The notes beneath the pieces are model-generated. The model had not been told where the DNA came from. It saw only the letters and a list, made by a program, of their open reading frames with translations, and searched no databases. This document shows positions 1-64,000 of a stretch of 64,000 nt of DNA, one piece after another. Origin of the DNA: an uncultured Lachnospiraceae bacterium. GTDB lineage: Bacteria > Bacillota > Clostridia > Lachnospirales > Lachnospiraceae. The stretch lies in NCBI GenBank assembly GCA_947089905.1, contig CAMUMG010000003.1, positions 142,442 through 206,441 on the forward strand. The letters are read 5' to 3'. The position numbers were made by a program, and so were the translations under genes. Positions within the stretch are counted from its first letter, which is position 1. The number at the start of each line of letters is the position of its first letter.

Positions 1-329
1 TCTTGTTCTTTTTGCGTAATTCCAATCCGTTTCATTTCGGTTAAAGCAACATCTCTATTTTTGTCTTGATTTAGTTCATTATAATAATCATTATAATACT
101 TAATATTTTTTGTAGCTGCATATCCTCTTACTGCATTCGTAAGATTTTCTGAACCTCTTTGATATTTTCTTGCAGCCTCTACTAAGTTATACTGATCATC
201 ATATTTTTTTCTTATTGATTTATTGCTAACAATCATCACTAAAAATAATACTACCAAGATTGCCATTAAAATAATACTACGAATTCCTATAATTCGTACT
301 TTTTCAGATTGCTTTACCGTTTTTTTCAT
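1..329 (-). CDS. Membrane signalling protein, N-terminal part (probable chemotaxis receptor)
   Basis: The gene runs off the left edge, so only about the first 109 residues are visible. The start ATG (327-329) is preceded by GGAGGAATCC. The N-terminus is basic (KKTVKQSEKVR), then has one hydrophobic segment at about residues 17-35. A helical stretch follows, rich in Asn, Tyr and Lys, that resembles the sensor region of clostridial methyl-accepting chemotaxis proteins and diguanylate cyclases. The output domain lies outside the window, so the class is inferred from this region only. The gene has its own strong promoter. Confidence 0.6.
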   Translation of the reverse strand, partial: MKKTVKQSEKVRIIGIRSIILMAILVVLFLVMIVSNKSIRKKYDDQYNLVEAARKYQRGSENLTNAVRGYAATKNIKYYNDYYNELNQDKNRDVALTEMKRIGITQKEQ

Positions 330-384
330 TGGATTCCTCCTATAACTTTTGCATAGTTTTAAGACTTTTTGCTTATTTATTTTT

Positions 385-413
385 ATTCTAACACATTTTT
401 TCAAAATTGTAAA
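385..413 (-). promoter_or_regulatory. Promoter of the membrane signalling gene
   Basis: Read on the minus strand, TTTACA (408-413) and TAGAAT (385-390) are separated by 17 bases, a good housekeeping-sigma promoter. It gives a 5' leader of roughly 50 bases ahead of the start at 329. Confidence 0.7.
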
Positions 414-459
414 CAAATCTTAAACAAATTGCAATCTCAGTTCCTTCTATATCTTATAA

Positions 460-1356
460 TTATTTCCATGAAAATTGACAGGGGGTTCGATTATCTACTG
501 TATCAAATGTATATCCTGCCTCTTTGATTTCTGAAATAATTTCAGGAAGTAGAGAAACTGTCAGCGAATTCTTTTCCGAATCGTGCATTAAAACAACAGG
601 ATAGTGAAATCTATTATAATCTTTTCGAATATTTTTCATAATGGAATAAGCTGTTGGTTTTCCAACAGAATCTTCAGCACTTACATTCCAATCATAAAAA
701 GTAAAGCCTCGACGCTCCATCTCAATAATTACCTCTTGTTTTATCTTTTTAACAAAAGAATTTGTACTTCCCCCCGGAAATCTAAAAATATTCGGTTTTA
801 CTCCTGTAATTTCATAAATTAACTGATATAATTTATCATAATCTTCTAAGAATGATTCTACAGAAGAGTATAACTTTTTATAATTATGAGAATACGTATG
901 TAGTCCAATTTTATGTCCATCTTCTACCATCTGTTTTAAACATTCTTTTCCTTTTTCTGTTATAGTTTCTCCAACTATAAAAAAGGTCGCCTTAATATTT
1001 GCTTTATCTAAAATGTCCAAAACCTCACAAGTACGATTACTTGGACCATCATCAAATGTTAAATATGCTGTTTTTGGACCATTCTCCTCCATTGTTGTTA
1101 TCTCTAGTGGTTCTGCATACAAATTTGGATAAAGAGAAGCATAAGATGGTAAATTGCTGTTTGGATTTTCACTTATCTCTCTTACTGCTTCGTTTTCTAA
1201 ATTTACAAAAACCTCTAAATCTTCTTCCCATTCTACAGTAATCTGCTGTTTTGATAATTCTTTTTCTTTATTTTGTATAAACAGAAGACGTCCGATTAAA
1301 ACAGCAAGTAAAAGACACATCCCTATTTTTAAACTATGCAGTTTTTTTTGCTTCAT
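460..1356 (-). CDS. Membrane-anchored polysaccharide deacetylase (PdaA/PgdA-like)
   Basis: This 298-residue protein has a hydrophobic anchor or uncleaved signal at residues 10-27 and a NodB-homology carbohydrate esterase 4 domain from about residue 95 to the end. All the metal and catalytic motifs are visible: TFDDG (100-104), HTYSH (H153 and H157), RFPGG (192-196), DWN (222-224) and LMHD (256-259). The family removes acetyl groups from peptidoglycan N-acetylglucosamine or N-acetylmuramic acid outside the cell. It is a single-gene unit between the signalling gene and ilvE. The exact sugar substrate cannot be told from sequence. Confidence 0.87.
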   Translation of the reverse strand: MKQKKLHSLKIGMCLLLAVLIGRLLFIQNKEKELSKQQITVEWEEDLEVFVNLENEAVREISENPNSNLPSYASLYPNLYAEPLEITTMEENGPKTAYLTFDDGPSNRTCEVLDILDKANIKATFFIVGETITEKGKECLKQMVEDGHKIGLHTYSHNYKKLYSSVESFLEDYDKLYQLIYEITGVKPNIFRFPGGSTNSFVKKIKQEVIIEMERRGFTFYDWNVSAEDSVGKPTAYSIMKNIRKDYNRFHYPVVLMHDSEKNSLTVSLLPEIISEIKEAGYTFDTVDNRTPCQFSWK

Positions 1357-1431
1357 CCTACACCTTCGTAATTTTATTGTTTTAATAAAAATGTATGCGA
1401 TACCCCCTTTGTTATTCCGTTTCTAATATAG

Positions 1432-1473
1432 AAATGCCACAGAACTTTAATTTCAATTTGTTCTGTGGCATTT
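1432..1473 (-). terminator. Terminator after ilvE
   Basis: A perfect 14-bp stem (1432-1445 with 1460-1473) encloses a 14-base loop, six bases after the ilvE stop. The minus-strand side has no clean T-run. The plus-strand side is T-rich, so termination strength on the minus strand is uncertain. Confidence 0.65.
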
Positions 1474-1479
1474 ACTTTT

Positions 1480-2550
1480 TTATTTTACTTCTGTTACCCA
1501 ACCTCTTGTATCAGGGATTCTTCCTAGTTGAATTCCTGTTACAGTATCATATAACTTTTGACTTAACTTTCCGATTCCTCCATCTTGAATCTGAATTACA
1601 TGATCTTGAAATCTCAAATGTCCAACTGGAGAAATGACTGCTGCTGTTCCAGTTCCAAAAACTTCTTCCATATCTCCATTTTTGCTTGCCTCATACAATT
1701 CTTCTACACAGATACGACGTTCCTCTACTGGAAATCCCCACTCTTTACATAAAGCAATAACCGAATTTCTTGTAATTCCCGGAAGAATACTTCCATTTAA
1801 CATTGGAGTTAAAACTGTTCCACGAATCTTAAAGAAAATATTCATTGCACCTACTTCTTCAATATACTTTCTTTCTACCCCATCTAACCAAAGTACTTGA
1901 GAATATCCTTCCTCATGAGCCTTTAACTGGGCAGCCATTGATGCTACATAATTCCCGCCTGTCTTTGCTTCTCCAATTCCTCCACGAACTGCACGCACAT
2001 AGTCATCTTCAATCCAGATCTTTACTGGATTTAGACCTTCTGGATAATATGCTCCAACTGGAGAAAGAATAATCATAAATAAATAAGTATCTGATGGTCG
2101 AACTCCAAGGAATGGATCTGTCGCAATAATAAACGGTCGAATATAAAGGGATGTTTCTTTACGGTTTGGAATCCAAGCAGCATCTACTTTTACCAATTCT
2201 TTTACTGCCTGTACAAAATCTTCTTCTGGAATCTTTGGAATACAAAGACGTTCATTTGTATGATTGGTTCGCTTTGCATTCATATCTGGGCGAAACAGTA
2301 AAATCCTTCCGTCATCAGCACGATATGCTTTTAATCCTTCAAACATCTCCTGTCCATAGTGAAAGACCATTGCAGAAGGTTCTAGTACAACTGGCTGATA
2401 AGGAACAATTCTTGGATCATGCCATCCCTTTCCTGTCTCATAGTTCATAATAAACATATGATCTGTAAAAATTGTTCCAAATTTTAATGGATTTTCTGGT
2501 TCTGGAAGTGGTTTTGGATTTGTCGTCTTCTCTACTCTAATCGATAACAT
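1480..2550 (-). CDS. ilvE: Branched-chain amino acid aminotransferase
   Basis: This 356-residue, PLP-dependent fold-type IV aminotransferase carries out the last step of leucine, isoleucine and valine synthesis, or the first step of their breakdown. It is of the longer BCAT type found in eukaryotes and many Firmicutes. The PLP lysine is K196 in EAKTGGNY. EEVGAMN (231-237) and FGTGTAAVISPV (298-309) are the conserved substrate- and phosphate-binding stretches. It stands alone with its own promoter and terminator and is not part of an ilv operon here. Confidence 0.93.
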   Translation of the reverse strand: MLSIRVEKTTNPKPLPEPENPLKFGTIFTDHMFIMNYETGKGWHDPRIVPYQPVVLEPSAMVFHYGQEMFEGLKAYRADDGRILLFRPDMNAKRTNHTNERLCIPKIPEEDFVQAVKELVKVDAAWIPNRKETSLYIRPFIIATDPFLGVRPSDTYLFMIILSPVGAYYPEGLNPVKIWIEDDYVRAVRGGIGEAKTGGNYVASMAAQLKAHEEGYSQVLWLDGVERKYIEEVGAMNIFFKIRGTVLTPMLNGSILPGITRNSVIALCKEWGFPVEERRICVEELYEASKNGDMEEVFGTGTAAVISPVGHLRFQDHVIQIQDGGIGKLSQKLYDTVTGIQLGRIPDTRGWVTEVK

Positions 2551-2581
2551 AGATTTTCCCTCTTTCTGTAATGTTTCATAT

Positions 2582-2610
2582 ATCTTAGTCCTATATCAGT
2601 GATTTTTCAA
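2582..2610 (-). promoter_or_regulatory. Promoter of ilvE
   Basis: On the minus strand TTGAAA (2605-2610) and TAAGAT (2582-2587) are spaced by 17 bases, about 30 bases ahead of the ilvE start. Confidence 0.55.
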
Positions 2611-2628
2611 GTATTTTTTTTATAAACC

Positions 2629-2664
2629 AAAAAAAGGATCTGTCTATTATTCAGACAGATCCTT
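2629..2664 (-). terminator. Terminator of nrdD
   Basis: A 12-bp perfect stem (2634-2645 with 2653-2664) has a 7-base loop. On the minus strand it runs straight into a stretch of seven T (2629-2635). This is a textbook intrinsic terminator 35 bases after the nrdD stop. Confidence 0.9.
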
Positions 2665-2699
2665 CTATTTTTTAAAATATTATTTTATTTGTTACTAAT

Positions 2700-5090
2700 T
2701 TATAATAGTAATGCCTCTGAACGATTTCTTTCCGCAAACAGACGAATATCAGAAACATTGGCATATTTTTGAATTTCCCCATTTTGTCTTACAATTAAAG
2801 TTGGTGCCTGCATAATTCCATAAGCCATTGCACGCTCTGATTGTTCTTCTGCATCTACTGTCAGATAAGAAATACCATTTAGATATTGTTTTGCAAGCCT
2901 GCAGTTTGGACATGTTTTTGTGGTAAATAGATAAAGTCCATCTTCTTCTGAGCCTAAGTCAAGCGTAATTGGTTCTTTTTTAGGAAGTGATTCCTTTTGT
3001 TGTGCCTTAAAGCATCTCATCGCATCTACTTCATATTCTTTCCGGTTTTTAAACTCTTGAATCTTTCCTAAATTCCAATTTTTAATTGGACGATAATAAC
3101 CTGTGATTCTACTGTAAACTTCTGTTTCCTCTCCACATTCTGGACAGGTCATTTGTTCTCCCGTCAAATATCCATGTGTTCTACAGATAGAATAGGTTGG
3201 AGAAAGGGTATAATATGGCAAGCTATAATTTTCCGCAATCGTATGTACCAATTTAGCCGCAGCCTGCCAGTCTGGAAGTTTTTCTCCTAAAAAGGCGTGA
3301 AATACAGTTCCCGAAGTATATAATGTCTGTAACTGATCTTGAATATCTAAAGCGGCAAAAATATCTTCTGTATAATCTACTGGCAAATGAGAGCTATTTG
3401 TATAATATGGAGTATCTCCTTCATTTCCCGCAGTAATAATATCTGGAAAACGTTCTTTATCATGTTTTGCAAATCGATAGGTAGTAGATTCTGCAGGGGT
3501 TGCTTCCAGATTATAAAGATCTCCATATTGTACTTGATATTGACTTAAACGTTCACGCATATGATTTAAGACTTTAACAGAAAATTCCTGTACCTGTTTA
3601 TCTGTCATATCCTTACGAATCCATTTTGCATTCTTTCCAGCTTCATTCATTCCAATCAGTCCAATAGTTGAAAAATGATTATTAAAACTTCCAAGATAGC
3701 GTTTTGTATAAGGATATAGTCCTTCCTCTAATAATTTGCTAATTACATCCCGCTTTACTTTTAAAGAACGGGCAGCAACATCCATCATCCGATCTAAACG
3801 TTTAAAAAATTCTTTTTCATCTGCTGAAAGATAGGCGATTCTTGGCATATTGATAGTAACTACACCTACAGAACCTGTACTTTCTCCACTTCCAAAAAAT
3901 CCTCCCATCTTTTTTCTAAGTTCACGCAAATCAAGACGAAGACGACAGCACATAGAACGTACATCACTTGGCTGCATATCACTGTTGATATAGTTTGAAA
4001 AATAAGGTGTTCCATATTTTGCAGTCATTTCAAATAATAGACGATTATTTTCTGTATCTGACCAATCAAAATCCTTTGTGATTGAATAAGTTGGAATCGG
4101 ATACTGGAATCCCCTTCCGTTTGCATCTCCTTCAATCATAATTTCAATAAATGCCTTATTAATCATGTCCATTTCTTTTTTACAGTCTTTATATTTAAAA
4201 TCTACTTCTTTTCCGCCAATAATACAGTTTTGCTCTGCTAAATCAGCAGGTACCGTCCAATCTAGGGTAATATTAGAAAATGGAGCCTGTGTTCCCCAGC
4301 GACTTGGTGTATTTACCCCATAAATAAAGCATTGAATACATTGTTTTACTTCGTGATAATTGAGATGATCTACCTTTACAAACGGAGCTAAATAGGTATC
4401 AAATGAAGAAAATGCCTGTGCACCAGCCCATTCATTTTGCATAATTCCTAAGAAATTAACCATCTGATTACAAAGTGTAGATAAATGTTTTGCTGGAGCA
4501 GAAGTAATTTTTCCCGGAATTCCACCTAGTCCTTCTTTAATTAACTGCCTTAATGACCATCCAGCACAATATCCTGTCAGCATAGAAAGATCATGGATAT
4601 GGATGTCCCCATTGCGATGGGCAGAGGCAACCTCATCATCATAAATTTCGGACAACCAATAATTTGCTGTAATTGAGCCAGAATTATGTAAAATTAATCC
4701 TCCTACAGAGTAGGTTACTGTAGAATTTTCTTTAACTCTCCAGTCCTCTTCTTTTACGTAACTATTGACAATCTCTTTATAGTCTAAAATAGTTGATTTC
4801 ATATTTCGTATCTTTTCCCGATTTTTCCGGTAAAGAATATATGCTTTTGCAACATCAGTATATCCAGACTGTTCTAATGTATGTTCTACACTATCTTGAA
4901 TATCTTCTACAGAAACTTTTCCGTTTTTGGCTTTTGACTGAAAATCTGAAGTTACACGCAATGCCAACAGATTAATAATATCCTCATTATATAATTTTTC
5001 CGTTGCATTAAAAGCCTTTGAAATCGCATTCGTTATCTTTTGTAAATTAAATTCCGCAATTTCTCCATCTCGTTTGATTACTTCCATCAT
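2700..5090 (-). CDS. nrdD: Anaerobic ribonucleoside-triphosphate reductase with fused C-terminal redoxin domain
   Basis: This 796-residue class III ribonucleotide reductase makes dNTPs without oxygen using a glycyl radical. An ATP-cone occupies about residues 1-95, followed by the catalytic barrel. The zinc cysteines are seen at C636, C649 and C652, and the radical motif RITGYYRP has its glycine at G664. In most family members this glycine lies close to the C-terminus. Here about 130 residues follow, and residues 718-790 look like a glutaredoxin/thioredoxin-fold domain with a CPNC motif (C727 and C730) and a cis-proline-like APT. That suggests the reductant domain is built in. The activating enzyme gene nrdG is not adjacent. 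Start chosen: the first of two ATGs after GAGGTTGAT. Confidence 0.93.
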   Translation of the reverse strand: MMEVIKRDGEIAEFNLQKITNAISKAFNATEKLYNEDIINLLALRVTSDFQSKAKNGKVSVEDIQDSVEHTLEQSGYTDVAKAYILYRKNREKIRNMKSTILDYKEIVNSYVKEEDWRVKENSTVTYSVGGLILHNSGSITANYWLSEIYDDEVASAHRNGDIHIHDLSMLTGYCAGWSLRQLIKEGLGGIPGKITSAPAKHLSTLCNQMVNFLGIMQNEWAGAQAFSSFDTYLAPFVKVDHLNYHEVKQCIQCFIYGVNTPSRWGTQAPFSNITLDWTVPADLAEQNCIIGGKEVDFKYKDCKKEMDMINKAFIEIMIEGDANGRGFQYPIPTYSITKDFDWSDTENNRLLFEMTAKYGTPYFSNYINSDMQPSDVRSMCCRLRLDLRELRKKMGGFFGSGESTGSVGVVTINMPRIAYLSADEKEFFKRLDRMMDVAARSLKVKRDVISKLLEEGLYPYTKRYLGSFNNHFSTIGLIGMNEAGKNAKWIRKDMTDKQVQEFSVKVLNHMRERLSQYQVQYGDLYNLEATPAESTTYRFAKHDKERFPDIITAGNEGDTPYYTNSSHLPVDYTEDIFAALDIQDQLQTLYTSGTVFHAFLGEKLPDWQAAAKLVHTIAENYSLPYYTLSPTYSICRTHGYLTGEQMTCPECGEETEVYSRITGYYRPIKNWNLGKIQEFKNRKEYEVDAMRCFKAQQKESLPKKEPITLDLGSEEDGLYLFTTKTCPNCRLAKQYLNGISYLTVDAEEQSERAMAYGIMQAPTLIVRQNGEIQKYANVSDIRLFAERNRSEALLL

Positions 5091-5105
5091 ATCAACCTCG
5101 ATTCC

Positions 5106-5193
5106 GGAGTTGTTGCATTAAAGAAATCAGATATAAGATGTAACCTTCTACTAATATCTTATATTGTATATTCACTCTTAGTGCGACAACTCC
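5106..5193 (-). promoter_or_regulatory. Structured 5' leader of nrdD
   Basis: A 12-bp outer stem (5106-5117 with 5182-5193, one G-U pair) encloses a second perfect 9-bp stem (5131-5139 with 5156-5164). The element lies wholly within the nrdD transcript leader, between the promoter and the ribosome-binding site. It matches no riboswitch class I can name. The outer arms share the GGAGTTGT/ACAACTCC core seen at four other sites in this window. Confidence 0.5.
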
Positions 5194-5212
5194 ATAAATT
5201 TATTACGTTATG

Positions 5213-5241
5213 ATTGTATCAGAAAAGAAGTCATTCGTCAA
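5213..5241 (-). promoter_or_regulatory. Promoter of nrdD
   Basis: TTGACG (5236-5241) and TACAAT (5213-5218) on the minus strand are spaced by 17 bases. Transcription from here would give a leader of about 115 bases. Confidence 0.75.
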
Positions 5242-5247
5242 CTAAAA

Positions 5248-5294
5248 CTACTAGATATATTGCATATATTTAATTTTACCACTATATGTTGTGT
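5248..5294 (-). promoter_or_regulatory. Paired NrdR boxes upstream of nrdD
   Basis: Two NrdR-box-like sites lie just upstream of the -35. The distal one, CCACTATATGTTGTGT (5279-5294), matches the 16-bp palindromic consensus at nearly every position. The proximal one, CTACTAGATATATTGC (5248-5263), is a weaker match. Their starts are 31 bp apart, about three helical turns, the usual arrangement for NrdR. NrdR represses ribonucleotide reductase genes when dATP is plentiful. The regulator gene itself is not in this window. Confidence 0.65.
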
Positions 5295-5533
5295 AAAGCT
5301 GTCCTATATCTTATAGATTCTTTGAACTGATTTCAGACGATATAAATGGTTTTTATCTAATGCGTTTCAACTTAAATTACTCTTTGATTAATAACCGTAA
5401 ACGAAAAAAAATCGTGAAAAATAGATCTTAATTTTTCCAATTTTCTTATTGAAAACCTGTCATTTTATCAAAAAAGTTTCGATTTTTATATCTTTCGTCT
5501 TTGATACAAATAGATATTCAATAAAATTTTCAC
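5295..5533. other. AT-rich intergenic stretch downstream of hflX
   Basis: About 240 bases between the NrdR boxes and the 3' end of hflX. I see no open reading frame with a ribosome-binding site and no convincing hairpin terminator for hflX. Confidence 0.5.
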
Positions 5534-6775
5534 TTACAGAGAACTTAAATCTTTTGGAACATAGGCACGCACAAAAATTCCGTCTTCTCGATATTCTTCT
5601 GTTAAGAGTTGTCCAAACTTTCTAATTTTAGAAAGTTTTGCTGTATCAGTATATGGAATAATCCATTCTACTAACTGCTTTTGTTCTTGTAATACCTTTG
5701 AAAAGAGTTCTAATAGCTGCGAAATTCCCTCTCCTGTCTTAGCAGACAATTTTACAACATAATCTGCCTTAAAATCTCTTATAATTGGATTTTCTGAAAC
5801 AAGATCCTGTTTATTAAAAATTGTAATAATAGTTTTATTTTTAATTTCTAACTGTCTTAATGTTTCATAGACAACGTGCATTTGTAAATCTAAATTGGGA
5901 TTAGATAAATCTACCACATGAAGAATAAAATCTGCATACTTTGCTTCCTCTAATGTTGAACGAAAAGCATCGACTAAATGGTGTGGAAGTTTTTGAATAA
6001 ATCCTACTGTATCTGTTAAAAGAAGCTGCTGCCCATTTTCTAGTGTAAGATTTCGTGTTGTTGGATCTAATGTAGCAAATAACTTGTTCTCTTCTAAAAC
6101 TCCTGCTTTAGTCAGCCGATTTAATAGAGTAGATTTTCCAGCATTCGTATATCCTACAATCGCAGCCACAGGAATTTGATTTTTCTCTCTTAATGCTCTT
6201 GCAACTTCTCTACTGCGTTTTACCTGTTCTAATTCTTTATTTAATTGAGAAATTCTATTGCGGATTAATCTTCGATCCATCTCCAACTTTTTTTCTCCTG
6301 GTCCTCTTGTTCCAATTCCTCCTCCTAATCTTGATAAAGCGGTTCCCATTCCAATCAGCCTTGTAGATTGATATTTTAACTGGGCTAACTCTACCTGAAT
6401 TTTTCCCTCTTTTGTTACTGCATGTTGTGCAAAAATATCTAAAATCAACATAGTCCTATCCATTACTTTCATTTCCAATGCAATTTCTAAATTTTTCATC
6501 TGGGCAGGAGAAAGCTCATCATCGCAAATGATGCCAGTTGCATGATTTTCGACAGCAAGTGCTGCTACTTCCTCTATTTTTCCACTTCCAATATAAGTTC
6601 CCGGATGAATTTTTTCTCTATTTTGAATCACCATTCCTACACTTTCTGCTCCAGCAGTCTGTACTAATTCTGCCAATTCCTCCAAGGACTCTTTTGTAGC
6701 ATCCTGTTCATTTAGTGCTACTCCAACTAAAATAACACGTTCTACTTCTTCTTTGATTTCAATTAATTCTGCCAT
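5534..6775 (-). CDS. hflX: GTPase HflX
   Basis: This 413-residue protein is a ribosome-associated GTPase that splits stalled or hibernating 70S ribosomes under stress. The N-terminal HflX domain has the conserved HPGTYIGSGK (57-66), and the linker has GTRGPGEKKLE (155-165). The G domain carries GYTNAGKST (208-216, P-loop), DTVGF (255-259) and NKQD (321-324). Length and order match the family. It lies 28 bases after the TPR lipoprotein gene and is probably co-transcribed with it. Confidence 0.95.
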   Translation of the reverse strand: MAELIEIKEEVERVILVGVALNEQDATKESLEELAELVQTAGAESVGMVIQNREKIHPGTYIGSGKIEEVAALAVENHATGIICDDELSPAQMKNLEIALEMKVMDRTMLILDIFAQHAVTKEGKIQVELAQLKYQSTRLIGMGTALSRLGGGIGTRGPGEKKLEMDRRLIRNRISQLNKELEQVKRSREVARALREKNQIPVAAIVGYTNAGKSTLLNRLTKAGVLEENKLFATLDPTTRNLTLENGQQLLLTDTVGFIQKLPHHLVDAFRSTLEEAKYADFILHVVDLSNPNLDLQMHVVYETLRQLEIKNKTIITIFNKQDLVSENPIIRDFKADYVVKLSAKTGEGISQLLELFSKVLQEQKQLVEWIIPYTDTAKLSKIRKFGQLLTEEYREDGIFVRAYVPKDLSSL

Positions 6776-6803
6776 AGTTCTCCTCTCTTTTCTATTGATA
6801 ATC

Positions 6804-8003
6804 TCAATTAGAAGCGTCGTTACTTTCTTTTACACGGGTTTTTAAAAAAATAATATCATTTTTTGCCTGATCATCATCGGGATAGATCACTAAATACCTC
6901 TCCATCTTATCGAGTGCTTCTTCAAAGTTCCCCATATATTCTAAATAAGCAACTTCATTTCTTGCTAGTTCCTGACGGATTGAAGCATCACTCAATATCT
7001 TTGCTTTTTCTAAATATTCTCCCGCCGCATCTAAATCCCGTAATTGTAAACAGCACACCAATAATTGATTATACATAGTAGCCGTTCCCGGACGTCCACT
7101 GGAGATATATTCTTCCAGTAACGTTTTTGCTGTCTTAAAATCTCCTTCCTCTAACGCTAATTCTCCTAGAAAATATTTTGCCTGAACAAATCCCTTTTCT
7201 AAAACCTGTTCAAATTCTATTTTAGCAGATGTCCTATTTCCCTGATAGAAATGTACTTGTGCTAGATCAAATAGATCTGCATCACTGTTGACTGGCAATT
7301 CCTCTGCCCTTTTTAAAACCTCACTTGCCTCACCTTCTCTTTCTAATTCTTTTAAAGCAGCAAATTTACCTAAATAAGTTGAAAAATCTTTAGAAGACAT
7401 AGAAATAGCCTTTTCATAATCCTCCAAACTCTTTTCATATTCTCCTTGTTTTCGGTATAAATTTCCCCTTGTTCTATAAAGTCCTGCTGTTTCAATTCCC
7501 TCTTTTAATAATTCTTCATAAATAGTTAACGCTTCCTCTAACCTCCCTAATAATTCTAATGCACTTGACTGATATAATAATAGATCGGTATTTAATTCTT
7601 CCTCCTGCTTAATTGCAAGTGCTTTTTCAAACTGTTCTAGCGCAAGTTCATACTGTCCGCTACAATACTCTACAATCCCAAGTCCCCGATATGCCTTTTT
7701 ATTATTTCCCTGAACCATATCAATTTCTTTTTCTGAAATTACGCGTTGAAATTGCTCTTTTGCATGTTCAAACTCTTCTAATTGAATTAGTGTAAACCCA
7801 TAATCCAAATAAAATTCTGTCTTATCTGGATTTTTTTCAATTGCCTCTTGAAATAGATCGGCGGCTGTTTCATATTCCTTTGCCTCATATGCCTCTAATG
7901 CCTTTGCATATCTACGGTTAGATGGTTTTAAACCACAACCTCCCAACACAGTTGTCATACTCAATACAAAAATTAAAACCTTCCAGTTCTTTATTTTTTT
8001 CAT
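6804..8003 (-). CDS. TPR-repeat lipoprotein
   Basis: This 399-residue protein has a lipoprotein signal peptide ending in the lipobox VLGGC, with C23 as the predicted lipidated residue. Most of the rest is tandem tetratricopeptide repeats, seen as A/G-x-L-x-x-A periodicity from about residue 32 to 385. Such proteins are scaffolds at the outer face of the membrane. No enzymatic domain is visible, so a specific function cannot be assigned. It precedes hflX, probably in the same transcript. Confidence 0.85.
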   Translation of the reverse strand: MKKIKNWKVLIFVLSMTTVLGGCGLKPSNRRYAKALEAYEAKEYETAADLFQEAIEKNPDKTEFYLDYGFTLIQLEEFEHAKEQFQRVISEKEIDMVQGNNKKAYRGLGIVEYCSGQYELALEQFEKALAIKQEEELNTDLLLYQSSALELLGRLEEALTIYEELLKEGIETAGLYRTRGNLYRKQGEYEKSLEDYEKAISMSSKDFSTYLGKFAALKELEREGEASEVLKRAEELPVNSDADLFDLAQVHFYQGNRTSAKIEFEQVLEKGFVQAKYFLGELALEEGDFKTAKTLLEEYISSGRPGTATMYNQLLVCCLQLRDLDAAGEYLEKAKILSDASIRQELARNEVAYLEYMGNFEEALDKMERYLVIYPDDDQAKNDIIFLKTRVKESNDASN

Positions 8004-8045
8004 ATAACATCTCCCATTTGTTTAATATTTTTCCAATATAAATTT

Positions 8046-8074
8046 AGTGTATCCGATCTGTTCTTTTATTGCAA
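8046..8074 (-). promoter_or_regulatory. Promoter of the TPR lipoprotein-hflX unit
   Basis: TTGCAA (8069-8074) and TACACT (8046-8051) on the minus strand are spaced by 17 bases, about 40 bases ahead of the start. Confidence 0.5.
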
Positions 8075-8082
8075 TCTCAATT

Positions 8083-9426
8083 TCATTTCTTCTTTAGCTC
8101 CCAACATCCCTTTTTATAAAATACATAAGATATCATCGCAGCAATCGCCCATCCAATCGGCCACGATAGCCAGATTCCTCTTGTACCATAAGGATCTGCT
8201 AATATAAATGCTAATATAACACGTAATGCCAAATCTAAAAAGGTTGCTATCATAAACTGTTTCATTGCCCCTGCACCACGTAGCACCCCATCCGCCATTA
8301 ATTTTATTGAGATAACAAAATAAAAAGGAGAGATGATTTTTATAAATTCCTGTCCTGCTATCTTTGCCTGTTGACTTTCTTCTTTTAAAAACAGAGAAAG
8401 CATAGCATCAGGAAATAAAATAAAAAGAACTACAAACGGAATTGCTACTAAAAATGCCATCTGTACTCCTGCACGAAATCCTTTTTTTACTCTCTCTGGT
8501 TTCTCTGCTCCTAAATTTTGTGCTGTAAAGCTCGAAAGTCCATTTGATAATGTAGTAAAAGATGTAATTGCAAAAGTATTTAATTTAATTGCAGCGGAGT
8601 ATCCTGCGATCACAGAAGAACCAAATCCATTAATTAATCTCTGAATAAAGATATTTCCTACGGAAATGAAACTTTGTTGTAAAATACTAGGAACTGCAAT
8701 TTTCCCAATTTTTATTAACATCTTTCCTGAAAACCATTCTCTTTTTTCTTTTGTTTGAATTTTTTGAATTCTTTTTAATAATGTTATCAAAGCAAGTATA
8801 CAGGCAACCCCCTGAGCTAAAAAGGTCGCCCATGCAACTCCGGCAACTCCCCACTGAAAATCCGCCACAAAAATATAGTCAAGAACAATATTTCCAATCG
8901 AAGATCCAATTAAAAAATAAAGTGGTGTTTTGGAGTCTCCTAAAGAAGTAAATACCCCAGTACAGACATTGTACAAAAATAGAAATAAAAATCCCCCAAT
9001 ATAAATTCTTAAATATAGTGCTCCATCGGAAAATATATTTTCTGGTGTACGAATCATTTTCATTAAGCCGCCTGTCCCAAACAGTCCCCCTATTGTCAGT
9101 AAAATAGACAATACTGCTGCCGATAAAAGTGTCGTTGATATAGCGGTCTTCATTTTATGGTACTGTTTTGCTCCAAACAAAGTAGAAATTACAACAGAAC
9201 TTCCTATATTACTTCCAATGGCGATTGCCATAAAAATCATTGTAATCGGATAGGAAGCTCCAACGGCGGCAAGCGCGTCTTCTCCTGCAAACTTTCCTGC
9301 AATAACACTATCAGCAATATTATAGAGCTGTTGAAAGATAACACTGACAAACATCGGAATAGAAAACTTCCACAATACTATTTCTGGCTTTCCACTGGTT
9401 AGATCTTTCATCACTTTTAACCTCAT
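8083..9426 (-). CDS. MATE family multidrug/cation exporter
   Basis: This 447-residue integral membrane protein has about twelve hydrophobic segments in two related halves, the MatE fold. Characteristic stretches are the early PMFVSVIFQQLYNIAD and ADGVLRGAGAMKQ in the second half. The family expels drugs or metabolites in exchange for Na+ or H+. The substrate is not predictable. It lies between the lipoprotein gene and the restriction-modification terminator. It is only distantly similar to the second MATE protein at 38746. Confidence 0.9.
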   Translation of the reverse strand: MRLKVMKDLTSGKPEIVLWKFSIPMFVSVIFQQLYNIADSVIAGKFAGEDALAAVGASYPITMIFMAIAIGSNIGSSVVISTLFGAKQYHKMKTAISTTLLSAAVLSILLTIGGLFGTGGLMKMIRTPENIFSDGALYLRIYIGGFLFLFLYNVCTGVFTSLGDSKTPLYFLIGSSIGNIVLDYIFVADFQWGVAGVAWATFLAQGVACILALITLLKRIQKIQTKEKREWFSGKMLIKIGKIAVPSILQQSFISVGNIFIQRLINGFGSSVIAGYSAAIKLNTFAITSFTTLSNGLSSFTAQNLGAEKPERVKKGFRAGVQMAFLVAIPFVVLFILFPDAMLSLFLKEESQQAKIAGQEFIKIISPFYFVISIKLMADGVLRGAGAMKQFMIATFLDLALRVILAFILADPYGTRGIWLSWPIGWAIAAMISYVFYKKGCWELKKK

Positions 9427-9447
9427 TTCTGTACATAATCAGTAAAA

Positions 9448-9483
9448 AAGACGAGGAAGAAGCGATTGCTTTCTACCCGTCTT
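9448..9483 (-). terminator. Terminator of the restriction-modification pair
   Basis: An imperfect stem with AAGACG/CGTCTT ends (9448-9453 with 9478-9483) is followed on the minus strand by a T-run, 11 bases after the endonuclease stop. Confidence 0.7.
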
Positions 9484-9494
9484 ATTATAAAAAA

Positions 9495-10583
9495 CTATTC
9501 TTCCTCTTCACATTCTATCTGCATTTCCATTCGGTAATAAATATTTATGTCTTGAATCATATCATCAATATCCGAATCATTAAGTTCAGAAATCCAAACT
9601 TTTAATTCGTTAATTGTTATAATTTCCTCTATAGCTCTTTCATATCGTTCTTTAATCACTCTCATACCATTAGAACGTTCATCTATATAAGTTTTAAGAT
9701 CGTTCAAAACAACCTGTTTGTTATTAGTAGTCTTAATCACAAAAGAAATTGGAAAGTGCATAACTTTATCCATATCAAGAAGATACTTATCATATGTATT
9801 CACTTCTGTAACTTGGAAAAATCTTCCTATTGGCTGCATAACAAAATCAATCCCACCATCATTTGCATTTGTTCTTCCTGTTTTAAATAATTGCAGCTCC
9901 TTTTCCATTATTGTTTCTTTTGAATAACCAAAATAAACTTTTATATTTTTATAATGATTTTTTAAAATAGCATAACTAATAATTTCAAAAATTCTCGCCT
10001 CTGTATCCTCTACTAATAGGGCATTTATTTGTTCTCTTTTTTCAGTATAATCCGTTGATCTTTGTAATTTTTGTAAAATTTCAATTAAAGTATGATCTTT
10101 TCTATTCAACAAATCAATATATTTCTCTATGATTTTAATCGCAACTATACTTATATCTTGTGTACCTACATAAAGATAATCAATATGTAATAGATATCTT
10201 CCATTATCAATAATAATTAAATCATTTTTAACAGTTGAAAATTTATTCCTAAACTCACCATTAACTCGAGAATTAAGAGCATGATTTTGAAGTTTACTTC
10301 CACCATATAAACTACGATAATAATGAAATAATTTCATATAATCATAACCACCAAAATTTCGATATTTATCAGGCTGATTATAGAAATCATTTTGATAAAA
10401 ATGAAGAATAGAATATATAGCATAAATATTTGCAAGACTTCTCCGAGTTTTACTGTCTCCATGAACTGCCTTCATTTTTTTGTCCAGATACTGTAATAAT
10501 AAACTGGAATCATAAATACTTTGAAAATTTTCAGGATATTCTTCTTTAAGAATACTTTTTATAAATTCTTCTGTTATCTTCAT
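9495..10583 (-). CDS. Putative Type II restriction endonuclease partner
   Basis: I do not recognise this 362-residue protein by family. Its position 3 bases behind a Type II DNA methylase, and a plausible nuclease core, point to the cognate restriction enzyme. The candidate core is E200, then GGID with D246, then QVTE (257-260). The last element departs from the usual (D/E)xK because Thr259 occupies the lysine position. If the methylase modifies ATGCAT, this would be an NsiI/AvaIII-type enzyme. The C-terminus is strongly acidic (CEEEE). Base composition is more AT-rich than the flanks. Expression probably relies on readthrough from the methylase promoter. Confidence 0.6.
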   Translation of the reverse strand: MKITEEFIKSILKEEYPENFQSIYDSSLLLQYLDKKMKAVHGDSKTRRSLANIYAIYSILHFYQNDFYNQPDKYRNFGGYDYMKLFHYYRSLYGGSKLQNHALNSRVNGEFRNKFSTVKNDLIIIDNGRYLLHIDYLYVGTQDISIVAIKIIEKYIDLLNRKDHTLIEILQKLQRSTDYTEKREQINALLVEDTEARIFEIISYAILKNHYKNIKVYFGYSKETIMEKELQLFKTGRTNANDGGIDFVMQPIGRFFQVTEVNTYDKYLLDMDKVMHFPISFVIKTTNNKQVVLNDLKTYIDERSNGMRVIKERYERAIEEIITINELKVWISELNDSDIDDMIQDINIYYRMEMQIECEEEE

Positions 10584-10586
10584 ATC

Positions 10587-11519
10587 CTAACCCCTTACAT
10601 ATTTGGACTTTGCACAAGTCTTTCGTACTTTTTCTTTTATAAGTGTTTTGCCTTTATATTCATTGGCAATTCCTGTTCTTCTAATTCCAATTTCAAAATA
10701 TTCTTCATTCAAATCAATGCCTATCGCTTTTCGCTCTAATCTTACTGCAACACTTGATGTAGTAAAAGATCCTGAAAATGGATCGAGTATTATATCATTA
10801 ATATTGGAAGATGCTTTTATAATTCGCTCCAATAATACTTCTGGTTTTTGTGTCGGATGGTTTTCATACTCTTTCATCTTAAAACGAACTCTGTTAAAAT
10901 TCCATACATTCCCTGGTACTTTTTCGGTATTATAAGGTTGTGGAGGATCTTTTCGATAGTCAATTAATTTTCTAGTAGCTCCTGTTTTAGCTTCCACCAT
11001 AATATCTTGATAATTAAAGGTATAGACTGCATTTTGATTTTTATTAATCATTAAAATAGGTTCATATAAAGAACCATATATTTTTTTTGATTGAACCCCT
11101 GAACTATCATAAGTCCATACAATTCGACATAGTACATTATATTTTTCAGATACATAAATGTCTAAATAAGACATATATTGCGTTGCAGTCATAAAATACA
11201 TTGTACCATCATCTTTTAGAACACGCATACATTCATCAATCCATTGTTTACACCATTTAATATATTCTTCTTTATTTTCCCATTTATCTTGATTATTACC
11301 AAAGTCCTTACCAATATTGTATGGAGCATCTGCAAAAATTAATTTCACAGAATTATTTTTCATTTTTTTTAAAATATTAATACAATCTCCACAAATTACC
11401 ATTGAGTTATTATTATGTTCTTCGATCACTCCATCTTTATTGTTAAATATATTATCAAACACAAGAGGCATTTCTTTTTGTGTATTTAAATTAAAACTTA
11501 ACTGACTTGCTGTTTTCAT
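10587..11519 (-). CDS. DNA adenine-N6 methyltransferase, YhdJ-like (predicted ATGCAT)
   Basis: This 310-residue beta-class methylase has the catalytic DAPYNIG motif before the SAM-binding motif DPFSGSFTT. Long stretches match my memory of E. coli YhdJ almost residue for residue: the IVW-YDSSGVQ region, the EAKTG-R-LIDYRK-PPQPYN region, KVPGNVW and EYENHPTQKPE. YhdJ methylates the second A of ATGCAT. The specificity is therefore inferred from the family. The gene precedes the putative endonuclease, so protection would be made first. The DAPY form replaces the commoner DPPY. Confidence 0.88.
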   Translation of the reverse strand: MKTASQLSFNLNTQKEMPLVFDNIFNNKDGVIEEHNNNSMVICGDCINILKKMKNNSVKLIFADAPYNIGKDFGNNQDKWENKEEYIKWCKQWIDECMRVLKDDGTMYFMTATQYMSYLDIYVSEKYNVLCRIVWTYDSSGVQSKKIYGSLYEPILMINKNQNAVYTFNYQDIMVEAKTGATRKLIDYRKDPPQPYNTEKVPGNVWNFNRVRFKMKEYENHPTQKPEVLLERIIKASSNINDIILDPFSGSFTTSSVAVRLERKAIGIDLNEEYFEIGIRRTGIANEYKGKTLIKEKVRKTCAKSKYVRG

Positions 11520-11587
11520 ATTTTCCCTTATTTCTATATGATATTTACAGATTTGATTTTATACTATTTATTTTATAAACAATTTTT

Positions 11588-11616
11588 ATCTTACCAAAAA
11601 TATAAAAACAATTCAA
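11588..11616 (-). promoter_or_regulatory. Promoter of the restriction-modification pair
   Basis: TTGAAT (11611-11616) and TAAGAT (11588-11593) on the minus strand are spaced by 17 bases in a very AT-rich leader. No C-protein gene or C-box was seen. Confidence 0.5.
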
Positions 11617-11691
11617 CTCTATTTATATAAATTACGACGGGTTAAAAAATATATTTTCGTTATTTTTCTTAAAACTTCATCAAATTTAGTA

Positions 11692-11774
11692 GTGATTTTT
11701 TTTCATTTTTCTGTTATAATGTCTTTATGGCACTTTTCCTGTAAAGCAATTTGTATAAATCAATCGATTGCTTT
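11692..11774 (+). promoter_or_regulatory. Promoter and leader hairpin of the hydCBA operon
   Basis: An extended -10 (TGTTATAAT, hexamer 11715-11720) has only a weak -35, typical of TG-dependent promoters. The leader contains an AAAGCAAT/ATTGCTTT hairpin (11743-11750 with 11767-11774) about 40 bases before the hydC start. Whether the hairpin regulates is unknown. Confidence 0.55.
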
Positions 11775-11813
11775 TCTAATATAATTTACTTTTTAATCAA
11801 AGGAGGAAACAAA

Positions 11814-12326
11814 ATGTCTGAAACATCCCTTCATCCGTTTAAGGGAACTCCCGCACAAAAACGTCAGTTGGAAGCAGTTATTGAACGGCACTTAAATCAG
11901 CCGGGTGGACTGATGCCAGTTCTTCAGGAAGCTCAAGAAATTTATGGCTATCTTCCGATTGAAGTTCAAAAGATGGTTGCTGATGGATTATCGATTTCTC
12001 TTTCTGAGGTTTATGGTGTAGCTACTTTTTATTCCCAATTTTCTCTGACACCAAAGGGTGAAAATCGAATTAGTGTCTGTCTTGGTACTGCTTGTTATGT
12101 AAAAGGTGCAGATAAAATTTTAGCTGCTGTTGAACAAAAACTTGGAATCAAATCCGGAGAATGTACCCCTGACGGTCTGTTCTCTTTAGATTCTACTCGT
12201 TGTGTAGGCGCATGTGGACTTGCTCCAGTCATTATGGTAAATGACGATGTATATGGCAAAGTGACACCTGAACAGATCGATAAAATTATCGATAGTTACG
12301 CTTCAAAGAAGGGGGGAAAGTCCTGA
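11814..12326 (+). CDS. hydC: Bifurcating [FeFe] hydrogenase, NuoE-like subunit
   Basis: This 170-residue thioredoxin-fold [2Fe-2S] subunit passes electrons between NAD(H) and the catalytic subunit. The four cluster cysteines are in CLGTAC and CVGAC. The start at 11814 was chosen because AGGAGG lies at 11801-11806. An upstream in-frame ATG (11751) has no ribosome-binding site and would add 21 unconserved residues. It is the first gene of hydC-hydB-hydA, with 2 bases to the next gene. Confidence 0.93.
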   Translation: MSETSLHPFKGTPAQKRQLEAVIERHLNQPGGLMPVLQEAQEIYGYLPIEVQKMVADGLSISLSEVYGVATFYSQFSLTPKGENRISVCLGTACYVKGADKILAAVEQKLGIKSGECTPDGLFSLDSTRCVGACGLAPVIMVNDDVYGKVTPEQIDKIIDSYASKKGGKS

Positions 12327-12328
12327 TT

Positions 12329-14224
12329 ATGATGACAATAGAAGAATTAAATCGGATCAAAGCTGCTAAAGAAGAACTTGTTATGGTTCGAAGTGTCATT
12401 CGTGAGCAAGGTGAAATTCTTGCTCAAAAGACTGGATACCGCAAACAGGTTTTAGTCTGCGGCGGTACAGGTTGTACCTCTTCCGGAAGCCGTAAAGTAA
12501 TTGACGCATTAGAAAAAGCATTAAAAGAACATGAATTAGAAAAAGAAATTTTAGTTGTAAAAACTGGTTGTTTTGGATTATGTGCTCTAGGACCAATTAT
12601 GATTGTCTATCCAGAAGGTGCCTTTTATAGCCAAGCAACTCCTGAAGGAGTTGCCCGTATCGTAGAAGAACATTTAAAGAATGGAAATGTTGTAACCGAT
12701 CTTCTATATAAAGAAACCGTACATGAAGATGGAAGTATTATTTCTTTAAGTGAAACCCAGTTCTATAAAAAACAGCTTCGTGTAGCTTTACGTAACTGTG
12801 GTGTTATCGATCCAGAAAACATAGAGGAATATATTGCAAGAGATGGTTATCAGGCTTTGGCAAAAGTCGTAACCTCTATGACTGCCGATGATGTTATTAA
12901 TGAATTAAATGGCTCTGGTCTTCGTGGAAGAGGTGGTGGTGGATTCCCAACCGGCAAAAAGTGGGCATTTGCAAAGGCCTCGGAAAGTGATGTGAAATAT
13001 GTCTGCTGTAATGCTGACGAAGGAGATCCGGGTGCATTTATGGATCGTTCCATCCTAGAAGGAGATCCTCACAGTGTCATTGAAGCTATGGCTATTGCAG
13101 GATATACGATTGGAGCTTCTCAGGGCTATGTCTATATTCGTGCAGAATATCCGATTGCTGTACAGCGTTTAAAAATTGCTCTCGATCAGGCAAGAGCTTA
13201 TGGTGTAATTGGAGAAGATATCTTTGGATCGGGATTTAACTTTGATATTGAGATTCGTTTGGGTGCAGGTGCGTTTGTGTGTGGTGAAGAAACCGCTCTT
13301 ATGACTTCAATCGAAGGTCATCGCGGAGAACCAAGACCTCGTCCTCCATTTCCAGCGGTAAAGGGTCTTTTTGGTAAGCCAACCGTTTTAAATAACGTAG
13401 AAACCTATGCGAATATTGCACAGATTATTTTAAAGGGAGCATCTTGGTTTTCTTCTATGGGAACAGCTACTTCTAAAGGTACAAAGGTATTTGCACTTGG
13501 AGGTAAAATTACAAATGTGGGATTAGTAGAAATTCCAATGGGTACAACGCTTCGTGAAATCGTAGAAGAAATTGGAGGAGGAATTCCAAACGGAAAGAAG
13601 TTTAAAGCTGCTCAAACTGGCGGTCCTTCTGGTGGATGTATTCCTGCCTGTCATATTGACACTCCGATTGACTATGACAACTTAATTGCTTTAGGTTCTA
13701 TGATGGGATCAGGCGGAATGATCATTTTGGATGAAGATACCTGTATGGTTGATATCTCAAAATTCTACTTAGAGTTTACTGTAGATGAATCCTGTGGAAA
13801 ATGTACTCCTTGCCGAATTGGAACTAGACGTCTATTACAGTTCCTTGAAAAGATTACTTCTGGAAAAGGAGAAATGGAAGACTTAGAAAAGATTGAAGAG
13901 CTCGCTCTTCATATGAAATCTTCTTCCCTTTGTGCCCTTGGTCAGTCTGCACCAAATCCAGTTTTGTCAACAATGAAATATTTCAGAGATGAGTATATTG
14001 CTCATATTAAGGATAAAACTTGTCCTTCAGGAGTTTGTAAATCCTTACTCTCCTATGAGATCAATCCAGAGCTTTGTAAAGGCTGTACCAAATGTGCAAG
14101 AAATTGTCCGGTTGGTGCAATCAGCGGAACAGTTAAGCAAGCACATGTTATTGATAAAGAGAAATGTATCAAGTGCGGTATGTGCGTAAAGAACTGTAAA
14201 TTTGGAGCTATTTTCAAAAAATAA
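12329..14224 (+). CDS. hydB: Bifurcating [FeFe] hydrogenase, NADH-binding flavin subunit (NuoF-like)
   Basis: This 631-residue subunit carries the FMN and NAD(H) site. In order: an N-terminal [2Fe-2S] thioredoxin-like domain (C44, C49, C81, C85), the glycine-rich FMN/NADH region GRGGGGFPTGKKW (200-212), a NuoF-type [4Fe-4S] site (C489, C492, C495, C535), and two C-terminal ferredoxin clusters (C583-C593 and C613-C623). This architecture matches HydB of electron-bifurcating hydrogenases such as that of Thermotoga, which couple ferredoxin and NADH oxidation to H2 formation or the reverse. The start could be either of two adjacent ATGs (12329 or 12332). Confidence 0.95.
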   Translation: MMTIEELNRIKAAKEELVMVRSVIREQGEILAQKTGYRKQVLVCGGTGCTSSGSRKVIDALEKALKEHELEKEILVVKTGCFGLCALGPIMIVYPEGAFYSQATPEGVARIVEEHLKNGNVVTDLLYKETVHEDGSIISLSETQFYKKQLRVALRNCGVIDPENIEEYIARDGYQALAKVVTSMTADDVINELNGSGLRGRGGGGFPTGKKWAFAKASESDVKYVCCNADEGDPGAFMDRSILEGDPHSVIEAMAIAGYTIGASQGYVYIRAEYPIAVQRLKIALDQARAYGVIGEDIFGSGFNFDIEIRLGAGAFVCGEETALMTSIEGHRGEPRPRPPFPAVKGLFGKPTVLNNVETYANIAQIILKGASWFSSMGTATSKGTKVFALGGKITNVGLVEIPMGTTLREIVEEIGGGIPNGKKFKAAQTGGPSGGCIPACHIDTPIDYDNLIALGSMMGSGGMIILDEDTCMVDISKFYLEFTVDESCGKCTPCRIGTRRLLQFLEKITSGKGEMEDLEKIEELALHMKSSSLCALGQSAPNPVLSTMKYFRDEYIAHIKDKTCPSGVCKSLLSYEINPELCKGCTKCARNCPVGAISGTVKQAHVIDKEKCIKCGMCVKNCKFGAIFKK

Positions 14225-14235
14225 AGGAGGAAATC

Positions 14236-15972
14236 ATGGATACAGTACATTTGAAAGTCAACGGAATTCCAGTTGAAGTTCCTGCTGGTTCTACCATATT
14301 ACAGGCAGCAAAAGCTGTCCAGATTGAGATTCCATCTCTTTGCTACTTAAAAGATATTAACTGTATCGGTGCGTGCCGTGTCTGTGTCGTTGAAATTAAA
14401 GGAAGAAAAGGACTGGTAGCATCTTGTGTCTATCCAGCCGAGGAAGGAATGGAAGTACTAACCAATACACCAAAAGTACGTGCTTCCAGAAAGACTACGA
14501 TTGAATTAATTTTATCCAGTCATCATAAAAAATGTCTTTCCTGTGTGCGTGGAAATAACTGCGAGCTTCAAAAACTTGCATTTGACTATGGAGTTGATGA
14601 AGATCGTTTTAAAGGGGAAGACGTTGTCTATCCAGTTGATGATCTCTCTCCTTATATTGTACGTGACAATAATAAATGTATTCAATGTATGCGCTGTGTT
14701 GCTGCCTGCAAAAATGTACAGTCTGTTTCTGTTATTGGTCCGATTAAACGTGGATATAATGTCCATGTTGGATGTGCTTTTGAAAAGAGTCTTGCAGATT
14801 CCCCATGTGTTGGATGTGGTCAGTGTATCGTAGCTTGTCCAGTTGGTGCACTCAACGAAAAAAGCCAGATTGATGCAGTTTGGGATGCAATTTCCAATCC
14901 AGATAAAAAAGTTGTTTTCTTCACTGCTCCGAGTATTCGTGCAACTCTTGGAGAAAGTTTTGGAATGCCAATTGGTACAAACGTAGAGGGAAAAATGGTA
15001 GCTTCCATCCGTCGTCTTGGAGTAGATGCTGTTTTTAATATGGATGTTACCGCAGATTTAACGATTATGGAAGAAGCAACCGAATTAGTAGAACGTATTA
15101 AGAAAAAAGGAACTCTTCCTATGTTTACTTCCTGCTGTCCGGGCTGGATTAAGTTTGTAGAACACTACTATCCAGAGATGATTCCAAATTTATCTACATG
15201 TAAATCTCCTCAACAGATGTTTGGAGCTGTCTTAAAGAGTTACTACTGCCAGAAGATGGGAATTGATCCAAAGGATCTTTTTGTTGTCAGTGTCATTCCT
15301 TGTACTGCTAAGAAGTTTGAGGTGGGAAGAGAAGAACAACAGACCTTTGACTATCAGGATGTAGATGTAGCACTTACTACAAGAGAATTAGCAAAGATGA
15401 TTAAAGGTGCTGGTATTAAGTTTACCGAAATTAAAGATGAAGGTTTCGACTCTCCATTTGAAACTGCCAGTGGCGGCGGTGCTATCTTTGGTGCAACCGG
15501 CGGAGTTATGGAAGCTGCTCTTCGTACTGCTGCGAGTATATTAGATGGCAACTTTAAAAAGGTCGATTTCCCAGAGGTACGTGGAACAGATCCGATTAAG
15601 GAAGCTGTTTATGAAGTTGCTGGAGTAGAAGTTCGAGTTGCTGTTACTTCTGGTCTTGGAAATGCCAGAAAGTTAATAGAGCAAATTAAGTCAGGTGAGA
15701 AAACCTATCATATGATAGAAGTTATGGCATGTCCTGGTGGCTGTATCAATGGAGGAGGCCAGCCAGTACAAAGCGATTCTGTCCGTAACTATACCAACTT
15801 AAAAGCACTTCGTTCCAAAGCACTTTATGACTATGATAAACGTTCTAAATTACGTAGTTCTCATAAGAGTCCAGTAATGAAACAGATCTATGACGAATTT
15901 TTTGATGCTCCGGGAAAACCAAGAGCGCATAAATTGCTTCATACAGAATATGTAAAACGCGGACAGTTTTAA
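14236..15972 (+). CDS. hydA: [FeFe] hydrogenase catalytic subunit
   Basis: This 578-residue subunit holds the H-cluster and makes or consumes H2. A plant-type [2Fe-2S] domain (C36, C47, C50, C64) is followed by a His-Cys3 [4Fe-4S] site (H96 or H97, C100, C103, C109) and two ferredoxin clusters (148-158 and 191-201). The H-cluster motifs L1 TSCCPGW (298-304), L2 IPCTAKKFE (354-362) and L3 ACPGGCINGGGQP (498-510) are all intact. A GGAGG site lies 11 bases after hydB. The maturases HydE, HydF and HydG are not in the window. Confidence 0.96.
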   Translation: MDTVHLKVNGIPVEVPAGSTILQAAKAVQIEIPSLCYLKDINCIGACRVCVVEIKGRKGLVASCVYPAEEGMEVLTNTPKVRASRKTTIELILSSHHKKCLSCVRGNNCELQKLAFDYGVDEDRFKGEDVVYPVDDLSPYIVRDNNKCIQCMRCVAACKNVQSVSVIGPIKRGYNVHVGCAFEKSLADSPCVGCGQCIVACPVGALNEKSQIDAVWDAISNPDKKVVFFTAPSIRATLGESFGMPIGTNVEGKMVASIRRLGVDAVFNMDVTADLTIMEEATELVERIKKKGTLPMFTSCCPGWIKFVEHYYPEMIPNLSTCKSPQQMFGAVLKSYYCQKMGIDPKDLFVVSVIPCTAKKFEVGREEQQTFDYQDVDVALTTRELAKMIKGAGIKFTEIKDEGFDSPFETASGGGAIFGATGGVMEAALRTAASILDGNFKKVDFPEVRGTDPIKEAVYEVAGVEVRVAVTSGLGNARKLIEQIKSGEKTYHMIEVMACPGGCINGGGQPVQSDSVRNYTNLKALRSKALYDYDKRSKLRSSHKSPVMKQIYDEFFDAPGKPRAHKLLHTEYVKRGQF

Positions 15973-15994
15973 AAAATGATATGATAAAAAGTGA

Positions 15995-16028
15995 GAGTTG
16001 TGACATTACTTCATTAATGTCACAACTC
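15995..16028 (+). terminator. Terminator of hydCBA
   Basis: A perfect 14-bp stem (15995-16008 with 16015-16028) with a 6-base loop is followed by a T-rich stretch. Its GAGTTGT/ACAACTC arms are shared with other hairpins in the window. Confidence 0.85.
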
Positions 16029-16063
16029 CCTTCTTTATTTGAAACTTTCTGCTCTGGCAATAA

Positions 16064-16684
16064 CTAAAATGCGATCCCATCAATACAATTTTCATATAAA
16101 AACTGTTTTATCTCACTCATGTCATTCGATTCATAAAATTCTATTAACATCTTTGTAAAAGTTGGCTGTAACTCAATAGGAACAGAGAGAATACCACATC
16201 CATTAGAAATCATTATATGATTGCCTATTACCATCAAGAAACATCTGTTTACGTACAAGATATAGCATCATAGTAAGTGCCTTATCTGCATAATTTCTGC
16301 TATCTGTTCCTTGATTTGCGATTCGATTGGCATATCTGGTCTCCATGTTGTACCACCAATGCTAACTGGCATATTTCGTAGGTATCCTGCACGAATAATC
16401 AAGTTATCACCGCCTACATATCAATTAATTTTACAGATAAAAGGATAATCAATAGGGTAATCCAAAGTATCTAATATAAATTGCCATGCGTGTTTTAAAT
16501 TATTGATTGCCACAATATCTGATACTTTAATCCCTTACACACTCATTCCGTTATAAATAGCCTCTGTATCCGAATATGTCACTGCTAGTCCTTCCAATTT
16601 TGCACTTTTCCAGATATAATCTATAATATTTCTCTTGGCAACAAAAATATTTTCGTCTCGTGTCATATGATATTTTGTCTTCAT
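16064..16684 (-). pseudogene. Fic family protein, decayed
   Basis: Translating the minus strand gives recognisable pieces of a Fic protein in more than one frame. The first piece is an N-terminal part starting at the ATG at 16684 (MTRDENIFVAKRNIIDYIW). It is broken by in-frame stops after NGMSV and after CKIN. It continues with IGGTTWRPDMP, then a frameshift leads to LTMMLYLVRKQMFLDGNRQ. The C-terminal piece is intact (ISNGCGILSVPIELQPTF to DGIAF, ending at 16064). Fic enzymes usually AMPylate target proteins. At least two stops and one or two frameshifts make this copy non-functional. The active-site loop is degraded to FLDGNRQ. Confidence 0.85.
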
Positions 16685-16779
16685 AGTTAGTCGCTCCTTT
16701 CTTTATAAATTAAGCATATTTATTATATATGATAAAATAAGTAGTTTTAACTTTAATAAACGAAATTTTCATAGAGTAC

Positions 16780-18039
16780 ATGGTAAAAATTTCTATAATA
16801 TTTTTGTTACTAATCCATTTTTGTCTCCAATATATAAAAAGAAAGGAGCTGATATTTATCTTAGAAAACCCAAATGGAAAAAAATTAGATGAGTGGCAAA
16901 TAGAAACTATACTGCAAGATGAATTGGATTATTTATTGAAACAGGAAACAAAAGAAAAAATTGATCCCAATACAATTTCTTCTTTAAAGTATTTAATCCA
17001 ACTCTTTCATAAGTCAAACTTATCGGGTGAATCTAAAAATAATAATAATCCCAGTTCTCTTTTTGACATACATCAAGATCAAACACAACGGGAACAAAAG
17101 ATTAAACAATTACAAAAAGTATTGGATATTTTATTTGAACAGACTTTAGAATCTCCCAGTTCTGATGCAAATACAATTTCCTCCTTACTGCATTTAATGA
17201 ATGTATATTGTAAAAAAACTTCGCCAGAGGGATTTGGAGCGGAAGAATTTTTAAGTCGTTTCTATGAGAGACTTTCTCAAGAAAAGATTTCGCAGGAAAA
17301 TGTTTCGCAGGGAAAGGATTCTCAAGAGATGTTATCTCAAGAGATAACATCTCATAGGATAACATCTCATAGGATAAAATCTCAAGAAGTAGACGCTCAT
17401 AAAGACTTTGTTCCTTGGTATAAATCAGATGATCCCAAACTAAAATTTCTCAAGCGAAAAGCCTATCTTACCTCTTTTTTGTTTATGCTTTTTAGTATTA
17501 GTGTTTTTCATCATTCGATCTATGTAGAAGGAAAAAAAGAAGTATATCGAGTACAAAAGTATGCTGAAGATTCTATTTTATTTCAAAAAGGAAATTTCAA
17601 TCTCTTCCAACATCCATTACAAACTTCCAATCAATTAGAAAAACCTATTCATTCAATCAAAATTCCCGAAAAATATCGAGGAACTATCTATTTGCCAATC
17701 AATCTTTTAAACAATTCATCAGATTATCAATTTTATGAGATGGAAAATAGTATTAAAAAAGAACTAATTATAAAGATTGTTTTTAATGATATAACCCAAT
17801 GGATGGATCTGCTGATACAAACTACTTCTTCTATCCTAGAAATCAATTATAATTTAGGTGATAGTCATATTTTACAAGATGAGGTCTGCCGTTGGAATAA
17901 TACCCATATTTATTTCAATAAACAGACTAAAATCACAAATATTTTATTTGAAATTGGTTCCGATTTTTATTCTGTCAGCAGCAATATACCAATGGAAGAA
18001 TTAATCGAGATTGTAAATCAGATGGAGGAATACAAATGA
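16780..18039 (+). CDS. Uncharacterised single-pass membrane protein with pentapeptide repeats
   Basis: I do not recognise this protein (419 residues from the ATG at 16780). A charged helical N-terminal half with an internally similar pair (NTISSLKYL and NTISSLLHL) is followed by eight 5-residue repeats of xSQEx type (165-204) and one transmembrane segment (about 228-248). A C-terminal domain ends in FYSVSSNIPMEELIEIV, which resembles the end of the DUF4367 domain found in anti-sigma-like proteins. The start is doubtful: 16780 lacks a ribosome-binding site. A good AAAGGAG sits 9 bases before an in-frame ATC at 16858, which may be a mutated ATG. The stop overlaps the next start (ATGA). Confidence 0.55.
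   Translation: MVKISIIFLLLIHFCLQYIKRKELIFILENPNGKKLDEWQIETILQDELDYLLKQETKEKIDPNTISSLKYLIQLFHKSNLSGESKNNNNPSSLFDIHQDQTQREQKIKQLQKVLDILFEQTLESPSSDANTISSLLHLMNVYCKKTSPEGFGAEEFLSRFYERLSQEKISQENVSQGKDSQEMLSQEITSHRITSHRIKSQEVDAHKDFVPWYKSDDPKLKFLKRKAYLTSFLFMLFSISVFHHSIYVEGKKEVYRVQKYAEDSILFQKGNFNLFQHPLQTSNQLEKPIHSIKIPEKYRGTIYLPINLLNNSSDYQFYEMENSIKKELIIKIVFNDITQWMDLLIQTTSSILEINYNLGDSHILQDEVCRWNNTHIYFNKQTKITNILFEIGSDFYSVSSNIPMEELIEIVNQMEEYK
17272..17391 (+). repeat. 15-bp coding minisatellite, eight units
   Basis: Eight tandem 15-bp units encode LSQEK, ISQEN, VSQGK, DSQEM, LSQEI, TSHRI, TSHRI and KSQEV. Adjacent units share TCTCAAGA or TCTCATAG cores. The length stays a multiple of three, so copy-number change would alter a spacer just outside the membrane segment without breaking the frame. 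Confidence 0.8.
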
Positions 18040-18551
18040 AAAAACTTTTTGGACTGCTTATGCTCTCCTGTCTTTTGATCTTTGGTTCGAATACAGTGGC
18101 AAAAGCAGAAGAATTAAAGGAAGTTTTTATTGAAGGAGTCGAAGAAATGTCCCAAGAAGAGGCATCGGAATATATTGCCGATTATATTGGTCTTTCACAG
18201 CCTTTCAACTTAGATGAACTGACTGGTATGAATTCTATTGCATTTAACGAAGAAGGAATTGCCGTTTCATTTACTACAATATGTAATTTAGGATATGGAG
18301 AAAAAGTAGGAATTAAAGAAGTCTATCTTCAAAGAAGACCAGAGGGAAGCAATACCTATGGCAATATCCCTATCTGGGATTATTTTTGTGACTATGATAC
18401 AAATACCTTTTCCTATCATGGAGGCTATGAAGTAAAAGATGCGGAAGAGGGATTATATTATAGGGGAAAGCAAAGACATTTTATTGTATATGAAGGTGTA
18501 GAATATTCTTACTACTCCTATACAGGAGAAATTCACTATGTATTTGACTAA
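18036..18551 (+). CDS. Small secreted protein of unknown function
   Basis: This 171-residue protein has a clear signal peptide (MKK, hydrophobic core to about residue 20) and a likely cut after AKA (24). The mature part is acidic and rich in Tyr, Gly and Phe, with no domain I recognise. Its ATG overlaps the stop of the preceding membrane protein by four bases, so the two are translationally coupled and probably act together at the cell surface. Confidence 0.65.
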   Translation: MKKLFGLLMLSCLLIFGSNTVAKAEELKEVFIEGVEEMSQEEASEYIADYIGLSQPFNLDELTGMNSIAFNEEGIAVSFTTICNLGYGEKVGIKEVYLQRRPEGSNTYGNIPIWDYFCDYDTNTFSYHGGYEVKDAEEGLYYRGKQRHFIVYEGVEYSYYSYTGEIHYVFD

Positions 18552-18575
18552 ACCTGTAGATTTATTTTAAAAGAC

Positions 18576-18608
18576 AAGGAGTTGCCAAAACAAGTCTGAC
18601 AACTCCTT
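18576..18608. terminator. Bidirectional terminator
   Basis: AAGGAGTTG (18576-18584) pairs with CAACTCCTT (18600-18608), with two more pairs inside a mismatch. It sits between two convergent genes and could serve both. Confidence 0.75.
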
Positions 18609-18612
18609 ATCT

Positions 18613-20703
18613 TTAAAGCTGAAATTCATTGATAATATTTTTTAGATTTTCGATACTTTCTCCACAATCTTTTAATCTTTGGTATCCATCTGTTGTTCTG
18701 ATAACTACTTCTCCTGTTTTTTCAGCGATTTGAGAAACTCCTTTTGTGGATTGCTCTATCGTTTGATTCATTTCTTCTGTCGCCTCTGAGATCTCAGAAA
18801 TTGTGTTATTTAATTCTACCATTGCGTCCTGTAAATTTCCCAAAATATTTCCAAAAAATCCAGCATCTTTTTGATATTCTTCTGCTGTCTTTTTAAAGGA
18901 CTCATAATCAGCTAAAACAGTATGATCCAGAAAATAAACTGTATCTTCCAGACAGTGCGACAGACCAGAAACTGCCTCTGTAACATCTCCTACAATACGA
19001 TTGATATCCTCTACAGTCTGAAAGGTCTGTGAAGCTAGTTGTCCAATTTCCTTTGCCACTACAGAAAAACCTCTTCCTGCCTCTCCAGCTCTTGCTGCTT
19101 CAATGTTGGCATTTAATGCTAACAGATTTGTCTGAGAAGAAATTTTTTGAATATTTCCGGTTAATACATGAATTTGTTCTACTGCCTTAGATTGTTCTAC
19201 CGCCTTTGTAGACTGCTCTTTAATCGATTGATACATTGTAATTGTTTTATTACTAGATGTTTCTGCTATACTTCGTAATTGTGTTGCACGCTGCATGACT
19301 TCTTTTGAATTATCTTGTCCCTTTTGTACCAAATCTTTCATCTGGTGAGAACTTTGTGTTACATCACTTACATTTTCTGTAATACGTTGTGTATTTTCTG
19401 ATGTCTCTTCCATACCCGCTGCAATTTGTTGAGTAGCTGCTGAATTATCTTCTGAAACTGCCTGATTTTCTTTCATTACAAGATTTAATCCATCCATCGA
19501 CTCAGAAATTACTAAATTGGTCTTTTGAAGTGCCATTACCATATTGCTCAACTTTTGACGCATTTTTCCGACTTCTTTTGCCATGATTCCAGTTTCATCT
19601 TTTCTTTTTTCTAAGCCTTCTGTCTGTATACCTCCACGAAAATCCAAATCAGCAATTTTTCGAATAACACCAGTTAATTTTTTTACTGGTCTTGAAATAC
19701 TAAATCCTATTATACTTCCTATCACTATAACAATTAAGGTTGCTGTTAACATTAAATATATAATATTTTTCTTTAATTGATTTGCACCTGCTGAGATTTC
19801 TTTATCAGGAGCAGAAAGGACAAAATACATATCATTTCCAATCGTTTTATAGAGTAAACTTTTTTTCTCTCCATAATAGGTATATTTAAAAGGAACTCCT
19901 TCATTTCCATCTGTCTTAAAGAAATTAGAAAGTTCTTTGAGCTCTCCATTTTCTCCTAAAGATGCGATTTCACTTCCTATTTCTAACTTATTGTGATACA
20001 TAATCTCACTGTCTGAATTTGTCAAAAACGCATAACCAGTATCATAGATCTTTGTCTGATCTATAATATCTGTGATCTGAGAAAATTTAATATCCATTCC
20101 AATAATACCTACAGGAACTTCGTTTATATAGAGTGGTATTACATAGGAAATGATATGAATTTTAATATTATCATTCCAATAAGGTCCCATCCAAATGGAA
20201 GATTTATTTTGAATTGGAATATAATACCACCCCACGTGTTCTAAATCATCTTTTTCATAGATACTAAAGTCAGTAAGTTCTGCTGGCAAATAGTCCCTTT
20301 CTTGATCCGACCACATATAAAAAACTCCGGAAACAGGATTTGTAAATTCAGGATTATATCGAAGATATGCTGTAATTGCTCCTTCTGTATGTTCTGCAAA
20401 TTCTAAAATAATAGGATCAATTTCTTTTGTATAGTTTGGCTCATATTCAGGATTTGTCATAATTTTATCAAGATCTAAATTTTTCACTATAATATTTGCT
20501 AATGTATCTACTGATTGTTCTATTCTTGCGATTAACGCATCGATCTCATCTGCTTTCGAAGTACAGGTCAATTCTAAAATCTGCTCGGAATCCTCATTGG
20601 TTATTGTACTGGCACTTTCTGTACTAAGAACTGCAATAATTGCTGCACATAAAATGGAACAAAATACAATTCCTATAATAATCTTGAATTTAATTGTCCT
20701 CAT
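18613..20703 (-). CDS. Methyl-accepting chemotaxis protein
   Basis: This 696-residue transmembrane receptor has TM1 at residues 8-26. An extracellular double-Cache-type sensor (about 30-310) contains [17 protein letters not shown] and a GIIGMDI element. TM2 lies at about 311-333 and a HAMP linker begins at [20 protein letters not shown]. The long cytoplasmic coiled coil has the conserved hairpin tip [29 protein letters not shown], given here as the landmark around residues 540-568. It signals to CheA/CheW. The Cache type suggests a small-molecule ligand such as an amino acid, but that is not provable here. Confidence 0.94.
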
Positions 20704-20771
20704 AAGTCACTCCTTTATGTATATTTTAATGTTTTCACCAACAAAAAAAGAAGAGAAAGAAAAGATAGCTT

Positions 20772-20792
20772 ATCTATACAGCTATTATAGAT
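20772..20792 (-). terminator. Possible terminator after mrp
   Basis: A 7-bp hairpin (20772-20778 with 20786-20792), T-rich on its minus-strand 3' side, lies about 30 bases after the mrp stop. It is weak. Confidence 0.35.
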
Positions 20793-20822
20793 CTCCCCTT
20801 TCTCCCCTTCATTTTTTAATTA

Positions 20823-22091
20823 TTATTTATGTTCACATGTACAATTTTCTGAATCACAAGTATGTTCTTCTCCATGTACATGATCACAATTTGGTTCGGT
20901 ACTGGTTTGTGCAGAACCATCCAGATAAGAAGCCACTGCTATATCAATATCTCCTGTCATTCCCGGAACTACTAAAATTCCTGCTTCCATCAATGCCTGC
21001 ATTGCTCCAAAGCCAATTCCACCACAGATCAAAACCTGAATGTTATTTTCTTTCATAACACCAGCTAATGCCTCGTGACCATTTCCTTTTGTATCTAATT
21101 CTGACTTTCCAATGAGATCTCCCTCTTTGATCTCATAGACAGTAAACTTTTCACAATGTCCAAAATGTTGAAAGACTTTTTCATTCTCATCTGTTGTCAC
21201 TGCAATTTTTACATTATTTTTTTTATCATCGAATACAGGAAGTAATTTCTCCAAAAAGTCTGATGCTTCATTTAACCAACTAGCTTCTAATTCCTCGACT
21301 TTTCCCTGATCCATACTCTTTGCAATATCTGGGTTTAAAGGAACTTTCGCAAGCGTTAAAAATCCATATTGATCAGCGATTTCCGAAATTTTGCTTTCTC
21401 CAAAGATAGAAATTTTTTCTCCACACTTTGTACATTCTACATAACTATAATTCTCGATCATTCCCAATACTGGAATGTTCATAGCATTTGCCATATTGAC
21501 AGCCTTTTTTACAATCATAGAAACTAATTCTTGTGGACTTGTCACTAAAATAACACCATCTAATGGCAATGACTGAAAGACTGTTAAAGGTACATCTCCT
21601 GTTCCTGGAGGCATATCTACAAACATATAGTCGATATCTCCCCAAATAACATCTGTCCAGAATTGTTTTACTGTCCCTGCAATGATTGGCCCTCTCCAAA
21701 CTACAGGCGTTTCTTCATCTTCTAATAATACATTGACAGACATTAGTTTAATGCCCTTTTCTGTCACAACTGGAAACAGTCCAGCTTCTCCTGCTTTTGC
21801 CTGCTCATGTATTCCGAATGCTTTTGGAATAGATGGTCCTGTAACATCGGCATCTAAAATAGCTGTCTTATAACCTTTTTTCTGCATTAATACTGCTAAA
21901 TAGGAAGTTACAAAAGACTTTCCAACTCCGCCTTTTCCACTTACAACACCAATTACTTTTTTAACTTTGCTATATCGATTTAACGGAGCTAAAAATTCTT
22001 CTTTAGAGGGCTGTCTTGAACTACATGTCGAAGAACAACCCGAACAATCCCCGCTACAGCTACCTGTCTGCTCATATACTTCTTCACTCAT
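20823..22091 (-). CDS. mrp: Mrp/NBP35-type iron-sulphur carrier ATPase fused to a NifX-like domain
   Basis: This 422-residue protein starts with a Cys-rich segment (CSGDCSGCSSTC, 12-23). A P-loop ATPase of the Mrp/ApbC family follows, with GKGGVGKS at 52-59 and the cluster-binding pair C220/C223. Residues 294-393 form a NifX/NifB-type 'orange protein' domain (KIAVTTDENEKVFQHFGHC). A Cys/His-rich tail (NCDHVHGEEHTCDSENCTCEHK region) ends the chain. The layout resembles the MrpORP fusion of Desulfovibrio. It probably binds and hands over Fe-S clusters. The start at 22091 is set by GGAGG six bases upstream; an upstream ATG at 22244 lacks one and overlaps the promoter. Confidence 0.9.
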   Translation of the reverse strand: MSEEVYEQTGSCSGDCSGCSSTCSSRQPSKEEFLAPLNRYSKVKKVIGVVSGKGGVGKSFVTSYLAVLMQKKGYKTAILDADVTGPSIPKAFGIHEQAKAGEAGLFPVVTEKGIKLMSVNVLLEDEETPVVWRGPIIAGTVKQFWTDVIWGDIDYMFVDMPPGTGDVPLTVFQSLPLDGVILVTSPQELVSMIVKKAVNMANAMNIPVLGMIENYSYVECTKCGEKISIFGESKISEIADQYGFLTLAKVPLNPDIAKSMDQGKVEELEASWLNEASDFLEKLLPVFDDKKNNVKIAVTTDENEKVFQHFGHCEKFTVYEIKEGDLIGKSELDTKGNGHEALAGVMKENNIQVLICGGIGFGAMQALMEAGILVVPGMTGDIDIAVASYLDGSAQTSTEPNCDHVHGEEHTCDSENCTCEHK

Positions 22092-22155
22092 GATAATCCT
22101 CCGTTTTCTATTATTTTTTTCTATGGAAAATCGTATCGATTGTTCCCTTAATTTC

Positions 22156-22183
22156 ATTATACTAGTTCTTTCTGATTTGTCAA
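22156..22183 (-). promoter_or_regulatory. Promoter of mrp
   Basis: TTGACA (22178-22183) and TATAAT (22156-22161) are both perfect consensus on the minus strand, spaced by 16 bases, with a leader of about 57 bases. Confidence 0.85.
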
Positions 22184-22387
22184 CTAAGTTAATGACAGAT
22201 AATTTATTCACAAATTTTTCATATCTACTACACACAATGTACACATTTTTCTCATATACTAAAAGTATAGATGAAATGAAACCGGCAGCAATATGTCAGA
22301 AGAACATCTGTTGTTGGTTTCGCCTAACAATAATTCCATTTACATAGATGATTTTAAAGTAAGTTTCACAAATATCTTCCCTCATAA

Positions 22388-22453
22388 AGAGTTGTTGGAG
22401 TATGAAAATGAACAAATACATTTGTTCATTTTCATACTCCAACAACTCTTTAC
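22388..22453 (-). terminator. 66-bp perfect palindrome after the ABC exporter genes
   Basis: Two perfect 32-bp arms (22388-22419 and 22422-22453) are separated by only two bases. The element starts 16 bases after the stop of the exporter gene and carries the GAGTTGT/ACAACTC ends of the window's hairpin family. It probably ends transcription, though it is far longer than a normal terminator stem and has only a short T-run. The 200 bases between it and the mrp promoter hold nothing I can identify. Confidence 0.7.
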
Positions 22454-22469
22454 CTTTTATGTTTAATTG

Positions 22470-24347
22470 TTATGCTGTTTTTTCAAATTGTGAGTTATAA
22501 AGTTCTGCATAGAATCCTTTTTGTTCTAATAATTGTTCATGTGTTCCCTGTTCTACGATATCCCCATCTTTCATTACTAAAATTAAATCGGCATCTCGAA
22601 TTGTAGAAAGTCTATGGGCAATTACAAAACTGGTTCTTCCTTTCATTAAGTTATCCATTGCCTTTTGAATTCTAATTTCTGTTCTTGTATCTACAGAACT
22701 GGTTGCTTCATCTAAAATTAAAATTTTTGGATCAGCTAAAATAGCACGGGCAATTGTTAGAAGCTGTTTTTGTCCCTGAGAAACATTGCTTGCCTCTTCG
22801 TTTAATTCCATGTCATAGCCATCTGGAAGTGTTGTAACAAAATGATGGACATGTGCTGCCCTCGCGGCTTCTATTACTTCTTCATCTGTGGCATCTAACT
22901 TTCCATACCGAATATTTTCCCTGATTGTTCCATTAAACAGCCATGTATCTTGAAGTACCATTCCAAACATCTGACGCAGCTCACTGCGGTTAAAGTCTTT
23001 AACATTGTGTCCGCCTACCAAAATTTCTCCTGCATTGACATCATAAAATCGCATCAAAAGTTTTATCATTGTAGTTTTTCCTGCACCAGTTGGCCCAACT
23101 ATTGCCACTTTTTGTCCGGGACTTATTTTAGCAGAAAAATCTTTGATAATTGTCTGTTCTGGAAGATAACCAAACTTTACATTTCTAAATTCAACACTTC
23201 CTATAAGTTCATCTGGATCAGCTGGGTTTTTTACTATAACATCTTCTTCCTCTTCTTCCATAAATTCAAAAACTCGTTCTGCTGCTGCTGCGGTCATTTG
23301 AAGTTGATTGGAAACTTGAGCAAGTTGTGTTACTGGTTGGTTAAAGTTTCGAACATATTGAATAAAGGACTGAATATTTCCAACCGTTATCTTTCCATTT
23401 ACTGCAAGATAACCTCCAAAAATTGCAACTGCAACATAGCCAATATTTCCGACAAATGCCATGATAGGCTGCATCATTCCAGATAAAAATTGAGATTTCC
23501 ATGCTGTTTCATAGAGTTTATTATTTGCCTGATCAAAGTCTTTTATTACTTTATCTTCTGCATTAAAAACTTTTACTACCGTGTGTCCACCATAAACTTC
23601 TTCTACTTGACCATTTACAACACCTAAATATTCCTGTTGAGACTTAAAGTATTTTTGAGAGTGTTTTACAATTACGGAAACAAAAATTAATGATACTGGA
23701 AGGCTTAATATTGCAATCAATGTCATAGAACCACTGATCGAAAGCATCATAATTAAAACTCCGATTAAAGTTGTAACAGAAGTAATAATTTGTGTAATAC
23801 TCTGATTTAAACTCATGGCAAGAGTATCTACATCATTTGTAACACGTGAAAGAATTTCTCCATGTGTATTTTTATCAAAATATTTCATTGGCATTCTGTT
23901 GATCTTTTTGGAAATTTCATCTCTAAGCTGATAGCTAACTTTTTGGGAAACGCCTGTCATAATTATTCCCTGAATAAATGAAAAGACAGAGCTTGCAATA
24001 TAAAGCAAAAACAAAATCAGTAAAATTCGTCCAATCGCTTCAAAATCAATTCCTCCTGAACCTGTAATTTTAGCTACCAGTCCATTAAAAACTTCTGTCG
24101 TTGCCTCTCCAAGTATCTTTGGACCTACCACATTAAAGACTGTACTACAGACTGCACTAATCATTACAACAAAAATCTGAATTTTATATTTACTGATATA
24201 TCGAATTAATTTTGAAATTGTACCAGAAAAGTCTTTTGCCTTTTCTCCGCCTCCCATTGGACCATGTCCCATAGGTCCATGAGGTCTAGGGCGCATCCTT
24301 GCCTGATTTGTATTACTCATGTGCCACACCATCCCTTCTCTGTGCAT
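22470..24347 (-). CDS. ABC exporter, half-transporter with the canonical ATP site
   Basis: This 625-residue type IV (ABCB-like) half exporter has an N-terminal Arg/Gly/Pro/Met-rich tail, six membrane segments (about 52-325) and a nucleotide-binding domain. Walker A is GPTGAGKT (418-425), the signature is VSQGQKQ, and Walker B is LILDEATSSVD with the catalytic Glu. It pairs with the upstream gene as a heterodimer of the BmrCD/TM287-288 type. The start is uncertain. M1 (24347) follows AAAAGGAATTAA and overlaps the upstream gene by 35 bases. M10 (24320) would give a tighter 8-base overlap. Confidence 0.93.
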   Translation of the reverse strand: MHREGMVWHMSNTNQARMRPRPHGPMGHGPMGGGEKAKDFSGTISKLIRYISKYKIQIFVVMISAVCSTVFNVVGPKILGEATTEVFNGLVAKITGSGGIDFEAIGRILLILFLLYIASSVFSFIQGIIMTGVSQKVSYQLRDEISKKINRMPMKYFDKNTHGEILSRVTNDVDTLAMSLNQSITQIITSVTTLIGVLIMMLSISGSMTLIAILSLPVSLIFVSVIVKHSQKYFKSQQEYLGVVNGQVEEVYGGHTVVKVFNAEDKVIKDFDQANNKLYETAWKSQFLSGMMQPIMAFVGNIGYVAVAIFGGYLAVNGKITVGNIQSFIQYVRNFNQPVTQLAQVSNQLQMTAAAAERVFEFMEEEEEDVIVKNPADPDELIGSVEFRNVKFGYLPEQTIIKDFSAKISPGQKVAIVGPTGAGKTTMIKLLMRFYDVNAGEILVGGHNVKDFNRSELRQMFGMVLQDTWLFNGTIRENIRYGKLDATDEEVIEAARAAHVHHFVTTLPDGYDMELNEEASNVSQGQKQLLTIARAILADPKILILDEATSSVDTRTEIRIQKAMDNLMKGRTSFVIAHRLSTIRDADLILVMKDGDIVEQGTHEQLLEQKGFYAELYNSQFEKTA

Positions 24348-26505
24348 TTAATTCCTTTTCAGAAAGCTGAGATATTGCAATTTGACGGTATACTTCACAG
24401 TGTTCCATCAGTTCTTGATGTGTACCTTTCCCTACAATTTTACCTTCATCTAATACTAAAATCTGTTCTGCATGTAAAATGGTACTAATTCGCTGTGCTA
24501 CAATAATGACCGCTGCGTCGGTAGTTTCCTGTTTTAAACGTTTTCTAAGCTGTGCATCGGTTTTATAGTCTAGGGCAGAAAAACTATCGTCAAAGATATA
24601 AATTTCTGGATGTTTTGCAATGGCACGGGCAATGGAAAGTCTTTGCTTTTGACCACCGGAAACATTTCCTCCGCCTTGGGAAATTGGTTCTTCATACTGA
24701 TCTTCTTTCGCCTCAATAAAATCCTGTGCCTGAGCAATTTGTGCAGCAAGTTCTATCTCTTCTTGTGAAGCATTTTCTTTTCCATAACGAATATTAGAAG
24801 CAATTGTACCCGTAAATAAAACTCCCTTTTGCGGTACAAATCCAATTCTTTCTCTTAGATCATGAATCGAAGTTTGATTGACTGGAACGCCATCTACTAA
24901 TAACTTTCCCTGTGAAATGTCATAAAGTCTTGGAATTAAATGTACTAACGTAGATTTTCCGCTTCCAGTACTTCCTATAATAGCGGTGGTCTGTCCGGGC
25001 TTTGCTGTAAAAGTGATATCTTCTAATACATTTTCCTGTGCTCCCGGATACCGAAAAGATACATGTTCAAATTCTACTGTCCCTCTTTTTGATAGATCAA
25101 ATGGTTTTGGCTTTTCTGGTTCTTCAATAGCAGCTTTTGTAGAGAGTACTTCTGCTACACGATTGCCGGCAACGGCTGCTCTTGGAAGCATAATAGACAT
25201 CATACAAAGCATTAAAAATGACATAATAATCTGCATAGTATACTGCATAAATGCCATCATATCTCCTACCTGCATCTGTCCTTTATCAATTCCCTTTGCT
25301 CCAAACCAAATAATAAGTACCATAACCAAATTCATAATTAACATCATCAATGGCATCATAAATGTCATAACACGATTGACAAATAAACTGGTTTTTGTCA
25401 GATCTCTATTTGCCTTGTCAAATCGTTTTTCTTCATGCTTTTCTGTACTAAAAGCCCGAATAACAGAAAGTCCAGTTAAAATCTCACGAGTGACCAAATT
25501 TAATCGATCTACTAATTTCTGCATTATTTTAAACTTTGGCATTGCAATACTAAATAAAACAAAAACTAAGCCTACAATAAAAAGGACTGCTAGTGCAATA
25601 ATCCAAGTCATAGAGGTATTTGTATTTAATACTTTTACAATACCACCCATTCCTAGAATTGGAGCATATAAAATCATTCTTAACATCATAATAATCAACA
25701 TCTGAACTTGTTGAATATCATTTGTACTTCTTGTAATAAGGGAAGCAGTTGAAAATTTATCGAATTCACTGTTAGAAAAACCAACAACTTTTTGAAAAAC
25801 TTCTCTTCTAACATCTCTACTAAAAGCAGAACCGATTCTTGAGGCTAATAATCCTATAAAAATGGCAACTACCATAGAAAGTAGAGCTAAAGCTAACATC
25901 TTTAATCCTGCATTTGTAATATATTTTGTTTGAATTTTATCTGTATCTAATCCAATTACTGTATATTCTTTTTGAACAGCACCAATCGCCGCCTGACTTA
26001 GAAACATTTCTGGCATCTGTGAAATCATTTCTGTTGGAGAAATCTCCATTTCGCTTTGTGAACTTATTCCCATAGACTCTAAATCAAAACTTCCAGATAT
26101 CATTTCAAGCAATATCATCATCTGAATAAAATCGCTTTCGGATGCTTCTTTCTCTTTTTTATTTAACTTTTTTAGAACATAGATTGGTTCTGTTTCTAAA
26201 ATGGGATACATTTTGACATATTCATTATACTCTTTTTTAGAAAGTTCTTCTTTGTCAAAACGATCCATTTTTTCTATCACACGTTTATAAAGTTCTGGAT
26301 CGATTTCCTTTAATACATCCACTCTACCGGCACGAATTGCTTTTGGTATTGGACTTTCAATTCCGCCTTGTAAAATTCCATTGTCTACAATATCCGACGT
26401 ATAACTTGGAAGTGACAGATCACAATAGGCTTGAATGATTAAAAAAATTACAATCAATATAATTGCACCTGCCGACTTTTTTAAATATTTCATTAATTGC
26501 AGCAT
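24313..26505 (-). CDS. ABC exporter, half-transporter with a degenerate ATP site
   Basis: At 730 residues this partner is longer than usual because about 130 residues, largely charged (40-170), are inserted between the first two membrane helices, on the outer face. The nucleotide-binding domain has GSTGSGKST and the signature VSGGQKQR. Walker B reads IYIFDDSFSALD, with Asp where the catalytic Glu should be. This is the known mark of the non-hydrolysing site in heterodimeric exporters. The likely role is drug or lipid/peptide export. A GGAGG site precedes the start. Confidence 0.93.
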   Translation of the reverse strand: MLQLMKYLKKSAGAIILIVIFLIIQAYCDLSLPSYTSDIVDNGILQGGIESPIPKAIRAGRVDVLKEIDPELYKRVIEKMDRFDKEELSKKEYNEYVKMYPILETEPIYVLKKLNKKEKEASESDFIQMMILLEMISGSFDLESMGISSQSEMEISPTEMISQMPEMFLSQAAIGAVQKEYTVIGLDTDKIQTKYITNAGLKMLALALLSMVVAIFIGLLASRIGSAFSRDVRREVFQKVVGFSNSEFDKFSTASLITRSTNDIQQVQMLIIMMLRMILYAPILGMGGIVKVLNTNTSMTWIIALAVLFIVGLVFVLFSIAMPKFKIMQKLVDRLNLVTREILTGLSVIRAFSTEKHEEKRFDKANRDLTKTSLFVNRVMTFMMPLMMLIMNLVMVLIIWFGAKGIDKGQMQVGDMMAFMQYTMQIIMSFLMLCMMSIMLPRAAVAGNRVAEVLSTKAAIEEPEKPKPFDLSKRGTVEFEHVSFRYPGAQENVLEDITFTAKPGQTTAIIGSTGSGKSTLVHLIPRLYDISQGKLLVDGVPVNQTSIHDLRERIGFVPQKGVLFTGTIASNIRYGKENASQEEIELAAQIAQAQDFIEAKEDQYEEPISQGGGNVSGGQKQRLSIARAIAKHPEIYIFDDSFSALDYKTDAQLRKRLKQETTDAAVIIVAQRISTILHAEQILVLDEGKIVGKGTHQELMEHCEVYRQIAISQLSEKELNAQRRDGVAHE

Positions 26506-26536
26506 TTTTTTCCTCCTTCACTTTATTATTTTCTTA

Positions 26537-26565
26537 TAGCTATCTATGTAAATAGAGTATGTCAA
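26537..26565 (-). promoter_or_regulatory. Possible promoter and operator of the ABC exporter pair
   Basis: TTGACA (26560-26565) is followed 17 bases later by a poor -10, TAGCTA (26537-26542). A small palindrome with CTAT/ATAG arms lies between them. Regulation by a local repressor is possible, but no regulator gene is adjacent. Confidence 0.4.
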
Positions 26566-26683
26566 TTATTATATGCCAACATGAAATTCTGTCAACGCCT
26601 AAGATATGAATTTAAGAAAAGGATAAGGGCATTTATTATGATTTAATAATTGAAGTGAAATAATTTCCAAAAAACGGATAGCT

Positions 26684-26702
26684 TTTGTACAATTTGCACA
26701 AA
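26684..26702 (+). promoter_or_regulatory. Candidate operator upstream of the pullulanase
   Basis: TTTGTACAATTTGCACAAA is an inverted repeat (8 of 9 positions) around a single central base, about 40 bp upstream of the -35. Its shape is that of LacI-family sugar-repressor sites. The binding protein is unknown. Confidence 0.4.
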
Positions 26703-26742
26703 TTTTGATATTAATATTTTTCGAATAATTTCGAAAAGAGTC

Positions 26743-26771
26743 TTCAAATCTGTTTATTTTTATGGTATCAT
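26743..26771 (+). promoter_or_regulatory. Promoter of the pullulanase gene
   Basis: TTCAAA (26743-26748) and an extended -10 (TGG plus TATCAT, hexamer 26766-26771) are spaced by 17 bases, about 35 bases before the start. GGAGGAGG precedes the ATG. Confidence 0.65.
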
Positions 26772-26807
26772 AAAAATATCGAAAGCAAATAATTAGGAGG
26801 AGGACTT

Positions 26808-29543
26808 ATGAATTTCCAAAAACAAAAAAAGTTTGCGGCTATCTATGCACTTTTTTTAAGCTTTGTGCTGATATTCTCCCTAATTCAGCCAATCTTTGTT
26901 TCTGCCGCATCAGACACTACTTTAGTCATTCACTATCATCGATTTGATGAAGCTTATGACGGCTGGAATTTTTGGCTTTGGCCCGAAGGTGGCGAGGGTG
27001 CTGGATATCCATTGACTGGAACAGATGATTATGGTTCTTATGCAGAAGTTACTTTTTCTGGCTCACCTGCAACAGTAGGAATTATTGTACGATTAAATGA
27101 ATGGGAAAAGAAAGATTTTGATGCAGATCGTTTTATCGATATGAGTAAGGCAGTTGATGGAACTGTTCATGTTTATCTATTACAGGGAAATGGAACTATT
27201 TATTATGATAAAAGCCAGGTCGATCTTTCTGCACAGTTTTTAAGTGCAACTTTTCCAACTGCGAAAGAAATTGAATTTACAGTAACAGTTCCTATCGATT
27301 CTTCTGCTGTGGATGAAGTAAGCCATTATCGAGTAACCGACGAGAAAGGAGTCGAATATCCAATTATGAAAATTTGGTCGAAAGATGGAGGACAGACTGC
27401 TACAGCCTCTGTTATTTTAGAAGAAAAAGTTGATCTAGGGCATACCTTTACGCTGGAACGTGACGGTTATGGTAGCATTTTAGTAGATGTAGGAAATGCG
27501 TTTTCTACTTCAGATTTTGAAGAAGCCTATACGTATCAAGGCAACGATTTAGGAGCAGTTTATACAAAAGAATCCACTTCATTTCGTGTTTGGGCTCCAA
27601 CTGCTTCACAGGTATCTTTAAACCTATATGCCGAAGGGCTTGGTGGCGAAAAGCTTTCTGAAACACCAATGACAAAAGATGTGAATGGTACTTGGACTGT
27701 TTCTGTATCTGGAGACTTGAATGGAAAATATTATACGTATACTGCCGTAACTTCATTGGGTACGAATGAAGCTGTTGATCCCTATGCCCGATCTACTGGT
27801 GCAAATGGTCAGCGTGGTATGATTTTAGATCTTACTTCTACAAATCCAGATGGATGGGATAAAGACAAAAAACCAGAATTTCTTCAGATGACAGATGCAG
27901 TAATCTATGAACTTCATGTAAGGGATCTTTCCTCCAATTCCTCCTCTGGTATCTCTAATACTGGAAAGTTTTTAGAGTTTACGGAAACAGGAACGAAAAA
28001 TGCAGATGGACTTTCTACTGGAATTGATCATTTAAAAGAGCTAGGAATTACCCATTTGCATCTCTTACCAAGTTTCGATTATGCTTCTGTTGATGAAACC
28101 AAGTTAGATACACCACAATTTAACTGGGGATATGATCCTCAAAACTATAACAGTCCTGAAGGCTCTTATTCTACCGATCCTTATCATGGTGAAGTACGTG
28201 TAAAAGAGATGAAGCAAGCCGTACAATCTCTCCATAAAAATGGAATTCGTGTCGTTATGGATGTTGTGTATAATCATACAGCAGCAACGGTTGACTCTAA
28301 TTTTAATAAACTTGTTCCAAACTATTATTACCGTAAAGATGGAAGTGTATTTTCAAATGCTTCTGGCTGTGGAAATGAAACTGCTTCTGATCACTCTATG
28401 GTTCGCAAATTTATTGTAGATTCTGTTGTATATTGGGCAAAAGAATATCATATTGATGGATTCCGCTTTGACTTAATGGCAGTTCATGATATTGAAACGA
28501 TGAATGCAGTTCGTGCAGCTTTAAATGAAGTAGATCCTAGTATCTTAATTTATGGTGAAGGCTGGACAGGAGGAACTAGTACACTTCCAGAAAGCAATCA
28601 GTCTTTAAAGAAAAATATTTCTTTTATTGATGGAGTTGCTGCCTTTTCTGATGATCTTAGAGATGGCATTAAAGGAAGTGTATTTGAAGCTATGGAAACA
28701 GGATTTGTCAGTGGAAGCACTGGTTTAGAAGAAAGTATTAAATTTGGTATTGTCGCTTCTACTAACCACCCACAGATAAATTATAGTCTGGTCAATTATT
28801 CCGATACTTATTGGGCAAAGAGTCCATCTCAATGTATTAACTATGCCTCTGCTCACGATAATTTAACTCTTTGGGATAAACTTGCTACTTCTAATAGTCA
28901 AGATTCCGAGGCAGATCGAATAGCAATGAATAAACTTTCTGCTTCCATTGTCCTTACCTCACAGGGAATTCCATTCTTTCAGGCAGGAGAAGAACTACTT
29001 CGTTCTAAAGTAAAAGAAGATGGTACATTTGATGAAAACAGCTATCAGTCTTCTGACATAGTCAATGGAATCAGATGGGAAAACAAAACGACATATCAAG
29101 ATGTATTTGAATATTATAAAGGTCTGATCGCTTTCCGAAAAGCACATCCATCTCTTCGTATGACAACAACAGAAGAGATCGCTTCCAATCTTATCTTTAC
29201 CGAAAATACTCCTGCTAATACTGTAGCTTATCAGATTAGTGGAAAGCCAAACAAAGAAAGTGCAGAGGGAATCTATGTGATTCACAATGCTAACCGCAAT
29301 TCTGTTTCTATCGATCTTCCAAAAGGAAACTGGAATGTCTATGTAAATGGAGAAAAGGCAGGAACAAAGGTACTAGAAACAATTAAAAACGGTAAAGCAG
29401 AAGTTGCACCAATTTCAACGATGGTACTTGTTCAAGAAAGTTCTAATAGCTCCAAAACAGGAATCTTTGTTGCTATTGGTATCGTTGCTGTGGCTGCTGT
29501 AACTATTGGAGCATTTGCCACACGTAAAAAGACTGTTAAATAA
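26808..29543 (+). CDS. pulA: Secreted, membrane-anchored type I pullulanase
   Basis: This 911-residue enzyme cleaves alpha-1,6 branch points in pullulan, glycogen or starch fragments outside the cell. The signal peptide spans 1-33 (cut after VSA). A CBM41 starch-binding domain (about 38-140) is followed by an N-terminal Ig-like domain and CBM48 (about 245-345). The GH13 catalytic barrel has the pullulanase signature NWGYDP (439-444), nucleophile D555 in GFRFDL, acid/base E584 in GEGW and D684 in AHDN. A C-terminal hydrophobic helix (about 885-903) with a basic tail anchors it. No LPxTG motif is present. Confidence 0.95.
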   Translation: MNFQKQKKFAAIYALFLSFVLIFSLIQPIFVSAASDTTLVIHYHRFDEAYDGWNFWLWPEGGEGAGYPLTGTDDYGSYAEVTFSGSPATVGIIVRLNEWEKKDFDADRFIDMSKAVDGTVHVYLLQGNGTIYYDKSQVDLSAQFLSATFPTAKEIEFTVTVPIDSSAVDEVSHYRVTDEKGVEYPIMKIWSKDGGQTATASVILEEKVDLGHTFTLERDGYGSILVDVGNAFSTSDFEEAYTYQGNDLGAVYTKESTSFRVWAPTASQVSLNLYAEGLGGEKLSETPMTKDVNGTWTVSVSGDLNGKYYTYTAVTSLGTNEAVDPYARSTGANGQRGMILDLTSTNPDGWDKDKKPEFLQMTDAVIYELHVRDLSSNSSSGISNTGKFLEFTETGTKNADGLSTGIDHLKELGITHLHLLPSFDYASVDETKLDTPQFNWGYDPQNYNSPEGSYSTDPYHGEVRVKEMKQAVQSLHKNGIRVVMDVVYNHTAATVDSNFNKLVPNYYYRKDGSVFSNASGCGNETASDHSMVRKFIVDSVVYWAKEYHIDGFRFDLMAVHDIETMNAVRAALNEVDPSILIYGEGWTGGTSTLPESNQSLKKNISFIDGVAAFSDDLRDGIKGSVFEAMETGFVSGSTGLEESIKFGIVASTNHPQINYSLVNYSDTYWAKSPSQCINYASAHDNLTLWDKLATSNSQDSEADRIAMNKLSASIVLTSQGIPFFQAGEELLRSKVKEDGTFDENSYQSSDIVNGIRWENKTTYQDVFEYYKGLIAFRKAHPSLRMTTTEEIASNLIFTENTPANTVAYQISGKPNKESAEGIYVIHNANRNSVSIDLPKGNWNVYVNGEKAGTKVLETIKNGKAEVAPISTMVLVQESSNSSKTGIFVAIGIVAVAAVTIGAFATRKKTVK

Positions 29544-29546
29544 AAT

Positions 29547-29583
29547 AAAAAGGTTGCTGTAATATACTTACAGCAACCTTTTT
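29547..29583. terminator. Bidirectional terminator between pulA and ppx
   Basis: A perfect 16-bp stem (29547-29562 with 29568-29583) with a 5-base loop has A- and T-runs on both sides and lies between convergent genes. Confidence 0.92.
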
Positions 29584-29585
29584 AT

Positions 29586-30506
29586 TTACTTACGATAAAT
29601 TCCTCCTCTTTCTACTAAATACCCTTCTCTTACTCCATAACCACTTACTATTACTTCTGTCACATTATATTTTTTTACAATCAGCCAAAGTATCGTAAGT
29701 CCTGGTAATATAGTGTGAATTCTGTCTGGACAGACCTTTAAAATAACCTTCCACTTTCCTTCCTTTTTATCACTTAACATGGTATATAATTCACTTACTT
29801 CTTCTCCTGATATAATCTGGTTTGTGCTTTCTTTATGATAGATATAATTACACAACTTTAACAGAGCTCGAATTGTACCTCCTACTCCACAGATCTTTTG
29901 ACGTTTTTCTGGTCGAAATGCTCCAAGTGTCTGTTCAATCTCATCTGCTGCAACTATTCGCATATTCTCTAACTCTTCTTTTTTAGGCAGAATTTTTTTT
30001 ACATAGTTTGTATAAAGACTAAGTGAACCGATTGGTACACTGACTGCCATCACAGGACTTTTTTTATAAAATGGAACTAATTCTGTACTTCCGCCACCAA
30101 TATCTACTAAAAGTCCATCTTTTAATTCTACTGTGTGCATTGCTCCAATAAAATCTAGTCTTGCCTCTTCCTCTCCAGAGATGACTTCAACTAAATATCC
30201 TGTTTGTTGTTCTATCACACTGACTGCCTCTTGTGTATTGCTGATATTTCGAAGGGAAGCAGTTGCAAAAATAAAAGTCTTTTCTACTCCCAAACTATCT
30301 ACAATATTCTTAAATCCATTTAATACTTCACAAGCTGTTTTAATTCCAGAATCACTTAGTCTTTGGTCTTCTACATAACTGGCAAGTCCCACCATTTCTT
30401 TTTTATGAATCATAATGCGAAATTGTTGTGCTTCACACTGATAAATACTAAGTCGCATTGTATTTGAACCAATATCAATGATTCCCCATGTCTTTTTCAT
30501 AGACAT
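29586..30506 (-). CDS. ppx: Exopolyphosphatase (Ppx/GppA family)
   Basis: This 306-residue ASKHA-fold enzyme removes terminal phosphates from polyphosphate or pppGpp. The catalytic phosphate loops IDIGSNTMRL (about 10-19) and DIGGGSTEL are intact, as is the GEEEAR motif. It has only the two N-terminal domains, the short form. The reading frame overlaps the end of ppk. A GGAGG lies 3-4 bases before the first ATG and about 9 bases before the third codon (30500), so translation may start at the latter. It is the last gene of the metF-metH-ppk operon. Confidence 0.92.
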   Translation of the reverse strand: MSMKKTWGIIDIGSNTMRLSIYQCEAQQFRIMIHKKEMVGLASYVEDQRLSDSGIKTACEVLNGFKNIVDSLGVEKTFIFATASLRNISNTQEAVSVIEQQTGYLVEVISGEEEARLDFIGAMHTVELKDGLLVDIGGGSTELVPFYKKSPVMAVSVPIGSLSLYTNYVKKILPKKEELENMRIVAADEIEQTLGAFRPEKRQKICGVGGTIRALLKLCNYIYHKESTNQIISGEEVSELYTMLSDKKEGKWKVILKVCPDRIHTILPGLTILWLIVKKYNVTEVIVSGYGVREGYLVERGGIYRK

Positions 30507-32550
30507 CTCCCTCCTTTATAAAAGTTTCCTGTGCATTTATTAGAATTTTTCCCCTTTTATCTATCTTTTCATACATACCATTTCCTTTTAAAATGTGTGC
30601 TTTCACTGTATCTTCAAGTTGAATCTGTAAAATATGCAGAACCTTTTGTTTAATCTGTTCATCTTCTATTGGAAATAAAATTTCTACTCGTTTATCTAAG
30701 TTTCGTGGCATCCAATCAGCACTTCCCATATAAATGTCTTCTATACCATCATGATAAAAATAATAAATCCTGCTGTGCTCTAAAAATGTTCCAACAATAG
30801 AACGTACCGTAATATTGTCATGTGTCTGTGGTAATCCTGTTTTTATACAACATATTCCACGAACAATGAGATCTATTTTTACTCCCGCCTCAGCTGCCTC
30901 ATAGAGTTTTTTCATAATTTCTTTATCACACAAGGAGTTCATTTTGGCAATAATTCTAGCTGTTCTTCCCTCTTTTGCTGCTAACTGCTCCCGTTCAATA
31001 AAACTTAAAAAACGTTTTCTCATCCAAAGAGGGGCTAAAATCAGCCGATTCCATCGTTTTGGTTCAGAATATCCAGAAAGCATATTAAAGACTGCACTGG
31101 CATCTTCTCCTATTGCCTCTGAACATGTAAAAAGTCCCATATCTGTATAAAGTCTAGCAGTCGCATCATTATAATTTCCTGTTCCCAAATGGACATAACG
31201 GCAGATTCCTTCCTCTTCTTTTCGTACAACCAATGTAATTTTACAGTGAGTTTTTAAACCTACTAACCCATAAATGACATGACACCCTGCTTTCTCTAAC
31301 ATTTTAGCCCATAAAATATTATTTTCTTCATCAAATCTGGCTTTTAACTCTACTAAAACTGTCACTTGTTTTCCATTTTCTGCAGCTTGGGCTAATGCTT
31401 TTACAATCGGTGAATTTCCGCTGACTCGGTATAGTGTCTGTTTAATTGCCAAAACTTTTTCATCACAGGCAGCATTTCTAATAAACTCTACAACTGGTTC
31501 AAAAGACTGATATGGATGATGTAGTAAAATATCCTTTTTCTGAATTACTTCAAAAATATCCCTATCGGCTAACTCTAAAACTGGGTTGGGTTCAAAAACA
31601 GGATTTTTTAAAGTTTCTTTTTCTGTTAATCCATATAATTTCATTAAAAATCTCAGATCCATTGGCCCATTTATCATATAAAGATCTGGTTCCTTAATTG
31701 CAAATTCTTTTCTTAAAATCGAAAGAAGTCTTTTGTCCGCCCCTTCTTCTATTTCGAGTCTAAGCACTTCTCCCCACTGTCTACGTTTTAATTTCTTTTG
31801 AATTTCTTTAAGCAGATCTTCTGCATCCTCTTCATCTATTGTTAAATCTGCATTTCGCATAATTCGATACGTTGCGGAACAAATTACATCATAATTTAAA
31901 AATAGTTTATCTAAATTTCTTTCAATCAGTTCTTCTAATAATAAAATTTTAATATTTTCTTGTGTATTTTCTAAAAAGAAAAGTCTTGGTATAACTGCTG
32001 GAACTTGTACAGTTGCAAACGCAACCTCTTTTTTATTTTCTTTTTTTGCAATTAAAGCAGCAATATTAATGGTATTATTTCGTATTAAAGGAAATGGTCT
32101 GGAAGAATCCACTGCCATTGGAGTAAGTACAGGATAAACCATCTCTTTAAAATATTGATCTGCTACTTCTGCCTGTTGCTTTGACAGTTTTTCATGTGTT
32201 TTTATTATGTGGATTTTGTTGCCCTTTAATGCTGTTAAGAGTGAATGATTATAAAGAGAATACTGTTCCTTTACTAAGTGATGTACCATTTGACTAATCT
32301 CATCTAATTGTTGTTGTGCTGTTCTTCCAGAAATATCTTTCTTTTTATAATTAGCATGTACCATATCTTTTAAAGAGGCAATCCGAATCATGAAAAATTC
32401 GTCTAAATTAGAGGCAGAAATACTCAAAAACTTTAGGCGTTCTAATAGTGGTAAGGTTCGATCCTTTGCTTCTTCAAAAACTCTTTGATTAAATAAAAGC
32501 CAACTTAATTCTCGATTATAAAAATCATCCTTCCAATCCTTTTGTGTCAT
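30475..32550 (-). CDS. ppk: Polyphosphate kinase
   Basis: This 691-residue PPK1 enzyme polymerises ATP gamma-phosphate into polyphosphate. Conserved stretches are the N-terminal NRELSWLLFNQRV, LKARFDEENNILWA, the autophosphorylated-His motif GLKTHCK, HLGTGNYN and the second histidine in LEHSRIYYF. Length matches the family. It lies between a degenerate Ppx-HD gene and ppx, so synthesis and breakdown of polyphosphate are encoded together. Confidence 0.96.
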   Translation of the reverse strand: MTQKDWKDDFYNRELSWLLFNQRVFEEAKDRTLPLLERLKFLSISASNLDEFFMIRIASLKDMVHANYKKKDISGRTAQQQLDEISQMVHHLVKEQYSLYNHSLLTALKGNKIHIIKTHEKLSKQQAEVADQYFKEMVYPVLTPMAVDSSRPFPLIRNNTINIAALIAKKENKKEVAFATVQVPAVIPRLFFLENTQENIKILLLEELIERNLDKLFLNYDVICSATYRIMRNADLTIDEEDAEDLLKEIQKKLKRRQWGEVLRLEIEEGADKRLLSILRKEFAIKEPDLYMINGPMDLRFLMKLYGLTEKETLKNPVFEPNPVLELADRDIFEVIQKKDILLHHPYQSFEPVVEFIRNAACDEKVLAIKQTLYRVSGNSPIVKALAQAAENGKQVTVLVELKARFDEENNILWAKMLEKAGCHVIYGLVGLKTHCKITLVVRKEEEGICRYVHLGTGNYNDATARLYTDMGLFTCSEAIGEDASAVFNMLSGYSEPKRWNRLILAPLWMRKRFLSFIEREQLAAKEGRTARIIAKMNSLCDKEIMKKLYEAAEAGVKIDLIVRGICCIKTGLPQTHDNITVRSIVGTFLEHSRIYYFYHDGIEDIYMGSADWMPRNLDKRVEILFPIEDEQIKQKVLHILQIQLEDTVKAHILKGNGMYEKIDKRGKILINAQETFIKEGDVYEKDMGNH

Positions 32551-32637
32551 TTTTACCTACATTTCTGCGTGGCTTTTTGTATAATCAAGTCTGTGGATGC
32601 CACACAGACACAAACCTGATTTTTATATATAATAAAT

Positions 32638-34161
32638 TTAATTATCATCTCTTTTCCAAATCAAAACTGGCTTTAACTGATAGATCTCTTCAAATTGACC
32701 TGCTGCTTTATGAAATAAATTTCGTTCTAGTCGATAATCTTGTTTTGTCTTTACGGTTAGCTTCAATTCTGTCTTTTCTTGTTTTAATCGAATTTCAAGT
32801 ACCTTTTGTCTATGACTTAAATCCATAAAATCTGCAATACTTAATAGGGCAGACAGCTTTCGAATTCGAATTCCATCATCCATAAATTCTTCTTCTAATT
32901 CCATATCAAATGTTCTTTCTATTTTTAATGCACTCTGGCGAATAATCTCAGCAACTATTTTCCTTTCTTTATGTGATAGTCCAATCACCTCAGAGGCTAA
33001 AATAATATTGTAGGTACATTCTGCTGCCTTTACAATACTTACAAACTTACCACAATCATGTAAAATTACAGAAAGCTCTAATAAAAGACGATCCCGTTTG
33101 GTCAGACCATATTTCTTTTTTAATCCATCAAATAGTAAAATAGCTGTTTTTAAAACAAAACTGCTATGATTTCGATCACACTGATAACGTTCTGCCATAT
33201 CCCAAGCGGCATTTAAAATATCTTCTTCAAAATTATGGTCATTTTCTAATAACCCTTTTTCCTGCATATACTCATAACAAAGTCCGTCGTTTAAATCAAT
33301 CTCTGGTATGATTACCTTTTTTGCCTGTGTCATTGTTAAAAAACTCTCATAAATGATACTAGCTGCCTGTAATGTTTCTAAATTCTCTGCTCCTCCTAAT
33401 CTTTGTTCTATCCATTCTTCCGATTTCTGTTTTAATTTATGACAACTCTCTAAAAATTCACCACTTTTTAAAATACATAATCCATTCGCACTATCTTTGA
33501 AAAATGCTCTTGCTCCTTCTCCAAATAAGACAATCTGTCCAATCGAATTTCCCTTTAAATAATATCGTTTAAACTCTCCAAGTCTATAATCCGCTAATTC
33601 TTTTATAAATTCTTCAAATTGCTCATATGTGTAATCATTTTTTTCTAGTTGCTCTTTTAATCTTTTAGCAGAAAGGGGAATATTTTGTGTTATAAGTGGT
33701 TTTCCTGCCTGAAATAGTGACAGTTGTAAACTTCCACTTCCTGCCTCTAGGATAGCTGTTCCAGACTGAATTAATTCTGAAAATCCTTTGATATTTAATG
33801 CAATCGCCTTATACTCCAAAAATCTTTGCTCGGAATTACTTAATACTAATGGTTTTAAACCTGTCTGAAGCCAAATTTGTTCTAAAATGATTGGAAGATT
33901 TTGTGCCTCTCTAACTGCTGTTGTTGCACAGATTCTTATACTATCTATAGGATATTCTTTTATTGTCTGTTGAAAACGCGAAAGTACCTCACAAAGTCTG
34001 CGAATCGTTGCATTTTGTAATCTTTTATAACGAAAAGTATCCTTTCCTAACTCTAAACGTTGCTTTGCACAACATAATTCCTTTCTTACATTCTTCTTTA
34101 TCTCAAATAACTTTAATTCCATCTCATAAGATTCAATACAAATTGCCGCTAAAATCTTCAT
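32638..34161 (-). CDS. Degenerate Ppx/GppA-like protein with C-terminal HD domain
   Basis: This 507-residue protein has the length and layout of long exopolyphosphatases: two ASKHA domains, then an HD domain (about 320-500) with HDCGK intact. The N-terminal phosphate loop, normally DxGSNS/T, is replaced by CIESYEMELKL, and the second loop reads LEAGSGSLQL. The phosphatase site is therefore probably dead or altered, while the HD metal site could still work. It may be a regulator or a nucleotide phosphohydrolase. The start overlaps the methionine synthase stop by four bases (ATGA). An 87-base gap separates it from ppk. Confidence 0.75.
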   Translation of the reverse strand: MKILAAICIESYEMELKLFEIKKNVRKELCCAKQRLELGKDTFRYKRLQNATIRRLCEVLSRFQQTIKEYPIDSIRICATTAVREAQNLPIILEQIWLQTGLKPLVLSNSEQRFLEYKAIALNIKGFSELIQSGTAILEAGSGSLQLSLFQAGKPLITQNIPLSAKRLKEQLEKNDYTYEQFEEFIKELADYRLGEFKRYYLKGNSIGQIVLFGEGARAFFKDSANGLCILKSGEFLESCHKLKQKSEEWIEQRLGGAENLETLQAASIIYESFLTMTQAKKVIIPEIDLNDGLCYEYMQEKGLLENDHNFEEDILNAAWDMAERYQCDRNHSSFVLKTAILLFDGLKKKYGLTKRDRLLLELSVILHDCGKFVSIVKAAECTYNIILASEVIGLSHKERKIVAEIIRQSALKIERTFDMELEEEFMDDGIRIRKLSALLSIADFMDLSHRQKVLEIRLKQEKTELKLTVKTKQDYRLERNLFHKAAGQFEEIYQLKPVLIWKRDDN

Positions 34162-36629
34162 AAAAGGCTATTTTTTCCCTCCTGTACTAAACGTTTTGCA
34201 ACGACTACTGCTTCTTTGGCATCTTTTGAATACCCATCCGCCCCAATTTCCTTACAATAACTTTGTGTAATCACTGCACCCCCAATCATAACTTTTGCTC
34301 TTAGTCCTGCTTCCCTTTTCAATCGCACAACTTCTTTCATTTCTAACATTGTCGTTGTCATCAGTGCAGAAAGGGCAATAATATCCGCATCTTCTTTTTT
34401 AGCCGTTTCTATAATCTCCTCTGATGGTACATCTTTTCCTAAGTCAATAACATGAAATCCATAATTTTTTAGCATCAATGCCACTAAATTTTTTCCGATA
34501 TCATGGATATCCCCTGCTACGGTTGCAATGACTACTGTACCAGAATCAGAGGAGTCTTGCCTTTCTTTTAATAGAGGTTCTAGCCTTTCTAGTGCAATCT
34601 TCATCGTTTCTGCTGAGGAAATTAATTGAGGAAGAAAATAGATTCCCTTTTCAAATAATTTCCCTGTTTCATTGATAGCTGGAATAAGTTTCTCATCTAA
34701 AATTTCTTTTGCAGAAATATTTTTGGATAACTCTTCTTCTACTAATTCCCTAATTTTTTTCCGTTTTCCTGTAAGAACTGCCTCAAAAATAGCAGAATTT
34801 ACTTTAAGAGAACCCTCTTCTTTTTGTATAGGCTTTAGCTCTTTTTCGGAAACTGCACTGATAGGATTATTAGAAACTCTCGTAATATACCGTTGTGCTG
34901 CTTCTTCTTTTCCTTGAAGAACTTCTGCTGCTAATACAGTATGAACTAATAATTCCTGACATGGATTTGAAATTGCCATATTAAGTCCTGCCTGTATTGC
35001 CATTGTTAAAAATACCGTATTAATCATGGCTCTCTCTGGCAGACCAAATGAAATATTAGAAAGACCACACACTGTTGCAAGTCCTAACTCTTCCCTACAG
35101 TATCGAATGGTTTCTATTGTTTCAAGTGCCGCTCTCGAATTTGCTCCTATTGTATTGACTAATCCATCTACAACAATATCCTCTTTTTTTAGTCCCTTCG
35201 CTTTTGCCTCTTTGATAATCGTATGGATAATCTCCTTTTTCTCCTTTAAATCTTTTGGAAGTCCTGTATCCGAAAGAGGAAGCAAAATAAACATTGCTCC
35301 ATATTTTTTAGCAGTTGAAAGCAGTTTTTGCATCTTTTCTTTTTCCATTGAAATAGAATTAATTAATGCTCTTCCCGGATATATTCGAAGAGCTGCCTCT
35401 ATAATATCTGTATGACTAGAATCAATAGAAAGTGGAAGATCGGAAACTGCCATCACTTCTTGTATTGCACAAAGCATCATTTCTTTTTCATCTATTCCGT
35501 TCATTCCCATATTCAAATCTAAAATTCCTGCCCCTGCTTTTGTCTGCTCTTGTGCCATAGTCGTAACTAAATCAAACTTTCCCTCTTTTAATTCCTGTTG
35601 TAAAGCCTTCTTTCCCGTTGGATTGATTCTCTCTCCAATAATTTGGAATGTACCGTCTAATGGTAAAAAAAGTGTTGTTCTTTCTGTTGTCAATGCTCGA
35701 ACTGATTTTTTTTCTATGGCAGGCACATCAAATTCTTTTGTTATTTCTTTTAAATGGTGGATATGTTCTGGAGTCGTCCCACAACATCCTCCTAAAATTC
35801 CCGCTCCTGCTATAATTAACTCTTTAGATTTTTGTGCAAATTCCTCTGCTCCCATTTCATATATTGCCTGTTTACCACAAAGTTTTGGAAGTCCTGCATT
35901 TGGTTTTGCAATTAAAGGAATTCCTGCATACTGCTTCATTTCTGATATAATTTCAACCATATCTTCTGGTCCTGTAGAACAGTTTATACCAACTGCTGCT
36001 GCTCCCATTGCCTCTAATACAATAATAGCCGTTTTCGGATCTGTTCCATAGAGTGTTCTTTTATCTTGATTAAATGTCAAAGTAATCATTACTGGAAGAT
36101 CACAACTTTCTTTTGCTGCGAGAAGAGCAGCACGACATTCTTGTAAACTCATCATGGTTTCTACTACTAATAGATCCACGCCTGCCTTAACTAAACTTTG
36201 GATTTGTTCTTTATATACCTCTATCAGTTCTTCAAACTGCAAAGTTCCCATAGGGGCAAGCTGTTTTCCTGTCATAGTAAGATCCCCAGCGAGATAAACT
36301 TTACGCTCTACAGATGTTTCTTCATAAAATCGCTTTACTGCCTCCTTAGAAAGGGCAACTAGTTTCTGATTTAGCTGTGCAGCCTGTCCCTCTAGTCCAT
36401 ATTCGGCTAATTTTAATCGATTGCCTGAAAAGGTAGGTGTATATAAAATATCTGTACCTGCTTTTAAATAGTTTATTTGAAGATTGATTAAAATGTTTGG
36501 ATGTTCTAAAATCCATAATTCTGGACAGACTCCTGAAGGCATCCCATTTAAAAATAAATTACTTCCTGTTGCCCCATCTAAAAGAATTATATTTTGCCTT
36601 GTCCATTTATCCCATTCCTGTCTTGTCAT
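34158..36629 (-). CDS. metH: Cobalamin-dependent methionine synthase, lacking the reactivation domain
   Basis: This 823-residue enzyme transfers the methyl group of methyl-tetrahydrofolate to homocysteine. The domain order is homocysteine S-methyltransferase (about 1-290, zinc ligands in INCSTGP and GGCCGTTP), pterin-binding (from FQIIGERINPTG, about 315-590), B12 cap and B12-binding, with GDIHDIGKN and the cobalt-ligand H709. The protein stops after the B12 domain, so the C-terminal SAM-binding reactivation domain of E. coli MetH is absent, as in many Clostridia. A separate activation protein would be needed and is not in this window. Confidence 0.93.
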   Translation of the reverse strand: MTRQEWDKWTRQNIILLDGATGSNLFLNGMPSGVCPELWILEHPNILINLQINYLKAGTDILYTPTFSGNRLKLAEYGLEGQAAQLNQKLVALSKEAVKRFYEETSVERKVYLAGDLTMTGKQLAPMGTLQFEELIEVYKEQIQSLVKAGVDLLVVETMMSLQECRAALLAAKESCDLPVMITLTFNQDKRTLYGTDPKTAIIVLEAMGAAAVGINCSTGPEDMVEIISEMKQYAGIPLIAKPNAGLPKLCGKQAIYEMGAEEFAQKSKELIIAGAGILGGCCGTTPEHIHHLKEITKEFDVPAIEKKSVRALTTERTTLFLPLDGTFQIIGERINPTGKKALQQELKEGKFDLVTTMAQEQTKAGAGILDLNMGMNGIDEKEMMLCAIQEVMAVSDLPLSIDSSHTDIIEAALRIYPGRALINSISMEKEKMQKLLSTAKKYGAMFILLPLSDTGLPKDLKEKKEIIHTIIKEAKAKGLKKEDIVVDGLVNTIGANSRAALETIETIRYCREELGLATVCGLSNISFGLPERAMINTVFLTMAIQAGLNMAISNPCQELLVHTVLAAEVLQGKEEAAQRYITRVSNNPISAVSEKELKPIQKEEGSLKVNSAIFEAVLTGKRKKIRELVEEELSKNISAKEILDEKLIPAINETGKLFEKGIYFLPQLISSAETMKIALERLEPLLKERQDSSDSGTVVIATVAGDIHDIGKNLVALMLKNYGFHVIDLGKDVPSEEIIETAKKEDADIIALSALMTTTMLEMKEVVRLKREAGLRAKVMIGGAVITQSYCKEIGADGYSKDAKEAVVVAKRLVQEGKNSLL

Positions 36630-36694
36630 TTTTTATCGTACCTTCCTGTGTTCTAAATTTCTTTCTTAGAATTGTTTCAATCCACTCGCGGCAG

Positions 36695-38596
36695 TTAAGA
36701 GCAAGACAATGATGTGGATTGCTTCATGGCAGTAGGGCATACCGCTTTCGCTGTGCCCGCTACTGCTGTTAATTGTTGAATTTTTTCCATAAAGCTTGCC
36801 CGATTAAATTGGAGCATCATATAATAGCCATCTGCAATATCTTCTAATTCTACTATAATTTCTTTAGCTATCCTAGCTCCTGTCCATTCTGCTTCTTCTC
36901 TTGTCATGTCCTGATGATATCTTTTAACAATCTCGTTTGGAATGTGAATTCCTGCAACTTCATTTTTTATAAAAACTGCATTTTTATAACTGGTAAGAGG
37001 CATAATTCCACATAAAATCTTTGTTGAAACTTTCTGTTTAATCTGTGCAATTCGTTCTATATCTTCTTTTGAATAGATTGGTTGAGTTAAAAAGAAAGAA
37101 GCCCCTGCTTCAATTTTTCTTTCCATCCGTTCTATGACCTTTTCTAAATTAGGAAAATTATAATTTAGTGCTCCTCCATAAATAAAAGGATCCTTTTCAA
37201 AATGTTCCCGGTTCATTTCTTTCACATAGTGCATCAATGGAATAGAATAATAATCAAAAACCCCTGTTGTTTTTGTCCGAGCATTTTGTGGTACAGGATC
37301 TCCTGTCACTAATAATAGATTGCGAATATCACTAACATATGCTCCAAGAAGGGTGGCTCTCATAGAGATCATATTTCGATCTCTGCAACATATATGTGGC
37401 ATAACTGGCATCTGTGTTATATGATGTAATTTGCATGCCATAAGAATAGAATCAATTCGACTTTTTCCCATAGGAGAATCCGCAATTGTAATCATATCTA
37501 CACTACATTGTTTTAATATTTTAGCAGCGGCTAGGATTTTAGAATCATCTGCATCATAAGGTGGATCTAGTTCACAGGCAATCACTTTTTTCCCCTCTGA
37601 TAGTTTCTTATAAAAATCATTTTTCTTTGGTTGTTTTTCTTGTAATACTGACTGTTTTACTTGTGGTTTAAAATGGACTGTCATTTGCTTTTCATTCTTA
37701 TTTATCTGTACTAGTTTCTTATTTAAGGCACGAATATATTCTGGGGTACTTCCACAACACGCTCCTATTATTGTGGCACCCATTTTACAAATCTGCTTCA
37801 TATTATCTGCAAAATACTCTGCATTATTTACAAAAACCATTCTATTTTGAAGCTGTTCAGGATATCCAGCGTTTGGTACAACTACAAAATACTTTTCTTT
37901 TGACTGAATGGATTCTGGAAAAAGTAGCGTTTTTGTCAAAGTCAGCATATGTCCAGAACCAATTCCACAATTAAATCCTACTGCATCGGTTGCAGGATGT
38001 AATGCCATCTTTTCTAAAATTCTTTGTGCACTTAATCCATTTCCCGCATATCCATTTTGCTCTAATGCCACTTGTGTCATTACAAACATATCTGGATTTT
38101 TTTCTTTCACATATTGTGCAATCTTTAATGGAGTTTGTTCCTCTGAAAACGTTTCACATACAATAGCATCAACCCCTCTTGAAAGAAAAATATCTACAAT
38201 TTCACAATATTCCTTCCATGCCTCTTTCTCTTTTTCTTCTGGAAGAGATCCTAAAATTGGCCCAATATCTCCCGCCAGAAAGGGAGATATTTTTGTTTGT
38301 TCTCTAAATTCTTTTATTGTCTGTTTTGCAATATTGAGTGCTGCCTCAATTCGTTTTGTTCTTTCCTTTCCAGAACTTTTTAGTGTAATCTTATTTGCCG
38401 CAAATGTATTTGTACGTATTAACATTGCACCAGCTTCTAAATACTGTCTATGAATTTTTGCAATGACTTCTGGTGCAGTAAGGTTTGCATCTTCTGGCAA
38501 ACCTGTTGCTCCTTCCAAATTTAAGCCCGCATAATAAGTTCCCATTGCACCATCCGTCAAAAGATAATGTTTCTTTAAATACTCTCTTAATGTCAA
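36695..38596 (-). CDS. Bifunctional homocysteine S-methyltransferase / methylene-THF reductase
   Basis: This 633-residue fusion protein has an N-terminal homocysteine methyltransferase domain (TDGAMGTY start, GFNCGIGS, GACCGSTPEYI zinc motif). It is joined at about residue 325 to a MetF-type flavin barrel (ACELDPPYDADD, LLLVTGDP, FFLTQPIYS). Together these make methyl-THF and use methyl groups for methionine. The start is TTG (38594-38596), seven bases after GGAGG; no ATG fits. It opens the operon and is followed after 65 bases by metH. Confidence 0.92.
   Translation of the reverse strand: MTLREYLKKHYLLTDGAMGTYYAGLNLEGATGLPEDANLTAPEVIAKIHRQYLEAGAMLIRTNTFAANKITLKSSGKERTKRIEAALNIAKQTIKEFREQTKISPFLAGDIGPILGSLPEEKEKEAWKEYCEIVDIFLSRGVDAIVCETFSEEQTPLKIAQYVKEKNPDMFVMTQVALEQNGYAGNGLSAQRILEKMALHPATDAVGFNCGIGSGHMLTLTKTLLFPESIQSKEKYFVVVPNAGYPEQLQNRMVFVNNAEYFADNMKQICKMGATIIGACCGSTPEYIRALNKKLVQINKNEKQMTVHFKPQVKQSVLQEKQPKKNDFYKKLSEGKKVIACELDPPYDADDSKILAAAKILKQCSVDMITIADSPMGKSRIDSILMACKLHHITQMPVMPHICCRDRNMISMRATLLGAYVSDIRNLLLVTGDPVPQNARTKTTGVFDYYSIPLMHYVKEMNREHFEKDPFIYGGALNYNFPNLEKVIERMERKIEAGASFFLTQPIYSKEDIERIAQIKQKVSTKILCGIMPLTSYKNAVFIKNEVAGIHIPNEIVKRYHQDMTREEAEWTGARIAKEIIVELEDIADGYYMMLQFNRASFMEKIQQLTAVAGTAKAVCPTAMKQSTSLSCS
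36729..36766 (-). other. Strong hairpin inside the 3' end of the reductase gene
   Basis: GCAGTAG (36729-36735) plus GGCA pair with TGCCC and CTACTGC (36754-36766), leaving a two-base bulge. The loop contains GCGAAAGC, which could form a GNRA tetraloop on the minus-strand RNA. It encodes part of the non-conserved C-terminal tail. No T-run follows, so it is not an obvious terminator. Confidence 0.5.
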
Positions 38597-38639
38597 GTAA
38601 AATCCTCCCTGTCTTTTTCACCTGTAAAATCTTTTTTTA

Positions 38640-38669
38640 AGTATAGCACATCCCTTACTTTTGTGTAAA
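38640..38669 (-). promoter_or_regulatory. Promoter of the metF/metH-polyphosphate operon
   Basis: On the minus strand TTTACA (38664-38669) and TATACT (38640-38645, preceded by TGC as an extended -10) are spaced by 18 bases. The leader is only about 35 bases, so there is no room for a SAM or cobalamin riboswitch. Confidence 0.65.
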
Positions 38670-38692
38670 GCATATGACTAATATCTCTATAC

Positions 38693-38721
38693 TTGCTTTT
38701 TTTTAATAGTAGAGCTATACT
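38693..38721 (+). promoter_or_regulatory. Promoter of the second MATE gene
   Basis: TTGCTT (38693-38698) and TATACT (38716-38721) are spaced by 17 bases and are divergent from the metF promoter. Confidence 0.65.
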
Positions 38722-38745
38722 AATATAAAAGGACGTGAATTACAA

Positions 38746-40179
38746 ATGAATTTAAAACCTATTTTTTCAAATCGTTTCTCTCAACACCTGTTTTCTTTTT
38801 TTTCTGTGGATCATATGTTGCCTAAAGATATTTTAGGATCTGTCCCAAGTACAAAACAGGCATATACTACTTTTCTTTCTGTAGCTTGGCCATCTGCCCT
38901 AGAATCTTTATTAGTTGGGCTTGTTGGTTCTATTGATACTATGATGGTTGGATCATTAGGTCAGGGTGCTATTGCTGCTGTTGGAATTACAAATCAGCCT
39001 AAATTTATTTTACTTGCTATGATTTTTTCTTTAAATGTCGGTGTGACTGCTGTAGTTGCAAGACGAAAAGGACAAAATGATCAAGAGGGAGCAAATAAAA
39101 CATTACGTACTGCTATTTTATTAAGTTTTATGATCTCTTTATTTACTTCTTTATTAGGTTTTATTTTTGCCAAAGAAATTATGTTGATTGCTGGGGCAGA
39201 GGAAAATTATTTACAAGATGCGATTCATTATTTTCAAATCTTAGTAATTGGTATTGTATTTACTTCGCTAAATTTAACAATCAATGCTGCCCAACGAGGA
39301 TGTGGCAACACGAGAATTGCAATGAAAACCAATATTATTGCAAATGTTATTAATTTAATATTCAATTATCTATTGATTAATGGAGTTGGTCCATTTCCAC
39401 GTATGGAAGTAAGAGGTGCTGCACTAGCTACTGTATTAGGCGCATTTGCTTCTTTAATTATCTCCATCCTCGCACTTTTAAAAAGGGATTCTTATGTAAA
39501 CCTTTTCTATCGATGTAGTTGGAAATTTCGTCGGACAGTTCTTGCACCAGTAATGAAAGTCAGTAGTAGTGCATTAGTGGAACAGGTATTTATGCGAATT
39601 GGCTTTTTAGCATATGCTGCTATTGTTGCCAGACTTGGAACTACAGCGTATGCAACACATCTGATCTGTATGAATATTTTAAATCTCTCTTTTTGTTTTG
39701 GCGATGGATTTGGAATTGCCGCTTCTTCTTTAGTTGGACAAAACCTCGGTGCAACACGACCTGATATTGCCTCTATTTATGGAAAGATTGGACAGAGAGC
39801 AGCTTTTATTGCCTCTACTGTATTATTTTTAATTTTTATTTTTGCAAGACATCCTTTAATCTGGTTATTTAATAAAGATAGTGAAGTCATTTTATTAGGA
39901 GGACAGATTATGATCTTAATGGCACTCTCTACTCATTTTCAGACTTCACAGGTTGTTTTAAATGGCTGTCTGCGTGGAGCTGGAGATTCTGCCTATGTAG
40001 CAGTAACTTCTATGATTAGTATTGCCATTGTACGACCAATTTTAACATGGGTTTTATGTTTTCCAATGGGACTTGGACTTGCAGGAGCATGGATCTCTTT
40101 AATCATCGATCAAGGATTTCGCTTTTTAGCTTCTTTTATGCGGTTTAACAGTGGAAAATGGAGTAAAATAAATTTATAA
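38746..40179 (+). CDS. MATE family efflux protein
   Basis: This 477-residue exporter has about twelve membrane segments. An N-terminal hydrophilic extension of about 40 residues precedes the first helix. Family marks are LVGLVGSIDTMMVGSLGQGAIAAVG near the start (about 59-83) and the NGCLRGAGDSAY element in the C-terminal half. It probably uses an ion gradient to expel drugs or metabolites. It is transcribed alone between its promoter and a terminator. Confidence 0.9.
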   Translation: MNLKPIFSNRFSQHLFSFFSVDHMLPKDILGSVPSTKQAYTTFLSVAWPSALESLLVGLVGSIDTMMVGSLGQGAIAAVGITNQPKFILLAMIFSLNVGVTAVVARRKGQNDQEGANKTLRTAILLSFMISLFTSLLGFIFAKEIMLIAGAEENYLQDAIHYFQILVIGIVFTSLNLTINAAQRGCGNTRIAMKTNIIANVINLIFNYLLINGVGPFPRMEVRGAALATVLGAFASLIISILALLKRDSYVNLFYRCSWKFRRTVLAPVMKVSSSALVEQVFMRIGFLAYAAIVARLGTTAYATHLICMNILNLSFCFGDGFGIAASSLVGQNLGATRPDIASIYGKIGQRAAFIASTVLFLIFIFARHPLIWLFNKDSEVILLGGQIMILMALSTHFQTSQVVLNGCLRGAGDSAYVAVTSMISIAIVRPILTWVLCFPMGLGLAGAWISLIIDQGFRFLASFMRFNSGKWSKINL

Positions 40180-40192
40180 AATAAAAATCTAA

Positions 40193-40237
40193 AAAGCAGA
40201 TATCCAAAAAATGAATGTATTTTTGGATATCTGCTTT
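40193..40237. terminator. Terminator between MATE gene and thrS
   Basis: A perfect 18-bp stem (40193-40210 with 40220-40237) has a 9-base loop. The T-rich tail is better on the minus strand, so it probably ends thrS transcription. It can also stop the convergent MATE transcript. Confidence 0.85.
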
Positions 40238-40308
40238 CCAATTTCTAGTAAAAATAAATTTCTGCGTTTGTTGTGTTAAAAATTCACGTATAGTATGAAA
40301 CAGCTCTA

Positions 40309-42270
40309 TTATTCCTGTTTTTCTTCTACTTCAATCTTTCTAATTGTTTTGTTGCGAATTTCTTCACAAACTGTATTGATAAAGTCAGACAATTTTTTCT
40401 GTCCCTCATCTCCTAAAAATCTGCTGCGTACTGCTACTAAGCCTTCTTCCTCTTCTTTTTGTCCTACTACTAACATATAAGGAATACGCTGTAATCTTGT
40501 TTCACGAATTTTATATCCTATTTTTTCTGCGCGGTTATCTACTGTTGCTAAAATTTTATTTTTGGTAAGTTCTGCTTTTACTTTTTCTGCATAGTCATTA
40601 TATTTCTCTGAAATCGGAAGAACTCGAACTTGTTCTGGACAAAGCCATGTCGGAAATTTTCCTGCATATTTTTCAATCAGCCAAGCAAGTGTTCTTTCAT
40701 AACATCCTATACTGGTTCTGTGAATAATAAATGGGCGGACTTTATTTCCATTTTGATCTACATAATACATATCAAATTGCTCTGCAAGTGCTAGGTCAAG
40801 CTGAATCGTTATCATAGTATCTTCTTTTCCATATACATTTTTTGCCTGAATGTCTAACTTTGGTCCATAAAATGCGGCTTCCCCATCTGCCTCTGTAAAA
40901 TTTAAGTTTAATTCATGGAGAAATTCTCGCATCATTCCCTGTGTCTTTTCCCAATACTCTGGCGATCCAATATATTTTTCTCTATTATTGGAGTCCCATT
41001 TAGACAGTCGATACGTAACATCATCTTGAAGCCCTAATGTTGTCAGACAGTAAACAGCAAGTTCTACACAGCCTTTAAATTCTTCTCCAATTTGATCTGG
41101 ACGTACAATTAAATGTGCCTCTGAAATTGTAAACTGGCGAACTCTTGTTAGACCGTGCATCTCTCCCGAATCTTCATTTCTAAATAAAGTTGAAGTTTCT
41201 CCATATCGAATTGGCAGATCTCTATAACTTTTTTGACTTGCTTTATAGACATAATATTGGAATGGACAGGTCATAGGGCGCAGTGCAAATACCTCGTCAT
41301 CTTTTTCTTCCTCTCCAAGCACAAACATTCCCTCTTTATAGTGATCCCAGTGTCCTGAAATCTTATACAGATCACTCTTTGCCATCAATGGTGTTTTTGT
41401 TCTGACATAACCACGACTTTCTTCTTCATCTTCAATCCAGCGTTGAAGCGTTTGAATAATTTTTGTTCCCTTTGGCATCAAAAGAGGAAGTCCCTGACCA
41501 ATTACATCTACTGTAGTAAATAACTCCATTTCACGTCCTAGTTTATTATGATCTCTTTTTTTGATATCCTCTAAATGTGCAAGATATTCTTCTAAATCTG
41601 CATTTTTCGTAAACGCTGTTCCATATACTCTGGTCAGCATCTTATTTTTTTCACTGCCTCTCCAATATGCTCCTGAGGAAGAAATCAGTTTAATTGCTTT
41701 AATTGGTTTTGTACTCATTAAGTGAGGACCTGCACACAGATCCACAAAATCCCCCTGCTGGTAGAAAGAGATTTCTTCATCCTCTGGTAGATCCTGAATT
41801 AATTCTACTTTATATGGTTCTTTTCTTTCTTCCATTAATTGAATTGCCTCTTGTCTTGGCAAAGTAAAGCGTTTTAATTCTTCTCCCTCTTTTATAATCT
41901 TTTTCATTTCCTTTTCTAATTCATCTAATGCTGCACGATCAAATGGTGGACAGTCAAAATCATAATAAAAACCAGTATCTATCGATGGCCCAATCGCAAG
42001 CTTTGTTTCTGGATATAGGCGTTTTACTGCCTGTGCAAGCACATGAGATGTTGTATGGCGGTACGCTGCTTTTCCTTCTTCATCATTAAAAGTTAAAATA
42101 TTTAATTCACAGTCTGAATCTACTACAGTACGTAGATCCACTGTCTTTTGGTTGATTTCTCCTGCACAGGCTACTCGTGCCAGACCTTCACTGATATCTC
42201 TTGCAATCTCCAAAACCGTTTTTGAATCACTATATTCTTTTACTGATCCATCTTTTAATGTAATCTTCAT
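40309..42270 (-). CDS. thrS: Threonyl-tRNA synthetase
   Basis: This 653-residue class II synthetase charges tRNA-Thr. The TGS domain is at 1-60. The editing domain has the zinc/hydrolysis motif HTTSH. Next is the catalytic core with TRVRQF (motif 2) and zinc ligands including the Cys of RPMTCPFQ. The anticodon-binding domain is at the C-terminus. The start was set at 42270 because GGAGG lies in the five codons before it; an ATG at 42285 overlaps that site. It is controlled by the T-box leader directly upstream. Confidence 0.96.
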   Translation of the reverse strand: MKITLKDGSVKEYSDSKTVLEIARDISEGLARVACAGEINQKTVDLRTVVDSDCELNILTFNDEEGKAAYRHTTSHVLAQAVKRLYPETKLAIGPSIDTGFYYDFDCPPFDRAALDELEKEMKKIIKEGEELKRFTLPRQEAIQLMEERKEPYKVELIQDLPEDEEISFYQQGDFVDLCAGPHLMSTKPIKAIKLISSSGAYWRGSEKNKMLTRVYGTAFTKNADLEEYLAHLEDIKKRDHNKLGREMELFTTVDVIGQGLPLLMPKGTKIIQTLQRWIEDEEESRGYVRTKTPLMAKSDLYKISGHWDHYKEGMFVLGEEEKDDEVFALRPMTCPFQYYVYKASQKSYRDLPIRYGETSTLFRNEDSGEMHGLTRVRQFTISEAHLIVRPDQIGEEFKGCVELAVYCLTTLGLQDDVTYRLSKWDSNNREKYIGSPEYWEKTQGMMREFLHELNLNFTEADGEAAFYGPKLDIQAKNVYGKEDTMITIQLDLALAEQFDMYYVDQNGNKVRPFIIHRTSIGCYERTLAWLIEKYAGKFPTWLCPEQVRVLPISEKYNDYAEKVKAELTKNKILATVDNRAEKIGYKIRETRLQRIPYMLVVGQKEEEEGLVAVRSRFLGDEGQKKLSDFINTVCEEIRNKTIRKIEVEEKQE

Positions 42271-42290
42271 TTTAATCTCCTCCATTAGAA

Positions 42291-42553
42291 TAAAAAAAAC
42301 TCGTTCCTTTCCTCTTTCGCTGTATCATAACAGACGAAAGGGAAAAGGGACGAGTATTGACTCGTGGTTCCACCCTCTTTGGCTTATATAAAACCCACTT
42401 CATTCGACGATAACGGAATCACCGGGCTGGATTAGAGCCACTCCGAGGTAGTATTCGGCAGGTTGTACAATGGAATATTTTCAGCAAATCATATTCCTCT
42501 CTGGAAAGTGTCCACTGCTTACTCTTCTCATCACTGCATTTTCCTAATTGATG
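42291..42553 (-). promoter_or_regulatory. T-box leader (threonine) of thrS
   Basis: The conserved T-box AGGGTGGAACCAC is read on the minus strand at 42364-42376. It is followed by a long terminator whose arms start ACTCGT (42299 and 42355), ending in a run of eight T. When uncharged tRNA-Thr binds, the antiterminator forms and thrS is read. Upstream stem I sequence is present (about 42400-42550). A threonine specifier is plausible in GTACAACCTG, but I cannot tell whether ACA or ACC is used. Confidence 0.92.
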
Positions 42554-42559
42554 GAATTA

Positions 42560-42587
42560 ATTATAGCACCTGAAACTAAATTGTCAA
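42560..42587 (-). promoter_or_regulatory. Promoter of thrS
   Basis: Perfect consensus TTGACA (42582-42587) and TATAAT (42560-42565) are spaced by 16 bases. Confidence 0.88.
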
Positions 42588-42617
42588 GAGGAAAATTTTT
42601 TTCATATATTTAAGTTT

Positions 42618-43007
42618 CTAACTTATCAGCTTTAAGAATGTTGTTCTAATTTCTTGTGTAGTATCTAATTTAACTTTATAGCTTTCCATTTCTTCTATGT
42701 TCTTTTTCTCTACAGCCGCTGCATAATTAATTCTCCACTCTTTTGGCATGGTAATAAATTGAATAAGATAGTCTTCACAAAATTTCTTTTTTCGTTCTTC
42801 TGGTTTAATTGATTTGTTTAATGTTACTTTTAACATACTGGCATTTAACATTGTAGTAAAGATATCGTATACATCTAATTTCTCCATTTCCAGTTTTGCT
42901 GCTTTTTCATCTCCCTTTTGTTGCAACTCTTTTATCTGTCGCTGCATCTTTACTTTGCCCTGTGTTAAATAAGCTTCCATTTGTTGTTTTAATTCACTTA
43001 CTTCCAT
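42618..43007 (-). CDS. Small helical protein of unknown function
   Basis: This 129-residue protein is rich in Lys, Glu and Met and almost entirely predicted helix. Its N-terminal half has coiled-coil character. No signal peptide or membrane segment is seen, and I do not recognise the family. GGAGAAGG precedes the ATG. Its codon use is like the chromosome, so it seems to mark the left flank of the acquired segment that follows. Confidence 0.6.
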   Translation of the reverse strand: MEVSELKQQMEAYLTQGKVKMQRQIKELQQKGDEKAAKLEMEKLDVYDIFTTMLNASMLKVTLNKSIKPEERKKKFCEDYLIQFITMPKEWRINYAAAVEKKNIEEMESYKVKLDTTQEIRTTFLKLIS

Positions 43008-43255
43008 AATAAACCTTCTCCACTCTCATAATAATTTATTATAATACTACCTTTTTCCATACAACTTGTCAATAACATATGTCAGCAATTCATCCCACGA
43101 CTAAATGTTCATGTACGTTAAAGAAGAAAGAAACCGAAAACAAGAAATAGACCGTTAGCATCACACTATTTCGAACCCAAGAAAAAAGACTAAAAGAAAA
43201 GCATTGTGGAAATGTGCATAACAGGCTATGGAATCCCTCTCTTCCCTCATATCAT
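43008..43255. other. Intergenic left edge of the acquired island
   Basis: No gene could be supported here. A short plus-strand frame (43105-43158, 17 codons) lacks a ribosome-binding site. It vaguely recalls recombinase C-termini, but too little remains to call. Confidence 0.4.
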
Positions 43256-43582
43256 TTAGGAAAGTTGTTTTTTATAGTTTATCCCCCATTCTTCCATAGC
43301 CATAATGATAGGGTACATAGACCGTCCTAAATCATTTAAGGCGTATTCCACACGAGGCGGCACTTCCGGGTAAACAGTACGGGTAATAATTTCGTCTGCT
43401 TCCATAGAGCGCAAACTATCCGTTAAAACTTTTTGGCTGATACCCTCTAAAGATTTTTTTAATTCATTGAAACGCCATGAACGCTGTAAAAGGTTACGCA
43501 AGATAAGTAATTTCCATTTACTTCCGATAAGCTGTACGGTTGTTGCTACTGGACATTCTGGCAGTTCTTCTTTTGTCAGCAT
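43256..43582 (-). CDS. HxlR family transcriptional regulator
   Basis: This 108-residue winged-helix protein of the HxlR/DUF24 family begins with CPVATTVQLIGSKWKLLILRNL, with the conserved Cys at residue 10 that can act as a redox or electrophile sensor in relatives such as YodB. The wing region PRVEYALNDLGRSM is also typical. AAAGGAG lies 8 bases before the ATG. It is divergent from the ACG-repeat peptide operon and probably controls it. Confidence 0.9.
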   Translation of the reverse strand: MLTKEELPECPVATTVQLIGSKWKLLILRNLLQRSWRFNELKKSLEGISQKVLTDSLRSMEADEIITRTVYPEVPPRVEYALNDLGRSMYPIIMAMEEWGINYKKQLS

Positions 43583-43626
43583 AAAATAGCTCCTTTCAAA
43601 AGTTCAAAAAAGAATGTTGTACTCTA

Positions 43627-43655
43627 ATTATAATATAACAATCGCTTCCGTTCAA
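43627..43655 (-). promoter_or_regulatory. Promoter of the HxlR regulator
   Basis: TTGAAC (43650-43655) and TATAAT (43627-43632) on the minus strand are spaced by 17 bases. GTTGTACTC (43616-43624) lies just downstream and shares its core with the site at 43718. Confidence 0.7.
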
Positions 43656-43717
43656 GAGGAGTTACAAAAAGGTGACTAAGTAATAGATTTGTGCGTACTT
43701 TTTTTCGTTTTCATCAC

Positions 43718-43733
43718 GTTGTACAATGTACTC
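43718..43733 (+). promoter_or_regulatory. Candidate -10 and HxlR operator of the peptide operon
   Basis: GTTGTACAATGTACTC contains a GTAC-AAT-GTAC palindrome overlapping a possible -10 TACAAT (43722-43727); the -35 is weak. Half of the site (GTTGTAC) recurs in the regulator's own promoter region, as expected if HxlR binds both. This is inference. Confidence 0.4.
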
Positions 43734-43777
43734 AAGGAACAAGAAAGTTCCTAAATTCACAATGGAGGTATTGAAAA

Positions 43778-43990
43778 ATGGCACTCTCAAATTTAACTGG
43801 CTGGAATGAAAAATCTGCTACATCTGCTTGTGGAGCTTCAGACAAGCCGGAAGAAAAACCCGCTGCTTGCGGTTCTGCTTGTGGGGCTTCAGACAAGCCA
43901 GAAGAAAAGCCTACTGCTTGCGGTTCTGCTTGTGGGGCTTCAGACAAACCGGAAGAAAAGCCTGCTGCTTGTGGAGCTTCGGACAAATAA
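43778..43990 (+). CDS. ACG-X repeat peptide, putative radical-SAM RiPP precursor
   Basis: This 70-residue peptide begins with a short leader-like segment (MALSNLTGWNEKSAT). Three consecutive 17-residue units follow, SACGASDKPEEKPAACG with A or T at one position (residues 16-66), and then ASDK. The six cysteines (18, 31, 35, 48, 52, 65) all lie in ACG followed by A or S, alternating 12- and 3-residue gaps. Differences between DNA units are almost all synonymous, so this frame is under selection. TGGAGG lies 9 bases upstream. It precedes a radical SAM/SPASM enzyme and a nitroreductase. I recall an 'ACGX system' in TIGRFAM/NCBIfam with this pairing; product and chemistry are unknown to me. Confidence 0.9.
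   Translation: MALSNLTGWNEKSATSACGASDKPEEKPAACGSACGASDKPEEKPTACGSACGASDKPEEKPAACGASDK
43823..43987 (+). repeat. 51-bp tandem repeats within the precursor gene
   Basis: Units at 43823-43873, 43874-43924 and 43925-43975 are followed by a partial fourth. Consecutive units differ at 5 of 51 positions. Four of the five changes are synonymous in each comparison. Confidence 0.9.
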
Positions 43991-44003
43991 GGAGTTTTAA
44001 TTC

Positions 44004-44040
44004 CAACAATCTCCGGTGGAGCTGTTGTTCTATCGGAGAT
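44004..44040 (+). other. Alternative hairpins between precursor and maturase genes
   Basis: Two stems compete for the same CTCCG. One is CAACA/TGTTG with CTCC-GGT-GGAG (44004-44027). The other is ATCTCCG with CGGAGAT (44009-44015 with 44034-44040). This 121-base gap could lower expression of the enzymes relative to the peptide, as in many RiPP operons. Function is inferred. Confidence 0.45.
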
Positions 44041-44111
44041 ACCCTCAAATAAAATCCGATATTATCGGTTTTCAAATAAATATTAAATGGCTATCTAATG
44101 GAGGAAATAAC

Positions 44112-45146
44112 ATGAAACAATACTTTGCTTTTCAGTGGCATATTACGGACGAGTGCGACCAACGCTGTAAACACTGTTACATTTTTTCTGAGAATAATTG
44201 TAAAAAACCGGATGCAATGGATTGGGCGCAAATGCAGGAAACTTTTTATAACTGTCTTGATTTTTGTGAAGTTTATGGGAGGTTGCCCTATTTTTATATC
44301 ACTGGCGGCGACCCTATTTTACACCAAGATTTTTGGCGGCTTCTTACTCTGATAAAAGAGCATGAAATCCCATTTACGATTTTAGGAAATCCGTTTCATT
44401 TGTCAAATGAGGTTTGTCAAAAATTGAAATCATATGGCTGTCAAAAATACCAGCTTTCCCTTGACGGAATGAAAGATACTCACGATTGGTTTCGTAAACC
44501 GGATTCTTTTGATTGTACTCTTGAAAAAATTGCTTGTATCAAAAAGGCGGGTATTCGTTCTGTCATTATGACTACAGTATCTGGTACGAACATTAAGGAA
44601 GTTCCCGATATAATTGATACTGTTGTTTCTGCTGGTGTTGATGTGTTTGCCTTTGCCCGTTACTGCCCCACCAGTGAAGAAAAAGACACGGGCATTTCTC
44701 CGCTTGAATACCGGGAATTGCTTGATATATGCTATAACAAATTTCAGAAATATGAAGCGGAGGGCTGTCACACCTATTTTAACAAAAAAGACCACCTTTG
44801 GACGCTTTATGAGTATGAAAAAGGGATTTTCAAAATCCCAGAAGACGTACAAGATAGCATGATATACGGCGGCTGTAATTGTGGTAACTGTCACATGACA
44901 ATCTTACCAACGGGAGATATCTACGCCTGCCGCCGGGTACAAGGCAGTAAAGTCGGAAACGTATTTAATGACCGTCTTGCGGATATTTGGGTTTGTCAAA
45001 TGGAAGCATATCGTGATTATACAAAATTTGAGAAATGTTCCAAGTGCGAGCTGCTTGCATTTTGCCGTGGCTGTCCCGCAGTAGCAAGTGGTAAAGACGG
45101 AAATTTTTATGCAGCTGATCCACAATGCTGGAAGGAGATTGTTTGA
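44112..45146 (+). CDS. Radical SAM/SPASM peptide maturase
   Basis: This 344-residue enzyme has the radical SAM cluster motif CDQRCKHC (C15, C19, C22) and the SAM-binding GGD (65-67). Its C-terminal SPASM domain has many cysteines (C255, C257, C260, C273, C309, C312, C318, C321, C339), enough for two auxiliary clusters. Such enzymes form thioether or C-C crosslinks in ribosomal peptides. The neighbouring Cys-rich repeat peptide is the obvious substrate. The start at 44112 follows GGAGG; an in-frame ATG at 44016 lies in the hairpin region without one. GC content is visibly higher than in flanking genes. Confidence 0.92.
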   Translation: MKQYFAFQWHITDECDQRCKHCYIFSENNCKKPDAMDWAQMQETFYNCLDFCEVYGRLPYFYITGGDPILHQDFWRLLTLIKEHEIPFTILGNPFHLSNEVCQKLKSYGCQKYQLSLDGMKDTHDWFRKPDSFDCTLEKIACIKKAGIRSVIMTTVSGTNIKEVPDIIDTVVSAGVDVFAFARYCPTSEEKDTGISPLEYRELLDICYNKFQKYEAEGCHTYFNKKDHLWTLYEYEKGIFKIPEDVQDSMIYGGCNCGNCHMTILPTGDIYACRRVQGSKVGNVFNDRLADIWVCQMEAYRDYTKFEKCSKCELLAFCRGCPAVASGKDGNFYAADPQCWKEIV

Positions 45147-45148
45147 TT

Positions 45149-45736
45149 ATGAATGAAACAATGCAGACTATTTTACACCGCCGTGCAATCAGGCGTTTTG
45201 ATGCAAGGCAGATAGATGAAGAACTTTTACAGCAAATATTACAAGCAGGACTTTATGCTCCAAGTGCGGGCGGGAAACAGGGAGTGATTTTTGTAGTATG
45301 CCAAGACAAAGAGGTGAATGAACGGTTAGGAAAAATCAAACGGGCAAACTCTAATCCCCATATGGCAACAGCACAAAATTACGTGTCCAAAGAACAGCCA
45401 AGTATTGCAGACGACCCTAAGCTGATAAATGCTTTTTATGACACACCGACCGTTATTACAATGTTTGCCCCGAAAAATTTTCTCTTTTCTGTAGATGATT
45501 GTGCAGTTGCTGCCGAAAATATGATGTTAGCAGCGGACTCTTTTGGGATTGGTTCTTGTTATATCGGGCAAGGCTGGACAGCTTTTGCAGATAGCTACGG
45601 ACAGGAAATTTTGCGTAAATGGGAAATTCGCACAGATTATTATGCTGTCATGCAGGTCTTGTTAGGCTATCCAAAAGCAGACGACAAGCACCCCGTAGCG
45701 AAGGCACGCAAAAATGATAGAATTTTAAGATTTTAG
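45149..45736 (+). CDS. Nitroreductase-family FMN oxidoreductase
   Basis: This 195-residue nitroreductase-fold protein has the phosphate-binding HRRAIRRF (about 8-15), APSAGGKQ (about 38-45) and CAVAAENMMLAADSFGIGSCYIG in the second half, all typical FMN contacts. It begins 2 bases after the radical SAM stop, with AAGGAG overlapping the end of that gene. The tight coupling suggests that it acts in the same pathway, for example in redox modification of the peptide or in electron supply. A general nitro/quinone reductase is the alternative. Confidence 0.88.
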   Translation: MNETMQTILHRRAIRRFDARQIDEELLQQILQAGLYAPSAGGKQGVIFVVCQDKEVNERLGKIKRANSNPHMATAQNYVSKEQPSIADDPKLINAFYDTPTVITMFAPKNFLFSVDDCAVAAENMMLAADSFGIGSCYIGQGWTAFADSYGQEILRKWEIRTDYYAVMQVLLGYPKADDKHPVAKARKNDRILRF

Positions 45737-45739
45737 TTG

Positions 45740-45774
45740 TCAGAAAGGCTATTATAATATAGTCGCCTTTCTGA
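45740..45774 (+). terminator. Terminator of the ACG-repeat operon
   Basis: TCAGAAAGGC (45740-45749) pairs perfectly with GCCTTTCTGA (45765-45774) just after the nitroreductase stop. A clear T-run is lacking. Confidence 0.6.
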
Positions 45775-45894
45775 ATCACAAATACACCTATAAAATAACT
45801 ATTTAACAGAAAGTATAAGAAGTTATATCTTTTTCTTGAAAAAGAATGTATACTAAAACTAATAACATTTTTAATTGAAAAGGAGAATAACAAT

Positions 45895-46251
45895 ATGCTA
45901 AGTCCGAAAGAAATAGTAAATAAATGGGTAGATGCCTTTAATGCTGGTGATGTAGACATGATTACCAACCTGTATGATAATAATGCAATAAATCATCAAG
46001 TTGCAAATGAACCTGTTATAGGGGTTGCGGCTATTAGAGAAATGTTTGTGAATGAGTTTTCAACTGCGAAAATGGTTTGTATTGTGGAAAATATCTTTGA
46101 AGACGGACAATGGGCTATCTTAGAATGGAAAGACCCATTAGGATTGCGTGGGTGCGGATTTTTCCATGTTGTAAATGAAAAAATATTATTCCAACGTGGA
46201 TATTGGGATAAGCTTTCTTTCTTAAAGCAACATAACCTCCCTATAGAATAG
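45895..46251 (+). CDS. SnoaL-like/NTF2-fold protein
   Basis: This 118-residue protein has the hallmark NTF2-fold opening, VNKWVDAFNAGDVDMITNLYDNNAINHQ, and a beta-rich second half ending in the WDKL strand. Relatives include polyketide cyclases and small isomerases or ligand-binding proteins. No substrate can be inferred. AAAAGGAG precedes the start. It lies in the island downstream of the peptide operon, separated from it by a hairpin. Confidence 0.75.
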   Translation: MLSPKEIVNKWVDAFNAGDVDMITNLYDNNAINHQVANEPVIGVAAIREMFVNEFSTAKMVCIVENIFEDGQWAILEWKDPLGLRGCGFFHVVNEKILFQRGYWDKLSFLKQHNLPIE

Positions 46252-46324
46252 TGATAAGAAAATAAGCATTTGAAATAACATAAAAATTGATGAAGCATTT
46301 ACCATGAATGGATAAGGGGCAGTT

Positions 46325-46870
46325 ATGAAATACAACAAAATAATAGTAATAAAAAATGGCATGGAATGTTGTTTGAGAAATGCAGACGAAAATGATGGAC
46401 AACTTGTATTAGATAACTTTAATTTAACCCATGCTCAAACTGATTATTTACTTACATATCCTGACGAAAATAGCTTTGACGTAATACAAGAAAGTCAATT
46501 TCTAAAGGAAAAGACCGATAGTGAAAATGAAATCGAAATCATTGCTATAGTTAATGATACGATTATAGGAACTGCTGGAATCGAAGCTGTAGGCACGAAA
46601 TATAAGGTGCGACATCGCGCTGAATTTGGTATTAGTGTTCTTAAAGAATTCTGGGGACTTGGTATTGGACAAGCATTGATGACTTCATGTATTGAATGTG
46701 CAAAATCAGCAGGATATAGCCAGCTTGAGCTGAATGTAGTTGCTGAAAATGTAAGAGCGTTATCTATGTATAAACAAGCAGGATTTGTTGAATATGGAAG
46801 AAATCCACAGGGTTTTAATTCTCGTATGACAGGATTTCAGGAAGTTGTTTATATGAGGTTGGAATTGTAA
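46325..46870 (+). CDS. GNAT family N-acetyltransferase
   Basis: This 181-residue acetyl-CoA-dependent transferase has the acetyl-CoA loop in EFWGLGIGQALM (about 115-126) and the following LELNVVAENVRALSMYKQAGF region, both diagnostic. Substrate unknown; relatives modify ribosomal proteins, amines or antibiotics. It is the last gene of the island and is followed by a terminator. Confidence 0.88.
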   Translation: MKYNKIIVIKNGMECCLRNADENDGQLVLDNFNLTHAQTDYLLTYPDENSFDVIQESQFLKEKTDSENEIEIIAIVNDTIIGTAGIEAVGTKYKVRHRAEFGISVLKEFWGLGIGQALMTSCIECAKSAGYSQLELNVVAENVRALSMYKQAGFVEYGRNPQGFNSRMTGFQEVVYMRLEL

Positions 46871-46944
46871 TAATCATATGGATTTCGGTATAATTATAGC
46901 GACATGAAAATTGAATAACAGCCATACATACAAAACGGCACACC

Positions 46945-46980
46945 AAGACAGGAAATCTTTTCTTGATTTTCTGTCTTTTC
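46945..46980 (+). terminator. Terminator after the GNAT gene
   Basis: AAGACAG (46945-46951) and a following AAATC pair with GATTT and CTGTCTT (46971-46977). T-rich sequence follows. Confidence 0.7.
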
Positions 46981-47020
46981 GTGTTCATTTTTGGCATTTT
47001 GAAAAAACGTCAGTATTATG

Positions 47021-47076
47021 CCGTGCAAAGGGGAAGACGCCCGGTGTAAGGTAGATTTACAGCCTTTGCCTTACGG
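47021..47076. other. GC-rich structured remnant at the right edge of the island
   Basis: A locally GC-rich stretch in AT-rich DNA contains overlapping inverted repeats: GCAAAGG with CCTTTGC, and GTAAGG with CCTTAC. No gene is visible in 46981-47154. It may be a relic of a mobile element or a small structured RNA. Confidence 0.35.
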
Positions 47077-47154
47077 GAAACGGTTCGACCAAAAATAAAA
47101 TTTTTTACACTTCTTTTACTTCTTTATCTCACATGAGCAAAGTTACGGGTGTTC

Positions 47155-47183
47155 TTGCATTATTCATAAAAATCATTTATAGT
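47155..47183 (+). promoter_or_regulatory. Promoter of the asparaginase gene
   Basis: TTGCAT (47155-47160) and TATAGT (47178-47183) are spaced by 17 bases, about 40 bases before the start. Confidence 0.6.
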
Positions 47184-47224
47184 ATAAAAGTTGATATTTT
47201 AACATAAATTTTTAGGAGGTAGTT

Positions 47225-48229
47225 ATGAATTTAAAAAAACCAAATTTATTGGTACTTACTACTGGAGGAACGATTGCTTCTAAAGATAGTTCCGAAGGAT
47301 TAATTCCTGCAATGAATGGCAGTAGTATGTTTTCTTCTATTAATGGAATTGCTAAAAATTATAATTTAACAGTAAAAGATATTCTTCATTTAGACAGTTC
47401 CAATATTCAACCAGAAGAATGGATCATGATTGCAAAACATATTTATGAAGCATATGGACATTATGATGGTATTGTTATCACACATGGAACGGATACTATG
47501 GCATATACCTCTTCTATTTTATCTTTTATGCTTCCAAATCCTCCTTTACCTATTGTACTGACAGGCTCTCAGCTTCCTTTATCCCATCCATTAACAGATG
47601 CTGCCGATAATCTACGGTATTCTTTAGCTATGGCATCTAGTGGTATTTGTGGTATTTTTCTTTCTTTTAATCGAAAGATTATTTTAGGTTGTCGTGCAGT
47701 AAAGGTTCGTACTACTGGTTTTGACGCATTTGAAAGTGTTAATTATCCATATATTGCTCAAATTGATTCCTCGGGATTAAATATTAATCACTCTGTTTTG
47801 CCTACTAATAACGGTAATCCTGCTTTTTTAGGCAATATATGTTCAGATGTTTTTCTAATTAAACTGACACCGGGATTAAATCCTAAAATATTTGATATGT
47901 TATTAGAAATGCAGTATAGAGGCATTATAATAGAGGCATTTGGAGCAGGAGGACTTCATTTTATCCATCGAGATTTAATTGCAAAACTTTCTAAATTAAC
48001 GGAACTTGGACTTCCTATTGTAATTTCAAGTCAATGTCTTTATGAAAGAAGTGATCTCTCTATCTATCAGACTGGACAATTAGCTCTTCGTCAAGGAGTA
48101 ATCAGTGCTTATGATATGACTACAGAAAGTGCTGTCACTAAACTGATTTGGGCATTGGGACAAGATCCTAGTTTATCCGCTGTTCGTAAAGTATTTGCTA
48201 CAAATTATGCCGGTGAGATTACCTTATAA
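47225..48229 (+). CDS. ansA: L-asparaginase, type I (cytoplasmic)
   Basis: This 334-residue enzyme hydrolyses asparagine to aspartate and ammonia. The catalytic threonine motifs TTGGTIAS (12-19) and THGTDT (86-91) are both intact. Length and absence of a signal peptide fit the low-affinity cytoplasmic type I enzyme. TAGGAGG precedes the ATG. It is transcribed alone. Confidence 0.93.
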   Translation: MNLKKPNLLVLTTGGTIASKDSSEGLIPAMNGSSMFSSINGIAKNYNLTVKDILHLDSSNIQPEEWIMIAKHIYEAYGHYDGIVITHGTDTMAYTSSILSFMLPNPPLPIVLTGSQLPLSHPLTDAADNLRYSLAMASSGICGIFLSFNRKIILGCRAVKVRTTGFDAFESVNYPYIAQIDSSGLNINHSVLPTNNGNPAFLGNICSDVFLIKLTPGLNPKIFDMLLEMQYRGIIIEAFGAGGLHFIHRDLIAKLSKLTELGLPIVISSQCLYERSDLSIYQTGQLALRQGVISAYDMTTESAVTKLIWALGQDPSLSAVRKVFATNYAGEITL

Positions 48230-48240
48230 GTTTCTCACCG
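48211..48240 (+). terminator. Terminator overlapping the ansA stop
   Basis: CGGTGAGA (48211-48218) pairs with TCTCACCG (48233-48240) across the stop codon, and a T-run follows about 10 bases later. Confidence 0.6.
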
Positions 48241-48253
48241 ACATATACCTTTT

Positions 48254-49897
48254 TTAGAGCTCTTTTAGTTTTACTAAAGTATCCTGATAGTCTTTTTCTA
48301 ATTGAATTTTTTGTTCTTTTGACAAATGCCTTTGACATAACTGACTATTTAGTCTTGCCAGTTGAAGTTCTAATACAATACGCTCTTGATGAGAAGAAGC
48401 TCTGTTTTTTCTTAAAGAATGAGAGTGTTTTTCCTCTTCCCATGCTTTTAATGAGCCATCAAAAGAAGTTAACTTACCATTTTCTAATTCTAAAACAGCA
48501 TCTGCTGTTGCCTGTATAAACCATTTGTCATGGCTGACAAATAGGATCGCTCCCTGATAGTCTGAAATCATTTTTTGGAGTGCTGTCAGGGAAGGAAGAT
48601 CTAAATAGTTGGTTGGCTCATCTAAAATTAATAAATTATGCTCTGAAACAAACAGTTTTGCTAAAGAGAGTTTTACTAATTCTCCTCCGCTTAAAATTCC
48701 AGCAGATTTAAAAAGGGCGTCTTCTGTAAATAAAAGACCTGCTAAAACATCAAATACTGTTTGATGGCTTTGTATGGCATCACAAAACGCATTTTCCCAA
48801 ACGGTTTTCGTGCGATCAATATTTTTAAAATCCTGTTCTAAACAGCCAATACTAAGTCCAGAAACAAAAGAAATCTTTTCATTATCCTTTTTATTTCTTT
48901 CATTTCTTCTATCTTCATACTCTGAAAAAATCAAGTGTAGTAATGTTGTCTTTCCAGAACCATTTTTTCCTAGAAGAGCTGTTTTTTTTCGATTTGCTAT
49001 ATCAAAAGAAATATGATCTAAGACTTTTTTATCTCCATAGGAAAAGCTTATATCTTCACCCCGAATCAAAAAACGACTTTTTGGAGGGTTTGTTTTTTGA
49101 TAATTAAATCGAATCACTTCTTGTTTTTTTGGCTTTTCTTTTACTTCAAGATGTTCCACTCTTTTTTGTACTGCCTCAGCTGCACGATTTAATCGTAATT
49201 CTTTTCCACTATAACTTCTAGTTGTATTTAAAAACTCCCTTAGTTTTGCCTCTCTTGGTGTCATATTTTTAGGCGTTTTTCGCATTTTAGCAGCTTCCGA
49301 TTTCTTTTCCCGATAAATAGTAAGAAGACGTTGCTTTTCCTTTTGATAGGCTTCATATTCTTCTGTCTTTTTTCTCTCTTCTGCTTTTCTTTGTACTAGA
49401 TACGCATCATAGTTTCCTGTATAGCTAAATAATTTTTGTTCTCTTAGTTCTACAATTCTAGTACATACCTCATTTAATAACTCTCTATCATGACTGACTA
49501 ACAAAAAACTTTCAATCTGTTTTAAATTTCGTTGTAACAGTTTTTGATGTACTTGATCTAAATTGGCACTTGGTTCATCGAATACAGAAAGTAAAAAACG
49601 ACTTTGAAATGTTTTTTTTAATTTCTCGTTAACTTTTTCTCCTCCACTATAGGCTTTGCTTTCTGTCTGATCTATTTCTTCTAACTGTTTGCAATATGAT
49701 ATCTCACCATATCGTTCTATTGTTCCTTCATCTATTTCTTCATATCCAGTAAAAATATTTAAAAGAGTTGTCTTTCCTGTTCCGTTGGCTCCAATCAGTC
49801 CAACTCGTTCTCCTGAATAAATGCTAAATTGTTCTATTTCAAATAAAAGTCGATCTCCAAAACTTTTTTTTCCGTGGTTTATCTGTAATAATAACAT
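48254..49897 (-). CDS. ABC-F ribosomal protection protein (CplR-like)
   Basis: This 547-residue protein has two ATPase domains and no membrane segment. The first has GANGTGKT (36-43) and YSGGE (83-87). The second has GKNGSGKT and LLILDEPTNYLD. A long Lys/Glu-rich interdomain linker is the part that reaches into the ribosome exit-tunnel side of the peptidyl-transferase centre. Such proteins dislodge lincosamides, pleuromutilins and streptogramin A. It resembles clostridial CplR from memory. The start at 49897 follows GGAGG. A longer in-frame reading to 50002 runs through the leader and is rejected. Confidence 0.87.
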   Translation of the reverse strand: MLLLQINHGKKSFGDRLLFEIEQFSIYSGERVGLIGANGTGKTTLLNIFTGYEEIDEGTIERYGEISYCKQLEEIDQTESKAYSGGEKVNEKLKKTFQSRFLLSVFDEPSANLDQVHQKLLQRNLKQIESFLLVSHDRELLNEVCTRIVELREQKLFSYTGNYDAYLVQRKAEERKKTEEYEAYQKEKQRLLTIYREKKSEAAKMRKTPKNMTPREAKLREFLNTTRSYSGKELRLNRAAEAVQKRVEHLEVKEKPKKQEVIRFNYQKTNPPKSRFLIRGEDISFSYGDKKVLDHISFDIANRKKTALLGKNGSGKTTLLHLIFSEYEDRRNERNKKDNEKISFVSGLSIGCLEQDFKNIDRTKTVWENAFCDAIQSHQTVFDVLAGLLFTEDALFKSAGILSGGELVKLSLAKLFVSEHNLLILDEPTNYLDLPSLTALQKMISDYQGAILFVSHDKWFIQATADAVLELENGKLTSFDGSLKAWEEEKHSHSLRKNRASSHQERIVLELQLARLNSQLCQRHLSKEQKIQLEKDYQDTLVKLKEL

Positions 49898-49909
49898 AAA
49901 ATTCCTCCT

Positions 49910-49992
49910 AAAAACCGCCGGAAAGAGACCATATTTTTGCTGTGCAGGGCAAAAAAAGGGCAGGCAACATAAAAATGGATTCTTTATCCGGC
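49910..49992 (-). promoter_or_regulatory. Attenuator (terminator/antiterminator) before the ABC-F gene
   Basis: On the minus strand GCCGGATAAAGA (49981-49992) pairs, with one bulge, with TCTTTCCGGC (49917-49926). An inner TTTTTGC/GCAAAAA stem lies inside it. A run of five T (49910-49914) follows, just ahead of the GGAGG. The 5' arm overlaps the last codons of the leader peptide, so a stalled ribosome would prevent the terminator from forming. Confidence 0.6.
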
Positions 49993-50022
49993 AAACTGAC
50001 ATAAAAGTATAGAAAAGGACAT
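49984..50022 (-). CDS. Leader peptide of the ABC-F gene
   Basis: This 12-codon frame encodes MSFSILLCQFAG and begins four bases after AGGAG (50027-50031). Its final codons form the 5' arm of the downstream terminator stem. Leader peptides in this position sense ribosome-stalling antibiotics ahead of ABC-F genes such as vmlR. Assignment is by architecture only; leader sequences are not conserved. Confidence 0.55.
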   Translation of the reverse strand: MSFSILLCQFAG

Positions 50023-50128
50023 ACTTCTCCTATTTCTATCTTTCTTTTTACAGTCCGATTACCAAATAAACATCCTTTTATCACCTGCTAAGAGTATTCT
50101 CTTATTTCCTTTCTTCTTTTCTAATGTC

Positions 50129-50157
50129 AGTATAGTCTTTTCTTTCATTTGTGTCAA
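50129..50157 (-). promoter_or_regulatory. Promoter of the ABC-F gene
   Basis: TTGACA (50152-50157) and TATACT (50129-50134) are spaced by 17 bases. The resulting leader of about 225 bases is unusually long and contains the leader peptide and attenuator. Confidence 0.82.
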
Positions 50158-50180
50158 GAAATTTTTGTTAAGGTTTCTAT

Positions 50181-51932
50181 TTACCTTGCAAACTGGCTTT
50201 GATATAATTCGCTATAGAATCCTTTCTTTTGTAGCAACTCCTTATGATTTCCCTGTTCAATAATATGTCCATCTTTCATAACCAAAATACTATCTGCTTC
50301 TTGAATAGTAGAAAGTCTATGTGCTACGATAAAACTAGTTCTTCCTTCCATAAGTTTTTCAAAAGCCTTTTGTATCATGACTTCTGTTCTGGTGTCAATA
50401 GAAGAAGTAGCTTCATCTAAAATTAACATGGGAGGTTGACATAACATTACTCTTGAAATACAAAGAAGCTGTTTTTGACCTTGAGATAATCCCCCTCCAT
50501 CTTCACTGATCACAGTATCATATCCATTTTGCAGTCGCTTAATAAATCCATGAGCATGAGATGCTTTTGCTGCGGCAATCATTTCTTCTTCTGTAGCATC
50601 TGGCTTTCCCATACAGATATTTTCCCTGATTGTGCCTGCTTTTAACCATGTATCCTGTAATACCATACCAAATCCAGATCGTAGACTCTTTCTGGTAAGG
50701 TTGCGGATATCAACTCCATCTACCAAAATACTACCAGTATTTACATCATAAAAACGCATTAACAAATTAATTAGGGTTGTTTTTCCACAGCCTGTTGGAC
50801 CAACAATCGCAATTCGTTTTCCCTGTGCTACCTCTAAATTTAATTGTTCAATAAGAGGTCTGTTTGATACATAAGAAAAGCCGACATCTTTTAAGCGGAT
50901 TTCTCCTCTTACCCTTTCTAGTGAAACTGCATTAGAAGCTTCTGGAATCTGTGGTTTTTCCTCAATCAATTCAAAAATTCGTTCTGCACAGGCAAACGCA
51001 TTTTGAAGTTCTGTAATAACCCCTGATATTTCGTTAAATGGCTTTGTATACTGATTTGCATAACTTAAAAGGCTGCTGAGTTTTCCAACATCAATTCTTC
51101 CATTTACCGCAGAAATTGCGCCCACAATTCCAACTCCTGTATACACTAAACTATTCACAAATCTTGTAGATGGATTTGTTAAAGAGGAAAAGAAAGTGGC
51201 TTGCAGAGAGTATTTTTCTAGTCTTTGATTGATTTCGTCAAACCGCTCCATTGCTTTATCTTCATAGCCATAGGCCTGTACTACCTTTTGATTTCCAATC
51301 ATCTCATCAATCAGAGCCGTCTGCTCTCCTCTTGTTTCAGACTGTTTTTTAAACATCACATGTGTTTTTTTCGCGATAAATGCCGCAACAAATAAGGAAA
51401 CAGGTGTAATACAGACAACCACAATCGTCACAGTCACATTAATAGAAAGCATAAATAATAATGTCCCTAAAATTGTCATAACTCCAGTAAATAATTGGGT
51501 AAATCCCATCAAAAGACCATCTGCAAATTGATCGACATCTGCAATTACTCTGCTGACAATATCACCATAAGAATGATTATCAATATAACTTAATGGCAGA
51601 ATTTCAATTTTATGAAATGCCTCTGAACGTAGATCCCTGACTACATGATAAGTAATCTTATTGTTACAAATACTCATAATCCATTGAAATAAAGCGGTTA
51701 ATATGACAACTACAATTATTTTTATAATAATAGAACCAAGTCCTTTAAAATCTACTGCTCCCTTTGTAACAATTTTATTGATAGCATCTCCTATTAAAAT
51801 TGGAACATATAAAGTAAGAATTACTGTCACAGCCGCAAATAAAATTGATAAAAACACAAAAAACCAATACTTTTTTATTCGTTGTAAAATTTTATGAATG
51901 ATTTCTTTTTGATTTCCTCTTGTCTTTTCCAT
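50181..51932 (-). CDS. ABC exporter, half-transporter with the canonical ATP site (second pair)
   Basis: This 583-residue half exporter has six membrane helices (about 20-310) and then an ATPase domain with GPTGCGKTT, the signature LSQGQKQ and LILDEATSSID, including the catalytic Glu. It is the counterpart of the gene 9 bases upstream and closely parallels the pair at 22470-26505. Function is probably drug, lipid or peptide export. It lies directly upstream of the antibiotic-protection gene but has no shared promoter that I can see. Confidence 0.92.
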   Translation of the reverse strand: MEKTRGNQKEIIHKILQRIKKYWFFVFLSILFAAVTVILTLYVPILIGDAINKIVTKGAVDFKGLGSIIIKIIVVVILTALFQWIMSICNNKITYHVVRDLRSEAFHKIEILPLSYIDNHSYGDIVSRVIADVDQFADGLLMGFTQLFTGVMTILGTLLFMLSINVTVTIVVVCITPVSLFVAAFIAKKTHVMFKKQSETRGEQTALIDEMIGNQKVVQAYGYEDKAMERFDEINQRLEKYSLQATFFSSLTNPSTRFVNSLVYTGVGIVGAISAVNGRIDVGKLSSLLSYANQYTKPFNEISGVITELQNAFACAERIFELIEEKPQIPEASNAVSLERVRGEIRLKDVGFSYVSNRPLIEQLNLEVAQGKRIAIVGPTGCGKTTLINLLMRFYDVNTGSILVDGVDIRNLTRKSLRSGFGMVLQDTWLKAGTIRENICMGKPDATEEEMIAAAKASHAHGFIKRLQNGYDTVISEDGGGLSQGQKQLLCISRVMLCQPPMLILDEATSSIDTRTEVMIQKAFEKLMEGRTSFIVAHRLSTIQEADSILVMKDGHIIEQGNHKELLQKKGFYSELYQSQFAR

Positions 51933-51941
51933 AAATATCTC

Positions 51942-53666
51942 CTATTTTTTCTGGCTTTGCTGTGAATAATAAATTTCCTGATAGACACTACAGTTTTCTA
52001 ACAACTGCTCATGAGTTCCAATTCCAACTAAAATACCATCATCTAATACTAAAATCTGATCAGAATGTAGAATAGAGGATGCCCTTTGGGATACCAAAAA
52101 GACAGTTGGCTGTTCTTTCATTTCACGGATTGCTCTTCTTAATTTTGCATCTGTGGCATAGTCTAAGGCAGAAGCACTGTCATCTAAAATTAAAATTTCT
52201 GGTTTTCGTACTAGAGCTCTTGCAATAGATAATCTCTGCTTTTGTCCCCCAGATAAATTTTTTCCACCCTGAGCAATGATGGCGTCTAATCTTCCTTCCT
52301 TTTGATCAACAAACTCTTTAGACTGGGATATGCTAAGTGCCTCTTCCATTTCTTCTTCTGAAGCTGTTAGATTTCCAAATTTTAAATTATCTCGAATTGT
52401 TCCTGAAAACAGAACTGCTTTTTGCATTACAATGCCAATTTTACTTCTTAATTCTTTAACAGAATATTCTTCTATCCCTTTTCCATTAATTAAAATTTTT
52501 CCTTTTGTAGTATCATAAAATCTTGGAATCAAATTGACTAAAGAGGATTTTCCAGAACCTGTACCTCCAATAATCCCTATTGTCTGTCCAGGTTTTGCAC
52601 AAAAACTAATATCACTTAATGATTCTGCTCCTGCCATCTGATATTTTAGGCTTACATGTTCAAATTCTACTCGTGCACCCTTTATATCTTTCAAGGAAAC
52701 ACTTGAATTTGACTCTACAAAGTTTGGTTCCATTTCAAATATCTGTTCAATTCGGTTAGCACATGCTAAAGCTTTTGTCACTGTAATAATTAAGTTGGCA
52801 AGCTTTACTAATTCTACTAAGATCTGAGACATATAATTTACCAGTGCCCAAACCTCTCCTTGAGTTAAAATACCAGAGTCTACTTGCAGTGCTCCACTAT
52901 ATAATAGAGCTGTAATCGCTATATTGACAATTACATATGTGATAGGGTTCATCAGTGCTGATATTTGTCCTGCAAACATCTGTCGTTTATAAAGAGTATT
53001 ATTTTTTTCTTCAAAATTTTTAACTTCTGACTCTTCTTTGTTAAATGCTCGAATAACCCTGATTCCTGTTAAATTTTGTCTTGTTGCTAATAATACCTGA
53101 TCTAGTCCTGCTTGTACTCTTTTAAATAATGGCATAGAACCTAGCATTACCCCAAAGACAACAACTGACAATAGTGGAATTGTAACAACGAAAATTAAGG
53201 CAGCTTTTACATTAATGGAAAATGCCATTACCATTGCCCCAAAAACAACAAAAGGAGAACGTAAAAAAAGTCTTAAAACTAGATTCACTCCATTTTGTAC
53301 CTGATTGATATCACTTGTCATTCTGGTAATTAAAGTAGATGTTCCAAGTTGATCCATCTTTGTAAATGATAGCTTTTGAATATGCGAAAATAGGGCATGT
53401 TTTAGTTTTGCAGCAAATCCCACTGCTGCCTTTGCTGCATAATATTGGGCAGTAATAGAACAAACTAAACCAATAATACCTAATGCAATCATATAAAGAC
53501 ACATTCTAATGATATAAGACCTATCCCCATTTTTAATTCCAGTGTCAATTACTGCTGCCATTACTAATGGTACAAGCAGTTCAAAGGAAGCTTCCAAAAG
53601 CTTAAATAATGGTCCTAAGATCGATTCCTTTCGATATTCCTTTAAATAGATTAAAAGTTTCTTCAC
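51942..53666 (-). CDS. ABC exporter, half-transporter with a degenerate ATP site (second pair)
   Basis: This 574-residue partner has GGTGSGKSS in Walker A and the signature LSGGQKQR. Walker B reads ILILDDSASALD, with Asp in place of the catalytic Glu, as in the first subunit of the other pair. Unlike that protein it lacks the long external insertion between helices 1 and 2. It begins 27 bases after tex and probably belongs to the same transcript. Confidence 0.92.
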   Translation of the reverse strand: MKKLLIYLKEYRKESILGPLFKLLEASFELLVPLVMAAVIDTGIKNGDRSYIIRMCLYMIALGIIGLVCSITAQYYAAKAAVGFAAKLKHALFSHIQKLSFTKMDQLGTSTLITRMTSDINQVQNGVNLVLRLFLRSPFVVFGAMVMAFSINVKAALIFVVTIPLLSVVVFGVMLGSMPLFKRVQAGLDQVLLATRQNLTGIRVIRAFNKEESEVKNFEEKNNTLYKRQMFAGQISALMNPITYVIVNIAITALLYSGALQVDSGILTQGEVWALVNYMSQILVELVKLANLIITVTKALACANRIEQIFEMEPNFVESNSSVSLKDIKGARVEFEHVSLKYQMAGAESLSDISFCAKPGQTIGIIGGTGSGKSSLVNLIPRFYDTTKGKILINGKGIEEYSVKELRSKIGIVMQKAVLFSGTIRDNLKFGNLTASEEEMEEALSISQSKEFVDQKEGRLDAIIAQGGKNLSGGQKQRLSIARALVRKPEILILDDSASALDYATDAKLRRAIREMKEQPTVFLVSQRASSILHSDQILVLDDGILVGIGTHEQLLENCSVYQEIYYSQQSQKK

Positions 53667-53693
53667 AGCTAAAATCCTCTCCTATGGATAAAA

Positions 53694-56012
53694 TTATAAA
53701 ATCATACTCAAAGCAATTCTCTTTTTAGGGATATCGATACTTAATACCTTTACCTCTACAATATCTCCTACACTCACAACATCTAATGGATGTTTTACAA
53801 ACTTTCCTTTTGCCATCTGAGAAATGTGTACCAGTCCATCTTGATGTACTCCAATATCTATAAAAGCCCCAAAATCAATTACATTACGTACTGTCCCTTT
53901 CAAAATCATGCCTTCTGTCAAATCCTTTAGTTCTAAAACATCGGTACGTAAAATTGGTTTTGGCATTTCTTCTCTCGGATCTCTTCCCGGTTTTTCTAAT
54001 TCACGAATAATATCTTCTAATGTCATTTCTCCAATATGCAGTTCTTTTGCAAGTGCCTTTTTATCTGAAATCATGGAACCGAGTTTTGATAGCCCTTCTG
54101 ATTTTAAATTTTCTTCTTTTTGTTGTTTCGTATTTTCTTTCATTGCTCCTAACAATGCCTGTGCCATTGCTGTATTTGTAGTTTTCAGATGTAATGTCTG
54201 TTGTTTGGATTTATTTTTCTTTTGTTTCTTATTCTGACTTTCCGAAACTTCTTTTCTATTCTTTCTTAATTCTTTAATATCTGCTGTAGTAAATCCCAGT
54301 CGTTGAAGCAGTTTTCGCGCAGCATCATAGGATTCTGGATGTACACTGGTACTATCAAGTGGATTTTCTCCGTCATTAATTCTTAAAAATCCGGCACATT
54401 GTTCAAAAGCTTTTGGTCCAAGTTTTGGTACTTTTAATAACTCAGCCCTACTTTTATACTTTCCGTTTGCTTCTCGATAAGTTACAATATTTTTGGCAAT
54501 CGACTTAGAAATTCCTGAAATATATTCTAATAAAGAAGCGGATGCTGTATTTAAGTCCACTCCAACTTTATTTACACAATCCTCTACTACCCCTGTCAAT
54601 GCTTCAGTCAGTTTTTTCTGATTCATATCATGTTGATATTGTCCAACTCCTATTGCCTTTGGTTCAATCTTTACCAGTTCCGCTAAAGGATCTTGAATTC
54701 TTCTGGCAATGGAAACTGCACTTCGCTGTGCCACATCATAATCTGGAAATTCTTCTGTTGCAAGACGACTTGCAGAATAGACAGAAGCTCCTGCTTCACT
54801 TACGATTACATACTGTACAGGAAGTTGTTCTTTTTTAATCAAATTGACCAAGAACTGCTCCGATTCTCTGGAAGCTGTTCCATTTCCGACAGAAATCAGG
54901 TTGACATGATATTTTTTTATTAAGTTTGTAACAATCTCTTCTGCTTTTTTAACTGCCCCTTCTGAACCAGCAGTTGCCATAACAACCGCTGTGTCTAATA
55001 CCTTCCCTGTCGGATCTACAACAGCCAGTTTACAACCTGTTCGAAATCCCGGATCCCATCCTAACACGATTTGCCCCTCAATAGGAGGCTGCATTAATAG
55101 CTGCTTTAGATTTTGTCCAAAAATTTGAATCGCTCCATCTTCTGCCTTTTCTGTTAATTCATTTCGAATTTCCCGCTCAACTGCAGGGGCGATTAAACGT
55201 TCATAACTATCTTGTATCACTTCTTTCAAAATTTCTTTTGTATATGGATTTGGTTTTTTAATAATTTGTTCTTCCATCCAAGAAAAAATTTTATCGACAG
55301 GAGCAGTGACTTTTACAGAGAGAACTTTCTCATCCTCTGCTCGATTTAGAGCTAAAACTCGATGCCCTACTGTTTTGGAGAGTTTTTCTCCAAAATCATA
55401 ATACATTTCATAGACTGATTCTTTGTCCTTATCCTTTGCTGTAGATACAATACTGCCCTCTTCCATTGTCATTTTTCGCAAATGAATTCGATAGTCTGCA
55501 CAGTCTGAAATCATTTCTGCCATAATATCCTTTGCTCCAGCTAAGGCCTGTGTAGCATCTGCAACTTCCTTCTCTTTTGAAATATAGCCATCTGCTTCTT
55601 CTAGGGCAGGGCGTTTTAACGATTCTGATAAAATTAATTGTGCAAGTGGTTCTAATCCTTTTTCCTTTGCAATCGTTGCTCTTGTTCTTCGTTTTGGACG
55701 AAATGGGCGATAGAGATCTTCTACCACTACCATAGTAGTTGCTGCAAGAATCTGTTTTTTTAACTCACTGGTCAGTTTTCCCTGTTCTTCGATACTTGCA
55801 AGAACCTGCCGCTTTTTTTCTTCTAAATTTCTCAAATATTCTAAACGTTCATATAAATTCCTTAGTATCTCATCATTTAATGCCCCTGTTACTTCTTTTC
55901 GATACCTTGCAATAAATGGAATTGTATTCCCTTCATCAATCAGACGAACCGCTGCCTCTACCTGTAATGGTCGAATTTTTAATTCCTCTGATAATTGTTT
56001 TATAATATCCAT
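53694..56012 (-). CDS. tex: RNA-binding transcription accessory protein Tex
   Basis: This 772-residue protein has an N-terminal helical region, a YqgF/RNase-H-like domain (GWDPGFRTGCKLAVVD, about 320-335) and helix-hairpin-helix motifs (LEYISGISKSIAKNIV, PKLGPKAFEQCAGFLRI). A Lys/Gln-rich linker leads to a C-terminal S1 RNA-binding domain (GTVRNVIDFGAFIDIGVHQDG region). Tex binds nucleic acid and acts with RNA polymerase in transcript processing and expression of virulence or stress genes. It follows the FrhB-like gene by 5 bases. Confidence 0.95.
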   Translation of the reverse strand: MDIIKQLSEELKIRPLQVEAAVRLIDEGNTIPFIARYRKEVTGALNDEILRNLYERLEYLRNLEEKKRQVLASIEEQGKLTSELKKQILAATTMVVVEDLYRPFRPKRRTRATIAKEKGLEPLAQLILSESLKRPALEEADGYISKEKEVADATQALAGAKDIMAEMISDCADYRIHLRKMTMEEGSIVSTAKDKDKESVYEMYYDFGEKLSKTVGHRVLALNRAEDEKVLSVKVTAPVDKIFSWMEEQIIKKPNPYTKEILKEVIQDSYERLIAPAVEREIRNELTEKAEDGAIQIFGQNLKQLLMQPPIEGQIVLGWDPGFRTGCKLAVVDPTGKVLDTAVVMATAGSEGAVKKAEEIVTNLIKKYHVNLISVGNGTASRESEQFLVNLIKKEQLPVQYVIVSEAGASVYSASRLATEEFPDYDVAQRSAVSIARRIQDPLAELVKIEPKAIGVGQYQHDMNQKKLTEALTGVVEDCVNKVGVDLNTASASLLEYISGISKSIAKNIVTYREANGKYKSRAELLKVPKLGPKAFEQCAGFLRINDGENPLDSTSVHPESYDAARKLLQRLGFTTADIKELRKNRKEVSESQNKKQKKNKSKQQTLHLKTTNTAMAQALLGAMKENTKQQKEENLKSEGLSKLGSMISDKKALAKELHIGEMTLEDIIRELEKPGRDPREEMPKPILRTDVLELKDLTEGMILKGTVRNVIDFGAFIDIGVHQDGLVHISQMAKGKFVKHPLDVVSVGDIVEVKVLSIDIPKKRIALSMIL

Positions 56013-56017
56013 TTCTT

Positions 56018-57223
56018 TTATCCTTCTTCTTTTAAATTTTTTTTAGGTTTATTAAAATGTAAATACCATCGTTTTAAGTATTTCCAAAGACGCTTTGGTA
56101 TTACTTTCTTTAACTGTACTTTCCAGTATGGTGTAAACTTATGTCCTGCATACTGTTTAGATATATAGGCAAATCCATAGTCTTTGTAATCTTTCCAAAA
56201 CTGTTCCCGGAATTCTGGACAATTCGATGGATGTCTCATATTTGTATGCCGATATGGATATCCTGTTGTATCTTGATAATAAACATTCTTTTTTACAACG
56301 TCAAATAACTGCTTTCCTCTATTAGAATTAATAAGCACCAAAGACACCCCTCTATTATCCTCATGAAATCCCGGCACTGCCTTTTCATGTCCCCAAAAAT
56401 CTGCTAAAGTAATATCTCCCGGACGCTCTTTTTTTGTGTATCTGCATTGATAACAAGCTGGACGCAAAACTGCATTTTGATAAAAAAGCTTGGTATAAAT
56501 TCTGGAATAATACTTCTTTTCATCTATCGTAACCGATTCATAATGAGCAGCCCATCCATAATCTTCTTTATCTCGAAAACTGACTCTATTAATTGAACCA
56601 TGAAGTTCTTTCTCTCTCATATTCAAAAAATCTTCCCAAACTTTTGGACTAGGTGTTCCATGACAGACAAGATCTACTGTAAACAGATTATAATACCTTC
56701 TTTTGAGATATTTTCTTAAACCAGCTACCTGACAGGCAGTCCCAGAAAATAAGACTTTCTTTCCATCCTCTAAATCTTTCTTTACCTGGCGGAAACAATC
56801 TCCCATATCACTTTGTACATATTTTGAACCACGAAATTCATCTCTTTCTTCTTTGGTTTGCGCTCTTTTATGCAAAACAGCAAAGTGTTTTCCATAACCT
56901 GCACCATAAACTGTACCACCCTTTGATAAAATATAATCTGTCAAAGCTGTAAACATTCCTCCAGAACGACTTTGTTCTCTTATCTCTTCTTTTTTATGTC
57001 GAATCGCAAAACCTAAAGGTGGTTTAAAATCTTTTTTATTTTTAATTCCCCTTTGAAATGCACAAACTGTTGTACATTGTCCACAGGAAACACAAAGACT
57101 TTCATTGATATGTGGATATAAAAAACCTTCTTCATCTGGCTGCATAGAAATAGCATGTTTTCCGCAAATACTTGCACATGCAGAACATCCACAACAATCT
57201 TCTTTTTTTTGAAATAACTCCAT
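56018..57223 (-). CDS. Ferredoxin-FrhB/FdhB-type iron-sulphur flavoprotein
   Basis: This 401-residue protein opens with two [4Fe-4S] ferredoxin motifs (CCGCSACASIC, about 10-20, and CVSCGQCTTVC, about 43-53). The F420-hydrogenase/dehydrogenase beta-subunit fold follows (SRSGGMFTAL, FSGTACQVAGL, DLVCHGTPSP, CYQCRYT). In anaerobes without F420 such proteins are redox enzymes often found beside polysaccharide pyruvyl-transferases. Here it stands alone with tex, and its substrate is unknown. An extended -10 (TATACT, 57275-57280 on the minus strand) lies upstream. Confidence 0.85.
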   Translation of the reverse strand: MELFQKKEDCCGCSACASICGKHAISMQPDEEGFLYPHINESLCVSCGQCTTVCAFQRGIKNKKDFKPPLGFAIRHKKEEIREQSRSGGMFTALTDYILSKGGTVYGAGYGKHFAVLHKRAQTKEERDEFRGSKYVQSDMGDCFRQVKKDLEDGKKVLFSGTACQVAGLRKYLKRRYYNLFTVDLVCHGTPSPKVWEDFLNMREKELHGSINRVSFRDKEDYGWAAHYESVTIDEKKYYSRIYTKLFYQNAVLRPACYQCRYTKKERPGDITLADFWGHEKAVPGFHEDNRGVSLVLINSNRGKQLFDVVKKNVYYQDTTGYPYRHTNMRHPSNCPEFREQFWKDYKDYGFAYISKQYAGHKFTPYWKVQLKKVIPKRLWKYLKRWYLHFNKPKKNLKEEG

Positions 57224-57326
57224 TTTTGCCTTCTTTCAGTCCATTCCTTCTGCTTTGTTTTTAACTGCTTTACAAGTATATCACACTTTTTCCTAAAAAT
57301 ACATACCCTACTTCTGTAAACAAAAA

Positions 57327-57372
57327 GAGTTGTTACAAAATAAAATGTTCCAACTCTATTTTGCAACAACTC
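57327..57372 (-). terminator. Terminator after the membrane-protein gene
   Basis: GAGTTGTT-A-CAAAATA (57327-57342) pairs with TATTTTG-C-AACAACTC (57357-57372), with a single mismatch. A T-run follows on the minus strand. It is a member of the GAGTTGT hairpin family. Confidence 0.82.
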
Positions 57373-57382
57373 CTTTTAATTT

Positions 57383-58600
57383 TTATTCCTTTTTATTATT
57401 TTCCTGTTCTTTTTGTCTTGTAAAGTATGCTTCAAATGGGTCATCAGAAGAAGCTGTCTGAGCAAATGGATCATCTGCTGGTTGTTCTGTAAGATTGCTC
57501 TCTGTTTCTATTTCCTGTGAGAAACTTTCAGCACGATTATATCTTAAATCTAAGAAGGAATTAAAATCTTTGCGGAACATACGAGCTACTTCATCATCAT
57601 AGCCAACTAAAATATTTGGAAATGTATTGACTAGGTATTCCAAAATGCTATTTGCACTTGCTTCATTACTAACTCCAATGTGGTGTGCCTTTTTGTCTTT
57701 ATCATACATCATAACTTCATAGGAAGTTCCCGTCTTTATACCATTTGTTGTATGTGTGGTTTTATGTAGATATGCCCAAACGAGTTCTGCATTTTTAACA
57801 GCATACGTTTTGTTCTTATTCCAATAATATGTATAGATTTTTCCGATTTTAGTATCGTTAGCAAGTGCCTTGGCTGCGATATAATCTTTCTCTGCAATAT
57901 CCATTGCACTTTCTCCATCTTTTTTAATCGCTTTAATCAAATGTTTTTGATTCTTGCCTGCACGAAGTCTTAAATAACGGAATAAACAGTATAATAATAT
58001 AAGTACACCTGCAACTTCTGCTAGAATGACCAACTCAACTCTTTTATTTCCAACAAAGCCTTCTTTAATAAAATATGGAAGGAAATATGTTCTTAATTCT
58101 TCTTCTGTATATTCTGTATCTCTAAAGAAAGAGGTCATATTGTCATATCGCTTGTCTTCCATTTTTGTAATTGTTCCAGTATATACTTTTTCATAATCGT
58201 AGTTTTCAGGATAATTATCCATTAAAATCTGAAAAGAAGTATCAACTATAATTTCCATTGCTTCCTCTTCTTTTGCAGGTACCCGAAGTCCTATATAGGC
58301 AACCTGATTCATATCTTCTGTCTGAATAATATAGTAAAGCCAGTCTGTTCTTCTTTTATTTGTATTGGTATACTTTGTATAATCTTCTTCATAACAGCCA
58401 AGTGAAAACCATACTGTAGCTTTCACATATTTGTCAGCTGTAATCTCTTCATTCGTTAAACTTTCAAAAGCAGTTGGTCCTTTGATTAACATAATCGTTT
58501 CTTTTGCAAAAGCTACAATAAGAGCTACTCCAATAATAATGCAGATAATTTGACTAACCCTTTCTTTTTTAAGTGATTTTTTCCTCAACTCTTCTAACAT
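57383..58600 (-). CDS. Uncharacterised two-helix membrane protein
   Basis: This 405-residue protein has transmembrane helices at about 18-38 (IICIIIGVALIVAFA) and 190-212 (LVILAEVAGVLILLYCLF), with an extracytoplasmic domain between them. The cytoplasmic C-terminal domain ends in an acidic, low-complexity tail rich in Gln, Asp and Asn. I do not recognise the family with confidence. The start at 58600 follows GGAGG at 7 bases; an ATG at 58705 would overlap the promoter. It is transcribed alone. Confidence 0.7.
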   Translation of the reverse strand: MLEELRKKSLKKERVSQIICIIIGVALIVAFAKETIMLIKGPTAFESLTNEEITADKYVKATVWFSLGCYEEDYTKYTNTNKRRTDWLYYIIQTEDMNQVAYIGLRVPAKEEEAMEIIVDTSFQILMDNYPENYDYEKVYTGTITKMEDKRYDNMTSFFRDTEYTEEELRTYFLPYFIKEGFVGNKRVELVILAEVAGVLILLYCLFRYLRLRAGKNQKHLIKAIKKDGESAMDIAEKDYIAAKALANDTKIGKIYTYYWNKNKTYAVKNAELVWAYLHKTTHTTNGIKTGTSYEVMMYDKDKKAHHIGVSNEASANSILEYLVNTFPNILVGYDDEVARMFRKDFNSFLDLRYNRAESFSQEIETESNLTEQPADDPFAQTASSDDPFEAYFTRQKEQENNKKE

Positions 58601-58651
58601 CCTGCAACCTCCATTATACTTTCTTTTTAGCAAATACAAACTCCTGTTCGT

Positions 58652-58680
58652 ATCGTAACATTCTGCTATAAAAATGTCAA
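58652..58680 (-). promoter_or_regulatory. Promoter of the membrane-protein gene
   Basis: TTGACA (58675-58680) and TACGAT (58652-58657) on the minus strand are spaced by 17 bases. Confidence 0.7.
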
Positions 58681-58720
58681 GAACATTTTTTCGATTAGTG
58701 AACAAAATATTGAGCTTAAA

Positions 58721-58760
58721 AAAAATTCTGTCTGAGTTATAGATTACAGACAGAATTTTT
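58721..58760 (-). terminator. Terminator of pfkA
   Basis: A perfect 14-bp stem (58721-58734 with 58747-58760) is followed on the minus strand by eight T. It is a strong intrinsic terminator 11 bases after the stop. Confidence 0.92.
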
Positions 58761-58771
58761 ATTTCTAATCA

Positions 58772-59782
58772 TTATCTTGATAATCTTTTTGACATTTCAT
58801 ATAAGTAGGAATCTAAGTCTTTTTTCATTGCAAGGGCTTCATTGATATCATAATCTATAAATTGCCCATGTTTATATGCAACTACACGCATACTATCGCC
58901 ATTACATAAAATATCTACTGCTTTTGCCCCCATAGCAGACGCATATACACGATCTTTACAAGTTGGGCTTCCACCTCTTTGAATATGTCCAATAATAGTT
59001 GCTCTTGTTTCCATTCCCGTGGCAGCTTCAATTCGCTTTGCCATTCCATAGGAATCTCCAATTCCTTCTGCATTTACAATAATATGATGCTTTTTCCCTC
59101 TTTTTTTCTTTTCTTTAATATTATTGATAATTCTTTCTTCATCACGGTCATACTTCTCTGTTGTCAAAATATCTTCTGCTCCATTGGCAATTCCACACCA
59201 AAGGGCAATATAACCTGCATTTCTTCCCATAACTTCTACAATACTGCATCGTTCATGAGAAGTAGAAGTATCCCGAATTTTATCAATTGCTTCCATTGCT
59301 GTATTTACTGCTGTATCAAAACCAATTGTATATTCTGTACAGGCAATATCTAAATCAATTGTTCCTGGAAGTCCTACTGTATTGATTCCACGGGCAGCAA
59401 GTTGTTTTGCACCTTGAAATGAACCGTCACCACCAATTACTACAAGTCCATCAATTCCATGTTTTCTGCAAATTGCCGCACCCTTATCTTGTCCTTCCTT
59501 TGTCATAAATTCAGGACACCTTGCTGTGTATAAAATAGTCCCGCCTTTTTGGATAATATCAGACACACTCTTTGCTTCCATGTCTATGATATCTTCCTCT
59601 AAAAGTCCTGTATATCCTCTTCGAATTCCTTTCACTTTTAGTCCATTGGCTAGGCCAGTTCTGACTACAGCACGGATCGCGGCATTCATGCCCGGTGCAT
59701 CACCACCACTTGTTAAAACACCTATTGTCTTAAGTGCAGGCATTCCCGACGCATTTTCTACTTTGCTCGCTGTTGTACCCAT
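58772..59782 (-). CDS. pfkA: 6-phosphofructokinase, ATP-dependent
   Basis: This 336-residue glycolytic enzyme phosphorylates fructose 6-phosphate. GVLTSGGDAPGMN and GGDGSF (the Gly that favours ATP over pyrophosphate) are present, as are VMGRNAGYIA and the RGGSPTCKDR effector/substrate region. The catalytic loop reads GTIDLDI instead of the commoner GTIDNDI, a form I recall from other Clostridia. The start was set at 59782 because of GGAGG nine bases upstream, giving a 13-residue N-terminal extension. Confidence 0.95.
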   Translation of the reverse strand: MGTTASKVENASGMPALKTIGVLTSGGDAPGMNAAIRAVVRTGLANGLKVKGIRRGYTGLLEEDIIDMEAKSVSDIIQKGGTILYTARCPEFMTKEGQDKGAAICRKHGIDGLVVIGGDGSFQGAKQLAARGINTVGLPGTIDLDIACTEYTIGFDTAVNTAMEAIDKIRDTSTSHERCSIVEVMGRNAGYIALWCGIANGAEDILTTEKYDRDEERIINNIKEKKKRGKKHHIIVNAEGIGDSYGMAKRIEAATGMETRATIIGHIQRGGSPTCKDRVYASAMGAKAVDILCNGDSMRVVAYKHGQFIDYDINEALAMKKDLDSYLYEMSKRLSR

Positions 59783-59850
59783 ATTCCTATACCTCCAAAC
59801 CTTATAACTCTTAATCTGTGTAATCCTTTTTCCGAACCTAATACTTCCTT

Positions 59851-59879
59851 ATTGTACCGCTTTTACATATGTTTTTCAA
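59851..59879 (-). promoter_or_regulatory. Promoter of pfkA, overlapping the dnaE 3' end
   Basis: TTGAAA (59874-59879) and TACAAT (59851-59856) on the minus strand are spaced by 17 bases. The -35 lies inside the last codons of dnaE. Confidence 0.6.
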
Positions 59880-62800
59880 TACTCTTTTCGACAATACGGA
59901 TATTTAATTTTCCATAGACCTTATATAATTTAGATAAAATTTGGTCGTTTACTTGAATATTACGTTGACTTGGCAACCTTTTTATTACTTTTTCACTTTC
60001 GCAATAAATGACAATCGAATCGTTTCCGTCATATTCGCTTAACAAATCATACAACTTTTGTTCATTTTCCACAAAACTTCGTTTATTCGGATATTTTATC
60101 CATACCTCCTTTAAAATATCCGAGAATGGAATGATTTCCTGACAAATGAATTTTGCTGCACGATCTTCTTCCGCAGATACTCTTCCTCGGATAAAAACTT
60201 TATTATCCGGTTCTGTGAGAGTACGGTTTTTTTCAAAATCTCTTGAAAATAAAATGACTTCTACGGTTCCTGTCAAATCTTCTAATGTTAAAAATGCCAT
60301 CATATTGTTATTTTTAGTCACTTTTAAACTTCTAGCTGTAATCATTCCACCAATGATCTGAAAACTTCCGTCTATTACACGGGCTCTGTTTGTTTCCTCT
60401 TCTAGTAAAAAGTCAACTGCAGAGGCTGTTGTATTCTTTTTTATTTGTTCTTCGTATTGTTCTAATGGATGTCCACTAATATAGATCCCAAGCACTTCCT
60501 TTTCAAATGCTAAAAGTTCTTCTTTGCTATATTCTTCCGCATGTAAAAAGACTTCTGTTTCCTGTTTGGATTGTGGCACTACAAGTTCAAATAAACTCAA
60601 CTGTCCATCTATTGATCGTTTTCTTTCCTGTGCAATATCATCTAAAATTTTTATATATGTCTGCATCTTTTGTTTTCTTGTTCCTGGTAGTGTATCAAAT
60701 GCCCCTGATTTAATAAAACTTTCCATGGTTCTTTTATTGACTTCTTTTCCAGAAAGCCTAGATGCAAAATCTCTAAGTCCCTGATAAGGACCATTCAATT
60801 CTCTTTCTTTTATCAAAGCGTCTATTACTGGTCGCCCTAATCCTTTAATTGCAGATAAACCATATCGAATATTTTTTCCGTCTACATTAAATCCCATCTC
60901 TCCAATATTAACATCAGGTGGTAAAATTTGAATTCCCATCTGACGGCAGGCAGCTATATATTCTGCTACTTTTGCTGGTGTATCAATTACAGAAGTCATA
61001 AGAGCAGCCATAAATTCAATTGGATAGTAATATTTTAAATATGCAGTCTGGTAGGAAATTACCGCATAGGCAGCCGCGTGTGATTTATTAAAAGCATATT
61101 TTGCAAAATCAATCATTTCATCATAAATATGATTTGCTATCTGTTCAGAAATTCCTTTTGCAATACATCCTGGAACTTTTTCTTCTTCATTTCCATAGAC
61201 AAAGTTACGACGTTCTTTTTCCATTACAGAAGCCTTCTTTTTAGACATGGCACGACGTACTAAATCACTTCTTCCATAACTATATCCCGCCAAATCCCTT
61301 ACAATCTGCATAACTTGTTCCTGATATACAATACATCCGTAAGTTGGTCTTAAAATTGGCTCTAGTTGTGGACATTCATATACAATATTTTCCTGATCAT
61401 TTTTTCCCTGAATATATTTTGGAATAAAATCCATTGGTCCAGGGCGATATAGAGAAATTCCTGCAATCACATCTTCCAGACTATGTGGCTTTAATTCCTT
61501 TATGAAATTTTTCATACCAGTACTTTCTAGTTGAAATACACCTTCATTTTTTCCAGTACTAAGCATTTCATAAATTTTAGGATCGGAAAAATCAATTTTG
61601 TCGATATCTAAGGCAAGCTCGTTGTTTTGTTTTCTTCTTCTATTCACTAACTTTACTGCATTTTGGATTACAGTCAATGTTCGGAGACCTAAAAAATCCA
61701 TTTTTAAAAGCCCTAATTCTTCTAAGGTAGTCATAGTAAACTGAGTTGTAATAGTATCATCTGTTGCCTTAGAAAGTGGCACATAGTCGTCGGCTGGTGC
61801 ATTACTAATAACAACTCCCGCAGCGTGCATAGAAGTATGTCTAGGAAGTCCTTCTAATCGTTTTGACATATCAATTAAATTGTGAATTTCCTCATCATTT
61901 TCATAGATCTGTCGTAGTTCTGGATTCGAATTTAATGCCTTATTAATCGTAATTCCAAGTTCTGTTGGGATCATTTTGGCTATCACATCTACTTGAGAAT
62001 AAGGCATATCTAGGGCACGTCCTACATCTCTGATTACAGCCTTTGCTGCCATTGTTCCAAAAGTAACAATTTGAACAACTCGATCCTTTCCATACTTTTC
62101 AACCACATAATCAATTACTTCTTGTCTACGTTCAAAGCAAAAGTCAATATCAATATCTGGCATAGTGAGTCGCTCTGGATTTAAAAATCGCTCAAACAAA
62201 AGATTATAACGAATTGGATCGATATTTGTGATACCTAATGTATATGAAACTAAACTTCCTGCTGCACTTCCTCTTCCCGGTCCTACTATAATTTCATGAT
62301 CTCTTGCAAATTTAATAAAATCCCACACAATTAAAAAGTAATCTACAAAACCCATACTGTGAATAGTTTCCAATTCATAGCTCAGACGAGAGGAAAGTTC
62401 TTGTGCCTGTTCTTTTTCATAGCGTTTGTAAAGTCCTTCCCAGCACAATTTTTGAAGATATTCCCATGATGTAAAATTAGCAGGAACATCAAATTTTGGA
62501 AGCTTATAATGTCCAAACTCAATTTCTACTTCACATCGCATTGCTATCTTATGCGTATTTTCCAATGCCTCTTTCGCATATGGAAATAATTCTTCCATTT
62601 CATTTGGGGACTTAATATAATATTGTCCTCCTTCATATCGCATCCGATCTTGATCTCCTACCTTTTTTTGAGTTTGAATACAAAGTAAGATATCATGGGC
62701 GGCAGCGTCAGAAGCTAAGGTGTAATGAATATCATTTGTTGCCACTAAAGGGATTTTTGTTTCTCTGCTCATTCGAATCAAGCCCTGATTAACCAGTTTT

Positions 62801-63348
62801 TGTTCTGGAATTCCGTGATCTTGAAGTTCTAAGAAAAAGTTATTTTCTCCAAATACTTCTCTTAAATGAAGTGCGGCTTTTTTTGCCTCTTCATAAAATC
62901 CTCTGCGTAACTGAACCGCTACTTCACCAGCAAGACAGGCAGATAGTGCAATAATCCCTTCTTTATATTTTTCTAAAACCTCATAATCCACTCTTGGCTT
63001 ATAATAAAAACCTTCCGTAAATCCACGCGATACTAACTTCATTAAATTAGAATATCCTATATTATTTTCTGCTAATAATACCAAATGATAATATTTTTCT
63101 TCTGATGCACCCCCTTCCTTATCAAAACGGGATTTAGGAGCTACATAGACTTCACATCCTAAGATCGGACGAATTTTCTGAGCTTTACAAGCACGGTAAA
63201 AATCAATCACTCCATACATAACCCCATGATCAGTGATAGCTAAACTATCCATACCTAATTCTTTTGTTCGTGCTACCATTTCCGAAATTTTTCCTGAACC
63301 ATCTAGTAGACTGTATTCGGTATGCACATGTAAATGTGTAAAATTCAT
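59863..63348 (-). CDS. dnaE: DNA polymerase III alpha subunit (DnaE)
   Basis: This replicative polymerase of about 1161 residues has an N-terminal PHP domain (FTHLHVHTEYSLLDGSGK), the catalytic aspartates in PDIDIDF, a thumb/fingers region, a helix-hairpin-helix (YGLSAIKGLG) and an OB-fold near the end (GGMITARSLKVTKNNNMMAFLTLED). In Firmicutes it extends primers before PolC takes over. The start was chosen at 63348, six bases after GGAG. The ATG at 63360, only two bases from the preceding stop, has a poorer site. Confidence 0.95.
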   Translation of the reverse strand: MNFTHLHVHTEYSLLDGSGKISEMVARTKELGMDSLAITDHGVMYGVIDFYRACKAQKIRPILGCEVYVAPKSRFDKEGGASEEKYYHLVLLAENNIGYSNLMKLVSRGFTEGFYYKPRVDYEVLEKYKEGIIALSACLAGEVAVQLRRGFYEEAKKAALHLREVFGENNFFLELQDHGIPEQKLVNQGLIRMSRETKIPLVATNDIHYTLASDAAAHDILLCIQTQKKVGDQDRMRYEGGQYYIKSPNEMEELFPYAKEALENTHKIAMRCEVEIEFGHYKLPKFDVPANFTSWEYLQKLCWEGLYKRYEKEQAQELSSRLSYELETIHSMGFVDYFLIVWDFIKFARDHEIIVGPGRGSAAGSLVSYTLGITNIDPIRYNLLFERFLNPERLTMPDIDIDFCFERRQEVIDYVVEKYGKDRVVQIVTFGTMAAKAVIRDVGRALDMPYSQVDVIAKMIPTELGITINKALNSNPELRQIYENDEEIHNLIDMSKRLEGLPRHTSMHAAGVVISNAPADDYVPLSKATDDTITTQFTMTTLEELGLLKMDFLGLRTLTVIQNAVKLVNRRRKQNNELALDIDKIDFSDPKIYEMLSTGKNEGVFQLESTGMKNFIKELKPHSLEDVIAGISLYRPGPMDFIPKYIQGKNDQENIVYECPQLEPILRPTYGCIVYQEQVMQIVRDLAGYSYGRSDLVRRAMSKKKASVMEKERRNFVYGNEEEKVPGCIAKGISEQIANHIYDEMIDFAKYAFNKSHAAAYAVISYQTAYLKYYYPIEFMAALMTSVIDTPAKVAEYIAACRQMGIQILPPDVNIGEMGFNVDGKNIRYGLSAIKGLGRPVIDALIKERELNGPYQGLRDFASRLSGKEVNKRTMESFIKSGAFDTLPGTRKQKMQTYIKILDDIAQERKRSIDGQLSLFELVVPQSKQETEVFLHAEEYSKEELLAFEKEVLGIYISGHPLEQYEEQIKKNTTASAVDFLLEEETNRARVIDGSFQIIGGMITARSLKVTKNNNMMAFLTLEDLTGTVEVILFSRDFEKNRTLTEPDNKVFIRGRVSAEEDRAAKFICQEIIPFSDILKEVWIKYPNKRSFVENEQKLYDLLSEYDGNDSIVIYCESEKVIKRLPSQRNIQVNDQILSKLYKVYGKLNIRIVEKSIEKHM

Positions 63349-63362
63349 ATTCTGCTCCATTT

Positions 63363-64000
63363 CTATTTCAGTTCCGGTCTTGCAGGATCGATAACTTTAC
63401 TTAAATCAAAGAGATCTGCAAGACGTTCTGGAAACTGAAGCATTGCCTGACCGTCTAATGGTCTTCTTGTCATACGAATATAACTTTCTCTGACTTGAAT
63501 CCAAGGTTCTTTAAAAACACCACAGTAAAAACGAAATCCTTTTTCAAAAAGTTGCTCAAATTTATAGCTTTTATATCCTGAAATGGTATTTTCAATATCA
63601 ATACCGTATGGAAAGATATAAACATCGGTCTCTCCTACTAAAGAGCCTACATTTTCTAACCAATTATTTGTATCATATACCAAAAATTCATCTGTACAAG
63701 TTTGCATGTTTCGATGTCCATTACTATGGCAGGCAAATTCCCAACCCCATTCTTTCATAACTTTAGCAACTTCACGAACCGTTTCTTTATCCTGTTCGTA
63801 GGTTGGAGAATCTTTTGACGCTGGATCAGTACGATATCCTAAGGCACCCTCATAACCAGTTAATGCAATTAATCCTCTTGCACCACGATAAGAAAAATCA
63901 GGATGCGTTTCAAGAAATGTTTCTAAAACAGGAACCAAATCGTAATCTCCTATCACATAACTTCCATCTTCTAGTAACATCTTTGTAGAAGGACGCCCAT
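63363..64000 (-). CDS. Polysaccharide-deacetylase-like protein, C-terminal part
   Basis: The frame is open to the right edge, so the N-terminus is missing; about 212 residues are visible. RGARGLIALTGYEGALGYRTD, CHSNGHRN (the metal-binding His pair) and VYIFPYGIDI place it in the NodB/CE4 superfamily, in a subgroup of larger clostridial lipoproteins or secreted proteins. The substrate is unknown and activity is not assured. The stop is 2 bases before an alternative dnaE start, so the two genes are probably in one transcript. Confidence 0.75.
   Translation of the reverse strand, partial: GRPSTKMLLEDGSYVIGDYDLVPVLETFLETHPDFSYRGARGLIALTGYEGALGYRTDPASKDSPTYEQDKETVREVAKVMKEWGWEFACHSNGHRNMQTCTDEFLVYDTNNWLENVGSLVGETDVYIFPYGIDIENTISGYKSYKFEQLFEKGFRFYCGVFKEPWIQVRESYIRMTRRPLDGQAMLQFPERLADLFDLSKVIDPARPELK

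What the first reader, a model, noticed from the sequence alone, without database searches (positions are those of the whole stretch)
43256..45774. Compact radical-SAM system on an ACG-X repeat peptide: regulator, precursor, SPASM maturase and nitroreductase
Seen: a 70-residue peptide with three near-identical 17-residue units and six Cys in exact periodic spacing (12 and 3 residues between), all in ACG-A/S. It is followed by a radical SAM/SPASM enzyme with nine extra cysteines, then a nitroreductase 2 bases later, with an HxlR regulator divergent. Known: SPASM enzymes make thioether or carbon crosslinks in Cys-rich RiPPs. I recall an 'ACGX' pairing named in TIGRFAM/NCBIfam but no characterised product. 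Inference: each repeat carries one Cys pair, so three repeated modifications would form a modular product. There is no exporter, peptidase or immunity gene, and the leader is only about 15 residues, so the product may stay in the cell and serve as a redox or metal-binding peptide rather than a bacteriocin. The pairing with a nitroreductase suggests a second flavin step.
Basis: partly seen in the sequence, partly recalled or inferred. Interest (0 to 1): 0.93.

Follow-up and report, generated by a model that had tools for sequence, protein, structure and literature searches.

The report
Anaerobic thiooxazole stress-peptide operon
A bacterial gene set pairs a small protein built of repeated Ala-Cys-Gly units with a radical enzyme that is predicted to turn its cysteines into reactive sulfur rings, which would likely give oxygen-shy bacteria an internal sponge against thiol-damaging stress.

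Summary
43778-43990 encodes a 70-residue ACGX-repeat peptide (NCBIfam TIGR04341), followed by its radical SAM/SPASM maturase (TIGR04340), a nitroreductase and a divergent HxlR regulator. The family is catalogued; my searches found no characterised product. New from 75 related loci: (1) the repeating unit is one ACG, not a Cys pair: Gly follows 380 of 382 cysteines, Ala precedes 370, while spacing, pairing and repeat number vary. (2) A promoter box, GTGCGTACTT, sits 20-21 nt before a -10 element in 51 of 51 box-bearing loci; the regulator keeps an N-terminal Cys in 46 of 46. (3) The nitroreductase alternates with an MDR-type oxidoreductase (44 and 24 of 71 loci, both in one), so it is probably a stress enzyme rather than a second tailoring step. 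(4) A SirTM ADP-ribosyltransferase homologue often lies nearby. After its own family, the window maturase scores best against the thiooxazole maturase SbtM, well under that model's cut-off. Best reading: an intracellular, thiol-stress-induced peptide whose cysteines likely become 5-thiooxazoles without oxygen. Main rival: Cys-x3-Asp thioethers, since Asp/Glu stands at +4 of 206 of 221 block-final cysteines. Product chemistry and function are untested.

The parts
43256..43582 (-). HxlR/DUF24 regulator with a single Cys (Cys10), divergent from the operon
   Evidence: Pfam PF01638 108 bits; RrpB-like 116.9 bits but under the NCBIfam cut-off of 175; Cys10-equivalent present in 46 of 46 divergent homologues, window included
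43660..43677 (.). imperfect inverted repeat AGTTAC-N6-GTGACT, likely part of the regulator's operator
   Evidence: GTnAC-like arms before the box in 45 of 51 box-bearing loci, at most 8 in 200 shuffles; 6+6 inverted repeat with at most one mismatch in 32 of 51, at most 15 in 200 shuffles; operator function inferred
43691..43700 (+). promoter box GTGCGTACTT
   Evidence: exact in 37 of 43 hxlR-to-peptide intergenic regions under 500 bp, maximum of any 10-mer in 20 mononucleotide shuffles 3; in 51 of 64 loci with at least 150 bp upstream; composite site occurs once in the own genome at up to 3 mismatches
43722..43727 (+). -10 element TACAAT, 21 nt after the box
   Evidence: TAnnnT-type -10 at 20 (7) or 21 (44) nt after the box in 51 of 51 box-bearing loci, at most 8 at any other offset
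43778..43990 (+). ACGX-repeat precursor peptide, 70 aa: short MALSNLTGW leader, six ACG units
   Evidence: TIGR04341 78.5 bits; tandem repeat; precursor upstream of the maturase in 69 of 76 loci
43991..44111 (+). 121-bp spacer with a predicted stable stem-loop between peptide and maturase genes
   Evidence: 55 of 64 spacers fold with z below -2 against 60 mononucleotide shuffles each; window z -4.4
44112..45146 (+). radical SAM/SPASM maturase, 344 aa
   Evidence: TIGR04340 602 bits; AF2 model mean pLDDT 88.9, best PDB matches SuiB, anSMEcpe and 5why
45149..45736 (+). nitroreductase-family oxidoreductase, likely a stress enzyme
   Evidence: PF00881 86.6 bits; best NCBIfam PRK10765 oxygen-insensitive NADPH nitroreductase 53 bits, under cut-off 223

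Best explanation
This operon encodes an ACG-repeat peptide that is likely modified by its radical SAM/SPASM enzyme, predicted to oxidise each Ala-Cys-Gly cysteine by four electrons to a 5-thiooxazole, so that the cell would gain an oxygen-independent, cytosolic counterpart of the MNIO-made captophorins and bufferins. Proposed sequence of events: thiol-reactive stress is sensed through the single Cys of the HxlR regulator (inferred); the regulator acts at the conserved GTnAC/GTGCGTACTT promoter (site shown, action inferred); the peptide is made in excess over the maturase, a spacer hairpin helping (inferred); the maturase binds the MALSNLxGW leader and works along the ACG units (inferred); the multi-thiol peptide then buffers oxidants, electrophiles or soft metals, with capacity scaling with the number of units (inferred), while the neighbouring nitroreductase, or in other genomes an MDR-type oxidoreductase, removes quinones or nitro compounds (inferred). 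Shown: gene order, repeat grammar, promoter architecture, alternation of the oxidoreductase, and nearest characterised maturase family by model score.
For: Unit: of 382 Cys in 63 unique precursors, +1 is Gly in 380 and -1 is Ala in 370; +2, +3, pairing, spacing and Cys number (2-12) vary. An Ala-Cys-Gly core fits measured rules for 5-thiooxazole formation by FonBC: its double variant with ACG in place of KCG was tolerated, and at the position after Cys only Ala replaced Gly (PMC12668002, section 11). Enzyme: SbtM is the best non-self NCBIfam model of the window maturase (149 bits; AhbD 118, PapB 55); all 38 maturases of A1 match the SbtM model and its best E-value, 2.4e-57, is the lowest of the non-self families listed (ranks of the other 37 were not shown). 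In 199 phylum genomes searched with the SbtM model the three top matches are the window maturase and two maturases with ACG peptides beside them. SbtM removes four hydrogens and makes a thiooxazole (PMC11002830 passages), and PMC12668002 groups its product with 5-thiooxazoles by UV absorbance (passage). Fold: the AF2 model matches anSMEcpe, SuiB and 5why; that anSME oxidises a Cys is recalled. Stress context: HxlR/DUF24 regulator with an N-terminal Cys, of a family whose members HypR, YodB and CatR sense HOCl, quinones and diamide through such Cys, with the nitroreductase YodC in their regulons (PMC6943732 passages); nitroreductase or MDR in 67 of 71 loci; SirTM homologues in 22 of 25 maturase-bearing genomes against 76 of 175 others. 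Buffer role: 27 of 40 locus pairs with maturases over 90% identical differ in Cys number, at least 36 changes on a quick tree. MNIO enzymes (PF05114): 0 of 200 genomes of the family, maturase in 25 of 200 drawn the same way.
Against: No product has been measured. The SbtM score is far below that model's cut-off (350 bits), AhbD and NirJ are not far behind, SbtM's profile has 197 N-terminal positions that this enzyme does not match, and I could not fetch SbtM or read its primary paper. Asp/Glu at +4 of 206 of 221 block-final cysteines has no role in a thiooxazole and fits the thioether rival. The parallel with FonBC is between unrelated enzymes. Absence of MNIOs is to be expected in anaerobes and is weak support. 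I saw no metal-resistance gene recur next to the operon, so metal binding is unsupported by context. Two divergent intact maturases (G015, G109) have no ACG peptide in the stretches read, and 13 of 64 loci lack the exact promoter box.
Confidence: 0.42

Rival explanations
1. Ranthipeptide-type product: the maturase would join each block-final Cys to the Asp or Glu four residues on (Cys-x3-Asp/Glu) through a thioether, leaving the other Cys of each CGxxC pair free.
For: +4 is Asp or Glu in 206 of 221 block-final cysteines; PapB makes Cys-x3-Asp/Glu thioethers, six per peptide (PMC9413430 passages); the fold search also finds 5why, a thioether-forming maturase.
Against: 15 of 221 block-final Cys have no acid at +4 (one of them a leader Cys of L020), including 4 of 5 in L029, whose maturase is open; this rival needs neither Ala(-1) nor Gly(+1), yet these are the most conserved positions; PapB itself accepts varied spacers, so such exceptions do not exclude it; PapB is only the 21st model in the list at 55 bits; 161 of 382 Cys have Cys, not an acid, at +4.
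Confidence: 0.27
2. Another Cys oxidation by an anSME-like or AhbD/NirJ-like reaction, for example a thioaldehyde, formylglycine, sactionine or dehydro residue at each ACG.
For: AF2 model matches anSMEcpe structures (TM about 0.75); AhbD, TIGR04053 and NirJ models score 105-118 bits.
Against: Lower scores than SbtM; no anSME model among the 25 of 59 families shown; ACG is not the sulfatase motif (recalled).
Confidence: 0.17
3. One reading: SPASM crosslink plus a nitroreductase-catalysed second peptide modification, one per Cys-pair repeat.
For: The nitroreductase is 2 bases downstream and present within 3.5 kb in 44 of 71 loci.
Against: 24 of 71 loci have an MDR-type oxidoreductase, both in 1, neither in 4; at least 9 exchanges on a quick maturase tree, 5-6 forced by its starred branches; Cys pairing not conserved; no SagB/McbC-type match.
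Confidence: 0.07
4. A secreted bacteriocin or signal peptide.
For: Many SPASM-modified peptides are bacteriocins or signals (established knowledge).
Against: No recurrent exporter, peptidase or immunity gene seen near the maturase (judged largely by eye); no signal peptide apparent by eye; repeat number changes freely between near-identical systems.
Confidence: 0.04

Closest known systems
NCBIfam ACGX system (TIGR04340 maturase and TIGR04341 peptide)
   Same: Both proteins pass the curated cut-offs by a wide margin; same gene pair.
   Different: Nothing: the window locus is a member. I found no characterised product of the family in the searches made.
SbtA/SbtM thio(seleno)oxazole RiPP
   Same: Best non-self model of the window maturase; matched by all 38 maturases scanned; radical SAM/SPASM enzyme acting on a Cys-bearing peptide.
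   Different: Score 149 against cut-off 350; the first 197 profile positions unmatched; multi-repeat ACG substrate. SbtA itself was not compared.
MNIO captophorins and bufferins (fontiphorin, oxazolin)
   Same: Repeated short Cys-Gly units, one modification per Cys, stress linkage; FonBC accepts an ACG core.
   Different: Those use an O2-dependent MNIO enzyme; no PF05114 in 200 family genomes. No signal peptide apparent here.
PapA/PapB (freyrasin) ranthipeptide
   [quoted passage not shown] SPASM maturase.
   Different: PapB model only 55 bits (cut-off 340); ACG flanks nearly invariant here; 176 of 382 Cys lack an acid at +4.
HypR/YodB-type DUF24 thiol-stress regulons of Bacillus subtilis
   Same: HxlR/DUF24 regulator with an N-terminal Cys beside a nitroreductase.
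   Different: Adds a RiPP precursor and its maturase, likely under the same control.
SirTM/Zn-macrodomain operons
   Same: SirTM homologues in 28 and macrodomain hydrolases in 14 of 63 loci begin within 3.5 kb downstream of the maturase.
   [quoted passage not shown] aureus and S. pyogenes is lipoylated GcvH-L (PMC11490716 passages); here an ACG peptide stands in the neighbourhood. The window lacks the pair beside the operon; its genome has two SirTM homologues elsewhere.

Membership tests
ACGX-repeat peptide (TIGR04341) | score above curated cut-off 28 | tested here: met
   78.5 bits
rSAM_ACGX maturase (TIGR04340) | score above curated cut-off 400 | tested here: met
   602.4 bits
radical SAM/SPASM enzymes | CX3CX2C cluster motif and SPASM cysteines | tested here: met
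   C15/C19/C22 and eight SPASM-region Cys invariant in 38 of 38 aligned; PF04055 and PF13186 above cut-off
SbtM thio(seleno)oxazole maturase (TIGR04082) | score above curated cut-off 350 | tested here: not met
   149.2 bits, second-best model; profile positions 198-515 only
SbtM thio(seleno)oxazole maturase (TIGR04082) | four-hydrogen loss and thiooxazole on Cys | not testable with these tools
   needs mass spectrometry and NMR
PapB ranthipeptide maturase (NF047865) | score above curated cut-off 340 | tested here: not met
   55.3 bits
PapA-type substrates | modified Cys in Cys-x3-Asp/Glu | tested here: inconclusive
   206 of 221 block-final Cys, 206 of 382 of all Cys
captophorins/bufferins | MNIO (PF05114) enzyme | tested here: not met
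   no match in the own genome or in any of the 200 genomes searched
HxlR/DUF24 thiol sensors | N-terminal redox Cys | tested here: met
   Cys10-equivalent in 46 of 46; redox activity untested
SagB/McbC-type azoline dehydrogenases | match to such a model | tested here: not met
   7 NCBIfam matches of the nitroreductase at E up to 0.1, none of that type

The most novel reading that the evidence does not exclude
ACGX systems are the anaerobic answer to captophorins: a radical SAM enzyme writes strings of thiooxazoles onto a repeat peptide without oxygen, and in the many genomes with a nearby SirTM/Zn-macrodomain pair the modified peptide is the missing ADP-ribosylation target, its conserved Asp at Cys+4 playing the part that the Asp of lipoyl-GcvH-L plays in Staphylococcus and Streptococcus; the system would be a reversible, ADP-ribose-gated thiol buffer.
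Probability: 0.1. Interest if true: 0.87.

Novelty: new variant of a known kind. Interest (0 to 1): 0.62.

Why it matters
ACGX peptides and their maturases are common (maturase in 25 of 200 sampled genomes of one family), but I found no product or function in the searches made. The comparison replaces a vague Cys-pair idea by a sharp, measurable choice: -4 Da per Cys (thiooxazole) or -2 Da per block (thioether). If the first holds, multi-thiooxazole stress peptides can be made without O2-dependent enzymes, widening a class described so far mainly for O2-using MNIOs. The promoter box, thiol-type regulator, alternation of the oxidoreductase and SirTM linkage also give a physiological test: induction by thiol-reactive chemicals.

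Tried and rejected
Cys pair as repeat unit: rejected. Nitroreductase as dedicated tailoring enzyme: judged unlikely because it alternates with an MDR-type enzyme. Selenocysteine in the maturase of G155 (in-frame TGA at the place of C321): read instead as decay, since homology also ends there, no start codon is seen in line and no peptide is found upstream. Bacteriocin: no supporting genes seen. Regulon beyond this operon: the composite site occurs once in the own genome. An inverted repeat with up to two mismatches before the box proved uninformative (46 of 51 against a shuffle mean of 35), so only the stricter counts are used. Literature: 0 papers, 28 papers, 20 listed, none on this topic by title, 2 papers, neither on ACGX by title, 0 papers; radical SAM with thiooxazole, 9 papers, 7 listed. 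Papers not held: PMC3133131 and PMC8935624, the SbtM primary paper. Of the papers used I saw abstracts or passages found by search terms, and of PMC12668002 also the whole of section 11; none was read in full.

Rows dropped: of 69 loci with a precursor, five (L007 frame-altered, L017 without a usual start, L023, L025 and L028 partial) were left out of the residue counts, leaving 64 loci, 63 unique peptides. Of 76 loci, seven show no precursor: L038, L059, L071, L077 are cut by the contig start; L041, L060 and L079 have a partial maturase and a damaged, empty or broken-off upstream stretch. HxlR count: nine of 76 loci were set aside, 46 of the remaining 67 have a divergent hxlR; of the 21 without, four have under 1 kb upstream and six have an hxlR elsewhere in the locus. 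The box/HxlR table (37/5/8/5 of 55, Fisher p 0.045) lists L016 as lacking hxlR although its ORF only overran the cut-off. Adjacency of SirTM within 5 kb was read by me from the listings; the overlap of genome handles was recounted. Fisher tests treat related loci as independent. Shuffles kept single-base composition only. The tree is a quick one with 30 of 71 inner branches open.
Full report
1. What is there. The window holds, in order, a HxlR-family gene on the minus strand (43256-43582), a 195-bp divergent promoter region, a 70-residue peptide gene (43778-43990), a 121-bp spacer, a radical SAM/SPASM gene (44112-45146) and, 2 bases on, a nitroreductase gene (45149-45736). The peptide matches NCBIfam TIGR04341 and the enzyme TIGR04340, both far above cut-off: this is a member of the named ACGX system. 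The tandem repeat is real: 51-bp unit, 2.9 copies, 91% matches.

2. Relatives. One scan of genome contigs gave 75 loci whose best segments are 56-95% identical to the maturase; most cover nearly all of it, L077 and L079 only a C-terminal part. A precursor with at least two ACG/SCG units lies upstream in 69 of 76 loci including the window; the other seven are cut, partial or damaged. In 200 genomes of the host's family the maturase occurs in 25 (24 over the cut-off) and the peptide model in 19 (18 over the cut-off), all 19 among those 25. Of the six others, G169 has an eroded two-Cys peptide, G067 a remnant peptide and a maturase with a stop, G155 a broken maturase and no peptide, G128 ends at the contig edge, and G015 and G109 have intact, divergent maturases with no ACG peptide in the stretches read. 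G126, one of the 19, has a one-Cys remnant and a truncated maturase. So peptide and maturase tend to decay together, with two orphan maturases as exceptions.

3. Repeat grammar. In 63 unique precursors with 382 Cys, the residue after Cys is Gly in 380 and the residue before is Ala in 370 (Ser 9, Val 2, Asp 1). At +4 stands Cys (161) or Asp/Glu (206), something else in 15. Gaps between Cys are 3 residues in 161 and 12 in 104 of 319, with 54 others from 8 to 19; only 37 of 63 peptides keep to 3 and 12. Cys number runs from 2 to 12 and is odd in 22 of 63; 27 of 40 locus pairs with maturases over 90% identical differ in Cys number, and a quick tree needs at least 36 changes of it. The conserved element is thus a single Ala-Cys-Gly, multiplied at will. 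A Trp near residue 9 of the leader is kept in 60 of 63.

4. Maturase. Across 38 aligned members the radical SAM cysteines C15, C19, C22 and eight SPASM-region cysteines are invariant. The AF2 model (mean pLDDT 88.9) matches SuiB, anSMEcpe, 5why (CteB, name recalled) and SkfB structures, consistent with a SPASM enzyme with auxiliary clusters; no separate peptide-recognition domain is evident at 344 residues (inference). After its own family, the best NCBIfam model is SbtM (149 bits), then AhbD (118), TIGR04053 (111), NirJ1 (107); PapB has 55. All 38 members match the SbtM model, best E 2.4e-57, against 2.7e-37 for AhbD and 2.1e-20 for PapB. Searching 199 genomes of the phylum with the SbtM model, none passes its cut-off, and the three top scorers are the window enzyme and two maturases with ACG peptides beside them; the next, not ACGX, has 136 bits.

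5. What the chemistry may be. SbtM removes four hydrogens from Cys-containing substrate and forms a thiooxazole (passages of PMC11002830). The preprint PMC12668002 shows 5-thiooxazoles on repeated EGKCG peptides and groups the SbtM product with them by absorbance (passages). Its section 11, which I read, reports that FonBC tolerates a peptide with ACG in place of KCG and, at the position after Cys, only Ala in place of Gly. The ACGX core therefore satisfies the flanking rules measured for this modification, though for an unrelated enzyme. The rival is a Cys-x3-Asp/Glu thioether as made by PapB (passages of PMC9413430): the acid at +4 of 206 of 221 block-final cysteines is the strongest fact in its favour; 15 exceptions, the near-invariant Ala and Gly, and the low PapB score speak against it. 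I hold thiooxazole somewhat more likely, not shown.

6. Regulation. The regulator has a Cys near its N-terminus in 46 of 46 divergent homologues, and it is the only Cys in all but L036 and the overlong frame of L055. The DUF24 members HypR, YodB and CatR sense HOCl, quinones and diamide through such a Cys (passages of PMC6943732). The promoter carries GTGCGTACTT, exact in 37 of 43 intergenic regions (shuffle maximum 3) and in 51 of 64 loci with enough upstream sequence. A -10 element starts 20 or 21 nt after it in 51 of 51, and GTnAC-type arms precede it in 45 of 51 against at most 8 in shuffles. Of 55 loci, 37 have both adjacent hxlR and box, 5 hxlR alone (four of these with a one-mismatch box at 86-89 nt), 8 box alone, 5 neither. 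The three loci with a LysR-type gene in place of hxlR (L049, L052, L058) all lack the box. The composite site occurs once in the own genome. Between peptide and maturase, 55 of 64 spacers fold more stably than shuffles by z below -2, which may raise peptide over enzyme (inference).

7. Neighbours. Of 71 loci with at least 1.2 kb downstream, 44 have a nitroreductase and 24 an MDR-type oxidoreductase within 3.5 kb, 1 both, 4 neither; the first recognised gene is the nitroreductase in 43, the MDR in 20, a PNPOx-ferredoxin protein in 6 (Fisher p 1.5e-13, loci not independent; at least 9 changes between the two states on a quick tree). Alternation of two unrelated oxidoreductase families argues that the shared need is reduction of quinone- or nitro-type compounds, not a flavin step on the peptide (inference). 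The MDR representative's best model is a putative NAD(P)H quinone oxidoreductase, 145 bits, under cut-off 297. Within 3.5 kb downstream, 63 loci hold the PNPOx-ferredoxin protein in 30, SirTM in 28, a macrodomain hydrolase in 14 (families from representatives). In the 200-genome sample SirTM homologues occur in 22 of 25 maturase genomes and 76 of 175 others (p 2.3e-5) and lie within 5 kb of the maturase in 14 of the 25. PMC11490716 (passages) ties SirTM/Zn-macro pairs to oxidative stress and says that GcvH-L is the only known SirTM target; the words radical SAM do not occur in its main text.

8. Judgement. The locus is an ordinary member of a catalogued but, as far as my searches go, uncharacterised family; what is new is the comparative anatomy, which points to an intracellular thiol-stress peptide and to a sharp test of its chemistry. 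Shown: gene pair, repeat grammar, promoter, alternation of oxidoreductases, SirTM linkage, model scores. Inferred: thiooxazole formation, stress induction, buffering. Novel reading, not excluded: oxygen-independent captophorin analogue and SirTM target.

Noticed in passing
window 42343-42543 (-): T-box leader (RF00230, 99 bits) upstream of a gene that looks by eye like threonyl-tRNA synthetase on the minus strand; ordinary.
   Followed up: no
L030, L031, L057, L066 and others, 0.6-3.5 kb downstream of the maturase: SirTM homologues (PDB 5a3a relative) and macrodomain hydrolases follow the ACGX operon in many relatives, though not in the window.
   Followed up: partly
L049, L052, L058 upstream of the peptide gene: A divergent LysR-type regulator stands in place of hxlR, and the GTGCGTACTT box is absent there.
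   Followed up: partly
L096 (G155) 2046-5629: A decaying copy of the operon: hxlR kept, peptide not found, maturase broken, macrodomain open, SirTM with a stop inside.
   Followed up: partly
L094 (G015) and L095 (G109): Divergent intact maturases without an ACG peptide in the stretch read; they lack C260 and may act on another substrate. L094 has a small Cys-rich reading frame about 0.8 kb downstream (4384-4593 of the reversed locus) of unknown reality.
   Followed up: partly
L101 (G184): From a genome with two ACGX maturases; this one has a peptide with a different leader and CHCAISH in the SPASM region.
   Followed up: no
L085 1513-2544: An otherwise typical ACGX maturase that reads Arg in place of the first radical SAM cysteine; sequence error or a dead enzyme.
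   Followed up: no
window 45895-46251 and 46325-46870 (+): SnoaL-like and GNAT-family genes follow the nitroreductase; no SnoaL match and one distant GNAT match in the 75 loci.
   Followed up: partly
L036 7610-8239 and relatives: A PNPOx-fold protein with 4Fe-4S ferredoxin motifs, in 30 of 63 loci; a possible electron donor for the radical SAM enzyme.
   Followed up: no
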